The position numbers and the translations under genes are program-made. Below are positions 1 through 64,000 of a DNA stretch of 64,000 nucleotides, piece after piece; positions within the stretch are counted from its first letter, which is position 1; each line of letters opens with the position of its first letter. Source of the stretch: Diploscapter coronatus (lineage: Eukaryota > Nematoda > Chromadorea > Rhabditida > Rhabditidae); the NCBI GenBank assembly GCA_964036155.1, contig OZ038423.1:77329249-77393248 (forward strand). The letters are read 5' to 3'. The notes below the pieces were generated by a model that saw only the letters and a program-made list of their open reading frames with translations, had not been told where the DNA came from and made no database searches.

Positions 1-78
1 GTGAATAAATGAAAATAATCATAAAAAGAAATAACTTCATATTGTAAACAAGAATGGAAAATTTTATAGAATTTCTAC

Positions 79-3000
79 TTGATACGGAGCTCCAATGAAG
101 AAGAACAATTTCCCTGCCGCTCCTGTATCTTTCTTCACAGTGAAATCGATAACCATAGGATTTTTTCGCGACATTATCGACCATGTTTGATTGCCTTGCG
201 GACAGAACGGTGCGTTTCTAGATAGAGATTTTATATGTTTGATTTTTTGAAAATAACATACTGTGGACTGGCAAAGAAAGTGCCTGAAACTCCTTCTAGT
301 AGACAGCCGCAGCTGCAGTTACTTGAAGCTAGTTGATTGTGAGATTGAGCTTCTGGAAAAATACTTGATACAGTAATTATTTGTAATATGAAGTTGTTTG
401 TATTTGTACGCCTAGTCTAGCATTTCGATCATACTGTCCTGTAAATTCACCCGAACTCGAATTTTTACCTGGACATTCCCGTAATACGCATTTTCGAATC
501 TGCATGACTTCCCCAACACAGTCTTTTCCTCGACTATTAGGAGGCGGGCTATCACAATATCGTACTCTTCTAGATTAAAATTATTCCTTTCCAACGAAAA
601 AAAATAAAGATCAGACCTTTGTTTTCCCTGACCACAGCTGACATTGCATTCTTCCCAATCGCCCCACGCACTGAAGCCTCCATTTTGACGGTGCACTCAA
701 ATATTTTTATTTATTACTTGTGGATTATAAACAATTCTGCAATCTCCTATCTGGATATTCCACAAAGGAATAAACAATTCATTTTCATCTTTTCTTCTCT
801 TCAATTCTTTATATCTTTCCAGCTTCCAAGCCGATAATGACTCTAATTTCGCATATTCAATAACGCAGAAGACAGAAGATGAAGGAAATAAGGAATGAGG
901 AAATGAGCACTTAACAATTTATCCGAGATAGGATTAATTTTATCCCCAAAGTTTCATGAATTTTATCATTTTTCTGGAAAATAAACTTAAATTCTTTTTA
1001 CCACCATTATTTCACCTTCAAATTGCTAATTTTCAGAAGAAAAATATGCACGGCTTGTAAACTTTCCGAGAAGCCTTTTTATGGTCCTATCAATTTCCAC
1101 TTGCATCCATTTCTATTCATTTATTGGCCCTTCTCTATCATTGAATTGTCAGTTGGAAGTGATGAATGTTGGAAGGCAATGGCAGCAGTGAATGAGCAGA
1201 GTTGACAGCCTAATTAGCCTTCCTTTCCTTCTCTTTCCTCCCCTCTCTCATAAGTCCATCTCAAAACGGAAACATCCACTCCATATTAGGATTTCAGGCC
1301 CCTGACCAATTCACTCCATAACAATTCGACTGCTCCCAAATTCAGGTTCCGCACAAATTTGACCGACGAAAGACAAAAATCACCCCGGAAACGGCCCGAA
1401 TACCTGATAATTGAATGAATGGATGAAAGGGGAGGGCTAATTAGGGTAAAGCTGCTAAATGGAAGACAAAAGCAGAGAAACATGAGTGAATGAGGGAATA
1501 AAGGGTAATTTAGTGCTACTATAAAAGGGGCCTAATGAGTTAGACATTTTTTGTTTGAATAAATTGGTATTTTGAGATTTGTGCAGGATTGTTAGCATGC
1601 GCAGATTTTTGATAAAAGTGAGAGCAGGAGTTGAAGAACCAAAATCTGTAAATGTTATTAATTGCCAACTTTTATGGTGCGAAAGCAATTTGTCAAAGTG
1701 GCTGACATATTTAACAAACAGTCTTCTTTCATTCATCTGTGAATGAATAAATATTGCCGTTGGATATGGCGCATCTGTGCACTTTTGTGTGCATTCGAAT
1801 GTGCATTTCACAAATTGCTCACCGTCTGTTTGCCTATCAAGATTATTGTTTTCCTTTTATGCCACTTGAAACTAGGATTTAGGGAGTTCGATTAGAGGAA
1901 AAGAAAAGTTAACTCAAAAATCGTCATGATATTTTCTATCTTTCACAAGTTTGAAATAAACCCCGCGAAGTCCAGCTTTAATCAAAGCAACAATGCCTAA
2001 ATCTGTCAGAAATATGGAAATGTCAAGTTTTGATGCCAATTATTAGCGCATCTGCCTTCTATGAAGATGTGTCTTACATGGCATAGGTCAAGTGCTTGAA
2101 AGAAAAACACAGAAGAAGGGAAAGAAGAATGAAGATGACCTCAGGATAGGTTGGAAGCATTATTAGAGACTAGACAATGAATGGGAAAGGCAGAGAACAG
2201 ATGTGGAGATGCTCGGAAAGGACCATTAGGATTTGCGCTATATCGGACAAGGTTGCAAAATTTAGGTTTGAAATTAAAAATTTTCGATTTGAGAGTTGTT
2301 GATTGACAAAGAAAAGAATTTGCTTTTAGCTTTGTGTTATTTTAGATCAAATAATATCATTGCGTTCTTTAAAGACTATGAGTTCAGAATCTTTCAAAAG
2401 TAAAACTACGAGTTTTCTATTATGTTTCGCGTTCTTGTTCTAATATCATATCGCGCATTGCACTTTTCTGCTAGCGGCAGCTGAGAATTGGAATTAGAAT
2501 AAGCAAATTGTAGCTTTGCCTGCAGAATCGAGAAAGGGCAGGAGTGGTCACTCATGAGGCAGAGCAGAGTCTAATTGACAAAGCTAATTTGTTACCGAGG
2601 GAGGCAAATCGAGAATGGGAAATATGAATATGAACATGAAAGAATTGCATGGCAACATAAAGATAAAGTTAGTAGGGAATATTGCATAAATCGTATAGAA
2701 ATGCAAAATTTGAGAAGACTAACCAGGCTCAGTGCTGACGCATGTAGATTGCCAAAGATGAAAGACCGAAGTGTTGAGGTTGACAGAGACTAACTCGAAG
2801 CAGTACTTCTCGAAGATGATGTCGAACTGCGAGCAGCTGATCGATAAGGGATTCGACTCGTTCAATAGACCCGTTTCTTCTGCAAAATAGCGAAATAGAA
2901 CTCAAATTCGGAGAAACAGACTTATAGGCAGATCTTAAGCTCAAATACCGCTAAAATATTGTTTCGTACCCCTCAAGGTGCTACTTTTCTATAGAAAAGT

Positions 3001-4513
3001 GTTTTGTGTACCCCCTCTCCTAAAATTTTTTACTGTCTGAAAATCTGCCTACTAGGTCTGAAGGAAAATAATGCAAACTTTATAGGCTGTAGGGAGATAT
3101 TGTGATTTCAGGATATGGTAAATTAAGATGAAAAAAATAAAGTCATGTCATGATATCATATTGAAAAATGTTTGGATTTATCAAAAAAGCATGCCATAAA
3201 AACTGACCAATATACACAGCTCGATCCTCATGATTGACATTGCCTTCTGGCAGAGCCAACACCCGTAAACGATAACTCAAATTAGCTGATGGACACTGAA
3301 AATTGAAAATAAACAAATTGAGAGTAATCTAAATCTCACACTAGCAGTTTCCCATCCAACAGTGTATTCTGAATTGCAATGCGGAAAAATACTGTCCTCA
3401 CGCAGCTTCAGATGATTTGTACTAGAAGAATTCATGGAAAGAGCTGATGAGATCTGAAAAATCGAATGAAAATTGCTGACAATTTAGGAAATAGCATTAT
3501 TTTTGACAACATAGAAAATCTCTCTCATATCTAAACCGACTCCTTTGCATCCTTACAGTTCATTCCTCATATTCTTTATATAAAATGTGATAAACAAAAA
3601 AATTTACCACAGTGAAATTAAGCAGACTAGAATGTGCAGAGATCCGATAGAATCCAGGATCTGCGAAAAATTCGCAATCAATTGCCAGAGTTTTCTTCTT
3701 CTGGTGTAATTGCAAGGAGTTAGAAATAATTCCAACTTCTGTCCAACCATCTTCTGCTGATAGTTCAGATCCCGGAAAAACCTGCGAGCGAATTCGTTCT
3801 TTTTGCATAAGCTAGAAAATTGTCTTACCTCGAAAGGTCTATGTTCCAGTGATATCCTGAATGCATCTCTCAAGCAGAATTTCGGGAGAATTGAAAATTC
3901 CAACGGCTTCAGAAGTTCGTGCGATTTTGGCAGGACGAATTTGAGATTTGGGGGCTGGACGGAAAATTGAAGAATCTGAAATCGAATATTCAAAAGGTGA
4001 AGATTCCAGGGAATTTTACCTCCTTTTCATTGTCCTCAAGAACATAAGAATCTGAAATTTGCAGTAGACATTCGCAAGGAATTTGCGAAGTCTTGAATCG
4101 ACAACTCGACCGATTCGATGCGTGAATAGCGTATGAATGCAAATGAGCTGATTTCTGAGGGAACGTGTGATTCACATACGCCTGAAATCAGAATTTTCCT
4201 TTTTATCTGATAAAATTTGATTCTAAAATTATGAGATGATAGAGTTTATAGTTTGAGATAGAGAAGAGGGTAAAAATGCAGAAAAAATTGCACAGGAAAA
4301 GCTGGACTTCATCATATAAAATTTGTCAAAGAAGATAAATTATACCTGACTATTAGCAGTGATTCTTTCTGGATGGAGCGATATTTGAGATAAGTTGCCT
4401 AATAAAATGGGTGGGGCAGAGCCGACTAGCCTCAGAATTTGACAGAAATAGAGGAATATCGCTGTAGGAAATGACCGACTCCGGAATTTGGTCTTTGGAT
4501 CGAACAAACTCAT
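79..4513 (-). CDS. Thrombospondin type-1 repeat protein, THSD1-like architecture (3' end outside window)
   Basis: Eleven exons on the minus strand can be joined in one frame: 4346-4513, 4020-4181, 3829-3975, 3608-3781, 3340-3453, 3208-3295, 2724-2879, 617-695, 469-569, 262-352 and 79-217. They encode 453 residues and the last donor (CAA|GTAG) continues beyond base 1. The ATG at 4513 is followed by a hydrophobic stretch that can act as a signal peptide. Exons 2-7 encode a Cys-poor, probably beta-rich ectodomain. Exons 8-9 form a clear TSP1 repeat: the WGDWEECNVSCGQGKQR core, then YCDSPPP, with the remaining cysteines split over a 47-base intron. Exons 10-11 encode a Cys-rich module (CSCGC) and a beta-rich segment. 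The order, ectodomain followed by one TSP1 repeat, recalls vertebrate THSD1, which is an inference from architecture and not a proven orthology. Intron 7 is about 2 kb. The protein is probably secreted or membrane-anchored. Confidence 0.72.
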
Positions 4514-7500
4514 TCTTTATCAGTGAGTTTAATAGAATCACGACGTTTTGCACATGTTTTGAATCTGAAATGAACTTTTCATGAATTGGAAATGTTCAGC
4601 GAATGTGCTGAGTTCACGAAAATTGGGCAAGGAAATATGGAATGAAAAAGATGAGTGAAGTAGTGAAATTGAGAGAAGGGAAGAGAAAATGATGCAATGA
4701 TGCATAATCAAGTAGGTCTTGAGTTGAAGAAGAAGAAGGCCATTCTCATACATGACAGCTTTTGGAAGGAGGACATAGTGAATTTGTTGCTGAATAGGAC
4801 GAAAAAGAAATTAGTGAATTTCAGGCAGATGAAGGTGGCAATATCATAACTTTTGAATAGTAGTAGAATGATAAAATACAGATCTAAAAATCTAGATCGG
4901 CATTTATCCTAATCCTAATCCCAAGCATGAATTCCCATTTCTAGACAATTCTTGTCAACCCCGTGATTATCGTCTTGATATGCTCGTTTGAATTGAAATC
5001 TGCCATTTTGCACTACAAATTCAACATCTCCGATGTCAAATGAAAGGCCGTATTTAGCGCTGCACTCTGTTGTCTATGAAAGGATTACCTCCTCATACGA
5101 AGGCATGGAAAGCATTGAAGATGGAGAAATTAGAATGGAATGGATAAGGAGAAGGAATGAGAGTACTACTCCCTCATATGGACTGCATGGACTGGCCGAG
5201 AGTGAAGGGGGATGTAATGGAGCTGACAGGGATGGAAGTCAGGCAGTAAGATTGAGGACTGGTGTTGCGAGGAGAGAGGAACACATTTGAGAAGGCATGA
5301 GACGAATTCGAAACTTGGAAGACAGATATTTTTCACGCCAAATTTTGGCACACAAGCTTCACATTCGCATGTGATCACTGGGTAAAGGAATGAAACGTAA
5401 AGTGAGCCAGAAAAAGGCCACATTGAAGTCTTCCTCACAACTAATGGGCTTAATTTAGATTCCAGAATTTCGAAAATCCGAACCGTCGACATTGACCACA
5501 AACCACCTTCTATGGAAATTCACTTTCTATAATTTCTCTGAAGATCAAGTGGTCTTTCACGACACGCCTGATGAAACGTAAAGTGAGCCAAAAAGACGCT
5601 GCCGCTGAAATGAGGAGGAGAAGAAAGGCAAAAATGAAGGGAGAAGAAATAAAATAAACGCGAGAAGGCCAATCAAGGAATGCAGAGGGGCAACGGGGTA
5701 ATTCTGCACAGAAGCGGGGAATTTAACGAGCAGAGCGGTACTTGAGATTGTGACTGAGGAAATCTGGACAGGCAGACGGGAAGGGGTTATTTCCTTCCTT
5801 AGCAAATCCTTATAAGCAGAAAGTACGATTTCATGCTTCAGTGATAAAGCATTTTGATAAAAATAGCTGGACTATCCTAGGAAATAGCTGCAGAAACTTT
5901 TCAGAATTAAATTGATTTTTAGATACACTAGCTTTTGAAACAAATCGTGTGTTATCGATGCAATTTGATAGGAAACATGCTGTTTCTTGAGATTCAGAAA
6001 TTTTCAATGCATTCTGTCCGATCAGATCTAGGGAACACTTCCGTCAGATGAAAATAAACTATAGGGGATAAATGACAAGGCCGAAATCATGGTTATGACA
6101 CCGGTCGCAATTGTGTAAAATCTGACTAATCACAGGTTGAAGATAGAAAGTTATACAGAAAATATATTGGGGCAGGTCGCAAGGGATTTCTGACGATCGT
6201 CCTTCTTAGGTCTGTGCCCGATTGGGCAAGAGCTTGACAGGAGTAAAATCAAAGAAAGCCGTCAACAATGCGCAGAGTATGAAATAACGAGATTATCCTA
6301 ATAGGGGGTGAACAGTAAGAAAGGAAATGGACCACATGACGCTAAATTCTGTGTCAGTCTTAGAATCAGAGCCTAATTATATCATAAATAATTGCTGCGA
6401 ATTCTAAATCTAGAGAAAACCTTATAATGTTTCTAACCAACATTAACTTCTTATCGCTCTAGAGCACATTCAAAGATTTTTAGAATAAAGTTTTTAAATT
6501 TTACAGAAATGCCGTTCACTTATTCTTTAGACTTTAAATAAACAGAAGTGAACATAACATTTTGAATGAGCTCTTATGAAAAATAAAGAAAGGGGCAGAA
6601 GAAGCATGAGGACCACGAAATGAGATTGCAAGTGTTTATAAATCGAAAATGGCATGACCAAGAAAGAATAAGTTGAAGCTCGGCCTGAAAGAAAGCAACA
6701 AAAACGAGAACATCGATAGGGAAAAATGCGAAAAATTACAATAATTGGAAGACATTACCTAAAATGCGAGGAAAATTGTCCGAAAATGTCGGTAATGTGG
6801 TAATGTATTCAATGGCGATGCAAGACTAGCCCATAATTAACTGTCATTATACGTAGCCAGCCTAATCGAGCCCCAACCACCCGTTTTTAGGTTAGGTTTA
6901 GGTAAAACGGTAAATAAATTTTCGCCATTTTAAGATAATAGTTAAAGTTTAAAAAGTAGAAAAAACGGTAAAATAATGGATTACGATTTTTAATGTGTTG
7001 AAATTAAAATGGTCCCTGCCTTCCAAAACATAACAAGAAATTCGAAATAATTATGAGTCACACTTTCAAAGGCAAATAAAAATAGATAAATGAAAAAGGC
7101 TAGTATCTTTAGAAATAGAATAGATTAGTAATTTCCATCTTCTTTTTATCTGACCAAAATTTCTCAAGTTTCAAGCCTAATGAGGAAGTACAACCTGTTG
7201 AATAAAGTACCCCCTCCCCCGTTGGCCGATTTTCATCGATTCCAATTCAATTCGAGTATGGTGTGTTGAGCATTCAGCTAATTGGCTTTTCACCTCCCCG
7301 GGGACCGGCTCATCTCCTCTTTCGATGATGAAAGGAGAGAGGAGAATGCATAGAGAAAGAGGGAAATTAATTCCGACATCCACTGAAATCTGATAGTCTC
7401 CCCCGACTAAACTGGTCCAGTCATATATGGAAATTGAAAATTAAGAAGTAAGGAATTCAAATCAGTTTTAAAATACTACCGATATCCATAAAAGAAAGAT

Positions 7501-8931
7501 AAACTATGAAACAATATGAGCTCTAGGGTGGGTGTGGCTATTCAGTGTGTCTGACTGAACCACGCCCACTTTTGAGTGCAGCCTCCAAAAGGGAGGCAGA
7601 AAGCAGAGAGATGATTACATATGCAAATTAGAAAGAGGCCGGAAACGAGGAAAAATGAAGAGAATGGAAGAATGAAGACAGATCAGGATAATGAAATAAG
7701 ATGATGAAAAATTCGAGCATTATACACGATGAAGAAGATCTACCAGATGCGTGTGTATAGTTATGGGATGGACTACATGACTTTAGAAAAATTACTACTT
7801 TCTACGATAAATCTGCTAGAGTAATCTTTGCAAAAATTCTAGCAAAAACTCTGCGATAAATCTTAATTCGACTGAAAACGCAGAATTTTTCTTCTAAATT
7901 TCAAAGTGGTCCAGATCTAAAATTGCCGATGATCAACACTTTACAATAAGGTGGGTCGATAATTTATAGACTCGTTTAATAGGCATAAAATTGATATAGA
8001 GCGCGAATAATCTACCTTCTACCTCAGTCAAGAACAATTCCCAATTTGTGCATCTGAGAATGAGCCAGCTGGTTCTCTTCTTCCTTCTCACTCTCTCCCA
8101 ACAATTACACGCTCCTCATCTGCCTACTCCCAATGTCTTATTAGTTATTGCCTGCTTTCTACCTTTGCATCAGTGCGACAGAGTCAATAATATCTCAACC
8201 GACAGACATTTAGACATTTGAATAACAATTTGATAGTAGTTTATTCCGAAACAAGGAAGATTTTTCAGTCTTCATAATGATATTCTGAAAAATCTTATAG
8301 TCAGAGATATCCCGAATCTTGATTCAGAATGTTTTTTTTCTTCAAATTTCGATAATCTTATCCATGAAGATAACATACGATTGAAGTATCTTATTATTCA
8401 CTCGATTATCTCAAATTGATCATGGCTATTTTTCTGCAAATCTATAACGTCATACAAAAAGATAATGGACTAATTAGAAATCTGATTGTCCTCAAAGCAC
8501 TTCTTCCTAGCCACGCCAAACACAACTGTGCTGTTTCAAATGATATGATTAAGCAGGCACCGCTCCTTTTCTATCAGCCAAACGAGTCATGCCGAATCTG
8601 GTTGATGCAAAGAAAGGAAGATGAAGAAAGAGAAAAGAGGTCAATGAATAAACCGAGGAGTAGGCAGAGAAAAACAGAAAGCAATTGAAAGTAGCCTGTC
8701 TGGAAGAAGTGAAAAGACGAAATCGAGATTTGGTGGGAGAATCTCGCCTCAACCACCCTCATCCTGCCTATTCCCACATCCCTATCCTGTCATATCATCC
8801 CTTCTAGCTGATTTCTGAAGGATAGCCGTGAAAGCTTATCCCTTTCATCAGAAATCTCCACCAGGTCATCAATCAAACGGAGGTCAACTTACTCCTTCAA
8901 TTTGTCGCAAATACTGTATCTTCTGATCTGA
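4514..8931. other. Intergenic region, no supported gene
   Basis: About 4.4 kb between two divergently oriented genes. The open frames on both strands are short, lack recognisable domains and do not join through plausible splice sites. It probably holds the promoters of the flanking genes. A 20-base sequence is repeated directly at 5390-5409 and 5571-5590. A short run of TTAGG-like units lies at 6887-6902. Nothing else could be supported. Confidence 0.5.
5390..5590. repeat. 20-base direct repeat, two copies
   Basis: The sequence ATGAAACGTAAAGTGAGCCA occurs at 5390-5409 and again at 5571-5590, 181 bases apart, in intergenic DNA. Both copies are followed by A/G-rich sequence. No transposon ends or coding role were seen. 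It could be a duplicated regulatory element or the remains of a local duplication. Confidence 0.5.
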
Positions 8932-10532
8932 ATGAATTATTCCATATTCCTTCTAATTTGCCTGCCTCTGACGACTGTTTTTGCCGGAAAATCGAAAACA
9001 AAAAAATACAAATGCGTCGAAGTTGGAGAGGACGAAGAAGTCAGAGTCGTTTCGAAGGTGAGTTTTTCAGCCAATCTGCTAACCGCAAATCGTGATGAAT
9101 TAGCAGGAAAAATATAACTCGATCTCTTCCTAATATATTCAGATCATATTTTGTGTCTTGATATATCGCGGTTTTCAAAGAATCATCTTTATTTTTATTA
9201 GATCAATAACTCCTAATCCAGAAAATCGTGAAAATTTTCGCTAATTACGAGAAAACGACGCGTTCTATTGGAATTGATTAATTTCTTCGAATCAAGAAGA
9301 TGTCAAAGGGAGAATGGAGGAGAAAAGAAAGAAACAATTCATCCGTATTCACTTTCCTTTTAAGTTTCTGTTTTCTTTGCGATGTCCCAAATCCTTTTCC
9401 GTCTCTTCATCTCTCTCCACCCATTTAGCCATTCCCATCCGTAAACTGTTTCTACCTGTCTATTCTGACTTAGTATCCCATATATAGTCTTCGCTCATCG
9501 TTCCAATGTCCCTAGTCTATCAACTCTACCGGCACCGAAAACGGCTTCCAATTTCCCTTCAAAACCTCCTAAACCGAATTCCCCATATCTGTTTCTTCCT
9601 TCTCATTTTGGCCCTATTATTCTGGAGAAATGATGATAGTGAGGTATCGAAATCTAGATTTCTATGAAGAAAAAATCTGATAACGTTAGAGAAAAAGCAT
9701 GAAGATGGAAAACACTTTTCATGTTATTTCAGCCGTACTTTCGTACTTTCTGCTTCATAGTGCTGAGATTGATTCGATAAATCCCTGCCAGAAAATCAAT
9801 GGGAGATTAGAAGATTTTAGAAATCCAACCGATATTCATGGAAGTCAGCAGAGGTCAAGGAAAATGCGCAGCCCCAGCCGAAATTTGAGAAATCAAGAGA
9901 AGCAGAAGAAATTGAGGTGCCAAAAGCAAGGGTAAGAAAAATAATAAAGTGAAAATGGATCAAAACCGACAAATTAGGTGATAAACCAACCTGCGGAAGC
10001 GATAAATGCTCCTCCAGTCGGCGTGGAAGGGAAGACACCTCCATCCATCAGCGATGTGCAGAGGGACAAGCACGGACGACCACTCGTGCTGTCGCCTGAG
10101 CACTGCAGTAAAGTTAGTCTCATTCTTTTGATGCAACAAAGCAAAAGCTAAACTCATGCGAGAATTCATTTTCGCGAAAGAATTGCATTTTGACTAAAGA
10201 CTAGATAAGAATTCTAAAAAAATCCAAAAAGCATAATTTGAAAATTTTCGAACTAGAATTGAATGCTTCTGAGACCAAATTCATGCATTTACATTACACC
10301 ACACAACTGCATTTTGAAAGATCCAAGCATAAGAAAAAGATTTGTACCTGGTTTTTGAAAATGATTGTTGCTGATTCAGATGAAAAAGTACGCAGAGATG
10401 TACGGCGTGCATGACGTAGTCAATTGGGTGAAGTCGAACTGCTCGTTCGCTAAGATGTATCTGCCCAAAGCAAGCTGCGAGGAAATCAACGTATTAGTCG
10501 CTTCATGCTACAAGGATGACAAAAAACACTAA
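8932..10532 (+). CDS. Small secreted cysteine-containing protein, unknown family
   Basis: Four exons join in phase 0: 8932-9057, 9821-9931, 9978-10112 and 10380-10532, giving 174 residues. The first 18 residues are a classic signal peptide (MNYSIFLLICLPLTTVFA). The middle is charged and Pro/Gln-rich (KENAQPQPKFEKSREAEE), suggesting a disordered or propeptide-like segment. The last 50 residues form a compact domain with four cysteines in the order HCSK, NCSF, SCEE and SCY, probably two disulphides. It starts after the donor AAA|GTTAGT. I do not recognise the family; small secreted proteins with a C-terminal Cys domain are common in nematodes. A possible poly(A) signal AATAAA lies at 10553. Exon 2 is the least certain, because its acceptor TTTTAG directly follows an in-frame stop. 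Confidence 0.68.
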
Positions 10533-10741
10533 TAACTATTATCAAATTCCAAAATAAATTATTTTTACATTTTTATTTTCTTCAAAAATCAACAACGATT
10601 CAAAACAATAACTGCTGCTGTATGGTTGAGGTCTACTTTTCTAAAGAAATTACTAACTTTCAAGACGAAAGAACAGAAAATGATCATTTTCGATAAATAT
10701 TTAGCCTAGAGAATTGAGAAAGTGTCTAACCAAATGGGGGT

Positions 10742-12354
10742 TTAGACGATTTCGATGGTGGCTCCGGCCTTCTCGAGAATCCCCTTGAGCTCCTCCGCCT
10801 CTGTCTTACCCAAGTCCTCTTTCACCACGACTGGAGCTGTCTCCACGAACTCAAAATTGAAAATTTTAAAATGAATCTTCAAAAGGAAAATTAATTCGAG
10901 AAATCTCAGAAAGCATGGTTGGTGAAAACGATTCCTTTTCAAAGAATCATTGAACTTCAAGAACGTAAAAATGAGAATTATAATCTCGGGGGATGGATGA
11001 ATTTCAATATGAGTTAAAACTTCGAAAATTTGATTGCTATCATACCTTCTTAGCCTGAACGAGATTGAGTCCAGGAATGGCGGCTCGGATCTCCTTAATG
11101 AGGGCGATTTTCTTGGATTCGTCGAATTTGGCCAGCTTCACAGCGAATGTCAGTTTTTGCGGGATGCTGCTGTCCTGCTTCTCTTCTGCTCCTTTAATTT
11201 TTATCATTTATCAAAGGAAAAAGAAGCGAGTTTTTCAATGACAAAACGTAGATTTAGTTTTTCAAACCTAGCTTTTCAAATATCATTTAATTTTTTCACT
11301 GCAATACTGATTTTCATTTAAAAAAATTTGACCGTCTCTCATTTTTCTAGCTTCTCATTCGCTATCTCTTTCGCTCTCAAACGTTCCTTCACTTATCTGC
11401 TAAACTTGTCAAAAATTATTGAATAGGACAAAGTCGTGACAATTGCCAAATAGTATTTTCTAAACTGGGCGCCTTGCCACTGCGCTTTTCTTCCCGACAG
11501 CTAAAGATAGATTTCTTGAGGAAAAGAGGAGCGAAAGAATGTTTGAAAGTAAGAGCGAATGCGAAACTAGAAAAATGAGAACCAGGGTCAGATCGGAGTG
11601 AAAAAGGGTATATTTGCAACCTGCAGCTGCAGATGCAGCCCCGGCGGCGGCGAACATCATCCCAGGTGCCATCATTGGTGTGTCGGGGATGTTCAGGCGC
11701 TTTTTCAAGGCCCAGTTCAGATCAGAAACCTGCAAAATTTGAGGGCAATCAATAATAGTACCGAAAAATATCGAATTATCATCATCATATGAATTTTCTG
11801 AGCTGAAAAGTTTGATTCTTAACATTTAACTACCAAACCCCTACTCTATACCTTATGAGTAAGCTATTATTGTAATTGACTCGAAATATGCATATTCGTT
11901 GAATTGTTGTGGTACTACTTTTATAATTGCCAAATTTGAACATGAAAGCGAAATTTGTAAATGTTTGTCACTGATGAATTTGATCGTTTCAGACGTGGGA
12001 AGTTTCATCCAGAAGAATACAAGGATTTCAAGCTTTATATTTAAGAGACAATTGTTTATTTTTTTCCAAATTCTTTTCGATTTCCCAACTCACATCGAGC
12101 AGCGACAAATTAGCGATTTCCTCGACGAGTCCAGCGATTTTGGGGGAGATTTGCCTGTCGTTCGAGGTGGGCGCGTCCGCTGGGGGGCCTTCATTCAGTG
12201 GCAATCCTAGAAAAAACGAAAAATTCGAAAGAAAATAGAAATTTTAAATGAATTTAAACATTTTTGAACCTGTTGAATAAGCTCTGCAAAGGGACCTCGT
12301 GAATTGGGCCGAGCTGCGGGCCATCGAGACAGAGCAGCGCATCATCGAATGCAT
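10742..12354 (-). CDS. mrpl12: Mitochondrial ribosomal protein bL12m (L7/L12)
   Basis: Five exons on the minus strand, 12270-12354, 12094-12206, 11621-11729, 11046-11191 and 10742-10849, encode 186 residues with consistent phases. The N-terminus is basic and rich in Ser and Met (MHSMMRCSVSMARSSAQFTR), a typical mitochondrial targeting presequence. Next comes the helical dimerisation domain (IAGLVEEIANLSLLDVSDLN), an Ala/Gly hinge, and the C-terminal L7/L12 domain, including KKIALIKEIRAAIPGLNL and the ending ILEKAGATIEIV. The protein forms the stalk of the mitochondrial large subunit that recruits translation factors. The ATG lies 3 bases after an acceptor-like TTTGCAG. The gene is head to head with the ABC transporter gene. 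Confidence 0.93.
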
Positions 12355-12781
12355 CGTCTGCAAACTTCAGAATCGCTAAAATTTCAGGAAAATACGAGAA
12401 AATCGAAATTTTAAAATTAAAATGAACAAGAACGAGCGATGTAGAAAATAGCCAAAGAGCGCACTTAACATTCGCGTGCAGGCGCACTTCTTAGTCACTA
12501 TTTTCGCATAGCCGCTGCCTTTCTCTCCCTTCCCCTTCTCACAGTTCCCCGGCAATCTTTTGAATTTCTCTCTCAAGAACTCCTTCCATTTAGGTCCATC
12601 GACGTCTTTCCCTCCATTATTTATACTTGCATTTTTGCAGAATCGATTGCAAAGCTCTCTTTTCATGTGAAAATTCGTGAATTCTGTCGTGAAATTTTGA
12701 ATTTCTTACTGGAGATTTGGTTTGAGCTTTGGAAATTGAGAAATTCGTGTAATTTTTACAATTGTTTGGAAATTTGCAGAG
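12355..12781. promoter_or_regulatory. Shared 5' region of mrpl12 and the ABCC5-type gene
   Basis: The 427 bases between two divergent start codons must hold the promoters of both genes, including any outrons. Acceptor-like sites lie directly upstream of both ATGs: TTTGCAG on the minus strand at about 12358 and TTTGCAG on the plus strand at 12773-12779. No TATA box or other specific motif was identified. Confidence 0.5.
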
Positions 12782-15700
12782 ATGGGTGAGCCTGAACGGG
12801 CCGATACAGGCGGGTTTGATGCCGAGGAAGTGGAAAAGGGCGTCTACTCCAAGGTCGTCTACAACAAGCAGAACGGACGTGCCGACGACGAGGAAAGAGT
12901 TCAAATGTGGGTTTTGGGATTTTACTCTGATTTAAAAGATTTCAATTTTCATGCAAACTTACCTGAAAACTGATATTATTGATTGGAGAGAGCGTCGATA
13001 TTCAAAAACTATGTTATTCGTTTCGTTTCCCTTCTACGCGACTCGCTTTTTAGCTCCAAATTAGATTTCTAATTGGGGAATGGATATCAACTTTCTTTCC
13101 AGTCAACGATATCTGAAAACAGCAAATTTCTCAGGACTTTTGTGATACAAGTTCTTGAGGTTTTGCATTCAGTACCAGAAAAACGCACATATTGCCAGTT
13201 GAATTTCAAAGATCTTTCTTTCTGCATAGGCGTTTTTCGAAAGTCATCCTGCGATTTGTTTTCGAGATCGATTAACCTAATGCTGCATTGTAATCGCCTT
13301 TCCTGCTATTTACATTAGTGCTGTCTTTAGGGTCTGTCGGATCTCGAGTCCATCTAGTATATTATCATTCTCCCTCTCCCTTTCCATTCCTATCATCTCT
13401 ATCACAATTGCATCATATCATCCTCCCCCTATGCAAAAGACTCATTGCCTTCCTTATCACTAATCGCTCCCTTTCCTTTCTCCTTTCCTCATGATATTCA
13501 GACTTTTGCTTCGGTAAAAATACAAGGAAAGGGAGAGCGCTTTCTGGTTTGATAAGCTCATTCTCTGTGCCTTCCAGTTCCTTTGATAAATGATTGAATT
13601 TACTGTCAATTAAGGGGGAAATTTTATCGCACTTTTAGCACTAATTTACGAGCTTGAAAATTAATTTATAGTAGCGGAAAGGAGTGTTTGGCCCGAGTCT
13701 TATAAGGCCAAAATTTGAGAAATTTTTGAAATGGTATATGGAGGTGGATTTATTTCCACTTAACTATCATGATCTTTTTCCCTTTATTCGACTCCATAAT
13801 ATAAAGTACTCTTTCAGGATGGGCAAGTCTAACGATCTTGCATCTCGTTATTCTTCGTTGGCAGGTGCCCCAAAAGACATGGCACGATATTCTTCTGCCA
13901 TGCGGAATATGATTCCTATTCGGCCGGGAAAGTGAGTGGCTCTTTTAAAGTTGAACAGAAAATGATCATGCTTTGACAATCTCATGTAGATTTCTAAAAT
14001 TTCAAAAAGACGTTATTCATAATAAAGCTTGCTTAAAAATTTCGTTTTTTTAGAAGCAATGCTTTGGGAGGCGCGAAGATAGACGAAGCAGGTCTGTTCT
14101 CGTTCGTGACGTATTCTTGGATCTTCTCGTATCTGTGGTCTGCATTCCGCGGCCGACTCGACAGACAGCAAGTCTGGATGTGCTCCATCTACGATGCAAG
14201 CAACGTCAATATGGCTAGGTCAAATAATTTCATCGTTTCTGGAAATCGACTTTATTTCGAGATTCCATGTTCTTTCGAATTTTAATCAAATCAAGATCGA
14301 AATGCAATTCTGTAGCGGTATTTTTTTTTCCTAAGAAGCACCAGCTTGGAAGTCAGACTGGTTGTCCGGAAAAGTGCCACTTTTTGCCTCGGATTTCTTC
14401 AATTTTTGCCAATTTCGAATTTAAAGGTTTTTGAAGTACAAAATTTGCTTTTTCAAATGTCATTACAATCTCAGCAGTGTTTCAAATGTTCAAAGTTCAA
14501 AAAGATTTTATTGCATTCTTTCAGACTGGAGGTTCTATGGGAGCAAGAGCTGAAGCTGAAGCCGGACGATCCTTCCCTACTCCGGACAGTCTTTCGATTC
14601 ATCAAAACGCGTCTGCTTGCTGCATGTGCAGTGTTCCTCTTTTGTCTAATTTTCGGGTTCATCGGCCCCACTTGCTTCATTCGAGGTTCGAGTTTTTGTT
14701 TCATTCTAATTTTTGGACATTTTTCAGGACTTGTTTCTTTCACCGAGAGTCCCAGCTTGAACGACGACGGTTCGATCTACTACACATACGGATTGCTGCT
14801 CGTCTTGGCAATTTCTCTGGTACGAATCTTCGATTTTTCTTTTCTTCTCTTAATTTTGTGCTTCAGGTGGAAATAGCCAGAGTTCTGTCATACGGCGCGA
14901 CCTGGGCGATTTCCTATCGAACTGGCATTCGAGTGCGCGGAGCCCTGCTTGGACTTCTCTTCAAGAAAATCGCCAACGTCAAGAACATCGGTGATAAAAC
15001 TGCTGCAGAAGTGGGTGTTTTGAATTTCCTTCTTATAAGCTCTTTTTACTTGAAATGCCCCACTTTCTAAACTCTCATTATGAGAATTTCATTTCACAAA
15101 TGGTTAGGTAAAAATTGACTAAAATCTTTGGAAGCGGGAGAGATTACTGGACGTTTCTTCCTTTCTATCTAGAATCCAAATAAAATAATCCGCTTTCAGA
15201 TAGTGAACATCTACGCTAATGACGGTCAGCGTTTGTTCGACGCAGTCACATTCGCGCCCCTCGTCCTGATCGGTCCCCTTGTGCTCATCGGAGGCATCGT
15301 CTATCTGCTGTGCGTCATCGGTCCCTGGTCCTTGCTCGGCATCGCTATTTTCTTCGTTTTCGACTGCATCCAGGTAATAGTCATTTCGTTCTTTTATCTA
15401 AGGGGCGCAAGTGCATTTTAAGATATGGGGCTTGAGATTAATGCGAGTAAGATCATATGAAGGCCTGATTTTTACTGATTCTGACGATCTTTATCGGTTT
15501 TAAAGAGGATAATCCCATCGAAAGTTATGACATCGAGAAGACGTCTTCCAAATTCCCATTTTTCGTCAATTATATTCGTGATCAGGATTTGAATACATTC
15601 AAACGACTGCAAAATATTGAAAATTGTCATTTCTCGTTCATTTAAGTGAAGAATCAGCAAGGCTTCAATCCATCATAAATCACCGGGGGATTTGATGAGG

Positions 15701-18700
15701 GTGATCCAAAGTGTCGTCTATTTGAATTTTTCAAGCTTTACGGTCATTCTACCGGATTTTGTTATAAATTAGTCGGTCACCAGGGAAGGAAAATTGTTAT
15801 CTATCTACCGATAATATTTCGCATATGAAATTTTAGCTTGAAACCTCTTCATTTTAAAGGAATACATAGGTGACGAAAAATCGCTTTATAAAATTCGCTT
15901 CAAAAATTGGATTCCACTTGTGTCCTCGTCTATTTTTTTCTCTAAAGTAAATTTATCGCTCTTTTCATCAAACTATGAACTTTCAACAGGGATGTTGCTG
16001 CACTCAGAATATTAATTTCAGTACGCTTTGGGAATGTCGATGATGAGAATCCGCCAACGCGCGATCAAGAAGACGGAGGACAGAGTGACCACGATGGGAG
16101 AGATCCTCAAGTGCATTCGACTCATCAAGATGAATGCCTGGGAGGAGGCTTTCCAGAACAAAGTTGATGGTCAATTTTATACTTTTCACCAAATTAACTT
16201 TTCGGAAAGTTCGCAACACCCATTGACAAAGTTTTCATACGTTTTCTTGTTTATCCACATTCCCCTATTATAAGTGGGTGAAATTCTCAGGATTTCAAAA
16301 TGAATGAGTGAAATTCACATTAATTGCAGTTATGCGTCACTCGGAGAAAGTGGACATTCGAGCTTCTGGCTACGCGCAGTCTCTGGCGATCGCTTGCGGA
16401 CCGATTGTGCCCGTCGTCGCTGCCATCCTCACCTTCCTCGGGATCATTCTCTCTGGCAACGATCTCCTCGCTAGTGATGTGAGTCGTTGTATTATTGATT
16501 TTTGTGCAATCTTTCAACATGGTTTGACCTCTCAATGCGAGAAGAATAATGAGTAAGGAGAGCTCTTGCTTAAATTTCAATCATCACTAGATCAGCAATC
16601 TTCCATTTGAAGATCTAATGCTTTTTGATTTTTTCTTATTTTTAGGCATTCTCCTCAATAACTGTGTTCTACGTGATGGTGTTCGGCATTCGAATGATTC
16701 CCTACGGCGGCAGATACATGGGCGAGGCCATCGTCGCCATCAGAAGAATCGAGGATCTCATTTTGGTTTGTCTTATCTCTGATCTGACATAAACTATGAA
16801 CTTTATTTGAGCTGGAACAATGGGAATCTCAGCTGCCTCCCACCGACGATCCTCAAGCGGCTGTTCAGTTCGGGAACTACTCCTGCAGTTGGCAGGGCAA
16901 GAAACGCGTCAGGAAAGGTACGGTTTTTTCTTCGATTTTAATGAATTTATATACATTTGTAAAAAAAATGTAAGAAATTTCACCAAATCATTTAGTTAGG
17001 GACGAAGTTGAAAATTTTATAGGTAATTAGAAAATAATAAAGTGAGAAATTTCAGAAAAGCCAAAGAAGTCAAAGACACCAGCAGCGAATCAAGGAAACG
17101 GTCAAAATCGAGCTACTCAAGAAACCCAGCCACTGTCTCCGAATGAAGAGACTGCAGAGGAAAAGGAGGACAAGGCATTGAGAACTGTGCTCAACGGACT
17201 CAAACTGACCATAAAGAAGAAGGAACTCGTGGGAATTTGCGGTCCTGTCGGCAGTGGAAAATCTGCTCTGCTCAATTCGGTTAATGGTCATGTAAGTTGA
17301 ATTCCTACAAGAAATATCAATTTAAAACGAAAGTCTTGTTTCACATGATCAACGCTATTTTCTACATTTGAATTTAATAGATGCTTCTAATAGAGTGGCG
17401 ATATTTTTCATTTTACGAAGTAGATTTGTTTTTAGATGCACGCCCTCCTCGGAGACGTCCAAGTATCCGGCTCAGTAGCCTACGTGCCTCAAACGGCCTG
17501 GATCCAGAGTACCACAATCCAGGAGAACATTCTGTTCGGAGTTCCAATGCAGTCGCAGAGATATTACAAGGCTGTGCAGGCCAGTCAGCTGACTAAGGAT
17601 TTGGAGATTATGACAAATGGAGATCAGACTGAGGTATGCATCAAGCTAATCTTATTGTAAACTCGTCTTTCCCTATTATTATATCTATATAAGTATAGTT
17701 ATTATGAAGGAAAGCTCAAATCTCGGATGCCTCAAAAATGTGTTCAGATCGGAGAGCGCGGAACAACCCTTTCCGGAGGCCAGAAGGCCCGTCTTTCTCT
17801 GGCCAGAGCCCTGTTCTCCAACAAGGACATCTATTTGCTGGACGATGTTCTCGCCAGTTTGGACCGAAAAGTGGCAGACAAAATCTTCGACGACGCGATT
17901 TGCGAGCAACTCTCTTCCAAAACTGTTCTTCTAGCCACTACTGATCCGCAGGTAAACGTTATTTTTTAGTTATCGTTTTCTCATTCTCTTTATTTCAGAG
18001 ACTTGCTCGATGCGATACTGTAGTCTATCTGGAAAATGGCAAACTGGTTGCCACGGGCACTCACGACGAATTGATGATGGATAACGATCAGTACAGAGCG
18101 TTTATCCAAACTGCACAACAACATAGTGAGTTGAGGAAGTTTATTAACGACGAAATATTTTTGGAAAATGTTCCACTTCCGAATTTCTACTCGTTCACAG
18201 CGCATAAGATACATTTTAGGTCCTGAAAGTGGAACTGATTCTCTCGATCACACTCTGTCTCTGACGAGCAATGAAGATGTGCCTAGACTCGAAGATGAAA
18301 CTAGTGGACAGAACACTGAAAACAAAGAAGAGAAAGGAGATGGAACGAATGAGAAGCAAAGCGCGAAAGGTTAGATTGAGTTTTTATCTTCTAAAAATCC
18401 AATGATTTTCAGACAAACTTGTCGATGACGAAGAAGATTTGGGTCTTGCGAAAGTCGCTTTCAGCGTTTACAAGTGGGTCTTTTTCATAAGAAAAATACT
18501 CGAAAATTGCATAACATTTAGCGTTATCAAAGAAAGGAGTGTAAGGGAAGGACAGATTTAAGATTATGTGATGTCGATTGAAGAAATTTTGCACCAGATT
18601 TCTTGATTAAAACGTATTTTCTAAGGACTGATTTGCACATTTCCAGAGACTACATCCACGCAGCAGGCAGCTGGCCGGTGTGGCTGGTGCTGATCTTCGC

Positions 18701-21700
18701 GTTCCTCTTCAACGTGGTTGCTTCGATTTTCTCTACCTTCTGGCTGAGTCGCTGGATGAAACACGGACACAATGAAGAGGTAAATCGAAATAATTATTTT
18801 CAACTCAAGTCTTTCCTACGATAATTTTAACTACGGCCTTTTATTCTTGCATTTTCTAATACGAAAAGTCAAATTCACAATCAATTTTCTATGTTTTCAG
18901 TTTGTTGAAGTGAATGGCATGAAGAGTCTCGTCTCTAGCGGAAGTCTGGCCGATGGCCCGGACACAGGCCACTACGCGATCGTCTACGGCGTGTCCATCA
19001 TCGTTCTCTTCTTCTCCGGTCTCTTCAAGGCCATGGTCTTCGTCAAGGTACATTCTTTCGTAACCTTAGCTTTTTTCCTAATAGAAAAATTCTGCAGGTC
19101 TCTCTGAATGCGTGCACCCGTCTGCACAATTCCATGTTCTCTTCGATGATTCGTGGCGCCGTGTCATTCTTCGATTCCACTCCCTCAGGCAGAATTCTCA
19201 ACCGATTTAGCAAGGACATCGATGAAAGTTGGTTTTGATTTTTTTTAAATGTTTAATTCAATTTCCTCTTTGACAATTCTGTCTTTATTTCAGTCGACGT
19301 TAGACTTCCGTTCACCGCGGAAATGTTCCTCCAGAACATGCTGACCTGCGTCGGCTTCCTTCTGATTATTTCCTGGGTGTTTCCCGTTTTCCTCCTCTTC
19401 TGCATTCCTCTCATCATCGTTTTCGCTCTATTCCTTGTCTGCTTCAGGGCCGGAATCAGGAGGTAGGGATTAGTTTAAAATTTCGACATAGCACATCGTT
19501 TCGGGAGAGAAAAATATAATATCTTCCTTATCTCTTTCTCGAAAAGATGCACTATTTTTCTGCTGGCCGAGTTTTGAGAAGCTAATGTTAATATAAATGG
19601 AGTAGAAATATGATGTAACAATTGAAGATCAGCTTTCTTTCCATAAACCAAAAATTATCGAATCTTTCATAAAATTATTATCTTAAGCCTGAAACGTTCC
19701 GAGAACATCTCTCGTTCCCCGCTGTACGATCACATCACAGCGACAATCGAGGGTCTGACCTGCATTCACTCGTTCGGACAGACGGGCAGATTCACCGAGA
19801 TACTCAAGCACAAACTCGATGCTAATACGTGAGCCATTGAAATATGATCGTTTTCCATTAGTCATTTATTTCAGCGGCGCCATTTTCATGTTCCAATCGG
19901 CGATGCGATGGATTGCAGTGTGGCTGGATCTGCTGGTCGTGGCGGTAACCTGCATCGTCGCCCTGCTGATGGTCCTCCTCACAGGCAGCATCAGTCCGGC
20001 AGACGCGGGAATGGCTATCGCTTTCGCTGTTCAAGTATAATTCATATAATTCATCATTTTATTCGATTTCACGTAAACCACCACCTGGTTTGATCAGTTT
20101 GTTTTTCATAAAAGATGTTGAAACACATAAGAAAATTGAAAAAAGTAGACTCCCCCTCTAATAATGTGGCGATTATATGATAAGTCAAAGTTTTTTTCAG
20201 ATGAGTGGAATCTTCCAATTCGCAGTCAGGACACAGACCGAACTCGAGGCCAAGATGACATCGGTTGAGCGAGTCTCTTACTATGCTAAGGTGAGGTTTT
20301 CGTCACTTTTTCTAAATCATAGCTATAAATTCACCATTTTCAATGATGATTTTTAGAACATTCAACCAGAAGGTGATTGGGAGACGAAGAAAGGCATCGA
20401 CGTGCCGAAGGACTGGCCTGCCAAGGGACAAATCAATTTCCAGGATGTCAAGTATCAAACCCATCAAATCTAATGATTTCAATTTCACAATTTCAGACTT
20501 CGATATCGTCCATCTCTGCCACTGGCTCTGAACGAAGTGACATTCGAAATCGAGGGCGGCGAGAGGATTGGAGTCATCGGCAGAACTGGATCTGGTAAGG
20601 CATTTTGAAACCTTATACAAACTAGGAAAATATATTTACTCTTTCCTTCAAATATTCTATCCGAAAAAGTCACGTTTGGCAGATGTACTTATTTTTGAAA
20701 ATACTGCTTGCAAGAAATGATTTATGGTTGTCTATGAAACGTAAATTTTGAATACCGGTAAAATATATTGAGCTATTCAGGAAAAACCTCCTTGGCCAGT
20801 GTACTGTACCGTCTCTATCCACTTACCTGGGGCAGAATTTTCATCGATGGAGTCGACATTTCCACGATTGGACTGCACAGATTGAGAAAGTCAGGAAAAA
20901 TCGAAACTTCGAAGAAAAAGCTCATTTTCCAGAGCAATGGCAGTCATTCCTCAGGACCCGATGCTGTTCAGAGGAACTCTCCGATTCAACCTCGACCCCA
21001 CAAATCAGTTCACTGACTCGCAACTCTGGGAGGCTCTCGAGAACACTTATCTCAAAGAGAAGGTCAGGATGAATTTTTGAATACTCCATCAAGTTGCCAT
21101 TCAAATAAAATAGCATTGAGAAGAAAAATTATCATATTCTCCCATCTGCGGTGTCTATTTTGCAATGTGTTTCACTCAGATTTCTGAATTGCCGAAGAAA
21201 CTGGAAACTGCAATTGTGTCTGGAGGAGAGAATTTCTCGGTTGGTGAGCGACAACTCCTGTGCATGGCCAGAGCTCTGCTGATCAAAGCGAAGATCGTCC
21301 TGCTGGATGAGGCCACTGCCAGTCTCGACTCTGCTACTGACAGACTCATTCAGAAGGTCAGACTTTGGAGACTTGAAAATCAAATAATTCTTTAAATTTT
21401 CTATCGATGAATTAACAAATGAAGTGTCAACCTAGCTTTGAAGATTTTTTTTGTAAGAAGAGGATAGTATGAAAAAATGAGTATTTTCAAAAGCATAAAA
21501 AATTGCAGGTGATCTCCGAAGTGTTCACCTCCTCGACAGTGATAATGATCGCGCACCGACTGGAGAACGTGCGGAACATGGACAGAGTGCTGCTGATGGA
21601 TGGAGGCAGGAATATCGACTTCGACAGGCCACTCGTCATTCTCAGCAGGACTCCAGCTGAGTTGAAACAAATCATCGACGAGAAGAGGAATGAGCCATCT

Positions 21701-23211
21701 CTCATGAGGACGGCTATCGAGGTTGGATTTCAACTGACTTTCAAATAATGCTCTCAAGCATTATCTGCTCGATACGGTATTTTTCCAATAGAAATCCCCC
21801 GCTGAAGGTCAACTTTGAGGGTCCAACTTCCCAATTTTGGTTAGGGCTATGTGTTAAAAGTTCTAGATATTCATAATACGGACTCAGAATTTGATAATAT
21901 ATATGTGATATTAGATTCCGATACGATTTTGGGCTGATATGCCCAGGGTTGCAAATTTAGACCCGATCGGATCTTTCTCTCCCTCCTTCACGTTTCTTTT
22001 GTACTATATATCCTATGCTATTTCGTCATTTTCTGTCTCTCTCTCTCTTATATTACGTCGGGTCTCAAATTTGCAACCCTAGATATGCCCGATCAAATGT
22101 AAAAATTTAGGGAGAGGGAATTCCATTGGAGAACATACGATATTTCAATACGGGTATTATAAAAGCGATTTGGAGAAAAACATGAGACGCATCTCCATAA
22201 CTTTCTTTTCAAGCAAATTCAAGTAATTTCAGCCTTCTCCGTCGCTAAATGGCGACGACGTGATAATGGTCGCAGAACCGTCAGCACCTGGAGAATCGTC
22301 GCCTGAAATTGTCTCGAACCGAGCTGACAGCCCTGAAATCGTGCCAAGAAGAGGTAGGAACTTTGGAATACTAATTGGATTTCAGCAATAGCTTTTGTAA
22401 AATTATTTGACAGGAGTAGATTTTGAGATGAAATAAAAGAGACTAATATATATATATATAAAAAGATCATAAAAAGATCAAAATGCAACACGATTTCGGA
22501 TCGTTGATCGTATGCGCCACGGTCAGCAATCCAACAAGTATGAGCCCAGGCAAAAACCCGAGCATGAAACGATAAGGCAGCGAACAACTTCCTATGCGAA
22601 TTTTGCACTAACTCCTAACCGGAAATGCAATGTCTGTTACTGTATAACTCGATCTCCTTTTTCTCATACTTCCTCCAACTTGTATAATAATCAGGAATGG
22701 GTGGAAGTTCTGATCAATTTTGGGCACCGAAAGTTCCGATTTCAGTCTCAAACATTTTTGTACGGATTTGCAATTTCGATTCCGGTTTCGAATTTTTCAA
22801 ATTCTGACTTTCGTCTAGCCCTACTGATAATGCATGGAATAGAAAGCAAAACAGACAGCAAAAGACACCTTGCATTTCGGGCTACGATTTAGCGCAACAG
22901 TTGCATAGAGGACGCTGGTCGCTGCCTCAACATTTTGAGCTCGGGCTCCAATTTTTGGGTAACTGATCGTGGCGATCACCCACGATCGGCAGCCTACTCT
23001 TTGCATTTTGATCCCTTTATTGTGATCCGCATTTTTCTTAATTTCATCTCATAGCATTTTGCCATATATATTTTATAATTTTCGCAATTCTCTCGAATGA
23101 ACGTAGGAATTTGCAGGCAGTTCGGACAGTGTCGAGTTGGTGGGAGGAGCCAACGACAAGAACGAAGCCAGCAGTGATGATTCCTCGGCAGAAATGGTCA
23201 ATCATCCATAA
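12782..23211 (+). CDS. abcc5: ABC transporter, ABCC5/MRP5 type
   Basis: Thirty-two exons with matching phases give 1493 residues (human ABCC5 has 1437). Exons start at 12782, 13818, 14054, 14525, 14728, 14867, 15200, 16022, 16330, 16646, 16812, 17056, 17436, 17748, 17999, 18220, 18413, 18647, 18901, 19098, 19294, 19688, 19875, 20201, 20357, 20497, 20781, 20933, 21180, 21509, 22233 and 23117. The order is disordered N-terminus, TMD1, NBD1, acidic linker, TMD2, NBD2, acidic tail; there is no TMD0. NBD1 has Walker A GPVGSGKS (about 562-569), LSGGQ (652-656) and Walker B IYLLDDV, but its H-loop position is Thr (LLATTDPQ, residue 709). NBD2 has GRTGSGKT, the ABCC5-type signature [17 protein letters not shown] and IAHRL, and looks fully active. 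The family exports cyclic nucleotides, glutamate conjugates and, in worms, haem; the substrate here is unknown. Confidence 0.95.
19497..19579. mobile_element. Fragment of AGACTTCTC-family MITE in an ABCC5 intron
   Basis: This intronic stretch matches the right half of the MITE-like family seen complete at 28599-28734: a pyrimidine-rich segment, then ACTATTTTTCTGC and GAGTTTTGAGAAG. The left terminal inverted repeat is missing or eroded. Confidence 0.5.
21945..22081. mobile_element. MITE-like element with 9-base target duplication
   Basis: Near-perfect terminal inverted repeats, AGGGTTGCAAATTT plus AGACCCGA on the left and their complement on the right with one extra base, bound a 137-base non-coding element. 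It contains a CT repeat and lies in the intron between exons 30 and 31 of the ABC transporter. The 9 bases GATATGCCC flank it directly at 21936-21944 and 22082-22090, as expected for a target duplication. A 9-base duplication suggests a Mutator-like (MULE) element, with hAT (8 bases) as the alternative. It has no coding capacity. Confidence 0.7.
22448..22461. repeat. (TA)n microsatellite
   Basis: A short perfect TA dinucleotide run in the intron before the last ABCC5 exon, within otherwise AT-rich sequence. Confidence 0.7.
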
Positions 23212-25357
23212 ATGAGAAAAATCATAATTCTGTAAGCCTTATTTATGCTTTTATTGGATCGTCCAATTATTCTTTGAATTTTAAAATTAAAACGTCTCCT
23301 CCGGCTTAGTTGTTAGTTGGCGCGATTCCGTGGGTTCGCGAATTTTTTTATGTCTGAGTCATACTATTTTTCAAAAAAAAAAGCTAGCGAACTATGATAA
23401 GCTAAGTCTCTTTCCCATACTGTCTTTTCAGTCATAGTGGGAATAGCCTCGAAGTTTGAGATAGATAATTCTGAAAATTTCAAAAACTTTGGATGAAACA
23501 ATCATTTAAAGAAAACCATGGAATCGTCCTTTTTTATTTCTTGTTTTGCTGTTTACCCATCTCTCGTTAACTTATCACCGTTTCTCATGTATCACGGAGT
23601 GTACAAAAATTGAATTTTGTATTGGCGTTTGCGTTTAACGCAAAAGTTTTGTAGAATTTGCGTTTGCGTCCTGGAAATTACCCCGAAAAGTGCGCTTTGT
23701 GTTAGCTATTTATTAACGCGTTCTCTTTGTACACCCCTGATGTACATATACGCGCAGTTTGAATTTCAATCAGCCTAGTTTTAATCCTTATCTTTCCGCC
23801 TTTAAAATCTGCAATATCGAGATGATCATAGGGTTTTTTTTTTCATTTGTTCGTTCATTTTATCATCGATCTTTAAGATGTGAAAAACTAGTTGCGGGCA
23901 TCGTTTTTGTATTATTTCTCAGGATTGTTAGTTCATTTTTATTCCATTTGGAAATAGCTGAAAAAATCATTAAATATCCTGAAATTTGTTGAGAATTCAA
24001 AGTTCATTGAATTAATTGAATGAACCTCTTCATATCTTATTGTCCAGGTTGATTTAAATTCCCATTTCATTCACTTCAAGTCAAGGGCCACATTTTCCAA
24101 ACGAGTAGATCGTGTCGTTGTTCAGAAATTCAGCAATTCTCTTATTCGTTTTGTCGATCGAAGTGTCTGTTTATTTGTTGAAAATTATTCCATTTCCTTT
24201 ATTGTTTTGGTCAAATTAAGTGAAAAGTTCGTGTGTTGAAAAATAGGAATCCCTTCTCTGCTCTAGCTTTTCTCTTTGCGCATAGTCGTAACGCACATTT
24301 CTCGCAAGGCGCTCTTTAACACACGAACTGTCACTTCATCGAATCAACACAACATTCTATTTCTATTGTTTCATCGATAATACTATTACTTGCGGTAGAA
24401 CCAGAAAATAAAAGCCTTATTTTGGATTGTTTTGGTACAAATGAAGTTTCCAATATTTTTTTATCAAAATCCATTCTTCTTTAACATCCTCTATTTGCTT
24501 CTTTGGCATTTTTCCGAAGCAATTCTATTTGAAAAAATGAAAGAAATCTGTAGTGGTATTAGTCCCCTAGCCTGACCTCAAGTCAAGTCACAACTCTCGT
24601 TTTTACTCAATTTTTAGTTTTCTAGCCTGACTGAGGTCAGAGTAAGAGGGCTTAATACCGCCAGTGAAGAAATGTAGCGACATTCATTGACCGATCTTAA
24701 GAAATTTTGCATGTGTTGATGATTATACAATTTTTCGATATTTTTTTATGAATGGTGACTCAATTTTACTCGATAGCCAGCATCTTCTTGAACTACTCAT
24801 TCAATTCGTTGTTTGTGTTGACATTCAACTGGAAACAATAGTTGAAATTCTTCTGGTTTTCAAATGAAAGTCGAAATTTTTTTTTAATTCAGACATCTTT
24901 CGATTTCTAACCGATTCATAAAAATATTTCATCCTGAAAATGTTCAAAAATAAGCTTCATAATGACAATCGGCGAGTTTTCCAATGAATACGAGGTATAA
25001 TCACAATCACAAATAATACAGAAGCACCAAATAAAAATGAAAATGTAAAGTCGGCTGATCTGCAAAGTGAATGGAACGAATGGAGCAGAGCCGGATGAAT
25101 TGAAAAGTGACAGTAAACAGATCAAATAGAAGAAACACAAACAATAAATGAAAGAAAAACAATTTTAAAGTGAGTCAATCATGATCATATGGTACAGGAA
25201 TGAAATTAAAGTGAAAAAGTAACAAAATATGATAATGATCAAAGTGAAAAGTAGTTAAAAACAACCAGGTGAAGAGGGGGAATGAGATGTGGAGTCCGCG
25301 CCAAGGTAAGGGGGGACGATTGACCACCTGATTGTCCCATCTCTAGTGCGCCTCAGC
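23212..25357. other. ABCC5 3' flank and convergent intergenic region
   Basis: An AT-rich stretch between two convergent genes with no open frame of interest. It probably includes the 3' UTRs of both. An AATAAA at about 24406 is one possible cleavage signal for the ABC transporter message. Two related CTAGCCTGAC... copies at about 24568 and 24624 form a small imperfect repeat. Confidence 0.45.
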
Positions 25358-28300
25358 TCAGATATGTTTGGAAAGACGAGATCCATTGCCTGTGCCATTG
25401 TTGGTGCAGGAATTTCTGCTCGAGGGGGAAAAGGAAGGAGGTGGTTCAGGATGGAAACTGCCTGCAGAGGACGAGGCATCGTTCGACAGACCCGCACTCG
25501 GCAAATGTGGGATCGATCTGCAAGATGTGGCATTTGAAAATGTGAAAATAGAAAATGAATAAAAATGCCTATTTTGAAGCGAGTTAGCAGAAATAGTCGA
25601 AACTTCTATTCCGACTTGGAGAAAAGATCTTAAAGCATTTTCGGCTAAAAACGTTTCAAAATTCAGATTCAAATACAACAACAGAACATCATGTCTGTCG
25701 CTTCTGAAATGAACGCTCGATTCAGGAGACGGTGAAAGATTTCTCAAATTCAATTCATGGGGAATGATGATAATCCAACCTGAAGCGAGAGATGTTGCAC
25801 TTGCGGTTGCCCATCGCTTCAGCCGGATTCAGCTGCAGTTCCGCCGGTCCCTTTGTCCCTCTTCTTCTTTTCTGCTCCACTCCATTCCCGTCTGCCTTGT
25901 CTCCGTTCAGCTGCGTCCTCTGCAAATCCGTTCTCCCTTCATTTCAATCATTCGTTCATTCTTCTCACCAACTCGTCCATTGCATCGACCTCGTGTCTGT
26001 GCAGAAACAGACAGCGCGCCCCGTACGGACAGGTGCCGTTTTCTTCCTCGTTGCGGCAGAACTTCGTCTTGTACTTCAGGTTCTGTGCGGCGGCCGGCAA
26101 AGGCTGAAATTGAATGTCTTGAAATCTCTTATATTCGAAAATTTCACGGAATAATGAATCAACACACAACACATGAGAAAATGCTTAGAAGGTTTGATGT
26201 AAAGTTGTTCAATTTAAAACAAAAATTTCCAATGAAATACCTTGCGAAATGCGTTCTCAATAACCAGTGGGATATCCTGCATCCTATGTTTGCCGTGCCC
26301 ATTCAGCCCCTTCCTCGGTCCATCCTGCATCTTCAGACTGTGCACTCGGTCCTCCAGATCCTGCATCTGCATCTGTTTGCTCTGCTTGGGGAATACTCGC
26401 CAATTGGCTGGATACTGCTGGTAGAGGAACGAGGGACTGCTGTTGTTGTGCAGCCGAGTCGACGTCAGCAATTCGCCAGATGAGGCAGTCGTGTCACGAG
26501 CGCGACGAACGACAGGGTAGCGCTGAAAAAGAAATGAATGTCAGCCGAGATTTTTCAGTTTTCTGAATAGCATTTTCAGTTTTGTGATGTGACGATGAGA
26601 ATGGCAATGAATTTCATCTCGTAAAATTTCAAAACATCGAATTTCAAGATTTTGCAGTTCTCAAGAAGGCCCATTTGAAAATATTCATCTACGCTGTTCA
26701 AGTTGTGGTTTCCACTTACGCTGGTAGGCAGATCCTCGTCACTGGGGAAGATGCAGCTGATGAGGTTGTCGCTGCTGGGCATCGCCTGTCTGCCTCTGGC
26801 TGCGGCGTTGCTCGATTGGCGAAGTCGGGCAGAAGGAGTCTGCTGCTGGCGCCAGAGGATGGAGTTCTGGAACTGCTGCTGTTGCTGACGGGGATTGCCT
26901 GCGTCCATTGACGAGCCGCGCAGAGGGGTCGAGGTGTGCATTGGGGAGCCCACTGAAATCGACTAAAGTTGGAATGGTTTTCAAAGATCAACTTTGACAA
27001 CTTCCAGAATTAAAACATTACAGCACGAAAAAGTGTGCAAAAATGAGGCTTTCTCCTACTGTCACCCCCTAACATTTTCTACATGTTTTTCAAAGTGAAA
27101 TTGCCAGTTTTTACTCAATAGAATAAAATTTTTAGACTCCAAAGACATTGCTATGCTGCAGTACTCTCAGGCTGATATGTTCACCATTTTGATCCTGATT
27201 TTGTTTTGCTAACCCTTTTTGGACCCTCCAGCCGTTTGCGGCGGTGTCTTGGGGTTGTCCGAGTTCCGCAGCGGCGCCAGGTGCTTGATGTCAGCCTGTC
27301 CCTGCTGTTGCTGCTGGTAGCCAAATGAAGGAGCAGGGGCGATGTTGTAGGTGGAGGGCAGGAACTGGGTTGGAGCGTACATTGGCACCGGTGCGTAGAA
27401 CTGCATCGGATAGTCGCTGGCTGCTGCTGAAAGAGAGTGCATTGTTGAATGGAGGTTTCTTCTAGTTGGTTAGATAGATATTTCATGGAATTTCGCTTTC
27501 ACAGCATTCGAAGATGCAATTCCCTCAAAATCATATCCCTAAGAACATTTTACGGGACGGCGACGTTTCCGAACCCTGCCACTTCCGGAGCTGCCCATTT
27601 CAGAACTCCGAACTCTAAAAATGAATACCTGACAAATGGAAACTTCAGAACTCACTCAAAATATGAAATCCAGCTCTGAAATAACCAGTTCTGAAACGTC
27701 GCCGTCCCCATTTTACCAGATGAGATGGAAACTACTCCGACAATCCCAAGTTTCGCTCACTAACTCCCTTTGATCGAACTTACCCATTGGATAGAACTGT
27801 TGAGTGGGAGGAGCGCCAGAATAGGCGCCAGGCTGCATCGGCTGGAGCTGAACGGGTCCGTTGGGCCCAGGCGCGTAGCTGTACATCGGCCCGTAGTTGT
27901 ACTGCATCGGGGCGAAGGCCGTATATGGACGGGTTGGTGGAGCTGCCTGGTAGACGTACTGAAATAAAAAAAAAAAAAGAAAACATCAAGGAACCGAGCT
28001 CTCAAAACTCGACCTGCAGAAAAATAGTATATCTTTTCGAGAGAAGAAAAGAAGATATGTCCTTTTGTTCTCTTAATATGATACAACCACTATTTCTGCG
28101 AGTCGATTTGCGGGCCGTTTTGAGAAGTCTGAGCAAGAAGTTCATTGAATTATCAAAGAAGCTGCATCAGCAACCTCAGTGACAATTTGAGAATGATCGT
28201 GCTTTCCTGTGTGAAGATTCAGAAGAATTTCTAGATTTTCGTTTTTTTTAATTCGAAGTTTAACCTAAAATTTCGGAATTGTGCAAATTCAAACATTCCC

Positions 28301-28387
28301 ACTAAACTTGCAGTCTTCTATCCTCCTTACCTCGCTCTGCTCAGTAGAAGGCTGTGCGAGGTGGGGCACAGACGCAGCGTGGTACAT
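25358..28387 (-). CDS. Single CCCH zinc-finger RNA-binding protein with low-complexity N-terminus
   Basis: Eight exons on the minus strand, 28331-28387, 27784-27958, 27214-27426, 26720-26952, 26241-26522, 25969-26103, 25780-25919 and 25358-25517, join in frame to 464 residues. Residues 1 to about 230 are rich in Pro, Gln, Tyr, Asn and Met (YNYGPMYSYAPGPNGP, GYQQQQQGQ), resembling prion-like regions of RNP-granule proteins. One CCCH finger, C-x8-C-x5-C-x3-H at residues 336-355, is preceded by YKTKF and contains CPYGARCLFLH. That matches the second finger of OMA/MEX/POS-type nematode proteins and TTP relatives, which bind U/A-rich 3' UTR elements. Those proteins normally carry two fingers; no partner finger is visible here. 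The tail has a basic KRRR patch and a Ser/Pro-rich end. The ATG follows an acceptor (GATTTCAG) by 5 bases, so a leader exon or trans-splicing is likely. Confidence 0.82.
27997..28130. mobile_element. AGACTTCTC-family MITE copy (ZF gene intron)
   Basis: The left end CTCTCAAAACTCGACCTGCAG with AAAAATAG and the right end ACTATTTCTGCGAGTCGA...TTTTGAGAAGTCT are inverted copies of each other around a core rich in GAGAGAAGAAAAGA. It lies between the first two coding exons of the CCCH gene and has no coding capacity. Confidence 0.65.
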
Positions 28388-30825
28388 CTCGCCTGAAATC
28401 AAGAAAATTCATCTAAACCCTGGAGAAAAATCACGAGACGCGGCAAAATTAGAAATAAGAAATGAACGGAAGCAACCACTTTACGAAAATCACCGTTTCG
28501 CGCCAAGTCAACACTGTTCATTTTCATTTCGAGCTTCGTTGATTTTTCGTTTTCCTCGTTTTTGACGTTCCCTTTGAAATTTTTGCCGATTTGAGCCTAG
28601 ACTTCTCAAAATTCGACCTGCAATCAACCCGCAGAAAAATAGCACATCGTTTCGAGAGAGAGAGAAGACTGCATGCTCTTTTCCTCTCTCAATACAACAC
28701 ACTACTTTTCTGCGGATCGAGTTTTGAGGAGTCTGTTCGAGTCCGGAAATCTGTTCAGCTCTTCTGAATTTACGATGCGATTTGAAACGTCTTTTATTCG
28801 TTGCTTTTAATCATTCAGAACTCGAAATTTCGTTTTTTTTTCTGCAGATCAAAAATATTTTTTCATATTTTGCTTAGTTTGGCAATTTTAGTAGATAGTG
28901 ACCGAGTTTGAACTTTGCCCTAATTATCACTCATTATCATTTCTCCATTCACTAACTGCCAGCCTTACACTTTTTCCTTCTGTTCTTATCTCGGTGGTCT
29001 GATCAGAAAGCGAGAGATCGAGTAAAGATGCAGAGAAAGAAGCAGTTTGAACGTGCGTGTCCAATTTGATTTTTAATCAAGGCCAGCTACTTCCGTTTTA
29101 CTCCAAATTCTTTGAATTTGTGCACTCATTGAGCTTATTCTGTAGATTTATGAAGACTATAGTGCCCCTACTATTTAATTTTAGTGCTACTTTCTCCGCT
29201 TTAACCTTATTAGATTTGAGAAAGCAAAATTTGCTAACATTCAGTAATAGCGCATTTCATATACTTTCATAATTTAGTCAGGCAAATTCGATAACGACTT
29301 TGTGCATCTTGCGAATTCGTTGCCCTTTGATTAGTTTTCCGCGAGCATATTTTCATCTGCAACTTCATACTTCATTTTAGTCCATTTCAGCTTCTTTTTT
29401 TTGCCTTTTCCCCTTTTCCATTTCTGACTCCGTTCCCTTTTCCTCCCTTTTCTTCCCTTTTTCATTCCCATTTCACCCCGCCCACTGCCTTCGAAGACGT
29501 TTTCCCATTGCATCGATTCGAATGCATAACTTTTGACATTCCTTGGTCTTGCGTGCCGAGCTTCTTCCCATTTTTGGCTATTTATTGTCCATTCAGACAT
29601 TCCAACGCCTTTCCTTTGCTCTTCGATTCCTTCCCAAAAGTGCGATTCTTCATTCCTCGTTTATGATCTCCATTTGTTAATCCCAGAAAGATGAAAAGAC
29701 TTTTGCAATGTTTCATTTTGCTTTTCTTACAATTAGAATCTTTTCCTCCCTATTTTCAACCTTCTCTGAAACGCATAAAGATTACCGAATCATTCCCTCG
29801 AATTGCCCTGTCAAATTGCAATTGTCATGTTGTGACTAGCAGTGATGGCGAAATACTAGTTGTCTTCCAGGGGTCCAAAGGGTTGTCACTTGGTTGTTTA
29901 CCTTTACATTCTTCGTTCTTCATTCTCTTCATTTCCTCCATTTCCTCCATTCTCATTTTGCAGTAAATCGATTTTCGTCTAGCAACTGAATTCTCATTTT
30001 GTAAAGGCTTTCATTAGAATAAGTCTTCTTCGTACTTTTAGCGATTGCCTAGGTAACGATAAATCAAGATGTGTTCTAAAGGACTTTACCCTTTCATGAC
30101 TTCTTTGTAGATATCATATTGTTCGTACAGCTGCATTCGAAAAGTTCATATAATTTTGGGTGAACAGGCAAGTTTTGTCGATAAAGAGAACCACGCTTGC
30201 TTTTCCAAGAGATCTCACCTTTGTTGCTTTAAAAAGTGGAGTGATGTTCTCTCCTTCTCTTCCTTCCTTTCTCTCTTCATTTGTGCATCACGTAGTCTTC
30301 ATTGCTGCATTCCTCAGTTTACAACTCCACGTGCTGTTGTTTCGAGTTCACTTCCAACTGAATTCTCCCCCTTTCCATTTGACAATCGCATTTCGATTTT
30401 TGTTGATAGCCCTAATTATTTTCTCCTCACTTTCCTTCTCGCCTTTCTTTCCATTCCTTTCTTTTCCTCTCTCTTTTATCGACTCTCTCCTCGCATTTCT
30501 ATCTCGCCACTTGCGTTTGCAGTGCTTTTTCACTCTCCACTTTGCAAAAAATCCCTATCACCCAGTTTTAGTTTCAGCTAATCACAACCACTAATTTATC
30601 AGATTTTCTTATTCCTCCACCTTTTATTTCTCTTCGTTTTCAAATTCTTTTATCGGAATTTCGCAAGCATTTTCTCGTTGAGTCAACTTTTCTGGTGCGA
30701 ATTTGAAAATTTTCAGGCCGAAAATTTGACAATTCTTATTTTCTGCTAAAATCGATCGATCGGAGAATTGTCGTCGATTATCAGCAGCTTATTATCTTCT
30801 GTTATTCTCCTAATTTTGTCGAACA
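28388..30825. other. Divergent intergenic region with pyrimidine-rich tracts
   Basis: About 2.4 kb between the divergent CCCH and MBOAT genes. The plus strand is rich in C and T, especially at 29380-29470 and 30240-30540, which creates long but low-complexity open frames on both strands with no domain signal. It presumably holds both promoters. A MITE copy lies at 28599-28734. Confidence 0.45.
28599..28734. mobile_element. AGACTTCTC-family MITE, most complete copy
   Basis: A 136-base palindromic element. It begins AGACTTCTCAAAATTCGACC and ends with the complement, CGAGTTTTGAGGAGTCT. Subterminal inverted motifs GCAGAAAAATAG and CTACTTTTCTGC lie inside, with a GAGAGAGAGAAGA / TCCTCTCTC core. 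This is the reference copy for the other family members in the window. No clear target duplication was found. Confidence 0.75.
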
Positions 30826-33784
30826 ATGCCCGGAGTGCACACGTTTTATGATGGATGCCAGATTCTGCAGCCATTCGCAGACGCGATTGGGATCGAAATC
30901 GACCGGGTATGTTAGTCTGACTGTACACATAGCTTAGTTTGCAAAAATGGATAATTCCGCTGAATTGTGTTAAGTTTGGAGCAAAAATTGAGGAAAAATT
31001 TCCAATTGCTTTAAAAGTTTCTAAAGGGATAGAAGAACGTCGTGTCTTCTTGAAATTCATTGTTCAAATTTAGTTATCATTGATAGAAAAACTTTCTGGG
31101 AGTCATTATCATAATTCCGTACTTAACATAACATAATTTTGCAGACGAATTTCGTAGTAGCAATGTTTGTGAACCTGTGTTTTGCATATATTTATCGGAC
31201 TCGAATGGGACCTGGCCAGGTGTCGAGACAAGTCAGGACTGTCGCTCCCTCAATACTCGGAATCGCTTTGTGCTTCTTCTGTTTTGGACGGTAACCCATT
31301 TTCACTTTTATGTCTTTCCATTTTGATATAATGTGTATATTTTATTCCTACTAGTTTTTTCAGTCTTACAATTCAAATGGAAGAAAGTATTCGTTTTTGG
31401 GAATATTGTACATACATATGGAGTAAATACTCATTTACGAAATGACAAGTCGTATCCTTTGAAAGCGTCCCGAGTTTATCTTTAACTACTACTACTATTC
31501 ATAGTAAAGAAGGATGGTTTCTTCTTTCGTTTTTACTGTTTTCGCTTTCGTCCACATTTTTCAAAGGATAATTCTTGTCATGCCTTGTACTTGTCTAATA
31601 ATATGCTCAGGTATTTAATCAAGTTAAATTATGTTTAAACTTTCAGGGCGATAAAGCATCTTCTTTCAAATGCGCTCATCAGCTATGCTATCATGTATCT
31701 CGCTCCAGCAAAACATGCTCACAAGTGAGCCCATTCATTAGTTTTTCTTAACTTTTTTTCTCATTTCAGATTGGTATTTTTGTTCGCAATGGGATACTTG
31801 TTATTTATTCACTTCTATCGCTTTCTAATTCTCACTTCGTATTATTTGGACATCACTGGACCGATCATGGTTGCCGTTGAAAAGGTATTTTATTTTTTAT
31901 CAATTACGCTTTTTCTCCAAAACTTATTTTTGACACAATAATGATCAAATTTAAGACGAGTTAAAACAAGATTCTTCGTTATTGAAATGTTCAATTGCAG
32001 ATCACAATGATTGCATTCAATCTGCACGATGGCGTGGTCAAGAAGGAATCGGAATTGACTCCCTGGCAGAAGAGACAACAACTCAAGTATTTTTTTTATT
32101 TTGATCCTTTACCAAGTAGAAATTTCAGAAAATTACCTTCATTCCTCGAGTACATGTCCTACATCTTCAACTTCCAAACAGTTCTGACCGGACCTGTCAA
32201 TTTCTACTCGGACTATGAGAAGTTCTTGGATGGCACTCATGTCCCTATCGACAAAAGTGGAAAGGTCATTTTTAAATTGTATATTTGAATTTCTTTATTT
32301 TTTAGCCTCATTCTCCAACGAAAGTTGCCACAAAGAAGTGTATCGAAGCGCTTGTCTACATGATCATCATCGCCACTTTGGGATCAACTTACACTCCGGA
32401 ATTGGTTACTCGATCTGAGTAAGAGTGATTCTCTTTAATTCTTTTATTTTTGAAAATGCTGATTTCCTAGTTTTTAGTTACTTGGCCCTCCCCATCTATA
32501 AATGGCTGTTCTGGTGGTTCTTCACGATTCAGCTGATCCGAGTCACTTATTACTTTGCCTGGGTGCTGGCCGATGCCATTTGCAATCTTTCTGGCTTTGG
32601 CTTCAATGGCTTTGACGAGCAAGGAAATCCCCAATGGACTCTCTGCACAAGTGTCTATCCTTACAAAGTCGAGGTGAGCATTTTCTTGCAATTTATCTGA
32701 TTAAAAATGACTATTTTCATTCTAGGAAAGAATTTCCAGATGGCTCAAAGTTTCAAAGAGACGCTCGATGGTTGGAATACTCTGACTGGCGAGTGGCTGC
32801 GGCAAATCGCCTATGAGAGAGCCCCCAAGAACATCCGCACCCTTTCGACCTACGTTCTTTCGGCAGTCTGGCACGGAGTCTCAGTGGGCTATTACATGAC
32901 CTTCATGACTGGCGCACTCATGACACTCGCTGGATCTACTGTAAGATTTTTCCTATTTTCAATCAGATCGGTTCTAGTCTTTTTTCTCGAAAATATCAGA
33001 AAACGAAACTGGATGCCGAATATCTTGTTCTTCGTTCAAATGAACAAGACGGCATGCAATTCTTATTTTACAAGATAACATTCCTCCTTGACGTCTCTCA
33101 GTTTAGCTAATTTTTCCCCATATGCCGAACCGAGAGACGTCAAGGTAAAAAGTTTCGTTGGTAACTCTTCCGAAATATAGATTCTATCAGATTGCCAAAT
33201 CACTTTCCGGAAATGCAAAATTTCATCTAATAGGACTCCTTTGAATAAGTTATACATGGATTTCAAATTTGAATCAAAGATATTAGAATAATCGACTCTT
33301 GAGTTAAAAAAAACTTATGAAGATACCTGATTTAGTTCCGTCGCTGCATGCGGTGGCGCTTCGTGGACAGTCCTCAGATCAAACTCGTCTACGACTTCGT
33401 CAGTTTTTGGGCCACAAAAGTCGCTTTGGCCTACACTACTTACCCCTTCGTCACGATGAATCTTCAGCCTGGATTGTTTGTTTATCAGTAAGTTTAAAAA
33501 TAGTTGCTTTTTTAATGAAAATATAGAACTTTCATGATTGAAAAGATCTCCGCTTCAATTTGATGCAACAGAAAGAACAAAAAGTCGAATGTGAACATTA
33601 TATAAGAAAAGAACTCCAAATCCCAATGTGCAATAATTTTAGGCGTGTATTTTTCTTCGTGCACGTCTCAGCCCTCCTGATTCTGATCGTTCTGCCAAAA
33701 GTGTTCCCCCCTCAGCGGAAGCCCAAACCATCCGACGGAACTGAACAGAAGGAGAAGAGTGCGGAACTCAAGAAGGACCTCTAA
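30826..33784 (+). CDS. MBOAT lysophospholipid acyltransferase (MBOAT1/2-like)
   Basis: Eleven exons in phase, 30826-30906, 31145-31290, 31647-31724, 31770-31884, 32001-32086, 32129-32264, 32306-32418, 32478-32673, 32740-32940, 33336-33487 and 33643-33784, encode 481 residues. This is a multi-spanning ER membrane protein of the MBOAT family, which transfers acyl chains from acyl-CoA to lysophospholipids. The block GFNGFDEQGNPQW, then SFKETLDGWN with the conserved Asn (330) and SAVWHGVSVGYY with the catalytic His (362), closely matches MBOAT1/2 and LPCAT-type enzymes. The C-terminus is basic and ends in KKDL, a KKxx dilysine ER-retrieval signal. Possible poly(A) signals lie about 0.8 kb downstream. 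Which lysophospholipid head group it prefers cannot be read from the sequence. Confidence 0.93.
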
Positions 33785-35132
33785 TCGTGAGACTTCTTTT
33801 ATTATTTCTCCTTTCAGATTTTTTTTTTTTTTTAAATCTTTTATGTTTTTTTTAAACAGCAATGTTCTGAAAAAAGATTCTCACTAAAATCATTTTCACT
33901 GCTATTTTCGTGAGATTCTAAAAATTAGATAGCCATGTAGCTTTTGTTAAGTTCTTTTCTTATTCTCACTCTTCGGTTACCCTATATATAGGTGAAAACA
34001 TACGCGTCTAATTAAGAATATGACCTACATGTCTCTAGTTTTCCAACTATTAATCTCATCCTTCATATCTCTAATTATTTAATTACCCTAAATGAAGGCC
34101 AGCTAGATTTTCTAATTGCAGGCAGCTTTTTTGATTTACAGTGACCGGTATCATGTCAAAATGTAGCGAGTGATGCAAAACTTTGCTTGCCACTGTATCT
34201 TAACTAAACATCGAATATCCGGCAGGTAAATGTCAGCTAAATTAGTTATGAACTGTGTAAATTATCAAAGGCTTGTGATTATATCAATTTTGCAATTTGC
34301 TAATAATTTCTGTGAAATATCACTAGGCATTTATATATTCCATGTTATCCGGTAATAATAATCAAACATTTACATCACTTCACAAGAAATCCTCCACCTA
34401 ATAATGATTAGATTTTCAAGATTTCAGTCTATTTTCCATATTCACATTGACAAATGCACTTCATTGATATGAAAAACCAGGGTATCAAATTATTATTTCC
34501 ATGTTTGTTTGAAATTTTGATTTTGACTCTTTATTTTCCTTTGATTATGATTTTTTCTGCTTAGCTTTATGTCATTTTATATGATGAAAATAAAAAAAAT
34601 TCATCGAAATACTCAGAAAACTTTATTAGAAATTTTGCAAAATTGCAAAAAGTCATAAAAGAATTACCCGCTCTAAAACATACCATGCAAAATTTATCAG
34701 CAATACAGATTTCGATATTTGAGAAGAGTTTCGAACTTGAGACCAATCAGAGCAAATTTGGTGAACGAAATGGCTTACGATACAAACACTTTATGAAGCA
34801 TTTTAATCTCGAACATATGTCAAATTTGGAATTACCCTAGCGGAAATATTGTTGAAAGTGTCATCATTTACAACTTGAATTTATCACAGGAAAATGATAC
34901 TTGAGAAGAAAAAATATTGATTAGTGAAGTTTACAATTACGGTCTCTTGTACTTTCCACCCCTAAGTTATCCTTTTCTTTTTGTAGTTTTTACTCCTTTC
35001 TGGAAAATAGCAAGGAGAAGAAGAAAAGGAGGTAAAAACTACAAAAGGATAATTTAGGGGTAAAAAGTACAAGCGACCACAATTATTTGTTCTCAAATTT
35101 CTATCTTTTCTACGATATCGCTTTTTGGCTGG
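33785..35132. other. Convergent 3' region between MBOAT and beta-catenin genes
   Basis: An AT-rich stretch with no supported gene, presumably the 3' UTRs of both flanking genes. It contains the long inverted repeat at 34940-35078. An AATAAA occurs at about 34586. Confidence 0.45.
34940..35078. repeat. Long inverted repeat (about 60-base arms)
   Basis: The left arm (34941-35000, starting GGTCTCTTGTACTTTCCACC) is complementary with few mismatches to the right arm (35012-35078, ending AAAAAGTACAAGCGACC), separated by about 11 bases. The shared block is rich in CTCCTTTTC / GTAGTTTTTA. The 7 bases ACAATTA flank it at 34933-34939 and 35079-35085, so it is probably a foldback element. It starts about 55 bases beyond the beta-catenin stop codon and would be transcribed in that 3' UTR as a long hairpin. 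Confidence 0.75.
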
Positions 35133-38100
35133 TTATCCTCGATTGTCATCCTGGCTTGAGGCAGCACTTGCAGCTGATTCTCGAGGAATTGCAGCGTTTT
35201 CCTTGCAAATTGAGCCATATTTGGATACTTCTGCTGATTCGCTGCCTTGTTCAAGTAATTCATCGAGATTTGATCGTACAGCCAGCTGGAAATTCAAATT
35301 GAGTGATAATTTTACACATGCTGTATCTTGATTTGTTTTACGGCAATGCTATTTTCGGTGCAACACTGTTTGAAAAATATGGCTTAGTTCATAGCCTGCG
35401 GGCTTTTTTTTTTTAAATGATCCAGACATATAAAAAGCTCGCGAACCATGAACTAGGCCGTAAAATACTGCACGAGTTTTTCTAAATTGAGACCAGGATT
35501 TTGAAGATGGAAAATATCTTTCTTTTCATTCGTTGAAAATCGTGTTCTAATATGTTTTCCAGTATGAATTGGCATTCAAGATCAACAACTTGTAGGGAAG
35601 TGAAACTCAAAACTGCTTACACTGTAGAATTAGGTGCCTGCTGAGAGAAAATGCAGCAAAATTCGATTATCATGTGCCAGATGCTTGCGTCTTCCGTCAA
35701 ACTCAACAGCGTCAGAGGATTGTTCTCCCTAAAATTAAAATTATTAGCCAAGGAAAAGTTAAAAACGAGATAATTACCTTAAAATTTGCGCCAATCTTTG
35801 TGCCATCATAGAATTTTTGCTCAAATGGAAGAGAATGTCGAAGCTGAGATAGATGAACTCCAAAGCATATCCATTCCGTCTTTGCATTTCCATATCGAGT
35901 TGCGACTAAAATGATCTTCATAAACAGATGTTGGCGAGTCGAAATTTTGCGACCCCTGATGCAATCAAAAACCTCGACCCCGGCCCGACGGAGTCGGGTC
36001 GAGACCAGCATCCCTGTTCATAAAAATAAAAGAAAGTTCTTTATTCTGACCTTATTTTGATACTGCATATTTGCATTGTGCATCCTCAAAATCTCAAACA
36101 TTTGCTTTGCCCTGCCCAGTAGTCGAGTTGGCAGAAGCACATTCTCAGGATCTGTTATGTCCAGGAAATAGATCGCGAAATTGGCGTCGAACTCAAGACA
36201 TCTGAAACATCTCAGTATTATTGCTGACTAAGAAATAAGCTAATTTTCTATAAAAATAGCATTTTTTATTTTCCTCCAATAAGAAAGAACATACTTTAAA
36301 AATCCTATAAAAACCAATCCAATCAAATTTAAGTTTTTTTACGAATGAAGACCAACTAACCGTTTGATGAGAAGCGCAGAATGTCGGTAGATTTCAACGG
36401 AATCGCTGCAGGCGATCATAGAAACGAAGAATTTGCACGATAAGTGACACATTTGGATGATTAATTGCAGAGCCATTTTGACGTGCTCATCTGGATAGCC
36501 AGATCCTGCCTGCTTATCGGTCAGAATAACCAAAGTGAACAGAATGTTCAGCTGAAAAACATTAATCATTTAAATAGATTACGTAGCTCGAGTTTCTTTT
36601 TCGGGAAATTCAAAATAATGATACATAGATAGACGTATGTCCTTCATACATTTTAACAAAGTTATACCAATTCTAATTTTGAATATTCTGAAAAGTCTTT
36701 ACCGATAAAACTTTTTAAAAATCCGAAATATGAATGGCTGAAAGTGAATTTTACCTGAATTGTGGTAACCCGTTTTCTCAAATCGGTCACATCGTAATGA
36801 TAGTCGATTTGGTTGAAGAAATTCTCCAACATCGGCAGGAAATTCAGCACAGTTTCGATGCCTCGAGAGGTCACGATTGTCGCCTGAAAAATAAGATTGA
36901 GAAATTGGATTCGGGAAAAACTTGTTTACCTTATTTTTCGGACTGTGATATCCAACATTCATGAGGAAAGTGGTCGCGTGCTGGTTAATTATCAGGTCAT
37001 TTGCACCAATCAGTCGAATTGTTAGCGAAATGGCTTCAGAAACGTCCTGAAAAAGAAACTCAATTCATGTATTTTATCAGAAAGCTGAAGATCTTCTGAT
37101 ATATCTCAGGAAAACCACGATTTGGTAGAAATATAATTTTTACCTGATTCGCGATAGTCGGTCTGTAGCTACTCTGGCACATACAGGACAAAGCAATGTG
37201 CAGAATGCGAGATGAGCCATGGGGCAATAATCCTGCTATTCTCTAAAAGCAAAATAAACTATCTAAAACCATTCTAGATATCTTTTACCTGAACTCCACC
37301 GACTTCAATAAATTTGTCCAGGTAGAAGCTATGGCTGAGAAATTCAGAGAGACATGTCAAAACTGCATGCAAAACCTTAAAATTCAGGAATATATATTTT
37401 AAAAAATTAATGGCACACTGACTTTCTCATCCTCGTTATACTCAAGATTGATGAGCAATTTCTCAATTCCACCATTGGCAACAATGCGCTGTTTCAATAT
37501 GTTCATCTGAAAGATAACTATTTTTCTGTTTTCTGAACTGAATGCTTTTGGGTTTGAGTCATGATTTTACAATGATAAAATGATAATTCAGCACAAGATC
37601 TATGCATTTCGGGTTTCGTATAAATATCAAAGACGATGATGAATTTTTTGCAATATATGAAACGAGAATTCAATGTATCATTTTCCCCCGGCGATTATCA
37701 GCAAATTTTAGCAAAAGCTGTGAAGTGCACGATAAAAATAACTCAACCTAAACAATAAGCATTTTATTGTACCTTGGCGTAATCCTTTATTCTGGTCAAT
37801 AATTTGAGACAGTCGGCTGCGAATTTCTTCTCGTCTACAGTGGATTCTTTCAGGGCCAAATGCTCCAGAATAACCTCGACTAAACCTGGCTGTTCTCTAA
37901 AAAATGACAAATAAGAAAAATGATGATGAACTAATTGAACTACCTAGCAGATTTTCGAAATATCGCTTTGATATTCAGCAAAGTGCACAACACCCATAGG
38001 CATCTATCCGTATAAACTGTGTGACCGCTAAAAATCGTGAAATTCCTTTCAGGTAAATTTTAAAAAATCTCACATTTTCAACCGACTATAAAGCAGAAAT

Positions 38101-40223
38101 ATCAGCCCGGTCTGACAATTGAAGTTAGTGTTGCATCGTATAAACTAAAAAGGAAGTTATATTTTAAAAAATCTCGAGAATTTACCTCTTTATGAATTTC
38201 ACAAATCATCTCTGCCATTTGTACATTTTGATGAGCCTTGTGCAGAAAGTGTGTGATGATTTTGAAGAGATGTCGTATTACCTTGAATTTTTACAAAAAT
38301 AAAAACAAAATTTTTCAATTTTTTACCTCTGCGCTATAATCAATTCTGAGTTGAAGGAATAGTTGAGTAATGAGCTGTTTGAGTTTGTCCCGATTCGCCA
38401 TGTCAAAGACCGTTCGATTGCCTGTTGACTTCGCATTGATCTCTCTTTCGATGTCTCGAATAACGCATACTCGTTGATCCTGCAAGTTTAAAAATCATCA
38501 AATTTCCATCGAAAAATAATTTACCAAGGTCAAATTCGGATTTTCCAACCCAAATGTGTATTTTTCGACGGTGGAATCTATTTTGACGAGGCTGTTTGGG
38601 GCGATGGCAGGGCGGTGATTTTCGACGGAAGACGAGGCAGAGGAAATCGAAAGAACGTTCATCTGATTGCCCTGTAACTGCATTTTGAAACCACAATTAT
38701 TCACTAAAGTTCTCATCATTGGAATCAAGATAAAATTGTGTCATTATCTTTAACCATATTCAAAGAAAAATAGCTCACATATGGAGCATAGAGTGCGAAA
38801 TCATTCGACAGTTGGGTGTTGACACTCAATTCGCTGTAACAATTGCTCTGGAGACTGTAGGTGGAAAGAGGAGAGAAGTGAGATGAAGCCTGAGAGGCCT
38901 GCGACGCTCCTGTTACGTGGGACAATCGGGAGATCTGAAATTGATAAGTATCGACATGTTGAGATCGTCTTGTGTAAAATCATGAATTTAAGGATTTAGG
39001 ATTTAGATGAAGATCAGTATCAATTCAGTATTTTTTTTTCCAGAAAAGCGTAATTTTCACCATAATGTCAGAAACTACACTGAATGATATGATATTGGTA
39101 AAGACCGCTCAGTTGAGACATAATGAATAATGGGCAAATTATAGCATATGCAAAATGTGTTGATAAATTTCAATTTATCATCAAAACCACCCATAAAATC
39201 AACGAAATATCGTTGTTTCCTGAAAATAATGCGCTAATGCACGCGTATAAAAATTACTTGCCAGTCATTTTGCCTCAATAGATCAGTCTTCGACAAAAGG
39301 AAAAAAGTTAAAAGATCACAGCAAGAAAGCTAATCTCACCACACTAGGCGCATTCCTGTATTCCCTGTAGTGAGGAGGGATGTTGTTCATGTTGTTGGCG
39401 TCCCTTCTGCCCCGATCTCCTCCCCAATCCGTGTCCATCATCCACTGATTCGTGTGAGCCATTCGATTTGTCTGACTCTCTCGCAGCAGGGCCAGTCTGT
39501 CTCTGTCAGACGAAAGAGGTCCATTCCCGTTGTTATGAACAGTCTGTCGATAAGGGGATTGCTGCTGGGAAATTGGAGTGTTGCATCTGAAGTTCAGAAT
39601 ATTCTAGCGTGAAAAGAAATTCTCTGACTTCGAAAATAAAGGCAGTGTTTTTCGTCGTACGATCTATGAGAAATACGAAGAAAAGCACGGAAGTTTGATG
39701 CCTAGTAGTTTGGTTAACGTCATGAGCATAATGAAAAACTCAGCATTATACTAGAAGATCATCACATTCATTCATTCATTATGATTTAATAATAATGAAT
39801 GAAAGTGATCTTCGACTAATAGAATAAATCCCCGAAAATGGCTTCGGATATTTTAATCTTATAAACACGATATAAATAACCTCTAATACTTGCAAAAAAA
39901 TAGTTGGAAACGCTTCTAATTTTATATTATACTTGATTTATGAAATTTTTAGTTAGAGCCTACGAAGAATGTCCTTTACAGAATTACGATAATTCGATTC
40001 AGATTTCAGTATGTCATATCTCAGGCATAATATTGCATGAATGACATATTTAATGTCAAAGTTATTGGGAGCTTGAAAAAATGGAATAATCTTACCGCTG
40101 CGGAGTGTTAGGTGCCGTGTTGATGGATGAAGTCGAAGGAATCTGACTGTCGTAAGGCGAACAGACTTGCCCATCAAAGCCAGCGCCGTAAGGAGCTGCC
40201 AGACCTCGATTCACTTCTTCCAT
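35133..40223 (-). CDS. Divergent beta-catenin (armadillo-repeat protein)
   Basis: Nineteen exons on the minus strand join in frame to 818 residues: 40096-40223, 39340-39586, 38779-38934, 38525-38677, 38327-38479, 38186-38281, 38074-38144, 37944-38027, 37773-37896, 37423-37506, 37289-37375, 37144-37242, 36930-37046, 36755-36883, 36361-36551, 36051-36201, 35778-35905, 35623-35728 and 35133-35285. About 228 N-terminal residues are Ser/Gln/Asn-rich and probably disordered, with proline-directed sites (NTAPNTPQ, QQQSP) but no DSGxxS degron. The rest is helical. The segment HATTFLMNVGYHSPKNKATI followed by TSRGIETVLNF aligns with the central armadillo repeats of beta-catenin (AAGILSNL...NNYKNK...GGIEAL). 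Length and divergence are like nematode BAR-1 or WRM-1; which paralogue is unclear. The likely role is Wnt signalling and/or cadherin adhesion. Confidence 0.75.
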
Positions 40224-43200
40224 ATCTTGACCTCACAAAGTAATCAAGGTTTTCCAGGTGACATATCCCATGAAGATAAATTCTGAATGAAGAAACGAAT
40301 CACGATATTCGAAATAAATGCGAAAAAGGGATAGAATCGGTAGAACAACAGATTAGAAATCGGGGCGAATGTGGGAAAAGGATAAGCCGAAGGATAAAAC
40401 AAATGCTGGTGGAATCAGTTAGCCCTCAAAATTAGACAGATTGACGGGGAGAAGAAGGAAAGACGAAAATGGAAATGAAGGCAGATCAAGGGGCTACAAA
40501 TGACAAAGCTGATCACACGGAGTGGATAACCTTTTTGATAGGGAACCAACAAAGGGAAAGAAGGCAGGGCTAAGGATGAGCTCGTGCTTCAGATGCTGAA
40601 CCAAATGGAGAAAAGGACTAAAATGGAATTAGCACTTCAATTCATGATCGTAAAGTAGCGAAACTACAACAAGAAGTCTTTCAAGGGACTTTCGACTTTC
40701 TAATTTTGTTCCTAAAGAACAAACATGTTGTTTGGTAGTCACTGAACAACTACATCTGCAGCATAAATCTTAGTTTTATAGAATGAAAAAACAAGGTATT
40801 CAATTCGTGATACTTCATCCTAGAAAACGTTATTTGACCCTATATAAAGTATCCATAAGCAGGCCATTTGATTATTGGAGTTATCGTTTATCATTACCCC
40901 GATTTTCATCTTATATGAATTATTTACAGGCAAGAAGTGAAAATTATGAGAAAAAATGTTAAAATTTTATGAGATGTTTTTAATTTTCAAAATAGTCATT
41001 ACATTCCCCATTCCGTATTCCGAAAATCTCTAAATTTCATTCCGTACAGCCTTGGTGGGCGCGCGACAATGAACAAACTCAATAGATTTTGCAACGATCC
41101 TCAATTGGATCTCCATTTCAATACAATTGAAAAGCCTCTACGATCTCAAGACATTGGAAGGAAATGTTTGGACACAAGGTAAATGTGCATGAAGAAAGAA
41201 ATCAGACGTATTTCCGAATCTACACCCCACCAGCATCAGAAACGAAATTTTGAAGAGGAGACTAACTCGATCCAGTCGATATCTAGAAGATATCATGTTC
41301 GAGATCAACCAATTCAAAATTCCCAGTTCATTTTATACTCCGACATCCACGCATCAGGCACAATCAAGCGCGATTAGCAGCAGCTTATCTTATTGCTAAT
41401 TCGTGGAGTTGCTATTTCAAGTTTTGATTTACGATGGGCAGCTAAATCGCACAAAGCCCACAAAGGGAAGCCCCTTTCCTTGATCTCGAAGCGCAGAGAA
41501 TCCATAAGCAAAACAGATTTCTGAATTTACGCATCGCCAAATTCATTCAAAAATAGCGCCCTGATTAGGGCAGAACTTTGAACATTTGAGCTCGCAGATG
41601 TTTGATTCGAAAATCGACGACGCAGATTCATCAAAGAAATGGATATTTTGCACTGTGATTAACAATAAGACGATAACAAGAGAGGAGAGAGAAGGAGATA
41701 AAAGGCTTATTACAGGCACATCTATAACGACATTTGAATTTAACTAGCATTCGAGATTATCGCAAAAAGGTCAATTCGGCACCAGCTTAACGCCCTGCTT
41801 TTCTTCGTAAAATTCGAGTGGATTGTAGGATTAGAGCCAGAACAACAGTCCATTTACGTTTTCACTTAGTCAAAACACAATTTCATCTATTTTCTCCATC
41901 TGCTAATCACAAAATTTCGAGGTCGGCCGATGGAAAAATTAGATTTCAATTTTCGAAATTTCTTGAAAGTACCAGCTCAAAAATGGTGTGAGATCAACAT
42001 CTCGCTAATGGCATAGATCACTATCTCATTTTTCTACGAACTTATAAATTTTAAAAGCGAGAAAATATTTTCTAAATTTTTGATGACAAAAACAAGGCGA
42101 AGGAGCAATGCTGATCTATTGAGAAATTAGCTGTCTTTCAATAAATGAATGCCCCTTAAAATATTGGCAATGTCATATGGAAGAAGAAATGACCATCTGG
42201 AGGGAGAAATCGAAATAATTGAAGATAGGTGAGATTAGAGGCAAGATAAGGCACTCTTCCAAAGGATTTCGAAGAAAACGAGGATATAATAAGTTTGAAC
42301 GCTCTAAATAGTCGCGGAATTATCGACGTTTACTTGACCTAAATTTACTGTAGTCAGAGACGCAAAAGTCATAAGCTATTGTAGCAATATTGAAATGGTC
42401 AACTATTCAATATCCATATTTGTGAAAATGTATAAGGTAGAGAAAGAGATACATTTGGATATTAGACTGACAAGGGAGTCTTTGAAAGCGTCCGCTTTCA
42501 ATTTGGCTGATTTTCTCACCAAGGAGGCATTTCATGACGCTGATCACCAATCTGAAGTCAGAAAGTGCTGGTGGGCGACGGTTCAGGCAAGGAAACGTGA
42601 GCATTGTTCTAGGTAGCAGGAAAAGATACATTTCGTTCTTCATAGAAGAGGAAAGCAGAGAAATAATGTATGCTAATTTTTTATTTCAATTTTGCATCCA
42701 ACTTTCTGCAGCGCAAAACGATGTTTATCTTACTCTGTCCAAACTGTCACACGTAAGCACTTTTCGATTTCAGATTCGTGAAAGACCTTCTTGGTTCAAA
42801 AATCAGCCAAATCGGAGGAGCGGACACTTCAAAAACCTCCTTGTGAGTGCATTGTGCACTAAACAAATCCCCGATAAATCCTAATCACTAATCGTTCTAA
42901 TCGGCTCTTTGGCTTCGACTCTCTCCACTCATTCCCTCTCAGATAATCACTATGGTCTGATGTATTTTGATATTTTCCAATAGTTTCTAGAAGTCTGAAG
43001 ATTTTCGAGTGCATTTCATAAAAAATAAGCCATTTTGTAAGCGAAGAATGGGAATTCGAGAATAATCGTGGATATACTACGGCTAAGCATGTCTGGAAGG
43101 AAGAAAATGAGAAAGACTGAAATTCGAAATTGAGAATGGAGAAAGTAATACGGGTCGATTATTCAAAAACAGGGATGCACGAATTCAACTCACTTGAGAG

Positions 43201-45289
43201 TCCGAAGTGGGGTTCGAGTTAAGCTTTTTTTCAAATTCCGTGCATTCCTGTTCAAAATGAAAGATACCAAGTTGGTTAATTTCGGACAAAATGGAATACA
43301 AGTCTGCGCAATCGAATGCCTTCGAAAAACGAATCAAAATGGAAGGAAAGAGGGGAAAAGAAGAAAAACAGAAGGGACAGAAGAGTTAGCCTACAAAATT
43401 TGAATGGCGCGTCACTTGGACTGTCTGGCGAGAAACTATGCAAATTTGGGAGAGCAGAGAGAAAGAAATTGAGATAGGACGCAAGAGGGAAATAGAGGGG
43501 AGATTGAAGAGAACCCAGAGAAAAGAGGGAGGTCAGAGATAGAATGACCAGATAGAGAGAGGGCAAAGAAAGAGGAAATAAGATGGAATGGAAATGGGCA
43601 TCGTGGACAGGTGAAAGGATTTGATTGCAGATTGCTAGGCTTCCTTCCGGGAGACAAACAGTAACTGGGAAAGCTGAGAGAAGCAGAAACCTTGCATGGC
43701 AAATTGGGGAGGGAAGAATGACATGGAAAACCTGCAAGGATTAGGCAAGTCGAATAAACATACTCATGAATCGAATATATTAAGCAGTAAATGAGTCCTG
43801 TGATTGACCCCAGACCACAATTCCCAGTTGATCTAAGTCCATCTTACTCGAATTAGCATGCATCCGCCAATCAGCCAATAACCAAAATCCATATTCATCT
43901 CTTCCAACCTCAAACCTCATACCTCATACCTCATTTCGTCTCGAATCGAGCGGTCAGAAGAGCCAGACTTCCTACCTACTTTCCATCCCCACACCCCACA
44001 CATCCAAGAAAGATCTAAAGGTTATCATAAGCCCTAACGGGCCATCCATGGAAACAAAGTGATAAGATTGTGATTTGACTCGAACTCGACGAAAACGAAC
44101 AGGGCAAAATAACACAAAAAATCTCAAATCAAATTCCACTCTTTCTCACACACGCATAAATTCATACACATTATATTGGGCAAACCAAATCTAAAACTGA
44201 ACATGTAAAATATAAATAAATTTAATTGGATTTGAAAACGGGCTAGATATTAGAGATAATAACAGCGCATTATGAGACTTCTACATGGCAGATCAAATTG
44301 AAATAGATTTCAAAAATTTCAAATTAATTGAAATGTGTGGACTGATCACGATAGTCCGAACTTGGGAAAGAAGGGAAGGAGAGAAGAAAAGTGTTGGGCA
44401 GAGATGGAATTCAAATGTGAGTAATGGAAGGTGACATGTGAACAGGCAGAGAGATACTTTAACACTCAGAGTTGAAGGAAGAAATGACAGGAAGACAGAG
44501 AGAAGAGAGGGAAGACAGGGCAACTCGATAATGGCTCTCGCACTCCTCGTGCTGATGAACCACTAGTCCTCCATAAAAGATCTGCAAACAATACTCAAAC
44601 ACTCATCCATCTGCAATCTGCATAGATCAGCATTGCAAATATGCACATCAGCAGGGATTGAATTTCGATACGAACAATCAGATATGCAACATGCAAATGA
44701 ATTGTCAACGAATGTGAGGCATGAGGAGGATGAAGGCTTAAATTTTCACAATATATTAAAAGTGGCTTGAAATATCCATTCAATCACGGCATATAAATGT
44801 TCACCTTATCTGAGCAATGTTAAAAATCAATTTAATTTGATTGCTATTTTAGTTTCTCTAATTCCATCAAAATAGCTGTCAGTTTTTGGCCATTTAAACA
44901 ACGTTTGAACAAATCGAAATGGCAGAAAACGCTATAATATCTCATCTTCAATCGCAAATGCCAGAGTTGTTGAATTGCGATTGTCAAGTTCTCAAGTTTG
45001 TCATAGATTATGTCTTACGCGCCCGTTCTCACTCTTGGGTTGAGGCTGTAATTTCCGGCTGATGTATTGCGCAACTCCCTCTCCATAAACTCTTTTCAGC
45101 CTATTCTGCAGTCCTCGAGTCTTGCAGTCCAGAGGTCACTCATAGTCCTCCTATCCTCCTGTCAACCGTAATTTATGCTCGCACATAAATCTGGCAGATC
45201 TGCCCACGAGCATTGCAAACACATTTCCTTCTCCTCCCTTATTATCTTTGCCAAAATGGCAACACTCTTTCTCTTCTAACAGTATTTTC

Positions 45290-45373
45290 CTCAGACGACT
45301 CTTTTTCTCTCTCAATATGACATGCTATTTTTTTTTCTATGGATCGACTTGCGGGTCGAATTCTGAGAAGTCT
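45290..45373. mobile_element. Truncated AGACTTCTC-family MITE
   Basis: Only the right half is recognisable: TTTTTCTCTCTCAATATGACA, CTATTTTTTTTTCTATGGATCGACTTGCGGG, then GAGAAGTCT at the end. The left inverted repeat is lost. Confidence 0.55.
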
Positions 45374-46191
45374 GGTTTAGCTTGCCAAAAATTTATGAAA
45401 CTTGTTTTCAGGTATCATTATTGAATTGTTTTTTCCTGTTATACGTTATCCACTGCTCCTTCCTTTCCTTCGATTTGTGATGTTCTCCTGCACACGGGCC
45501 TTTCTCCAATGGTAGGCCGATTTTCCAATTTCTTTACTTTTTTCAAATTTCCAAATACTACAAAATTTTCTATTTTATTTATTCTATTGCCAATTCATTA
45601 TTGGATTTCAAGAAAACCATCTTTATGACCCGATTTCCTTTGCCATCCAGCCTTCTATATTTATTCTACTACGAAGTATTCTTCTTTCGATTGAATGCTT
45701 GTTTTATGAATGGAAGTTTTAGTCAAGGATTTGATTACTTATCGAAAATGGATTGAATTATCATTTCCAAAAATGTCAAAGTTAATGAACTGCTCACTTC
45801 TATCGTTTGAAATGACTTATTCTTTGAAAAGATTTTTCAATATCTTATCATCACTTCACTACTTATTGTTTACAACATAGAGTTCTAGTTTTGGTTTAGA
45901 AAGTAAGTAGTGGAATTATAAACTTTTCAATTACCTATTTTTAAAGATATCTCTGAAGTTTCTACATTTCAAAATTATTGAATGACAACAATTTCTTCTG
46001 TTATGAATTATGAATGGTTTTTTTAATCAAATTATCAATTATCTGAATGGCTCTCATACACCATTCGAAGTGCCATTTGAACCAAAAATCGATGAAAATA
46101 AACGATTTTATCAAAACTGCTTGAAAGAATAAGATATGTTACAACGAAACAACCTGAAACTTACTATGACCCATAAGAATTCCAGACCATT

Positions 46192-46298
46192 CGGAAATGT
46201 CGCAACTTGACGAAATAGATTTAAAGGTGAGAAGAGTGTAGGGAAACGCTCTTTCGTTTTTGCATACTATACTATCTCGTCAAGTTGCGACATTTCCG
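46192..46298. repeat. Perfect 22-base inverted repeat (hairpin)
   Basis: CGGAAATGTCGCAACTTGAC with GA at 46192-46213 is exactly complementary to 46277-46298, with a 63-base spacer. The arms lie in non-coding DNA about 1 kb upstream of the Hsp70-kelch gene. It could be a small foldback element or a transcribed hairpin. Confidence 0.7.
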
Positions 46299-46540
46299 AG
46301 TTACCGAATTCCATAAATTGTAGATCGCAAGAATGTCAGGAAGTGGTAGTGAGGGAACCTCTAAAGTAGGAAACAATTCATGTCCAGACTGCGGAGGCAT
46401 AAAAAGGCCTAGTCGAGATCGACGATAGACCTCATGAAACTGATCTGTGCCCAAAATCAGCTCATGATGATTGCATCTGCGGGGTTTTGTATTGAAAAAA
46501 ACGCGTTCATTTTGAGGTTTCAGTTTCCTATTATTTTCTA

Positions 46541-46848
46541 TGGGCGGCGTAGCGCAGTGGTTGTGTGTTACTGCCTGCAGCCTAGGGTCTCAAGTTCGGC
46601 CCCCGCCCTCACCCAAACCAAGGGGGTTAAGAAATGTTGGTAGTGGATCAAACCACGAAAAATTAGCCTAAATCCCTCGGCTGTTGTACACAACAACAGT
46701 CTGTCCTCGGGACGGGCCACTAGTCCTGTGTGGCTAGGATAGGCCGACTGTCCCAATAAGAAGGCTGAGCTTCATTACGAGCTTGAGGGTAGCCGACCCC
46801 ACCCAGTGGGAATAATAAGGCTAGGAAAAAAAAAAAAAAAAAAAAAAA
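46541..46848 (+). mobile_element. tRNA-derived SINE with poly(A) tail and 19-base target duplication
   Basis: The 5' end resembles a tRNA gene with RNA polymerase III promoter boxes: A box TAGCGCAGTGG at 46550-46560 and B box AGTTCGGCCCC near 46592. An unrelated body of about 200 bases follows, then a run of about 24 A. The element is bounded by perfect 19-base direct repeats (AGTTTCCTATTATTTTCTA) at 46522-46540 and 46849-46867. The perfect duplication and clean tail indicate a recent insertion made by a LINE reverse transcriptase that uses poly(A) tails. Confidence 0.88.
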
Positions 46849-47181
46849 AGTTTCCTATTATTTTCTAGGTTTGGGTATTGTTTTTATTTTTTTTACTTCA
46901 TCAAAATCTCAGTTACACCCTTGTGGACAATTTAACAACAAACTTGGCAATGTTGAGTGCGAATTGGGGATTTGTTTGCGTTTCCTAACTTCATGATAAG
47001 GTTTCTTCTCGCAAAATATTCAACATTGCTATTATCTTATCAACTCGCATTCCATGTAAAAGCTTGCTATCTTGCTCTTAATGATTATTGACTTTTTTTT
47101 TTATACATTTACGAATGAATGCAGGATTTATTTATTTCCTAAGCCAGTACAAATTTTTAATTTAAAAATTAAAGAATAAAA

Positions 47182-50100
47182 ATGGTTTATATCGGCATCG
47201 ACTTGGGCACAACATATTCGTGCGTTTCCGTGATTGAGGATGGACGGCCTGTTGTAATTGTTTCTGATGATGGTCTGTTTTTATTTTTTTTATTAACATT
47301 AGACATATTCACTTGTTAATTTGTTCACCGATAAACTTGTCACAAAATCGAGCTTTGTAAGACAAAATTAAATGAATACATTTTTGCAATTCATAGGTTC
47401 AAGTTTATCTTTAGATCATTTTAAAATTAATTCAAACACTCTTTAAATTCTGTGTATGAAAAATCGGCTATTTCAGGTAAACCCATCATTCCTTCCGTGG
47501 TCGCCTACTGTGATACCGAAATTCTTGTTGGAAATCCGGCATTAACTTCAAATACTGACATATCTAATGTTTTATACGGTTTTTCAGTATTATTTTGATT
47601 TTTTAAATTCTATAAATCAGATTCAAAACGGCTAATTGGTGCATTTCTGCCTGATAAAGAATCATTTTTGCCTTTCAGTGTCGAAACAAGAGATGTTTGT
47701 ATTTTCTTTAAAAAACAAATTGCAATAATAATTTCATATTTAAGGGAGTCGTTGGCTATGTACTTAATGCAGGTCAGCCAAATGAGAGATTTCTTAGATC
47801 TGAAGAGGTTTCTGCTGAGATATTGAAGAAGTTGAAAACGTTTGCAGAGGTATTTTCCTAGCTCTGAAAAATAGAATCAGAATTCAGGATTCCGATCCTC
47901 AAATGCATTATTATTTTAGATTTAGCAAATTGAAATTTCCTTTGTTTCAGAGGTATTTACCTGAAAAAGAAGTGACTGAAGCAGTCGTGACAGTTCCTGC
48001 CTTCTTCAATAATGATCAAATCGATGCGACAAAAAGAGCGATTAAAATGGCTGGACTCGATCTGAAATATCTGCTGGAAGAACCGACGGCAGCTGCAATA
48101 GCTTATTACAGCAGAATGAGGACAACTGACTCAACGATTATGGTCTTTGATTGGGGAGGAGGTTAGAATATATTTGGATATTTGAATATTATATGCTATT
48201 TTGGAAGAAAGTTGAAATTTTGTATGCAAATCATCATCGTTAAGAGTAAAAGATCTCGACCTTCCAGTAATTGGTATAAAACAATCAGAAAATGCAATTA
48301 AAAGAATCATTTTATTCTGATCATTTGATTATATGGCAATATATGCATTTATTTATGGATTGAAATTTCAGGAACCCTAGATATTAGTATCGCGGAAATT
48401 AAAAACGAAAAACTTGATGTGAAGTCAGTGTGTGGTGATGCCCATTTAGGTTTATCATATCATTGATTATGTAGTGTGTTCAAAGGATATCATTTAGGCG
48501 GTCAAGATTTCGATGAAAGAATAATGAAATATGTAATCGAGGAATTCAAGAAGTCGAACAACTTCGATATATCGCAACGACCAAAGCTGATGAAACGATT
48601 ACGGCAAGTGTGCAAAGAAGCGAAAGAATCACTGTCATTTCACATGGAATCGTACAATGTTAACGTAAGAAATGTTAATTTTATTGATTCTGAAACGGAA
48701 TTCATATTTTCAGCTGGATATTAATGATGATACAAGTGTGAACGTGAAAATTTCGCGATCTAACTTCAACCAACTCTGCGAAGATTTATTCGATAAAGCG
48801 ATGAGAATGGTTGAAAAAGCTCTAGAAATCGCACAAATTGACAGCGTGGTAATTTTATTATTACAAAAATCGAGACTCATGCTTTTCACTGAATATGAAA
48901 TTTATAGATTCTGGTTGGTGGATCAACTCGAATTCCGAAAATTCAAGAGCTTTTGTCGCATAAATTTGGTCAGACAAAATTGAGATACAATGCCAATCTT
49001 GAAGAGGCTGTAGCTCATGGAGCTGCAATTATTGCAGATACTTTGGAGGTTTGAAAATAAATAATTCATTATTGAAATTGAGGCTATAATTTCAGAAAGG
49101 AATTGACATCTCATTGATTAACAACACAGCGAATGAACTAGGCCGAAATATCAATAATTCGCATAACATTTTATTTTATTGTAAGAAATTATGTTGAAAG
49201 CTAAGTAAGAGACTCTGAAATGATTCGTAATAATTTAGTTTGTTATCGAAATAATTACGAAGATGAAGGAAAGATATGCTTGTTCAATTCATCTACCCGC
49301 TCAGTAGAAGAGATTGCGAAATTTCACAATTATTATGTGCCATATCGAGTAGCAACTACACAAAACCAAGTAAATTCTTATGCTCGTTACTTTGAATAAT
49401 TTCTCAAATTTCAGATTTTTGGAATCAGCGGCAGAAATAAATCATTTGAAATATTTGACTTGAATACTCGACAAATTTCAAGAGGTCTCTTCAACAAATC
49501 CATGAATGATCGATTCAAAGAATTTTACAGGCCCAAATCTTCCTGAATGGCGTAAATGGGCATCTGTCGCGTATTTCAAAAACAAATTGTATTATTTGGG
49601 TGGAAAGGGTCATAAAACAAAAAAAGATACGAATCGAGTTGATGTAAGAAGATCGAATGAAAGTCCATGAAATAATTTATTCAGGTTTTAATAGATGGAA
49701 AGTGGCAAACAGGGCCTGCTTTTCCTCTTCCAATTAGTTCTGTTCAAACAATAGCATGCGATGAAGTTTTATACGGTCACATTATAGCATATTCATTATT
49801 GTAATTATGGATATTCAGTTATTGGTGGTCATGAAAGTACAAATATATATCGATTATCAGACGATGAACGGGAATGGATTGAAATTGGGGAGATTCCAGA
49901 AAGACGAAGTTATTGCGGAGTTGCATTGCTAAATGGAAGAATTTACATAACTGGAGGATGGAGGTCGTTAATTTTGTATGATAAATAATGCGTTATTATA
50001 TGTTTAGTGGTATTAATGCATTAGAATCCTGTCTGTGTTTCGACCTCTCAGCTCCATCTGACAGTCGAATTTCCCGAATCGCTGATATGAGTTATACAAG

Positions 50101-50392
50101 ATATTATCATTCGCTTGTTGCTGCGAATGGAAAATTGTTTGCAATCGGAGGGTGAGCTGAGATTTTGCATATCTTTATACGAAATTTCGTTCTTAGATTT
50201 CAAAATACGAAGAAAAGAAGTGATGGTTTACACTGGCCAATAAACTTCTGCAATTCAATCGAGGAATACGATCCACAAACGAATACATGGCGAGAAGTCG
50301 GAATATTGGAAAACTTGCCTGCGATTAGCGAAAGTGTTGGAAAGAAAACGCACACTAATCGTACTAACGAGGGTAGCTGCCTTCTCAGCTGA
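47182..50392 (+). CDS. Hsp70 ATPase domain fused to a kelch propeller
   Basis: Seventeen exons with fully consistent phases encode 692 residues: 47182-47272, 47477-47578, 47621-47694, 47745-47849, 47951-48161, 48372-48449, 48498-48664, 48714-48848, 48908-49048, 49096-49180, 49239-49369, 49415-49484, 49531-49643, 49685-49775, 49819-49963, 50008-50151 and 50197-50392. Residues 1-368 are a complete Hsp70 nucleotide-binding domain: [11 protein letters not shown] (4-14), the catalytic Lys in SKRLIG (67), [10 protein letters not shown], the phosphate-2 loop DWGGGTLD (191-198; Trp replaces the usual Leu) and [10 protein letters not shown] (322-331). The DLLLLDV linker, substrate-binding domain and EEVD tail are absent. 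From about 390 onward there are five or six kelch blades ([38 protein letters not shown]). Exon 10 carries the domain boundary. The likely role is an ATP-regulated protein-binding factor in the cytosol. Confidence 0.85.
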
Positions 50393-51797
50393 ATGCATAT
50401 TCGAATAGCTGAATTTATACACGCGACTATAATACAGTGGTAAGGTCCTTCTGAAGAGAAAGGAACCTTTAGTTCGGTATCCCATTTCTACTTATTATTT
50501 ATATTCAAATTGCAGAAAAATTTGTATTGGGTATTAATTGTAAATTTGAACGACTTTCACGTTTGGAGTATTTGCTAGTCGTTAACAATAAAATAAGCTT
50601 GTTGATATGATTATCATTAATTTCATCTAAAATTATTCTTTCAATAAAAATTGTGGAGTAATAATTATTCAATGCACATGATACAGACAGCTCTCGAAAA
50701 CATCCAAAAGTAACGAGGGATAAATTGTAACTCAAATAAATATTCTTTAATATATTTCATCTCAAAAAGCTCTTATTTTATTATCTGGTAATCTATGGAT
50801 TAAATGCTGTCCAATAAAAAGAATCATCGAATTTGGTTCAGAAATAAGAAAGCTATGAATTTTTGAGCATTTTCTTAAATATCAAAAATTAGCTTCTCAA
50901 AAAACAGGTGGTTTCATGGGTATGGGTAATTGGTTTCGACTCGAGAGCTATACCAAACAAAACCATTACGTAAAGAGAGTACAATAAAAAAACTGCACTC
51001 AATTTGGATCAAAAATAAAATAGGGAGATAAACTTGAAACACCCTGTACAATAATCTCAACCTTACCTAATCGCATATCTATCTTTAGATATCTCACCCC
51101 ATCTTCTATAAACTGTTATTAATAAAGGCTTTCGTGCTCATCAATATTCGTCACCATCCTTACACACAGCATCAACTCCTCTACAGCCTTCCGGGGTCAA
51201 ACAGAACTCAACTACGGAGGAGGAAGATTTCGAACGGACTTCCGAAGCATCACATCACTAATATCCAGGCAAACAATTGTCCCACACTTCACAAATCAAC
51301 TCGACTCCACCCCAGAGCAAATATCTTCGCATACAGCATGAGATACAGTTGAATATTCGCAGATAATAAATAAAGAACGCTGTCTTCGAATAGGAAATGT
51401 TTTTATTTATAGACAAACAGACTAAATGATAATGTTGAATGTTATGACTAGTGGTGAAGATAAGGTCGACTAAACATTTGTCAAAAATCATTGTAATTAC
51501 ACAAAAAACGGATAGATTTGGAATTCGAAAAAATGCAAATGATTTGAGCAGAAATGTCCATGCGAGTAAAATATTTGAAAAATGCAGAAGAAATTTTGAT
51601 CAATGCGAAAGCAACGAATTCATCCTAGTTCCGTTACGCGAAAGGCGGATTCCAAACACTTTTCTGATAAACAATAGGTCCTCTAATCGGGTCTTGGTGA
51701 ACTTCGCCATACGACAGCTGAGTTTTGTGCCATGACACAACATAAAGGCTGGGGGCATCTCAAATAATTACTTACAGTATGTTTTTTTCGGAATAAG
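50393..51797. other. Convergent 3' region with remnants of mobile DNA
   Basis: No supported gene. A possible poly(A) signal for the Hsp70-kelch message lies at 50587. At 51033-51048 the sequence CTTGAAACACCCTGTA resembles the end of the hairpin at 54051-54120 and of mariner-like elements. The segment 51100-51370 is richer in C and has an open frame without recognisable domains. Confidence 0.4.
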
Positions 51798-52470
51798 CTA
51801 ACTTTCTTCTCCTTGGTCTTCTTGCATGAAAACGTGGTTCCTTTGTTGCCTATTGTTTGGGGGAGTCGACTGTTCGAGAATGATTGTCAACTGACGAATG
51901 TATTGAATTGCAAATTTCAGAGTGTCTACCTAGATTAGAAAAGCTTTCAAATCTGCTAGATGAAAAACGAGGAATAATGTAATTCAAAACACATTATTGT
52001 TAGCATCATCATGAAGAAATAAGAATCGAAGAAAATACCGGTTTGAATATTGAGAAAATTGGGTAAAGTGAATTCTTCATGATGTGAAAGTCATGTATTT
52101 TGAGAATTACTGAATAAAATGATCATACCTTTGATAGTTTCCGTTCAAGCGGAGTAAGTGGTAGTCTTTCTCGCAATGAGTCAAATCCTTTGTTGATACT
52201 GTAATTCGTAGGTTTATCGTAGATTTGGTTAGAGAAAAGCGCTGACTTATTCATCCGCCTTCGTTCCCGTTCATTAGCAGCTTTGCGTTGGGGGCCCGTG
52301 ATGAAGAACTTCTTTTTCGCATTCCGACCGAAATTTTCCTCGAGTGAATTTAGATTTGAGGAATTGCTACTTGTAGACGACGAAGGTGAAATTGCAGAAT
52401 ATGTAGGAGGAAAATTCAAGTAAAATTGATTTTCAGAAGTTTGATAATTCTTATAATTATTCTCATCCAT
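51798..52470 (-). CDS. bHLH transcription factor, PTF1A/FERD3L-like
   Basis: Three exons on the minus strand, 52247-52470, 52129-52198 and 51798-51929, give 141 residues. The N-terminus is Asn/Ser/Tyr-rich. The bHLH domain spans about residues 60-118: basic region QRKAANERERRRMN, helix 1 INKGFDSLRERLP, a loop with LERKLSK, and helix 2 VDTLKFAIQYIRQLTIILEQ. The NxRERxRM basic region and the KLSKVDTL helix-2 start are typical of class II tissue-specific bHLH proteins that bind E-boxes as E-protein heterodimers. The best overall fit is the PTF1A/FERD3L (worm HLH-13) group, with atonal or achaete-scute relatives as alternatives. The 48-base first intron interrupts helix 1. The ATG lies one base after TTTCAG, so the message is probably trans-spliced. 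The short C-terminal tail is acidic. Confidence 0.88.
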
Positions 52471-54176
52471 GCTGAAATTGGCCAATTTACCAAAAATTAA
52501 TAAAAAAAATGAAAATAATAAAATAGAAATTGATGTTCAAAACCAGGGCTGTGCGAAGTCGAAATCAAAGTAACTTCGAACCTCGAAAAATCTCGAAGTT
52601 TCGTGCAGCTCTGTTCAACGGGGAAAATATTCGCGAATAATGATCAAAGAAAAACGTTACGCTCACATGGCAATGCAGAAAGAATAGAGAAAAAAGACGG
52701 AGAGTATTTTTTAATTTGATAAGACTTTAAAGCTGCATGATAAGCAAAGAATTATGATTTTGAGGGAGCATTTAGAAGGACATCCTGTCACACACAGTTT
52801 TAGTCTCCTTATTCAGAATATTAAACGGGATTTTTTGAAAAAGAAAATGATGAAAGATTTTGATCAATCGTCATTAGAAAAATAACATCAAGCTTAAATT
52901 TAAGATAAAGAAGAAAGCTTCCCAGTATAAATTCAATGGGTAAAGAATGTTAATAAATAAGATATAATCGACTTCAAGACTAACTTTGCGGCAGGAAACC
53001 TCGAATACGCTAAATTGTAAAGCGATATTTTCCGTACAAGGCAGAAGCAGATCAGCCAGATGCAAGCACACTAGGGCAGAAACAGGCAGACAAGAACAAA
53101 AAGCAAGAGGCTAACATTGTGTACTCCGAGGATTAAGTCGTTCCCGGCTCTTTAGCTGAGAAACGATATCCGCTCAGATCGATGACAGATTTGGGGGCTT
53201 AATACAGGACATAATCCAATAGATCTTACAATTAATTGAATGAAGGACTTGTTTTAAAATGCAGAAAATATTAGATAGTTTCGACTTCTAGAAGGACATT
53301 ATGATAAGAGAATATTGTTCCTGAAACCTATCTTAGACTTCCTTCACATACCGCAGTAAACACGAGTTCTCAATCAAACTAAACTCAACTAGACAATATT
53401 GATGTCGATTATTAGCCACACCCACTGCAGTTCATTTTTAGCAGTCATAGAATATAATAGCACCATTTAGCACTTCAAGTGGCATCGTCTAAAGTGCTGA
53501 CCTGACTGCTAAATGAATGGATGCTCATTGCATTGTCTTGTTGTGCAAGTGTTTTAGTGTCACTACTGCAGTCCACTCGAAATCACGTAATACCTAACAC
53601 ATTAGTCCATCATCTACTCGCACAGTTCAAGTATCATCAGACACCTAGGGAGGGCGATCGTCAGAAGCCCTTTGCGATCTACCTCAATAGTTTACTTTTG
53701 TCTGGTGAAAATGCTCCCTAGATCTGGGTATAATTAATATTCTAAACCACTGATTGAATACTTTGTCATATTTCAAGAAATTTTTCATTGCGATACGATA
53801 ATAAGTATGCGTTGAAAGACTTGAGAATGTAATTAACAGATTCTAACTAATTTCGTGATCATTATGATAACACTAAATAGGAAATTAAGTCATTGAAGGC
53901 AGCAATATTTTGCCTATAACAAATGTCTACGAGGATAACTAAATTCTAGGAGTAAGTTATTCTTGTGGGTTTCTAGATATGAACGTTATAATGCAAGATT
54001 ATTGTCATAATTGATGTAGGTATCTGGAAATCATGTAACATCCTGAAGTACGGGGTGTTTCAACTAGATTGACAAACTTTGTCACAAAGACAAGTTTGCC
54101 AATTTACTTGAAACATCCGGTAGTAACATGATAAATAGAAAAGAACCATATCGCGGAATTTCCAAATTGCCAAGTT
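52471..54176. other. Intergenic region, no supported gene
   Basis: About 1.7 kb of AT-rich DNA between two genes on the same strand; it should contain the bHLH promoter and the TMX2 3' UTR. The only structure seen is the hairpin at 54051-54120. Confidence 0.45.
54051..54120. repeat. 70-base near-perfect hairpin flanked by TA
   Basis: The arms CGGGGTGTTTCAA...GACAAACTTTGTC (54051-54083) and GACAAGTTTGCC...TTGAAACATCCGG (54089-54120) are complementary with a few mismatches around a 5-base loop. TA dinucleotides flank both sides, as for a Tc1/mariner-type insertion. The size and shape also fit a microRNA precursor. It lies just beyond the TMX2 stop codon and could be part of that 3' UTR. Confidence 0.65.
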
Positions 54177-56275
54177 CTAGAGATCCTTTTTGTTTTCTTC
54201 GAGATTTTTCTTCTCTTTGCTGCTCAATTTTTCGAGGCACTCTTTGTGAAGATTCAATAAATCAAACGCCATTATGCAATTATCCTAAATTTCCTTGTAA
54301 GATAAATGAAATTCTTGAAATTGGCAACATAAAGACTCGAATGACTGAGAGTCAAAAAGAAAGTCTATCTTCGTGAGCAAATTACTCGCGAAAATAAACC
54401 TAACAAATATTTTCCTTATAAAACTTTAAAAGTGAAAAGGTAAACCATAAATCGCCAACCTCGGTGAACACGAACGGGACGGCCCGTCTGCTTTCGTTGA
54501 CTACGGGTCTTCTGATTACCTCCTTTGCATCCTTGAACACACAGACAGTCGGCAGCTGTCGAGAGGAGGGATGCGAATTCACTCGGAATCTCTCGCCTTC
54601 TTTCGCCCAGCGAGACACGTCCAGCTTGCCGAACTTCAAATTCGGCAGAGTGAACCTGGAAGAAAAGGAAAATGTTTATCAAATAATTTTATTGGACTCG
54701 CTAGATTTATCATCGGCTTTTAAGGTGAGAATATGCAAGTAGAGGAGAAACAAGAAACAAACCGGTGGTAAATCCAGGGGGCCTTTTTATTGGTCATGAA
54801 CAGGTAAGAATTTCTTCAATGTTATCTAGATCAGAAGAGAGACGAATTTGCTAGCTTTAAAATCGATGTCGATCGCGATAACTTCTTTGTCTCTGATTTG
54901 GATGTTGAGATACTTGAATAAATGCAAAAGTAAATGCAAGTTCTTCGAGTTGCTTATTTCGACTACTATCCAAAAATCATAAATTCCTTACTTTTCACTT
55001 AGCTGCGAGAAGACGGGAGAGGAATGTCTGCACTCAGAACTCCAAGTCGTGTAGAACTGAATCACCCACGTTGTCCTGCGATCTGTTGCTAGTGTATCCT
55101 GAATTTTAAGCCATTGAAATTTGTTGTGGGATGTTTTTACGATATTTCTAGAAAATCACTATCTTTAATATTCTTTCTAAAATCTCATGAGTTTCATATT
55201 CCATGATTATAATTTCCATATCACTAGACTTCCCGACGTAGTTACTAGTTTGTGAAATATTATATAAGCTCAATATTTTTCTCTCTTAGGACTTCTCTCA
55301 CTCGAAACTTCCTTGCTTTTGCTTATTGCCGTATCCGTCATATTCGCAGAGTAGAATTGAAATGTCGACTTACAAAGAGCTCCGTATTGTTGAAATAGGT
55401 GACCTTCTCCGGTCCGCTGTAGGCGGGCTCAGGAACGAGGACAGTCACAACTGAAAACACATTTTGAAGAATAATGAGTGTGGGATGACTGACCGATCAT
55501 AAGGAAGAGATAGACGACTCCAGCGATCACATCCACTCGCAAGAACAGGAAAATGTTCGCTATCTGAAATTGGCATTTTTCTTGGAATCAAGACTAGACT
55601 CTTGCAGAAATTCGGCCTTCTCTGACGTGCACGCGTCTGAGAATTACGCCAATTTCTTCGTTTGTTTTTCGAAATTTCACATTAGTCATTCTTTCAATTT
55701 TGGAAAGCAGAATGAAAATGTTTTCATGGACAGAATTCTCCAAATTCAACGAGTCTTGGATCTGTAAGCGCCTCGCTCCTCGGATGCGGATATTTTTTCC
55801 TTCTTTGAAGAAGTCCGTTCATGAAAAGAAATCATTGAGCGTTTCAAAATCTATCACGCACAAATAAGAAATTCCCTGAAAATCAATTTGATACCTTGGA
55901 AAACAGGAAGATGTTGTTGACGTAGTGTCGCCAATTCGTGGTTTTGCGCCCTTTGACCAGAATGATCACTGCCAGGAAGAGCAGAATTTCGCGTTCGCGC
56001 TGAAATTGAACGAAAAAGAATTTTCACTTGTTCATTAAAACTTCTTACACTTGTCACGGTGCACTCGCCATCCTCCTCAGGCACCAAGATCATTTCGCAA
56101 AGCTGGGGAATTCCCTGGAAAAAAATAAAATGAAAAGAATGATGAAAGAAGTGATATGGAAAAGTTGGAAGGATTTTACCCTAATGATGAGGAAAGCGAT
56201 CGACAGAACGACATTGGCTAGATGATAGAGAGTGGCTGCCTGTCGGGCTTCGGCCAGGAACGAGGAGAATAACAT
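54177..56275 (-). CDS. tmx2: Thioredoxin-related transmembrane protein 2
   Basis: Eight exons on the minus strand, 56180-56275, 56049-56114, 55895-55999, 55494-55563, 55374-55450, 54992-55098, 54460-54655 and 54177-54284, encode 274 residues in one frame. N-terminal hydrophobic segments include REREILLFLAVIILVKGR, NNIFLFSKIANIFLFLRVD and GVVYLFLMIV, followed by a thioredoxin-fold domain (TTWVIQFYTTWSSECR, LKFGKLDVSRW, RQLPTVCVFKDAKEVIRRP). The active site is SSEC (158-161) with one Cys, as in TMX2, whose human form is SNDC and not CxxC. The protein ends KKDL, an ER dilysine retrieval signal; human TMX2 ends KKDK. TMX2 acts in ER redox balance and ER-mitochondria contact. It starts 175 bases from, and divergent to, TRAP1. 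Confidence 0.93.
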
Positions 56276-56450
56276 CGAAAATCACAACGCGCGGATTTTG
56301 AAGCAAACACGATCGAAGAAAATCCGATGGAATTAAGAAGCTACTTTGCTGATGCGTAAATTCGAAAAACGCGTTGCGTAAAAAGAGCCAGTTCTTTATT
56401 TCCGCGAGTGCTTGCAATTTTTCAAACTCTTATCTATTTCAGCCCGGAAC
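56276..56450. promoter_or_regulatory. Compact bidirectional promoter of tmx2 and trap1
   Basis: Only 175 bases separate the two divergent start codons, so the transcription starts of both genes must share this stretch. An acceptor-like CTATTTCAG ends 8 bases before the TRAP1 ATG, which leaves even less room. No TATA box is evident. Confidence 0.55.
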
Positions 56451-59400
56451 ATGCTGTCAGCCCGCTGTCTGGTGGCCCGCAGCCTCGTCCGGCAGCGTCT
56501 CCACTCGAATTCGACTCGCTTTCTGCCCGCAATCGCCTCAAATCCGTGCACGTCGGGCCAGCAAATTCAACTTCTGTCGAAAAGGTTATAATGTTCCATT
56601 TTATTTTTTTCAAACTCTATTCTGAAATGATAAATCCAAAATCTTGTCGGATAAAAATCCCAGAACAAGTCGTTTTTAAGACAAAAAATTAGTCGATGAA
56701 TGATTGAATTCCAGACAGTTCCACAACTCCTTCCACTTGTGCGGCAACACGCAGCGTCACGAATTCCAGGCAGAAACCAAGAATCTCATGGACATCGTCG
56801 CCAAGTCGCTCTACTCCAACAGTGAGGTGCGTCGAATCAGTAAGCATATAAAAGATCACTATGGCCTTGATACTCAACAAAATTCAGACACAATTCATTT
56901 CCGCGGCCAATTTGAACCTTTTTCCAACTTTTATTTCATCTCAACAACGTGTTTTTGACTATCTGCCTTTCCTTATTCACTAATTTGCAGGTGTTTGTCC
57001 GCGAACTGATTTCGAATGCCTCGGATGCCCTGGAGAAGAGACGATTCTTCGAATTGTCAGGCAATTCGGTTGAAGGACCGAGTGAAATCAGAATCACTAC
57101 TGACAAGGTATTTTTGAAGATGAGCTCTAAAACTGAAAGACTGATTTGCAGGCCCGTCGGATTATCACTTTCGAAGATAGCGGCATTGGAATGGACCGGG
57201 ACGATTTGATCAATTGCCTCGGAACTATTGCCAAATCGGGCAGCAAGGAGTTCATCGAGAAGGTATATTTTTCTCCAAACTTCATATCTAATTATTTGAA
57301 TTTATGCCGAGAAACCAAAGTTGAACTTTTGTCAGGAATATTTTCAATTGATGAATATGTTTAGCACAAGGACAATGCAGAGGCAGTGATCGGTCAGTTC
57401 GGCGTCGGATTCTATTCTGCATTTATGGTGGCTGATTCCGTGACTGTTGAGACCAGAAAGATTGGAACCGATTCGAAGCAGGGACTCAAGTGGCATTGGA
57501 ATGGGTGAGTCTTATTCATTTCGCAAAAAAGTCATGAACAATTGCAAAAGGAATATCGAATGAAAAAGGTTTCTAGCATTATCATGTTCTCATGTTTGGA
57601 ATTATATTACTTTCAGTGAGAATTCGTACGAGATTTCTGAAGTCGATGGACTGTCAACAGGCACGAAAATCACGCTCCATCTCAAGGCTGGAGACGCTGC
57701 TGAGTACGGAGACGAGGCGAAAATCAAGGATGTGAGAATTTAGATGCACGTTTTGGAGGGAAATGATCTTTTTCTTCAGGTGATTAACAAATACTCCTAC
57801 TTCGTCTCGCAGCCGATTCTGATCAATGGGGAGAGAATCAACAATCTGAATGCGATTTGGACAATGAATCCCAAAGAAGTCACCAAGGAGATGCACGAGA
57901 CTTTCTTCAAGTAAGCCTTTCTTATTCTTTATCCGGAAAAAAAACGATTCACCCTATTTGATTTTTATGTCTTTATCGAAGTTCTTTTTTAATTTTCCTG
58001 ATCCTATTTGGAAGTACCGTATTTCAGGCAATTGCTGAAGTCTCAGAAGAAGCACGAAATGATCCAGCGAGCTGACTACACCATCCATTTCCATGTAAGG
58101 ATAAACTTGGCTTTTCCAATCAGATCAAACGAATTCAGACGGAGACGCCCATCTCGATCCGTGCAGTGGTCTACATCCCCCATCTGCATTTCAACCAATT
58201 CACCTTCCTCGCCACTCAAAAAGAGTGTGGTCTGTCTCTCTATGCAAGGAGGGTTCTCATCAAGCCTAATGCCGAGGAACTCATTCCACAGTAAGTTGTC
58301 GTCTATTTGAAATTGTAGTGCTAAAACATCGGATGAGATTAACATCGCCAACTTGTGAAACTGTTCAAACTAAGCATTATGAATAATGAAAATGTTGATT
58401 TTGATATGAAAGGCTGTGGAAATAGTTGGTGTGAAAGAAGAATGTTCCTATCATTTTGTATCCAGCTCTTCACTAAGCTTAAAAGATTATCCTACACTTT
58501 TTAGCTTCCTTCGCTTCGCCATTGGTATTGTGGACTCGGAAGACATCCCTCTGAATCTGAGCAGAGAAATGCTCCAGAACAATCCTCTTCTCAGGTTTGG
58601 AATCGACATTTGTGAGACATTTATGTTCATTTTCAGAAAGATCAGCAAAATCTTGACCGACAAAATCCTCTCGTTCCTGCAGTCAGAAATGAAGAAGGAC
58701 CCGATAAAATACTCGGAATTCTACAAGAATTTCAGTCTCTACATCAAGGAAGGTGTCATCACTGATGTGGAACAGAGTTCAAGGGTAAGGTTTTTTCTTC
58801 TATTTAAAAATGGTGATTTCAAAGTATCATGTGATGAAAAGAATAACATAGAATCAGACAGGTCCTGCTTGAGATTTAGAAATCGTATAGAAATTAAAAA
58901 GTGAAATGAATTATTTCACGATAGGTTGCATAAATTATCTTTTTCAGGAAGAAATCGCCAAACTTCTTCTGTTTGAATCCTCGAACAAGAAGCCCGGAGA
59001 GTTGACGAGTTTGTCAGATTACGTGAAGCGGATGCAGGAAGGACAGAAGGAGATTTACTACATGTTCGCCACAAGGTAGGAACATTTTTTGCACCTTTTT
59101 CAAGTTTGAATTCAGCCGCCAACTTGCTGAATCGTCCCCGTATTTCGAAATTATCAAATCCAAAAATCGAGAAGTTCTGTTCATCTACGATCCGGCTGAC
59201 GAGGTTATTTTTGGAGAGTTTAAAAAATTGCAAAAACTCATTGTTTGCTATATTTTCCAATTTCCTTTCACTTCCTGTCTTTGTTCCAAATGAAAATCAT
59301 ATATAGCTTTCTGAAGCGTTACTCGTTCAAAGCAAAGCATTTTGGCCTGTGTCTATTTCTCAGAAAATTCGAAATAGCGATACGTTGAGTAGCGCATATT

Positions 59401-60482
59401 TTTCATTAGAGTAAACGAAAAACCCTAGATTTGAATTTTTCATTTCTAAAAAATGCTCTTATTCAAGCTACTTTCCTAATTTAGGTAGTGATGCTCTCGC
59501 TCAACCAATTCAACATGCGAACGCTCGTTGCAGTGGAGAAATGGGCTCAGCAAGAAGCGGACAAACCCGACGAGAAAAAGGCCGAGTCTGAATTCCGAGA
59601 TGTCGACAGGAAGGAACTGCTCGATTACATCAAGGAGACTCTCGGCTCTGTCAAGGTGAAAATTCGACAATTGCATTTTTAAAAAATATGTTTGAATTCA
59701 CATTAACTTTAGAAATTTTTAGCTGATAACACCTTTATATATTTTTTCATCTAGAGCAGTTCTCTCAAGTTCGACCTACAGATTAGACTGCAGAAAAACA
59801 GGCTATCATATTGAGAGGAAAAGACTATTTCTTTATTTTTTGAAGAGACGCACTATTTTTAAGTGGCTCGAGTTTGGAGAAGTCTGATCTAGAAATGATA
59901 CATTGAAAAAGAATGCAAATTATTCAAACTGATATTTTCAGGTGCACGATATTTCCGGCAACCACCGCCCGAGCGAGCACCCAATGATGGTGACAGTCAA
60001 GGAAATGGGCGCCGCTAGACACTTCTTGAGGACGGGAGAAATCAAGGACATGGAACATTTGGTACTTTTTTTTTTAAATTTTATTATTTTATGCTTTGTT
60101 TCAGGTCTACTTCCAACCCCATGTGCACATCAATTTGACCCATCCACTCATCAAGAGTCTCAACAAAATGAGGAGAGGAACTCAGAAGGAAACTGCACAG
60201 CTTCTTATTGAACAGGTTAGTTATTGTTTTTTTATAGCTTTAAAGTTTATGTCTTCTTTACAAATGAAATTGATGCGCATTCAAATTACGATATTTTGTG
60301 GGAGTATAAGAGGGAGAAACCACTTTTTATAGTAAAAATAGGTTCCTAAATTTCAGCTGTACGACAACGCCCTGATAACTGCGGGTCTGATCAAGGACAC
60401 GAGTCGAATGATTCCTCGACTGAACAAGCTGCTCACTGAGATGGCCGATGGAAGTGGGAAGAGTCAGATCCTTACTCCTTAA
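56451..60482 (+). CDS. trap1: TRAP1, mitochondrial Hsp90 chaperone
   Basis: Seventeen exons in phase, starting at 56451, 56715, 56991, 57152, 57365, 57617, 57780, 58028, 58139, 58505, 58637, 58948, 59116, 59485, 59942, 60105 and 60357, encode 686 residues (human TRAP1 has 704). The first 40 residues are Arg/Ser/Leu-rich ([20 protein letters not shown]), a mitochondrial presequence. The GHKL ATPase domain has [11 protein letters not shown] with the catalytic Glu (87), DSGIGM (about 130) and [11 protein letters not shown] (168-178). The middle domain contains [13 protein letters not shown], the Hsp90 family block, and the C-terminal dimerisation domain includes MGAARHFLR. There is no charged linker and no MEEVD, as expected for TRAP1. 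A poly(A) signal (AATAAA) lies at 60655, and Derlin follows on the same strand. Intron 14 carries a MITE. Confidence 0.96.
59757..59885. mobile_element. AGACTTCTC-family MITE in a TRAP1 intron
   Basis: Left end CTCTCAAGTTCGACCTACAG and CTGCAGAAAAACAG; right end CACTATTTTTAAGTGG and CGAGTTTGGAGAAGTCT. The arms and the GAGAGGAAAAGA core correspond to the copy at 28599-28734, with more divergence. It lies in the intron between the exons ending at 59655 and starting at 59942. Confidence 0.65.
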
Positions 60483-60768
60483 ATTCAAGCAATTAGGAAA
60501 GTTATTCGAATTAGGACAAAAATTAGGAAAATTTAGATCCATTTTGTTGTTGTTTTGACATTTGATTTGATTGTTGAGTTTCATTCTTATCCGAAAAGAG
60601 CATCTTCATTCGCGATACGTGTAATCGAAATCTTTAATGAATGATGATTTTATCAATAAAGTGATCATTTTATTGCTTCATGATTTTTGTTGACAGTGGT
60701 GGTTTTGAACCATGAGATATCTTTTGTAGAGTTTTGAAAAGCTGTATAAATTCAATTTTTACAGAAGG
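60483..60768 (+). promoter_or_regulatory. TRAP1-Derlin intercistronic region
   Basis: This 286-base gap contains a poly(A) signal AATAAA at 60655-60660 for TRAP1 and, about 105 bases later, the acceptor-like TTTTTACAG ending 4 bases before the Derlin ATG. Spacing of about 100 bases from poly(A) signal to trans-splice acceptor is typical of nematode operons. A separate Derlin promoter in the same gap is not excluded. Confidence 0.5.
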
Positions 60769-62458
60769 ATGCAGAACATAATCGACATATACCTGGACAT
60801 GCCGCCCGTGACGAGGACTTACACCACGGCTTGTGTCCTTACCACTCTCGCTGTTGTAAGCATTTTTTTGTTGAATTATCTTATTTCATGAGGGAAACTA
60901 ACTTTTACCAAGCATTTTCTGCGGCTTTTGAAATGCTTTTTTCGCTTTCCTTCTTCATCTACGATATTTCGCTCTAAACTGAACTTTTCAAAGTGGATAT
61001 TTTAGTCTTGGACCATAACGAATAATCTTTTTCTCTAAATTGATTCGTTTCAGCAACTGGACTTCGTGAACGCGTTCCAGCTGTATTTCAATTGGGAGCT
61101 GATTATCCGTAAATATCAGGTATATTTTCTTTTTTTTGCTTTTAAAAATTTTTGATTTCCTCTATTCAGTTCTGGCGGTTGCTGACGTCGTTCTGTTTCT
61201 TCGGTACATTCGGATTCAGCTTCCTTTTCAATATGATCTTCACGCACCGCTACTGCCTCATGCTAGAGGAGGGCTCGTTCAGGGGCAGACGAGCTGATTT
61301 CATCTACATGTTCATTTTCGGGGCTGTTTTGACGGTAAGAGACTTGTCAATAAATGATCCGAGATTAATATTTTCCATTCATGCAATTTCTTCAATTATG
61401 GGTTCTAAGAATTGCCATGCAATGCTTAATATTTATCTCTCAAAGCTCTCACTCGTTAATTTACTTGCTGCGATAAATTTACAAATATCTAAATTTCTAA
61501 TACGTCTTCTATTTCAGATTATTGGTGGTATTTTTGTGCAGATGGTATTCCTCGGTCAGGCCTTCACGGTCATGCTCGTTTATGTTTGGAGCAGAAGAAA
61601 TCCCCACATTCAGGTTATTTTAGTCTTTTTTAATCTTAATTTTTACTAAAATAATATGACCTTCCATCAACACGGAATTAATGCAAAGAAGAATTTGAGG
61701 AAAAAACATTGATTGGATAGAGAAATAATATGATGCTCTCGCCGAATTTTCCTTTCTCATCTTTAAATTATCCACTTCAGATGAACTTCTTCGGGATTTT
61801 GTCATTCACAGCCCCCTATCTTCCATTCGTGCTGCTTCTCTTCTCACTGCTCCTGGGAAACAACGCGGTCGTCGACTTTATGGGTGAGTATATCAGATTT
61901 ATCTATCAAGAAGAATAGATTTTGACTGCGTAAACATTCCTCCCAAAACGGGAAAAGAAAAAAGAAAGCAGCGAGAAATAGTGTTTGGAAGATTTACGCA
62001 GCCTAGATTTTCGGTAATTCGAAAAGTCGGAACACATAATTAGAGATAAACAGGATGAGATAGGAAGGAAAGAAATTGTGGAGATAAATACTTTCAAACA
62101 TTTCTAAGTTGCCAAGTTTTTCTTCATTTTATGCCGACTAGCTTTCTAGTTGATGTTACTGAAAGATCGATCTTCTAAATTAGCCTTTGACAAAATTGAA
62201 TTCGACTCATTTTCAGGAATTGCATGCGGTCATTTGTACTACTTCCTGGAGGATGTGTTCCCGAACGAGCAGCACGGTCGTCGTCTGCTGAAGACGCCCC
62301 GACTGCTGGTCTGGTTGTTCGACGACCCTCCCCTGCCCTCTGTGCCTGAAGAGGAACGAGCGGGGGGATTCAATTGGGGAGGGGGTGCCGAGGGAGTGGG
62401 CAATCAGATTGGGAATGAGAACGAGAACGAGAATGGAAATGCGAACGAGCACAGGTAA
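60769..62458 (+). CDS. derl2: Derlin (DERL1/2-type ERAD rhomboid pseudoprotease)
   Basis: Six exons, 60769-60855, 61054-61119, 61170-61334, 61518-61613, 61781-61883 and 62217-62458, encode 252 residues. The N-terminus ([19 protein letters not shown]) and the block [19 protein letters not shown] with the family WR motif identify a Derlin, closest to Derlin-2. Derlins form the retrotranslocation channel of ER-associated degradation with Hrd1. About six membrane helices are followed by a cytosolic tail with a SHP-like box ([13 protein letters not shown]) for p97/VCP binding, then an acidic Asn/Glu-repeat end ([14 protein letters not shown]). The stop TAA overlaps a perfect donor context (AGG|TAAG), so a longer spliced C-terminus cannot be excluded. 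The gene may be co-transcribed with TRAP1. Confidence 0.94.
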
Positions 62459-63171
62459 GCCAATTCGACGCAGGGAATTTGACACACCGCAATCTTGCCT
62501 TTCATCTCAAGTCATTTGAACGTTCTGGATAATTATTAGAATTTTTCAACTTCATCTTAGTGATTCGAACATAATGTGAGTTTTTGACAACAAGCATGAC
62601 ATGGTAAGCTTATGAAGTGTTGGCAAAGTAAAGTTAGGTTTGCTAAAAAAGATACTTGCCTTATTGTGAAAAGTCATGCTATTTTCGAATTACCTCGCCT
62701 CTAACATACAATTCATTTATGCCAATCAGAATAATCATATCTCTCTTGAAAACTTTTATTTGGAAAGTCATCTACAAAAGCGGTAAATGCAGTTTCTGAA
62801 AAAGAATAACTTTTCAAGTTAGAGTTATCGATAGAATTTTCAATCAACTGCTTCTCCCAAGCAAATCATCCAAATCCAAGATATCTGTGATATTATCAGT
62901 TTTTTGTAAGAAGATGAAGACTATGTCTTGATTTTCAACTTGTTTTACTTTGAATTTTATTTCGGGAACTTGAAGTGCTGTGTAGAGGGTGTTTATTTAT
63001 GAAATGAATGAAAAATTGACTAAATTCAATGATGCAATTTTATCTATTACCGCAAAAACTGAAGATAACTTATTTTGATTTGCCGATTGCCATTGAAGAA
63101 AATAATAAAGAGATTTATTGGGGATTGATCGAATTGTGTACCTGGATGCAGACTGAGTTCGGACAAGTGAC
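62459..63171. other. Derlin 3' flank
   Basis: No gene supported. AT-rich sequence, probably the Derlin 3' UTR and convergent spacer; an AATAAA lies at 63104-63109. Confidence 0.4.
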
Positions 63172-63487
63172 TCAGGAATCTGACACGAAGAAATTAACCG
63201 TTATCTGAAAAAAATAAAAATGTGGAGATATACTAATATTCTGACATAATGGCCATGGAAGAAAGATTAATTTTTTCAAAAGTTATCAAAACAGCATAAA
63301 TTTTCCTACAAATAGAAATTCCTCTTTTAAAATAGGGTATTTCTTCAAAAAAAAAGATTTCCAACCTCAGCTCCATCGATACTTTCTGGATCTTCTTTCA
63401 TGAGCAATTCCCTGATTTTCTTCACCAAATCGAACGCGTTCTGCATCGAATCGAATATTTGACTGGACTCGTTTGCTGGTTGATTCA
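63172..63487 (-). CDS. Possible last two exons of an unidentified gene
   Basis: On the minus strand, a segment at 63366-63487 reads NQPANESSQIFDSMQNAFDL and then a charged helical stretch to GAE, ending at a donor GAG|GTTGG. A segment at 63172-63204, after TTTTTTTCAG, reads ITVNFFVSDS and a stop in the same phase. The composition looks coding and amphipathic, but there is no recognised domain and no upstream exon was found before the window ends. Chance splice sites are possible. Confidence 0.35.
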
Positions 63488-64000
63488 CTACAATTCAATC
63501 TCCTAGCCATTTTTACAGCATTTTTCAATTTCATCTAATTTAACTTCAGTCCCACTCGTCTCTGCCTGTCCCTGTCTGCATCTGCGTCTGTGTTCCATCA
63601 TCTCTGCCCTTTGCTCCCCTTCTTCGTTCTTTCACTTTTTGACAGAATGCATTTTAATTCTGACGTATTAAGGCATTTATTACCACGACGAGAATTACAC
63701 AAGATGAGATTTGATGATGAGAAGGGGTTGATGTTAAAAGTTAATTAAGAGTGAGGCATTTTGGATGGTAGATGTGGCGCGATGAGTAGGCAGAGTCTAG
63801 ACAATTAGGAAGGCTCATTTTATCTGGTGATTTGTGATGTCATAAATGTAGCAAGGAATAGTTAAAGGTGGCGAATTAGCATACATTATGACAAACAAAT
63901 TGACTCCTTTTGACCTCGATAGAACTCCTTGCTCTCTGACAGACGGGAATAAGGAAAGGAAGATGTTCAAAAAGCCCATGGGTTGTCGACGATGCCCTTG
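63488..64000. other. Window end, nothing identified
   Basis: A CT-rich stretch (63540-63640) is followed by mixed sequence. If the small exons at 63172-63487 are real, their upstream exons lie here or beyond; none could be defined. Confidence 0.35.

Follow-up and report, generated by a model that had tools for sequence, protein, structure and literature searches.

The window, a 64,000-nucleotide stretch of Diploscapter coronatus DNA, contains a 17-exon gene on the + strand (47182-50392). Splicing of the proposed exons yields a single frame of 2079 nt encoding 692 residues. All 16 introns, 41-210 nt long, are GT-AG and the terminal stop is the sole stop, in agreement with the coordinates and the one-frame join of the original prediction. 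Rfam and tRNA scans of the window gave no match. The parts of the gene are:

47182..49048, + strand: exons 1-9, Hsp70 ATPase (NBD) part, residues 1-368; recognized by Pfam and phmmer, intact in the homologue
47182-47272, 47477-47578, 47621-47694, 47745-47849, 47951-48161, + strand: NBD exons 1-5
48372-48449, 48498-48664, 48714-48848, 48908-49048, + strand: NBD exons 6-9
49096..49180, + strand: exon 10, the junction exon, residues 369-396 and the first base of 397; ends in phase 1
49181..49238, + strand: intron 10, 58 bp, phase 1; left edge of the kelch cassette
49220..49222, + strand: in-frame ATG within intron 10, a possible separate start; ACG in the homologue
49239..50392, + strand: exons 11-17, kelch propeller, residues 397-692; stop at 50390-50392
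49239-49369, 49415-49484, 49531-49643, 49685-49775, + strand: kelch exons 11-14
49819-49963, 50008-50151, 50197-50392, + strand: kelch exons 15-17

The ATPase domain is complete by Pfam, as had been claimed. The Pfam HSP70 profile (positions 2-377 of 599) covers residues 4-369 with an E value of 2e-105, and the ATPase domain of human cytosolic Hsp70 (HSPA1A/Hsc70) aligns over residues 3-369 with E about 1e-79 (phmmer, solved structures). The phmmer alignment ends at 365-372 in all but one of the 60 chains listed; the exception, 7n6g (Heat shock protein 70A), extends to 384, inside exon 10. Kelch_1 matches three stretches C-terminal to the HSP70 match (Pfam, E 1.7e-25), and this part of the protein matches kelch propellers, designed ones first, then KLHL3 and KLHL12 and, lower down, Keap1. 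Kelch-repeat starts were placed by eye at 393, 440, 481, 528, 571 and 621, which makes six, as in a six-bladed propeller. Cytosolic Hsp70 has a DLLLLDV linker, a substrate-binding beta domain and a lid, whereas the window protein lacks all three. No trace of a substrate-binding domain (SBD) was found in it, the Pfam HSP70 match ending at residue 369 and the remainder being kelch; the SBD is thus replaced and not merely truncated, as proposed originally. BTB-kelch (KLHL) proteins carry BTB/BACK, whereas the window protein gave no Pfam match to either up to E 1; nor was an F-box found in it by Pfam. From the architecture alone, an Hsp70 ATPase domain is very probably joined to a kelch propeller in this gene.

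HSPA13/Stch and HSPA12 likewise have an Hsp70 ATPase domain without the canonical SBD. We know of no such SBD-less or atypical Hsp70 with a kelch propeller. The original prediction knew of no described Hsp70-kelch family, and none was found in a search of the open-licence literature, outside which most subscription papers lie.

The original prediction placed the switch between the two folds exactly at the interdomain linker. Kelch does replace the SBD but there is no clean cut, and exon 10 serves as a junction exon. Its first part stands at the linker position, and its last codons (..NILFY; strand SHNILFY) open kelch blade 1, a strand of which crosses the exon 10/11 splice. A conserved hydrophobic linker of the DLLLLDV type was not found in the window protein, exon 10 sequence standing in its place; at this site relatives read KGIEIPLINNTMNELAR and the canonical Hsp70 of the same genome VQDLLLLDVAPLSLG. 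The first part of exon 10 is a possible degenerate linker remnant (one of the 60 listed chains, as noted, aligns into it).

The genome assembly comprises 169.7 Mb in three contigs, two of them 87.7 and 82.0 Mb. These two are probably the homologous chromosomes of D. coronatus, because the published assembly, in the available part of its description, is a 170-Mb diploid assembly with 2n=2 and a mean heterozygosity of 5.7% (PMC5483258). The homologous locus, L039 (from C1:82815097), has all 17 exons, the splice sites and a complete frame. Its upstream flank is collinear with the window; L039 is therefore the counterpart of the window gene. All 17 exons and an intact frame are likewise present in a paralog, L040, whose length differences are all multiples of three. 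The window NBD is shorter than those of L039 and L040 by 18 nt and 15 nt, in exons 3 (47621-47694) and 8 (48714-48848). Three loci (L010, L022 and L031) are duplicates of L040, L041 and L051, respectively, and were left out of the donor scan, kelch tree, motif survey and intron count described below.

The region upstream of the gene contains two repeats. A SINE-like repeat (46541-46848) has an A-run and a target-site duplication in the form of 19-bp direct repeats (46522-46540 and 46849-46867); its site is empty on the homologous chromosome (L039). Among 40 copies scored of 304 candidates, 25 show 99-100% identity, of which 23 are on C2, and 15 show 94-97%, of which 13 are on C1; it is as though a separate SINE-like subfamily were active on each homologue. 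An inverted repeat (46191-46218 / 46272-46299) with 28 nt arms, 96% complementary and 53 nt apart, is MITE- or hairpin-like.

Exons 9, 10 and 11 could be joined in an open frame, with a phase-1 intron 10, at 19 distinct loci in a search that admitted phase-1 exons alone, so that phase is not independent evidence here; L042 and L048 hold both domains yet gave no junction model in it. When the demand for phase was dropped, the donor was found at a like place, after about TTTTATTTTAT, among the 45 loci and the window that remained once loci without a nearby GTAAG or GTGAG donor were left out. Exon 10 is 55, 82, 85, 118 or 121 nt long in the paralogs. The exon 9 donor is GC in place of GT at three fusion loci (L045, L046 and L052).

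Gene predictions of D. pachys also show the fusion. A protein search with residues 364-692 as the query gave 1595 candidates, of which 65 passed, and four of these, all from D. pachys (P0001-P0004), have PF00012 together with kelch Pfam domains, the combination for which a search had been proposed. P0017, a fifth protein from D. pachys, bears the label HSP70 and, judged by eye, continues into kelch; P0001 and P0004, also by eye, read through the same junction. The best matches of P0003 in the present genome are at most 92% identical, and this genome is therefore probably not that of the annotated D. pachys strain. In an AlphaFold2 model of P0001 made with an alignment, the kelch part came out well and residues 174-276, which hold the junction and the gapped ATPase part of the gene model, scored below 50; from the single sequence the pLDDT was 39. 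The model matches KLHL kelch domains, and the matches listed are kelch chains. A unique or mis-assembled locus was rejected in view of the homologue, the paralog and the D. pachys models.

Alternatively, an Hsp70 gene without an SBD might lie next to a separate kelch gene, the two having been wrongly joined. Reading through exon 10 meets a stop after CKKLC, and the in-frame ATG at 49220 in intron 10 could start a second gene. However, this ATG is absent in the homologue and occurs in 3 of the 19 junction models, and in the 33 relatives that share the intron its site reads ACG in 23 and ATG in 3. Moreover, blade 1 spans the splice, the length differences of exon 10 are multiples of three (though phase 1 was demanded in that search), and the D. 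pachys models join both parts. With the ATG so poorly conserved, the two-gene explanation was rejected, and we regard it as highly improbable.

The two halves of the gene are under purifying selection. Between the window and its homologue dN/dS is 0.27 for the NBD, 0.28 for kelch and 0.31 for the whole; it is 0.41 for exon 10 across 12 paralogs and 0.28 for exon 9 across 19 loci (L051, the duplicate of L031, was left out of the paralog values). To this extent the suggestion of selection in the original prediction is supported. Between homologues, the 28 codons of exon 10 show 9.3 nonsynonymous and 0.7 synonymous changes, too few to claim positive selection. The available text of PMC5483258 gives a median of 0.12 over 6760 pairs, read here as the dN/dS of allelic pairs; the window gene, at 0.31, therefore appears to evolve faster than usual, yet under constraint. 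Being constrained, the fusion gene is probably translated.

Positions within the NBD follow human Hsp70 numbering. The window NBD keeps D10, T13, K71, E175, D199, T204, K271 and S275 as well as the GGSTRIP motif. Of the claim that every ATP-site motif is present, the phosphate-site residues and GGSTRIP thus stand; adenine-side residues are altered relative to cytosolic Hsp70, and the claim fails at 268, 272 and 366 (E268 to K, R272 to E, D366 to E). Besides the window gene, L039, L040 and L088 retain the phosphate-site residues. A motif that presupposes C267, K271 and L274 picked out 11 fusion loci, and in all of them residue 268 is K or R, 272 is E and 275 is S; in four of four ordinary Hsp70 loci of the same genome, 268 is E and 272 is R. 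This uniform charge exchange resembles a nucleotide pocket that is altered yet retained more than it resembles decay. R272E and D366E could weaken nucleotide binding.

These substitutions also favor an inert or structural head (a scaffold, a dimeriser or a nucleotide-stabilised fold), the kelch propeller alone having a molecular task. So do the two small in-frame deletions of the window NBD and the D. pachys protein P0002, in which several catalytic positions (the equivalents of D10, T13, K71 and D199) are lost. Such a head would not be expected to keep its phosphate-site residues at four loci, to show the low NBD dN/dS or to carry the paired 268/272 change alike in 11 of 11 loci, a pattern expected of compensation. 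An inert head is a fairly unlikely explanation.

The fusion is common in the genome. Lists of 150 scored matches each were drawn from 333 (exon 9), 1137 (exon 13) and 318 (exon 7) first-look candidates. Among the matches listed there are at least 210 distinct NBD loci and at least 25 kelch exons with an NBD exon just upstream. Of the 150 exon 9 matches listed, 24 have a kelch exon 13 no more than 3 kb downstream on the same strand, and none has one upstream or on the opposite strand; among the 150 matches listed for exon 7 the corresponding numbers are 34 downstream, 1 upstream and 0 on the opposite strand. The chance of NBD-kelch adjacency is ~0.001 per locus, and the NBD-then-kelch order occurs more than by chance. 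When every seventh entry of the exon 9 list was taken (20 loci), kelch was found downstream in 14. Among the other six, four (L049, L054, L056 and L060) have by eye a divergent Hsp70 SBD and two (L057 and L058) have neither. A query with the SBD of the genome's own canonical Hsp70 matched none of the 20 loci and so missed the SBD of these four divergent Hsp70s, which makes its negative result alone no proof of absence. Plain truncation of Hsp70 was rejected because of the kelch downstream in these 14 of 20 sampled loci. At L053 and L064 (C2:56278042-56280931), an NBD and one kelch module are followed by a second module downstream on the same strand.

A family of this size might be a multicopy relic in decay, one that was fused through duplication, multiplied as segments were copied and is mostly untranslated. 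The very large copy number fits this explanation, as do damaged or partial members (L057, L058 and L071) and L050 with its 836-bp intron 9. Decay is at odds with the complete 17-exon frames of the window gene, L039 and L040, and with a dN/dS of about 0.3 for each half and 0.41 for exon 10; we consider a relic quite unlikely.

The original prediction described a single domain swap. The SBD is indeed swapped, but there are many such genes, and the kelch cassettes also occur on F-box-like, kinase and kelch front ends. A systematic sample of 20 loci from the exon 13 list comprises i) 7 with an F-box-like front end; ii) 4 with an Hsp70 NBD; iii) 3 with a preceding kelch module; iv) 1 with a protein kinase; v) 2 with an exon-10-like piece alone; and vi) 3 left without class. 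At L072, one of the four NBD loci, the NBD appears in the sequence further upstream (L088). The two exon-10-like pieces are at L071, where a decayed exon 9 directly precedes the piece, and L066, with an unrecognized region further up. All seven F-box-like exons tested have E values of 2.4e-6 to 1.7e-3, two of them above the Pfam cut-off; an eighth sequence, the upstream frame of L027, gave no Pfam match. At L083/L080 (C2:75780373-75785200, - strand) a Pkinase match (E 8.7e-38) lies upstream of the kelch cassette; the shared intron is present and the junction is putative. Kinase, NBD and kelch domains occur together in D. pachys P0004. L089 and L013 (C1:22256200-22260736) show an F-box-like exon and then two kelch modules, the joining exon ending in ..NILFYRKK. 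A recurrent N-terminal region (RYLIKEEQM..) lies upstream of the cassette at L017, L066/L087 and L069/L085; the two L085/L087-type sequences tested gave no convincing Pfam match.

F-box-kelch proteins are known elsewhere, FBXO42 being one. In the D. coronatus genes the F-box stands at the place of the window gene's Hsp70 ATPase domain, with related kelch cassettes behind F-box-like exons in the same genome. The FBKs of plants are F-box-kelch proteins as well, according to the available part of PMC8665587.

Of 64 loci, 33 have the window's 58-bp intron 10 with at least 75% identity: 16/24 with an NBD, 7/21 with an F-box, 6/7 tandem kelch, 1/1 doubtful tandem, 1/1 kinase, 2/7 exon-10-only and 0/3 without class. 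It is missing from 31 loci, including 14 of the 21 with an F-box; many F-box-kelch genes thus appear to form a separate branch. In a kelch tree of 62 rows (rows with fewer than 200 of 270 columns were left out), the first split (support 89, not starred) sets apart 18 rows, 13 of them F-box. The shared intron occurs in 0/18 on that side and in 32/43 on the other (window not counted), including 7/8 F-box, and so by this measure tracks the kelch lineage rather than the class of front end; an exchange of front ends on a single cassette lineage would be expected to give this pattern. The NBD label changes 15 times on the tree, 3 times forced by well supported (starred) branches (500 shuffles gave a mean of 18.7, and 16 of them a number this low); the F-box label changes 10 times, once forced (mean of 17.6, and a number this low in none of the 500 shuffles). 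At the low resolution of this tree, front-end classes appear mixed, with both labels showing some clustering. NBD and kelch distances are weakly correlated (r 0.27, permutation p 0.004; 17 of 19 rows, leaving out those with poor kelch coverage or a stop in exon 9, and with L051 also omitted). Distances of the two kelch halves are also weakly correlated (r 0.32), and front-end exchange is therefore not cleanly separated from conversion inside kelch. The members of one NBD subtype, VFGAAILADAIE (L053, L055, L059 and L062), are each within 0.05-0.10 of their nearest fellow in exon 9, and the nearest neighbors of their kelch modules are loci of the other NBD subtype. At the sequence level, it looks as if exons were exchanged at a single phase-1 intron, the cassette being one also used in F-box genes and here carrying an Hsp70 ATPase front end.

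How such a protein might work can be outlined. Front ends would be exchanged at the phase-1 intron through recombination or gene conversion between paralogs, and the Hsp70 part would have taken the place held by the F-box in sister genes. By analogy with KLHL and F-box-kelch propellers, the kelch part would bind a protein or peptide ligand. The ATPase domain, with its phosphate-site residues kept, would turn over ATP and switch between ATP and ADP states. The nucleotide state might then be coupled to the propeller, altering its presentation or oligomerization, or might recruit J-proteins and exchange factors, the co-factors of Hsp70, to the ligand of the kelch part. A role in ATP-switched recognition is possible, at slightly less than even chances. 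As a whole, a constrained Diploscapter family fusion gene with front-end exchange and ATP-switched recognition is the best explanation, and we lean modestly toward it. A head that acts as a titrator, sequestering J-proteins or exchange factors while the kelch part merely localises it, would also account for an ATPase domain retained without an SBD; we assign this a low probability.

One recognition repertoire may thus serve several outputs: degradation through the F-box, phosphorylation through the kinase and recruitment of chaperone machinery through the Hsp70 ATPase. The F-box sister genes suggest that kelch propellers of this kind act, or acted in the past, as substrate receptors of ubiquitin ligases. 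More tentatively, and with considerable doubt, a combinatorial system can be imagined in this parthenogenetic nematode. A fast-diversifying kelch cassette, bounded on the left by a phase-1 intron, would have been recombined repeatedly onto F-box, Hsp70 ATPase, kinase and kelch heads, giving intracellular receptors that route ligands to degradation, to phosphorylation or to the chaperone machinery. With the Hsp70 head, the product would be an ATP-gated receptor that recognizes its ligand by a folded domain and not by a peptide groove.

An expansion of Hsp70 has been described in Diploscapter in connection with heat: 'Cluster III' has 59 genes and was placed on a tree from aligned full-length proteins, according to the available part of PMC6872716, in the main text of which the word kelch is absent. 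Cluster III and the Hsp70-kelch family have the genus and an expanded Hsp70 set in common, and Cluster III may consist in part of Hsp70-kelch proteins. If part of it is made up of kelch receptors, the heat-adaptation reading calls for a recount by architecture. Hsp70 is usually defined by an ATPase coupled to a peptide-binding domain; a conserved, multicopy Hsp70-kelch family would be a natural test of that ATPase as a portable switch, and the shared intron offers a natural example of exon shuffling that is dense and rich in recent products.
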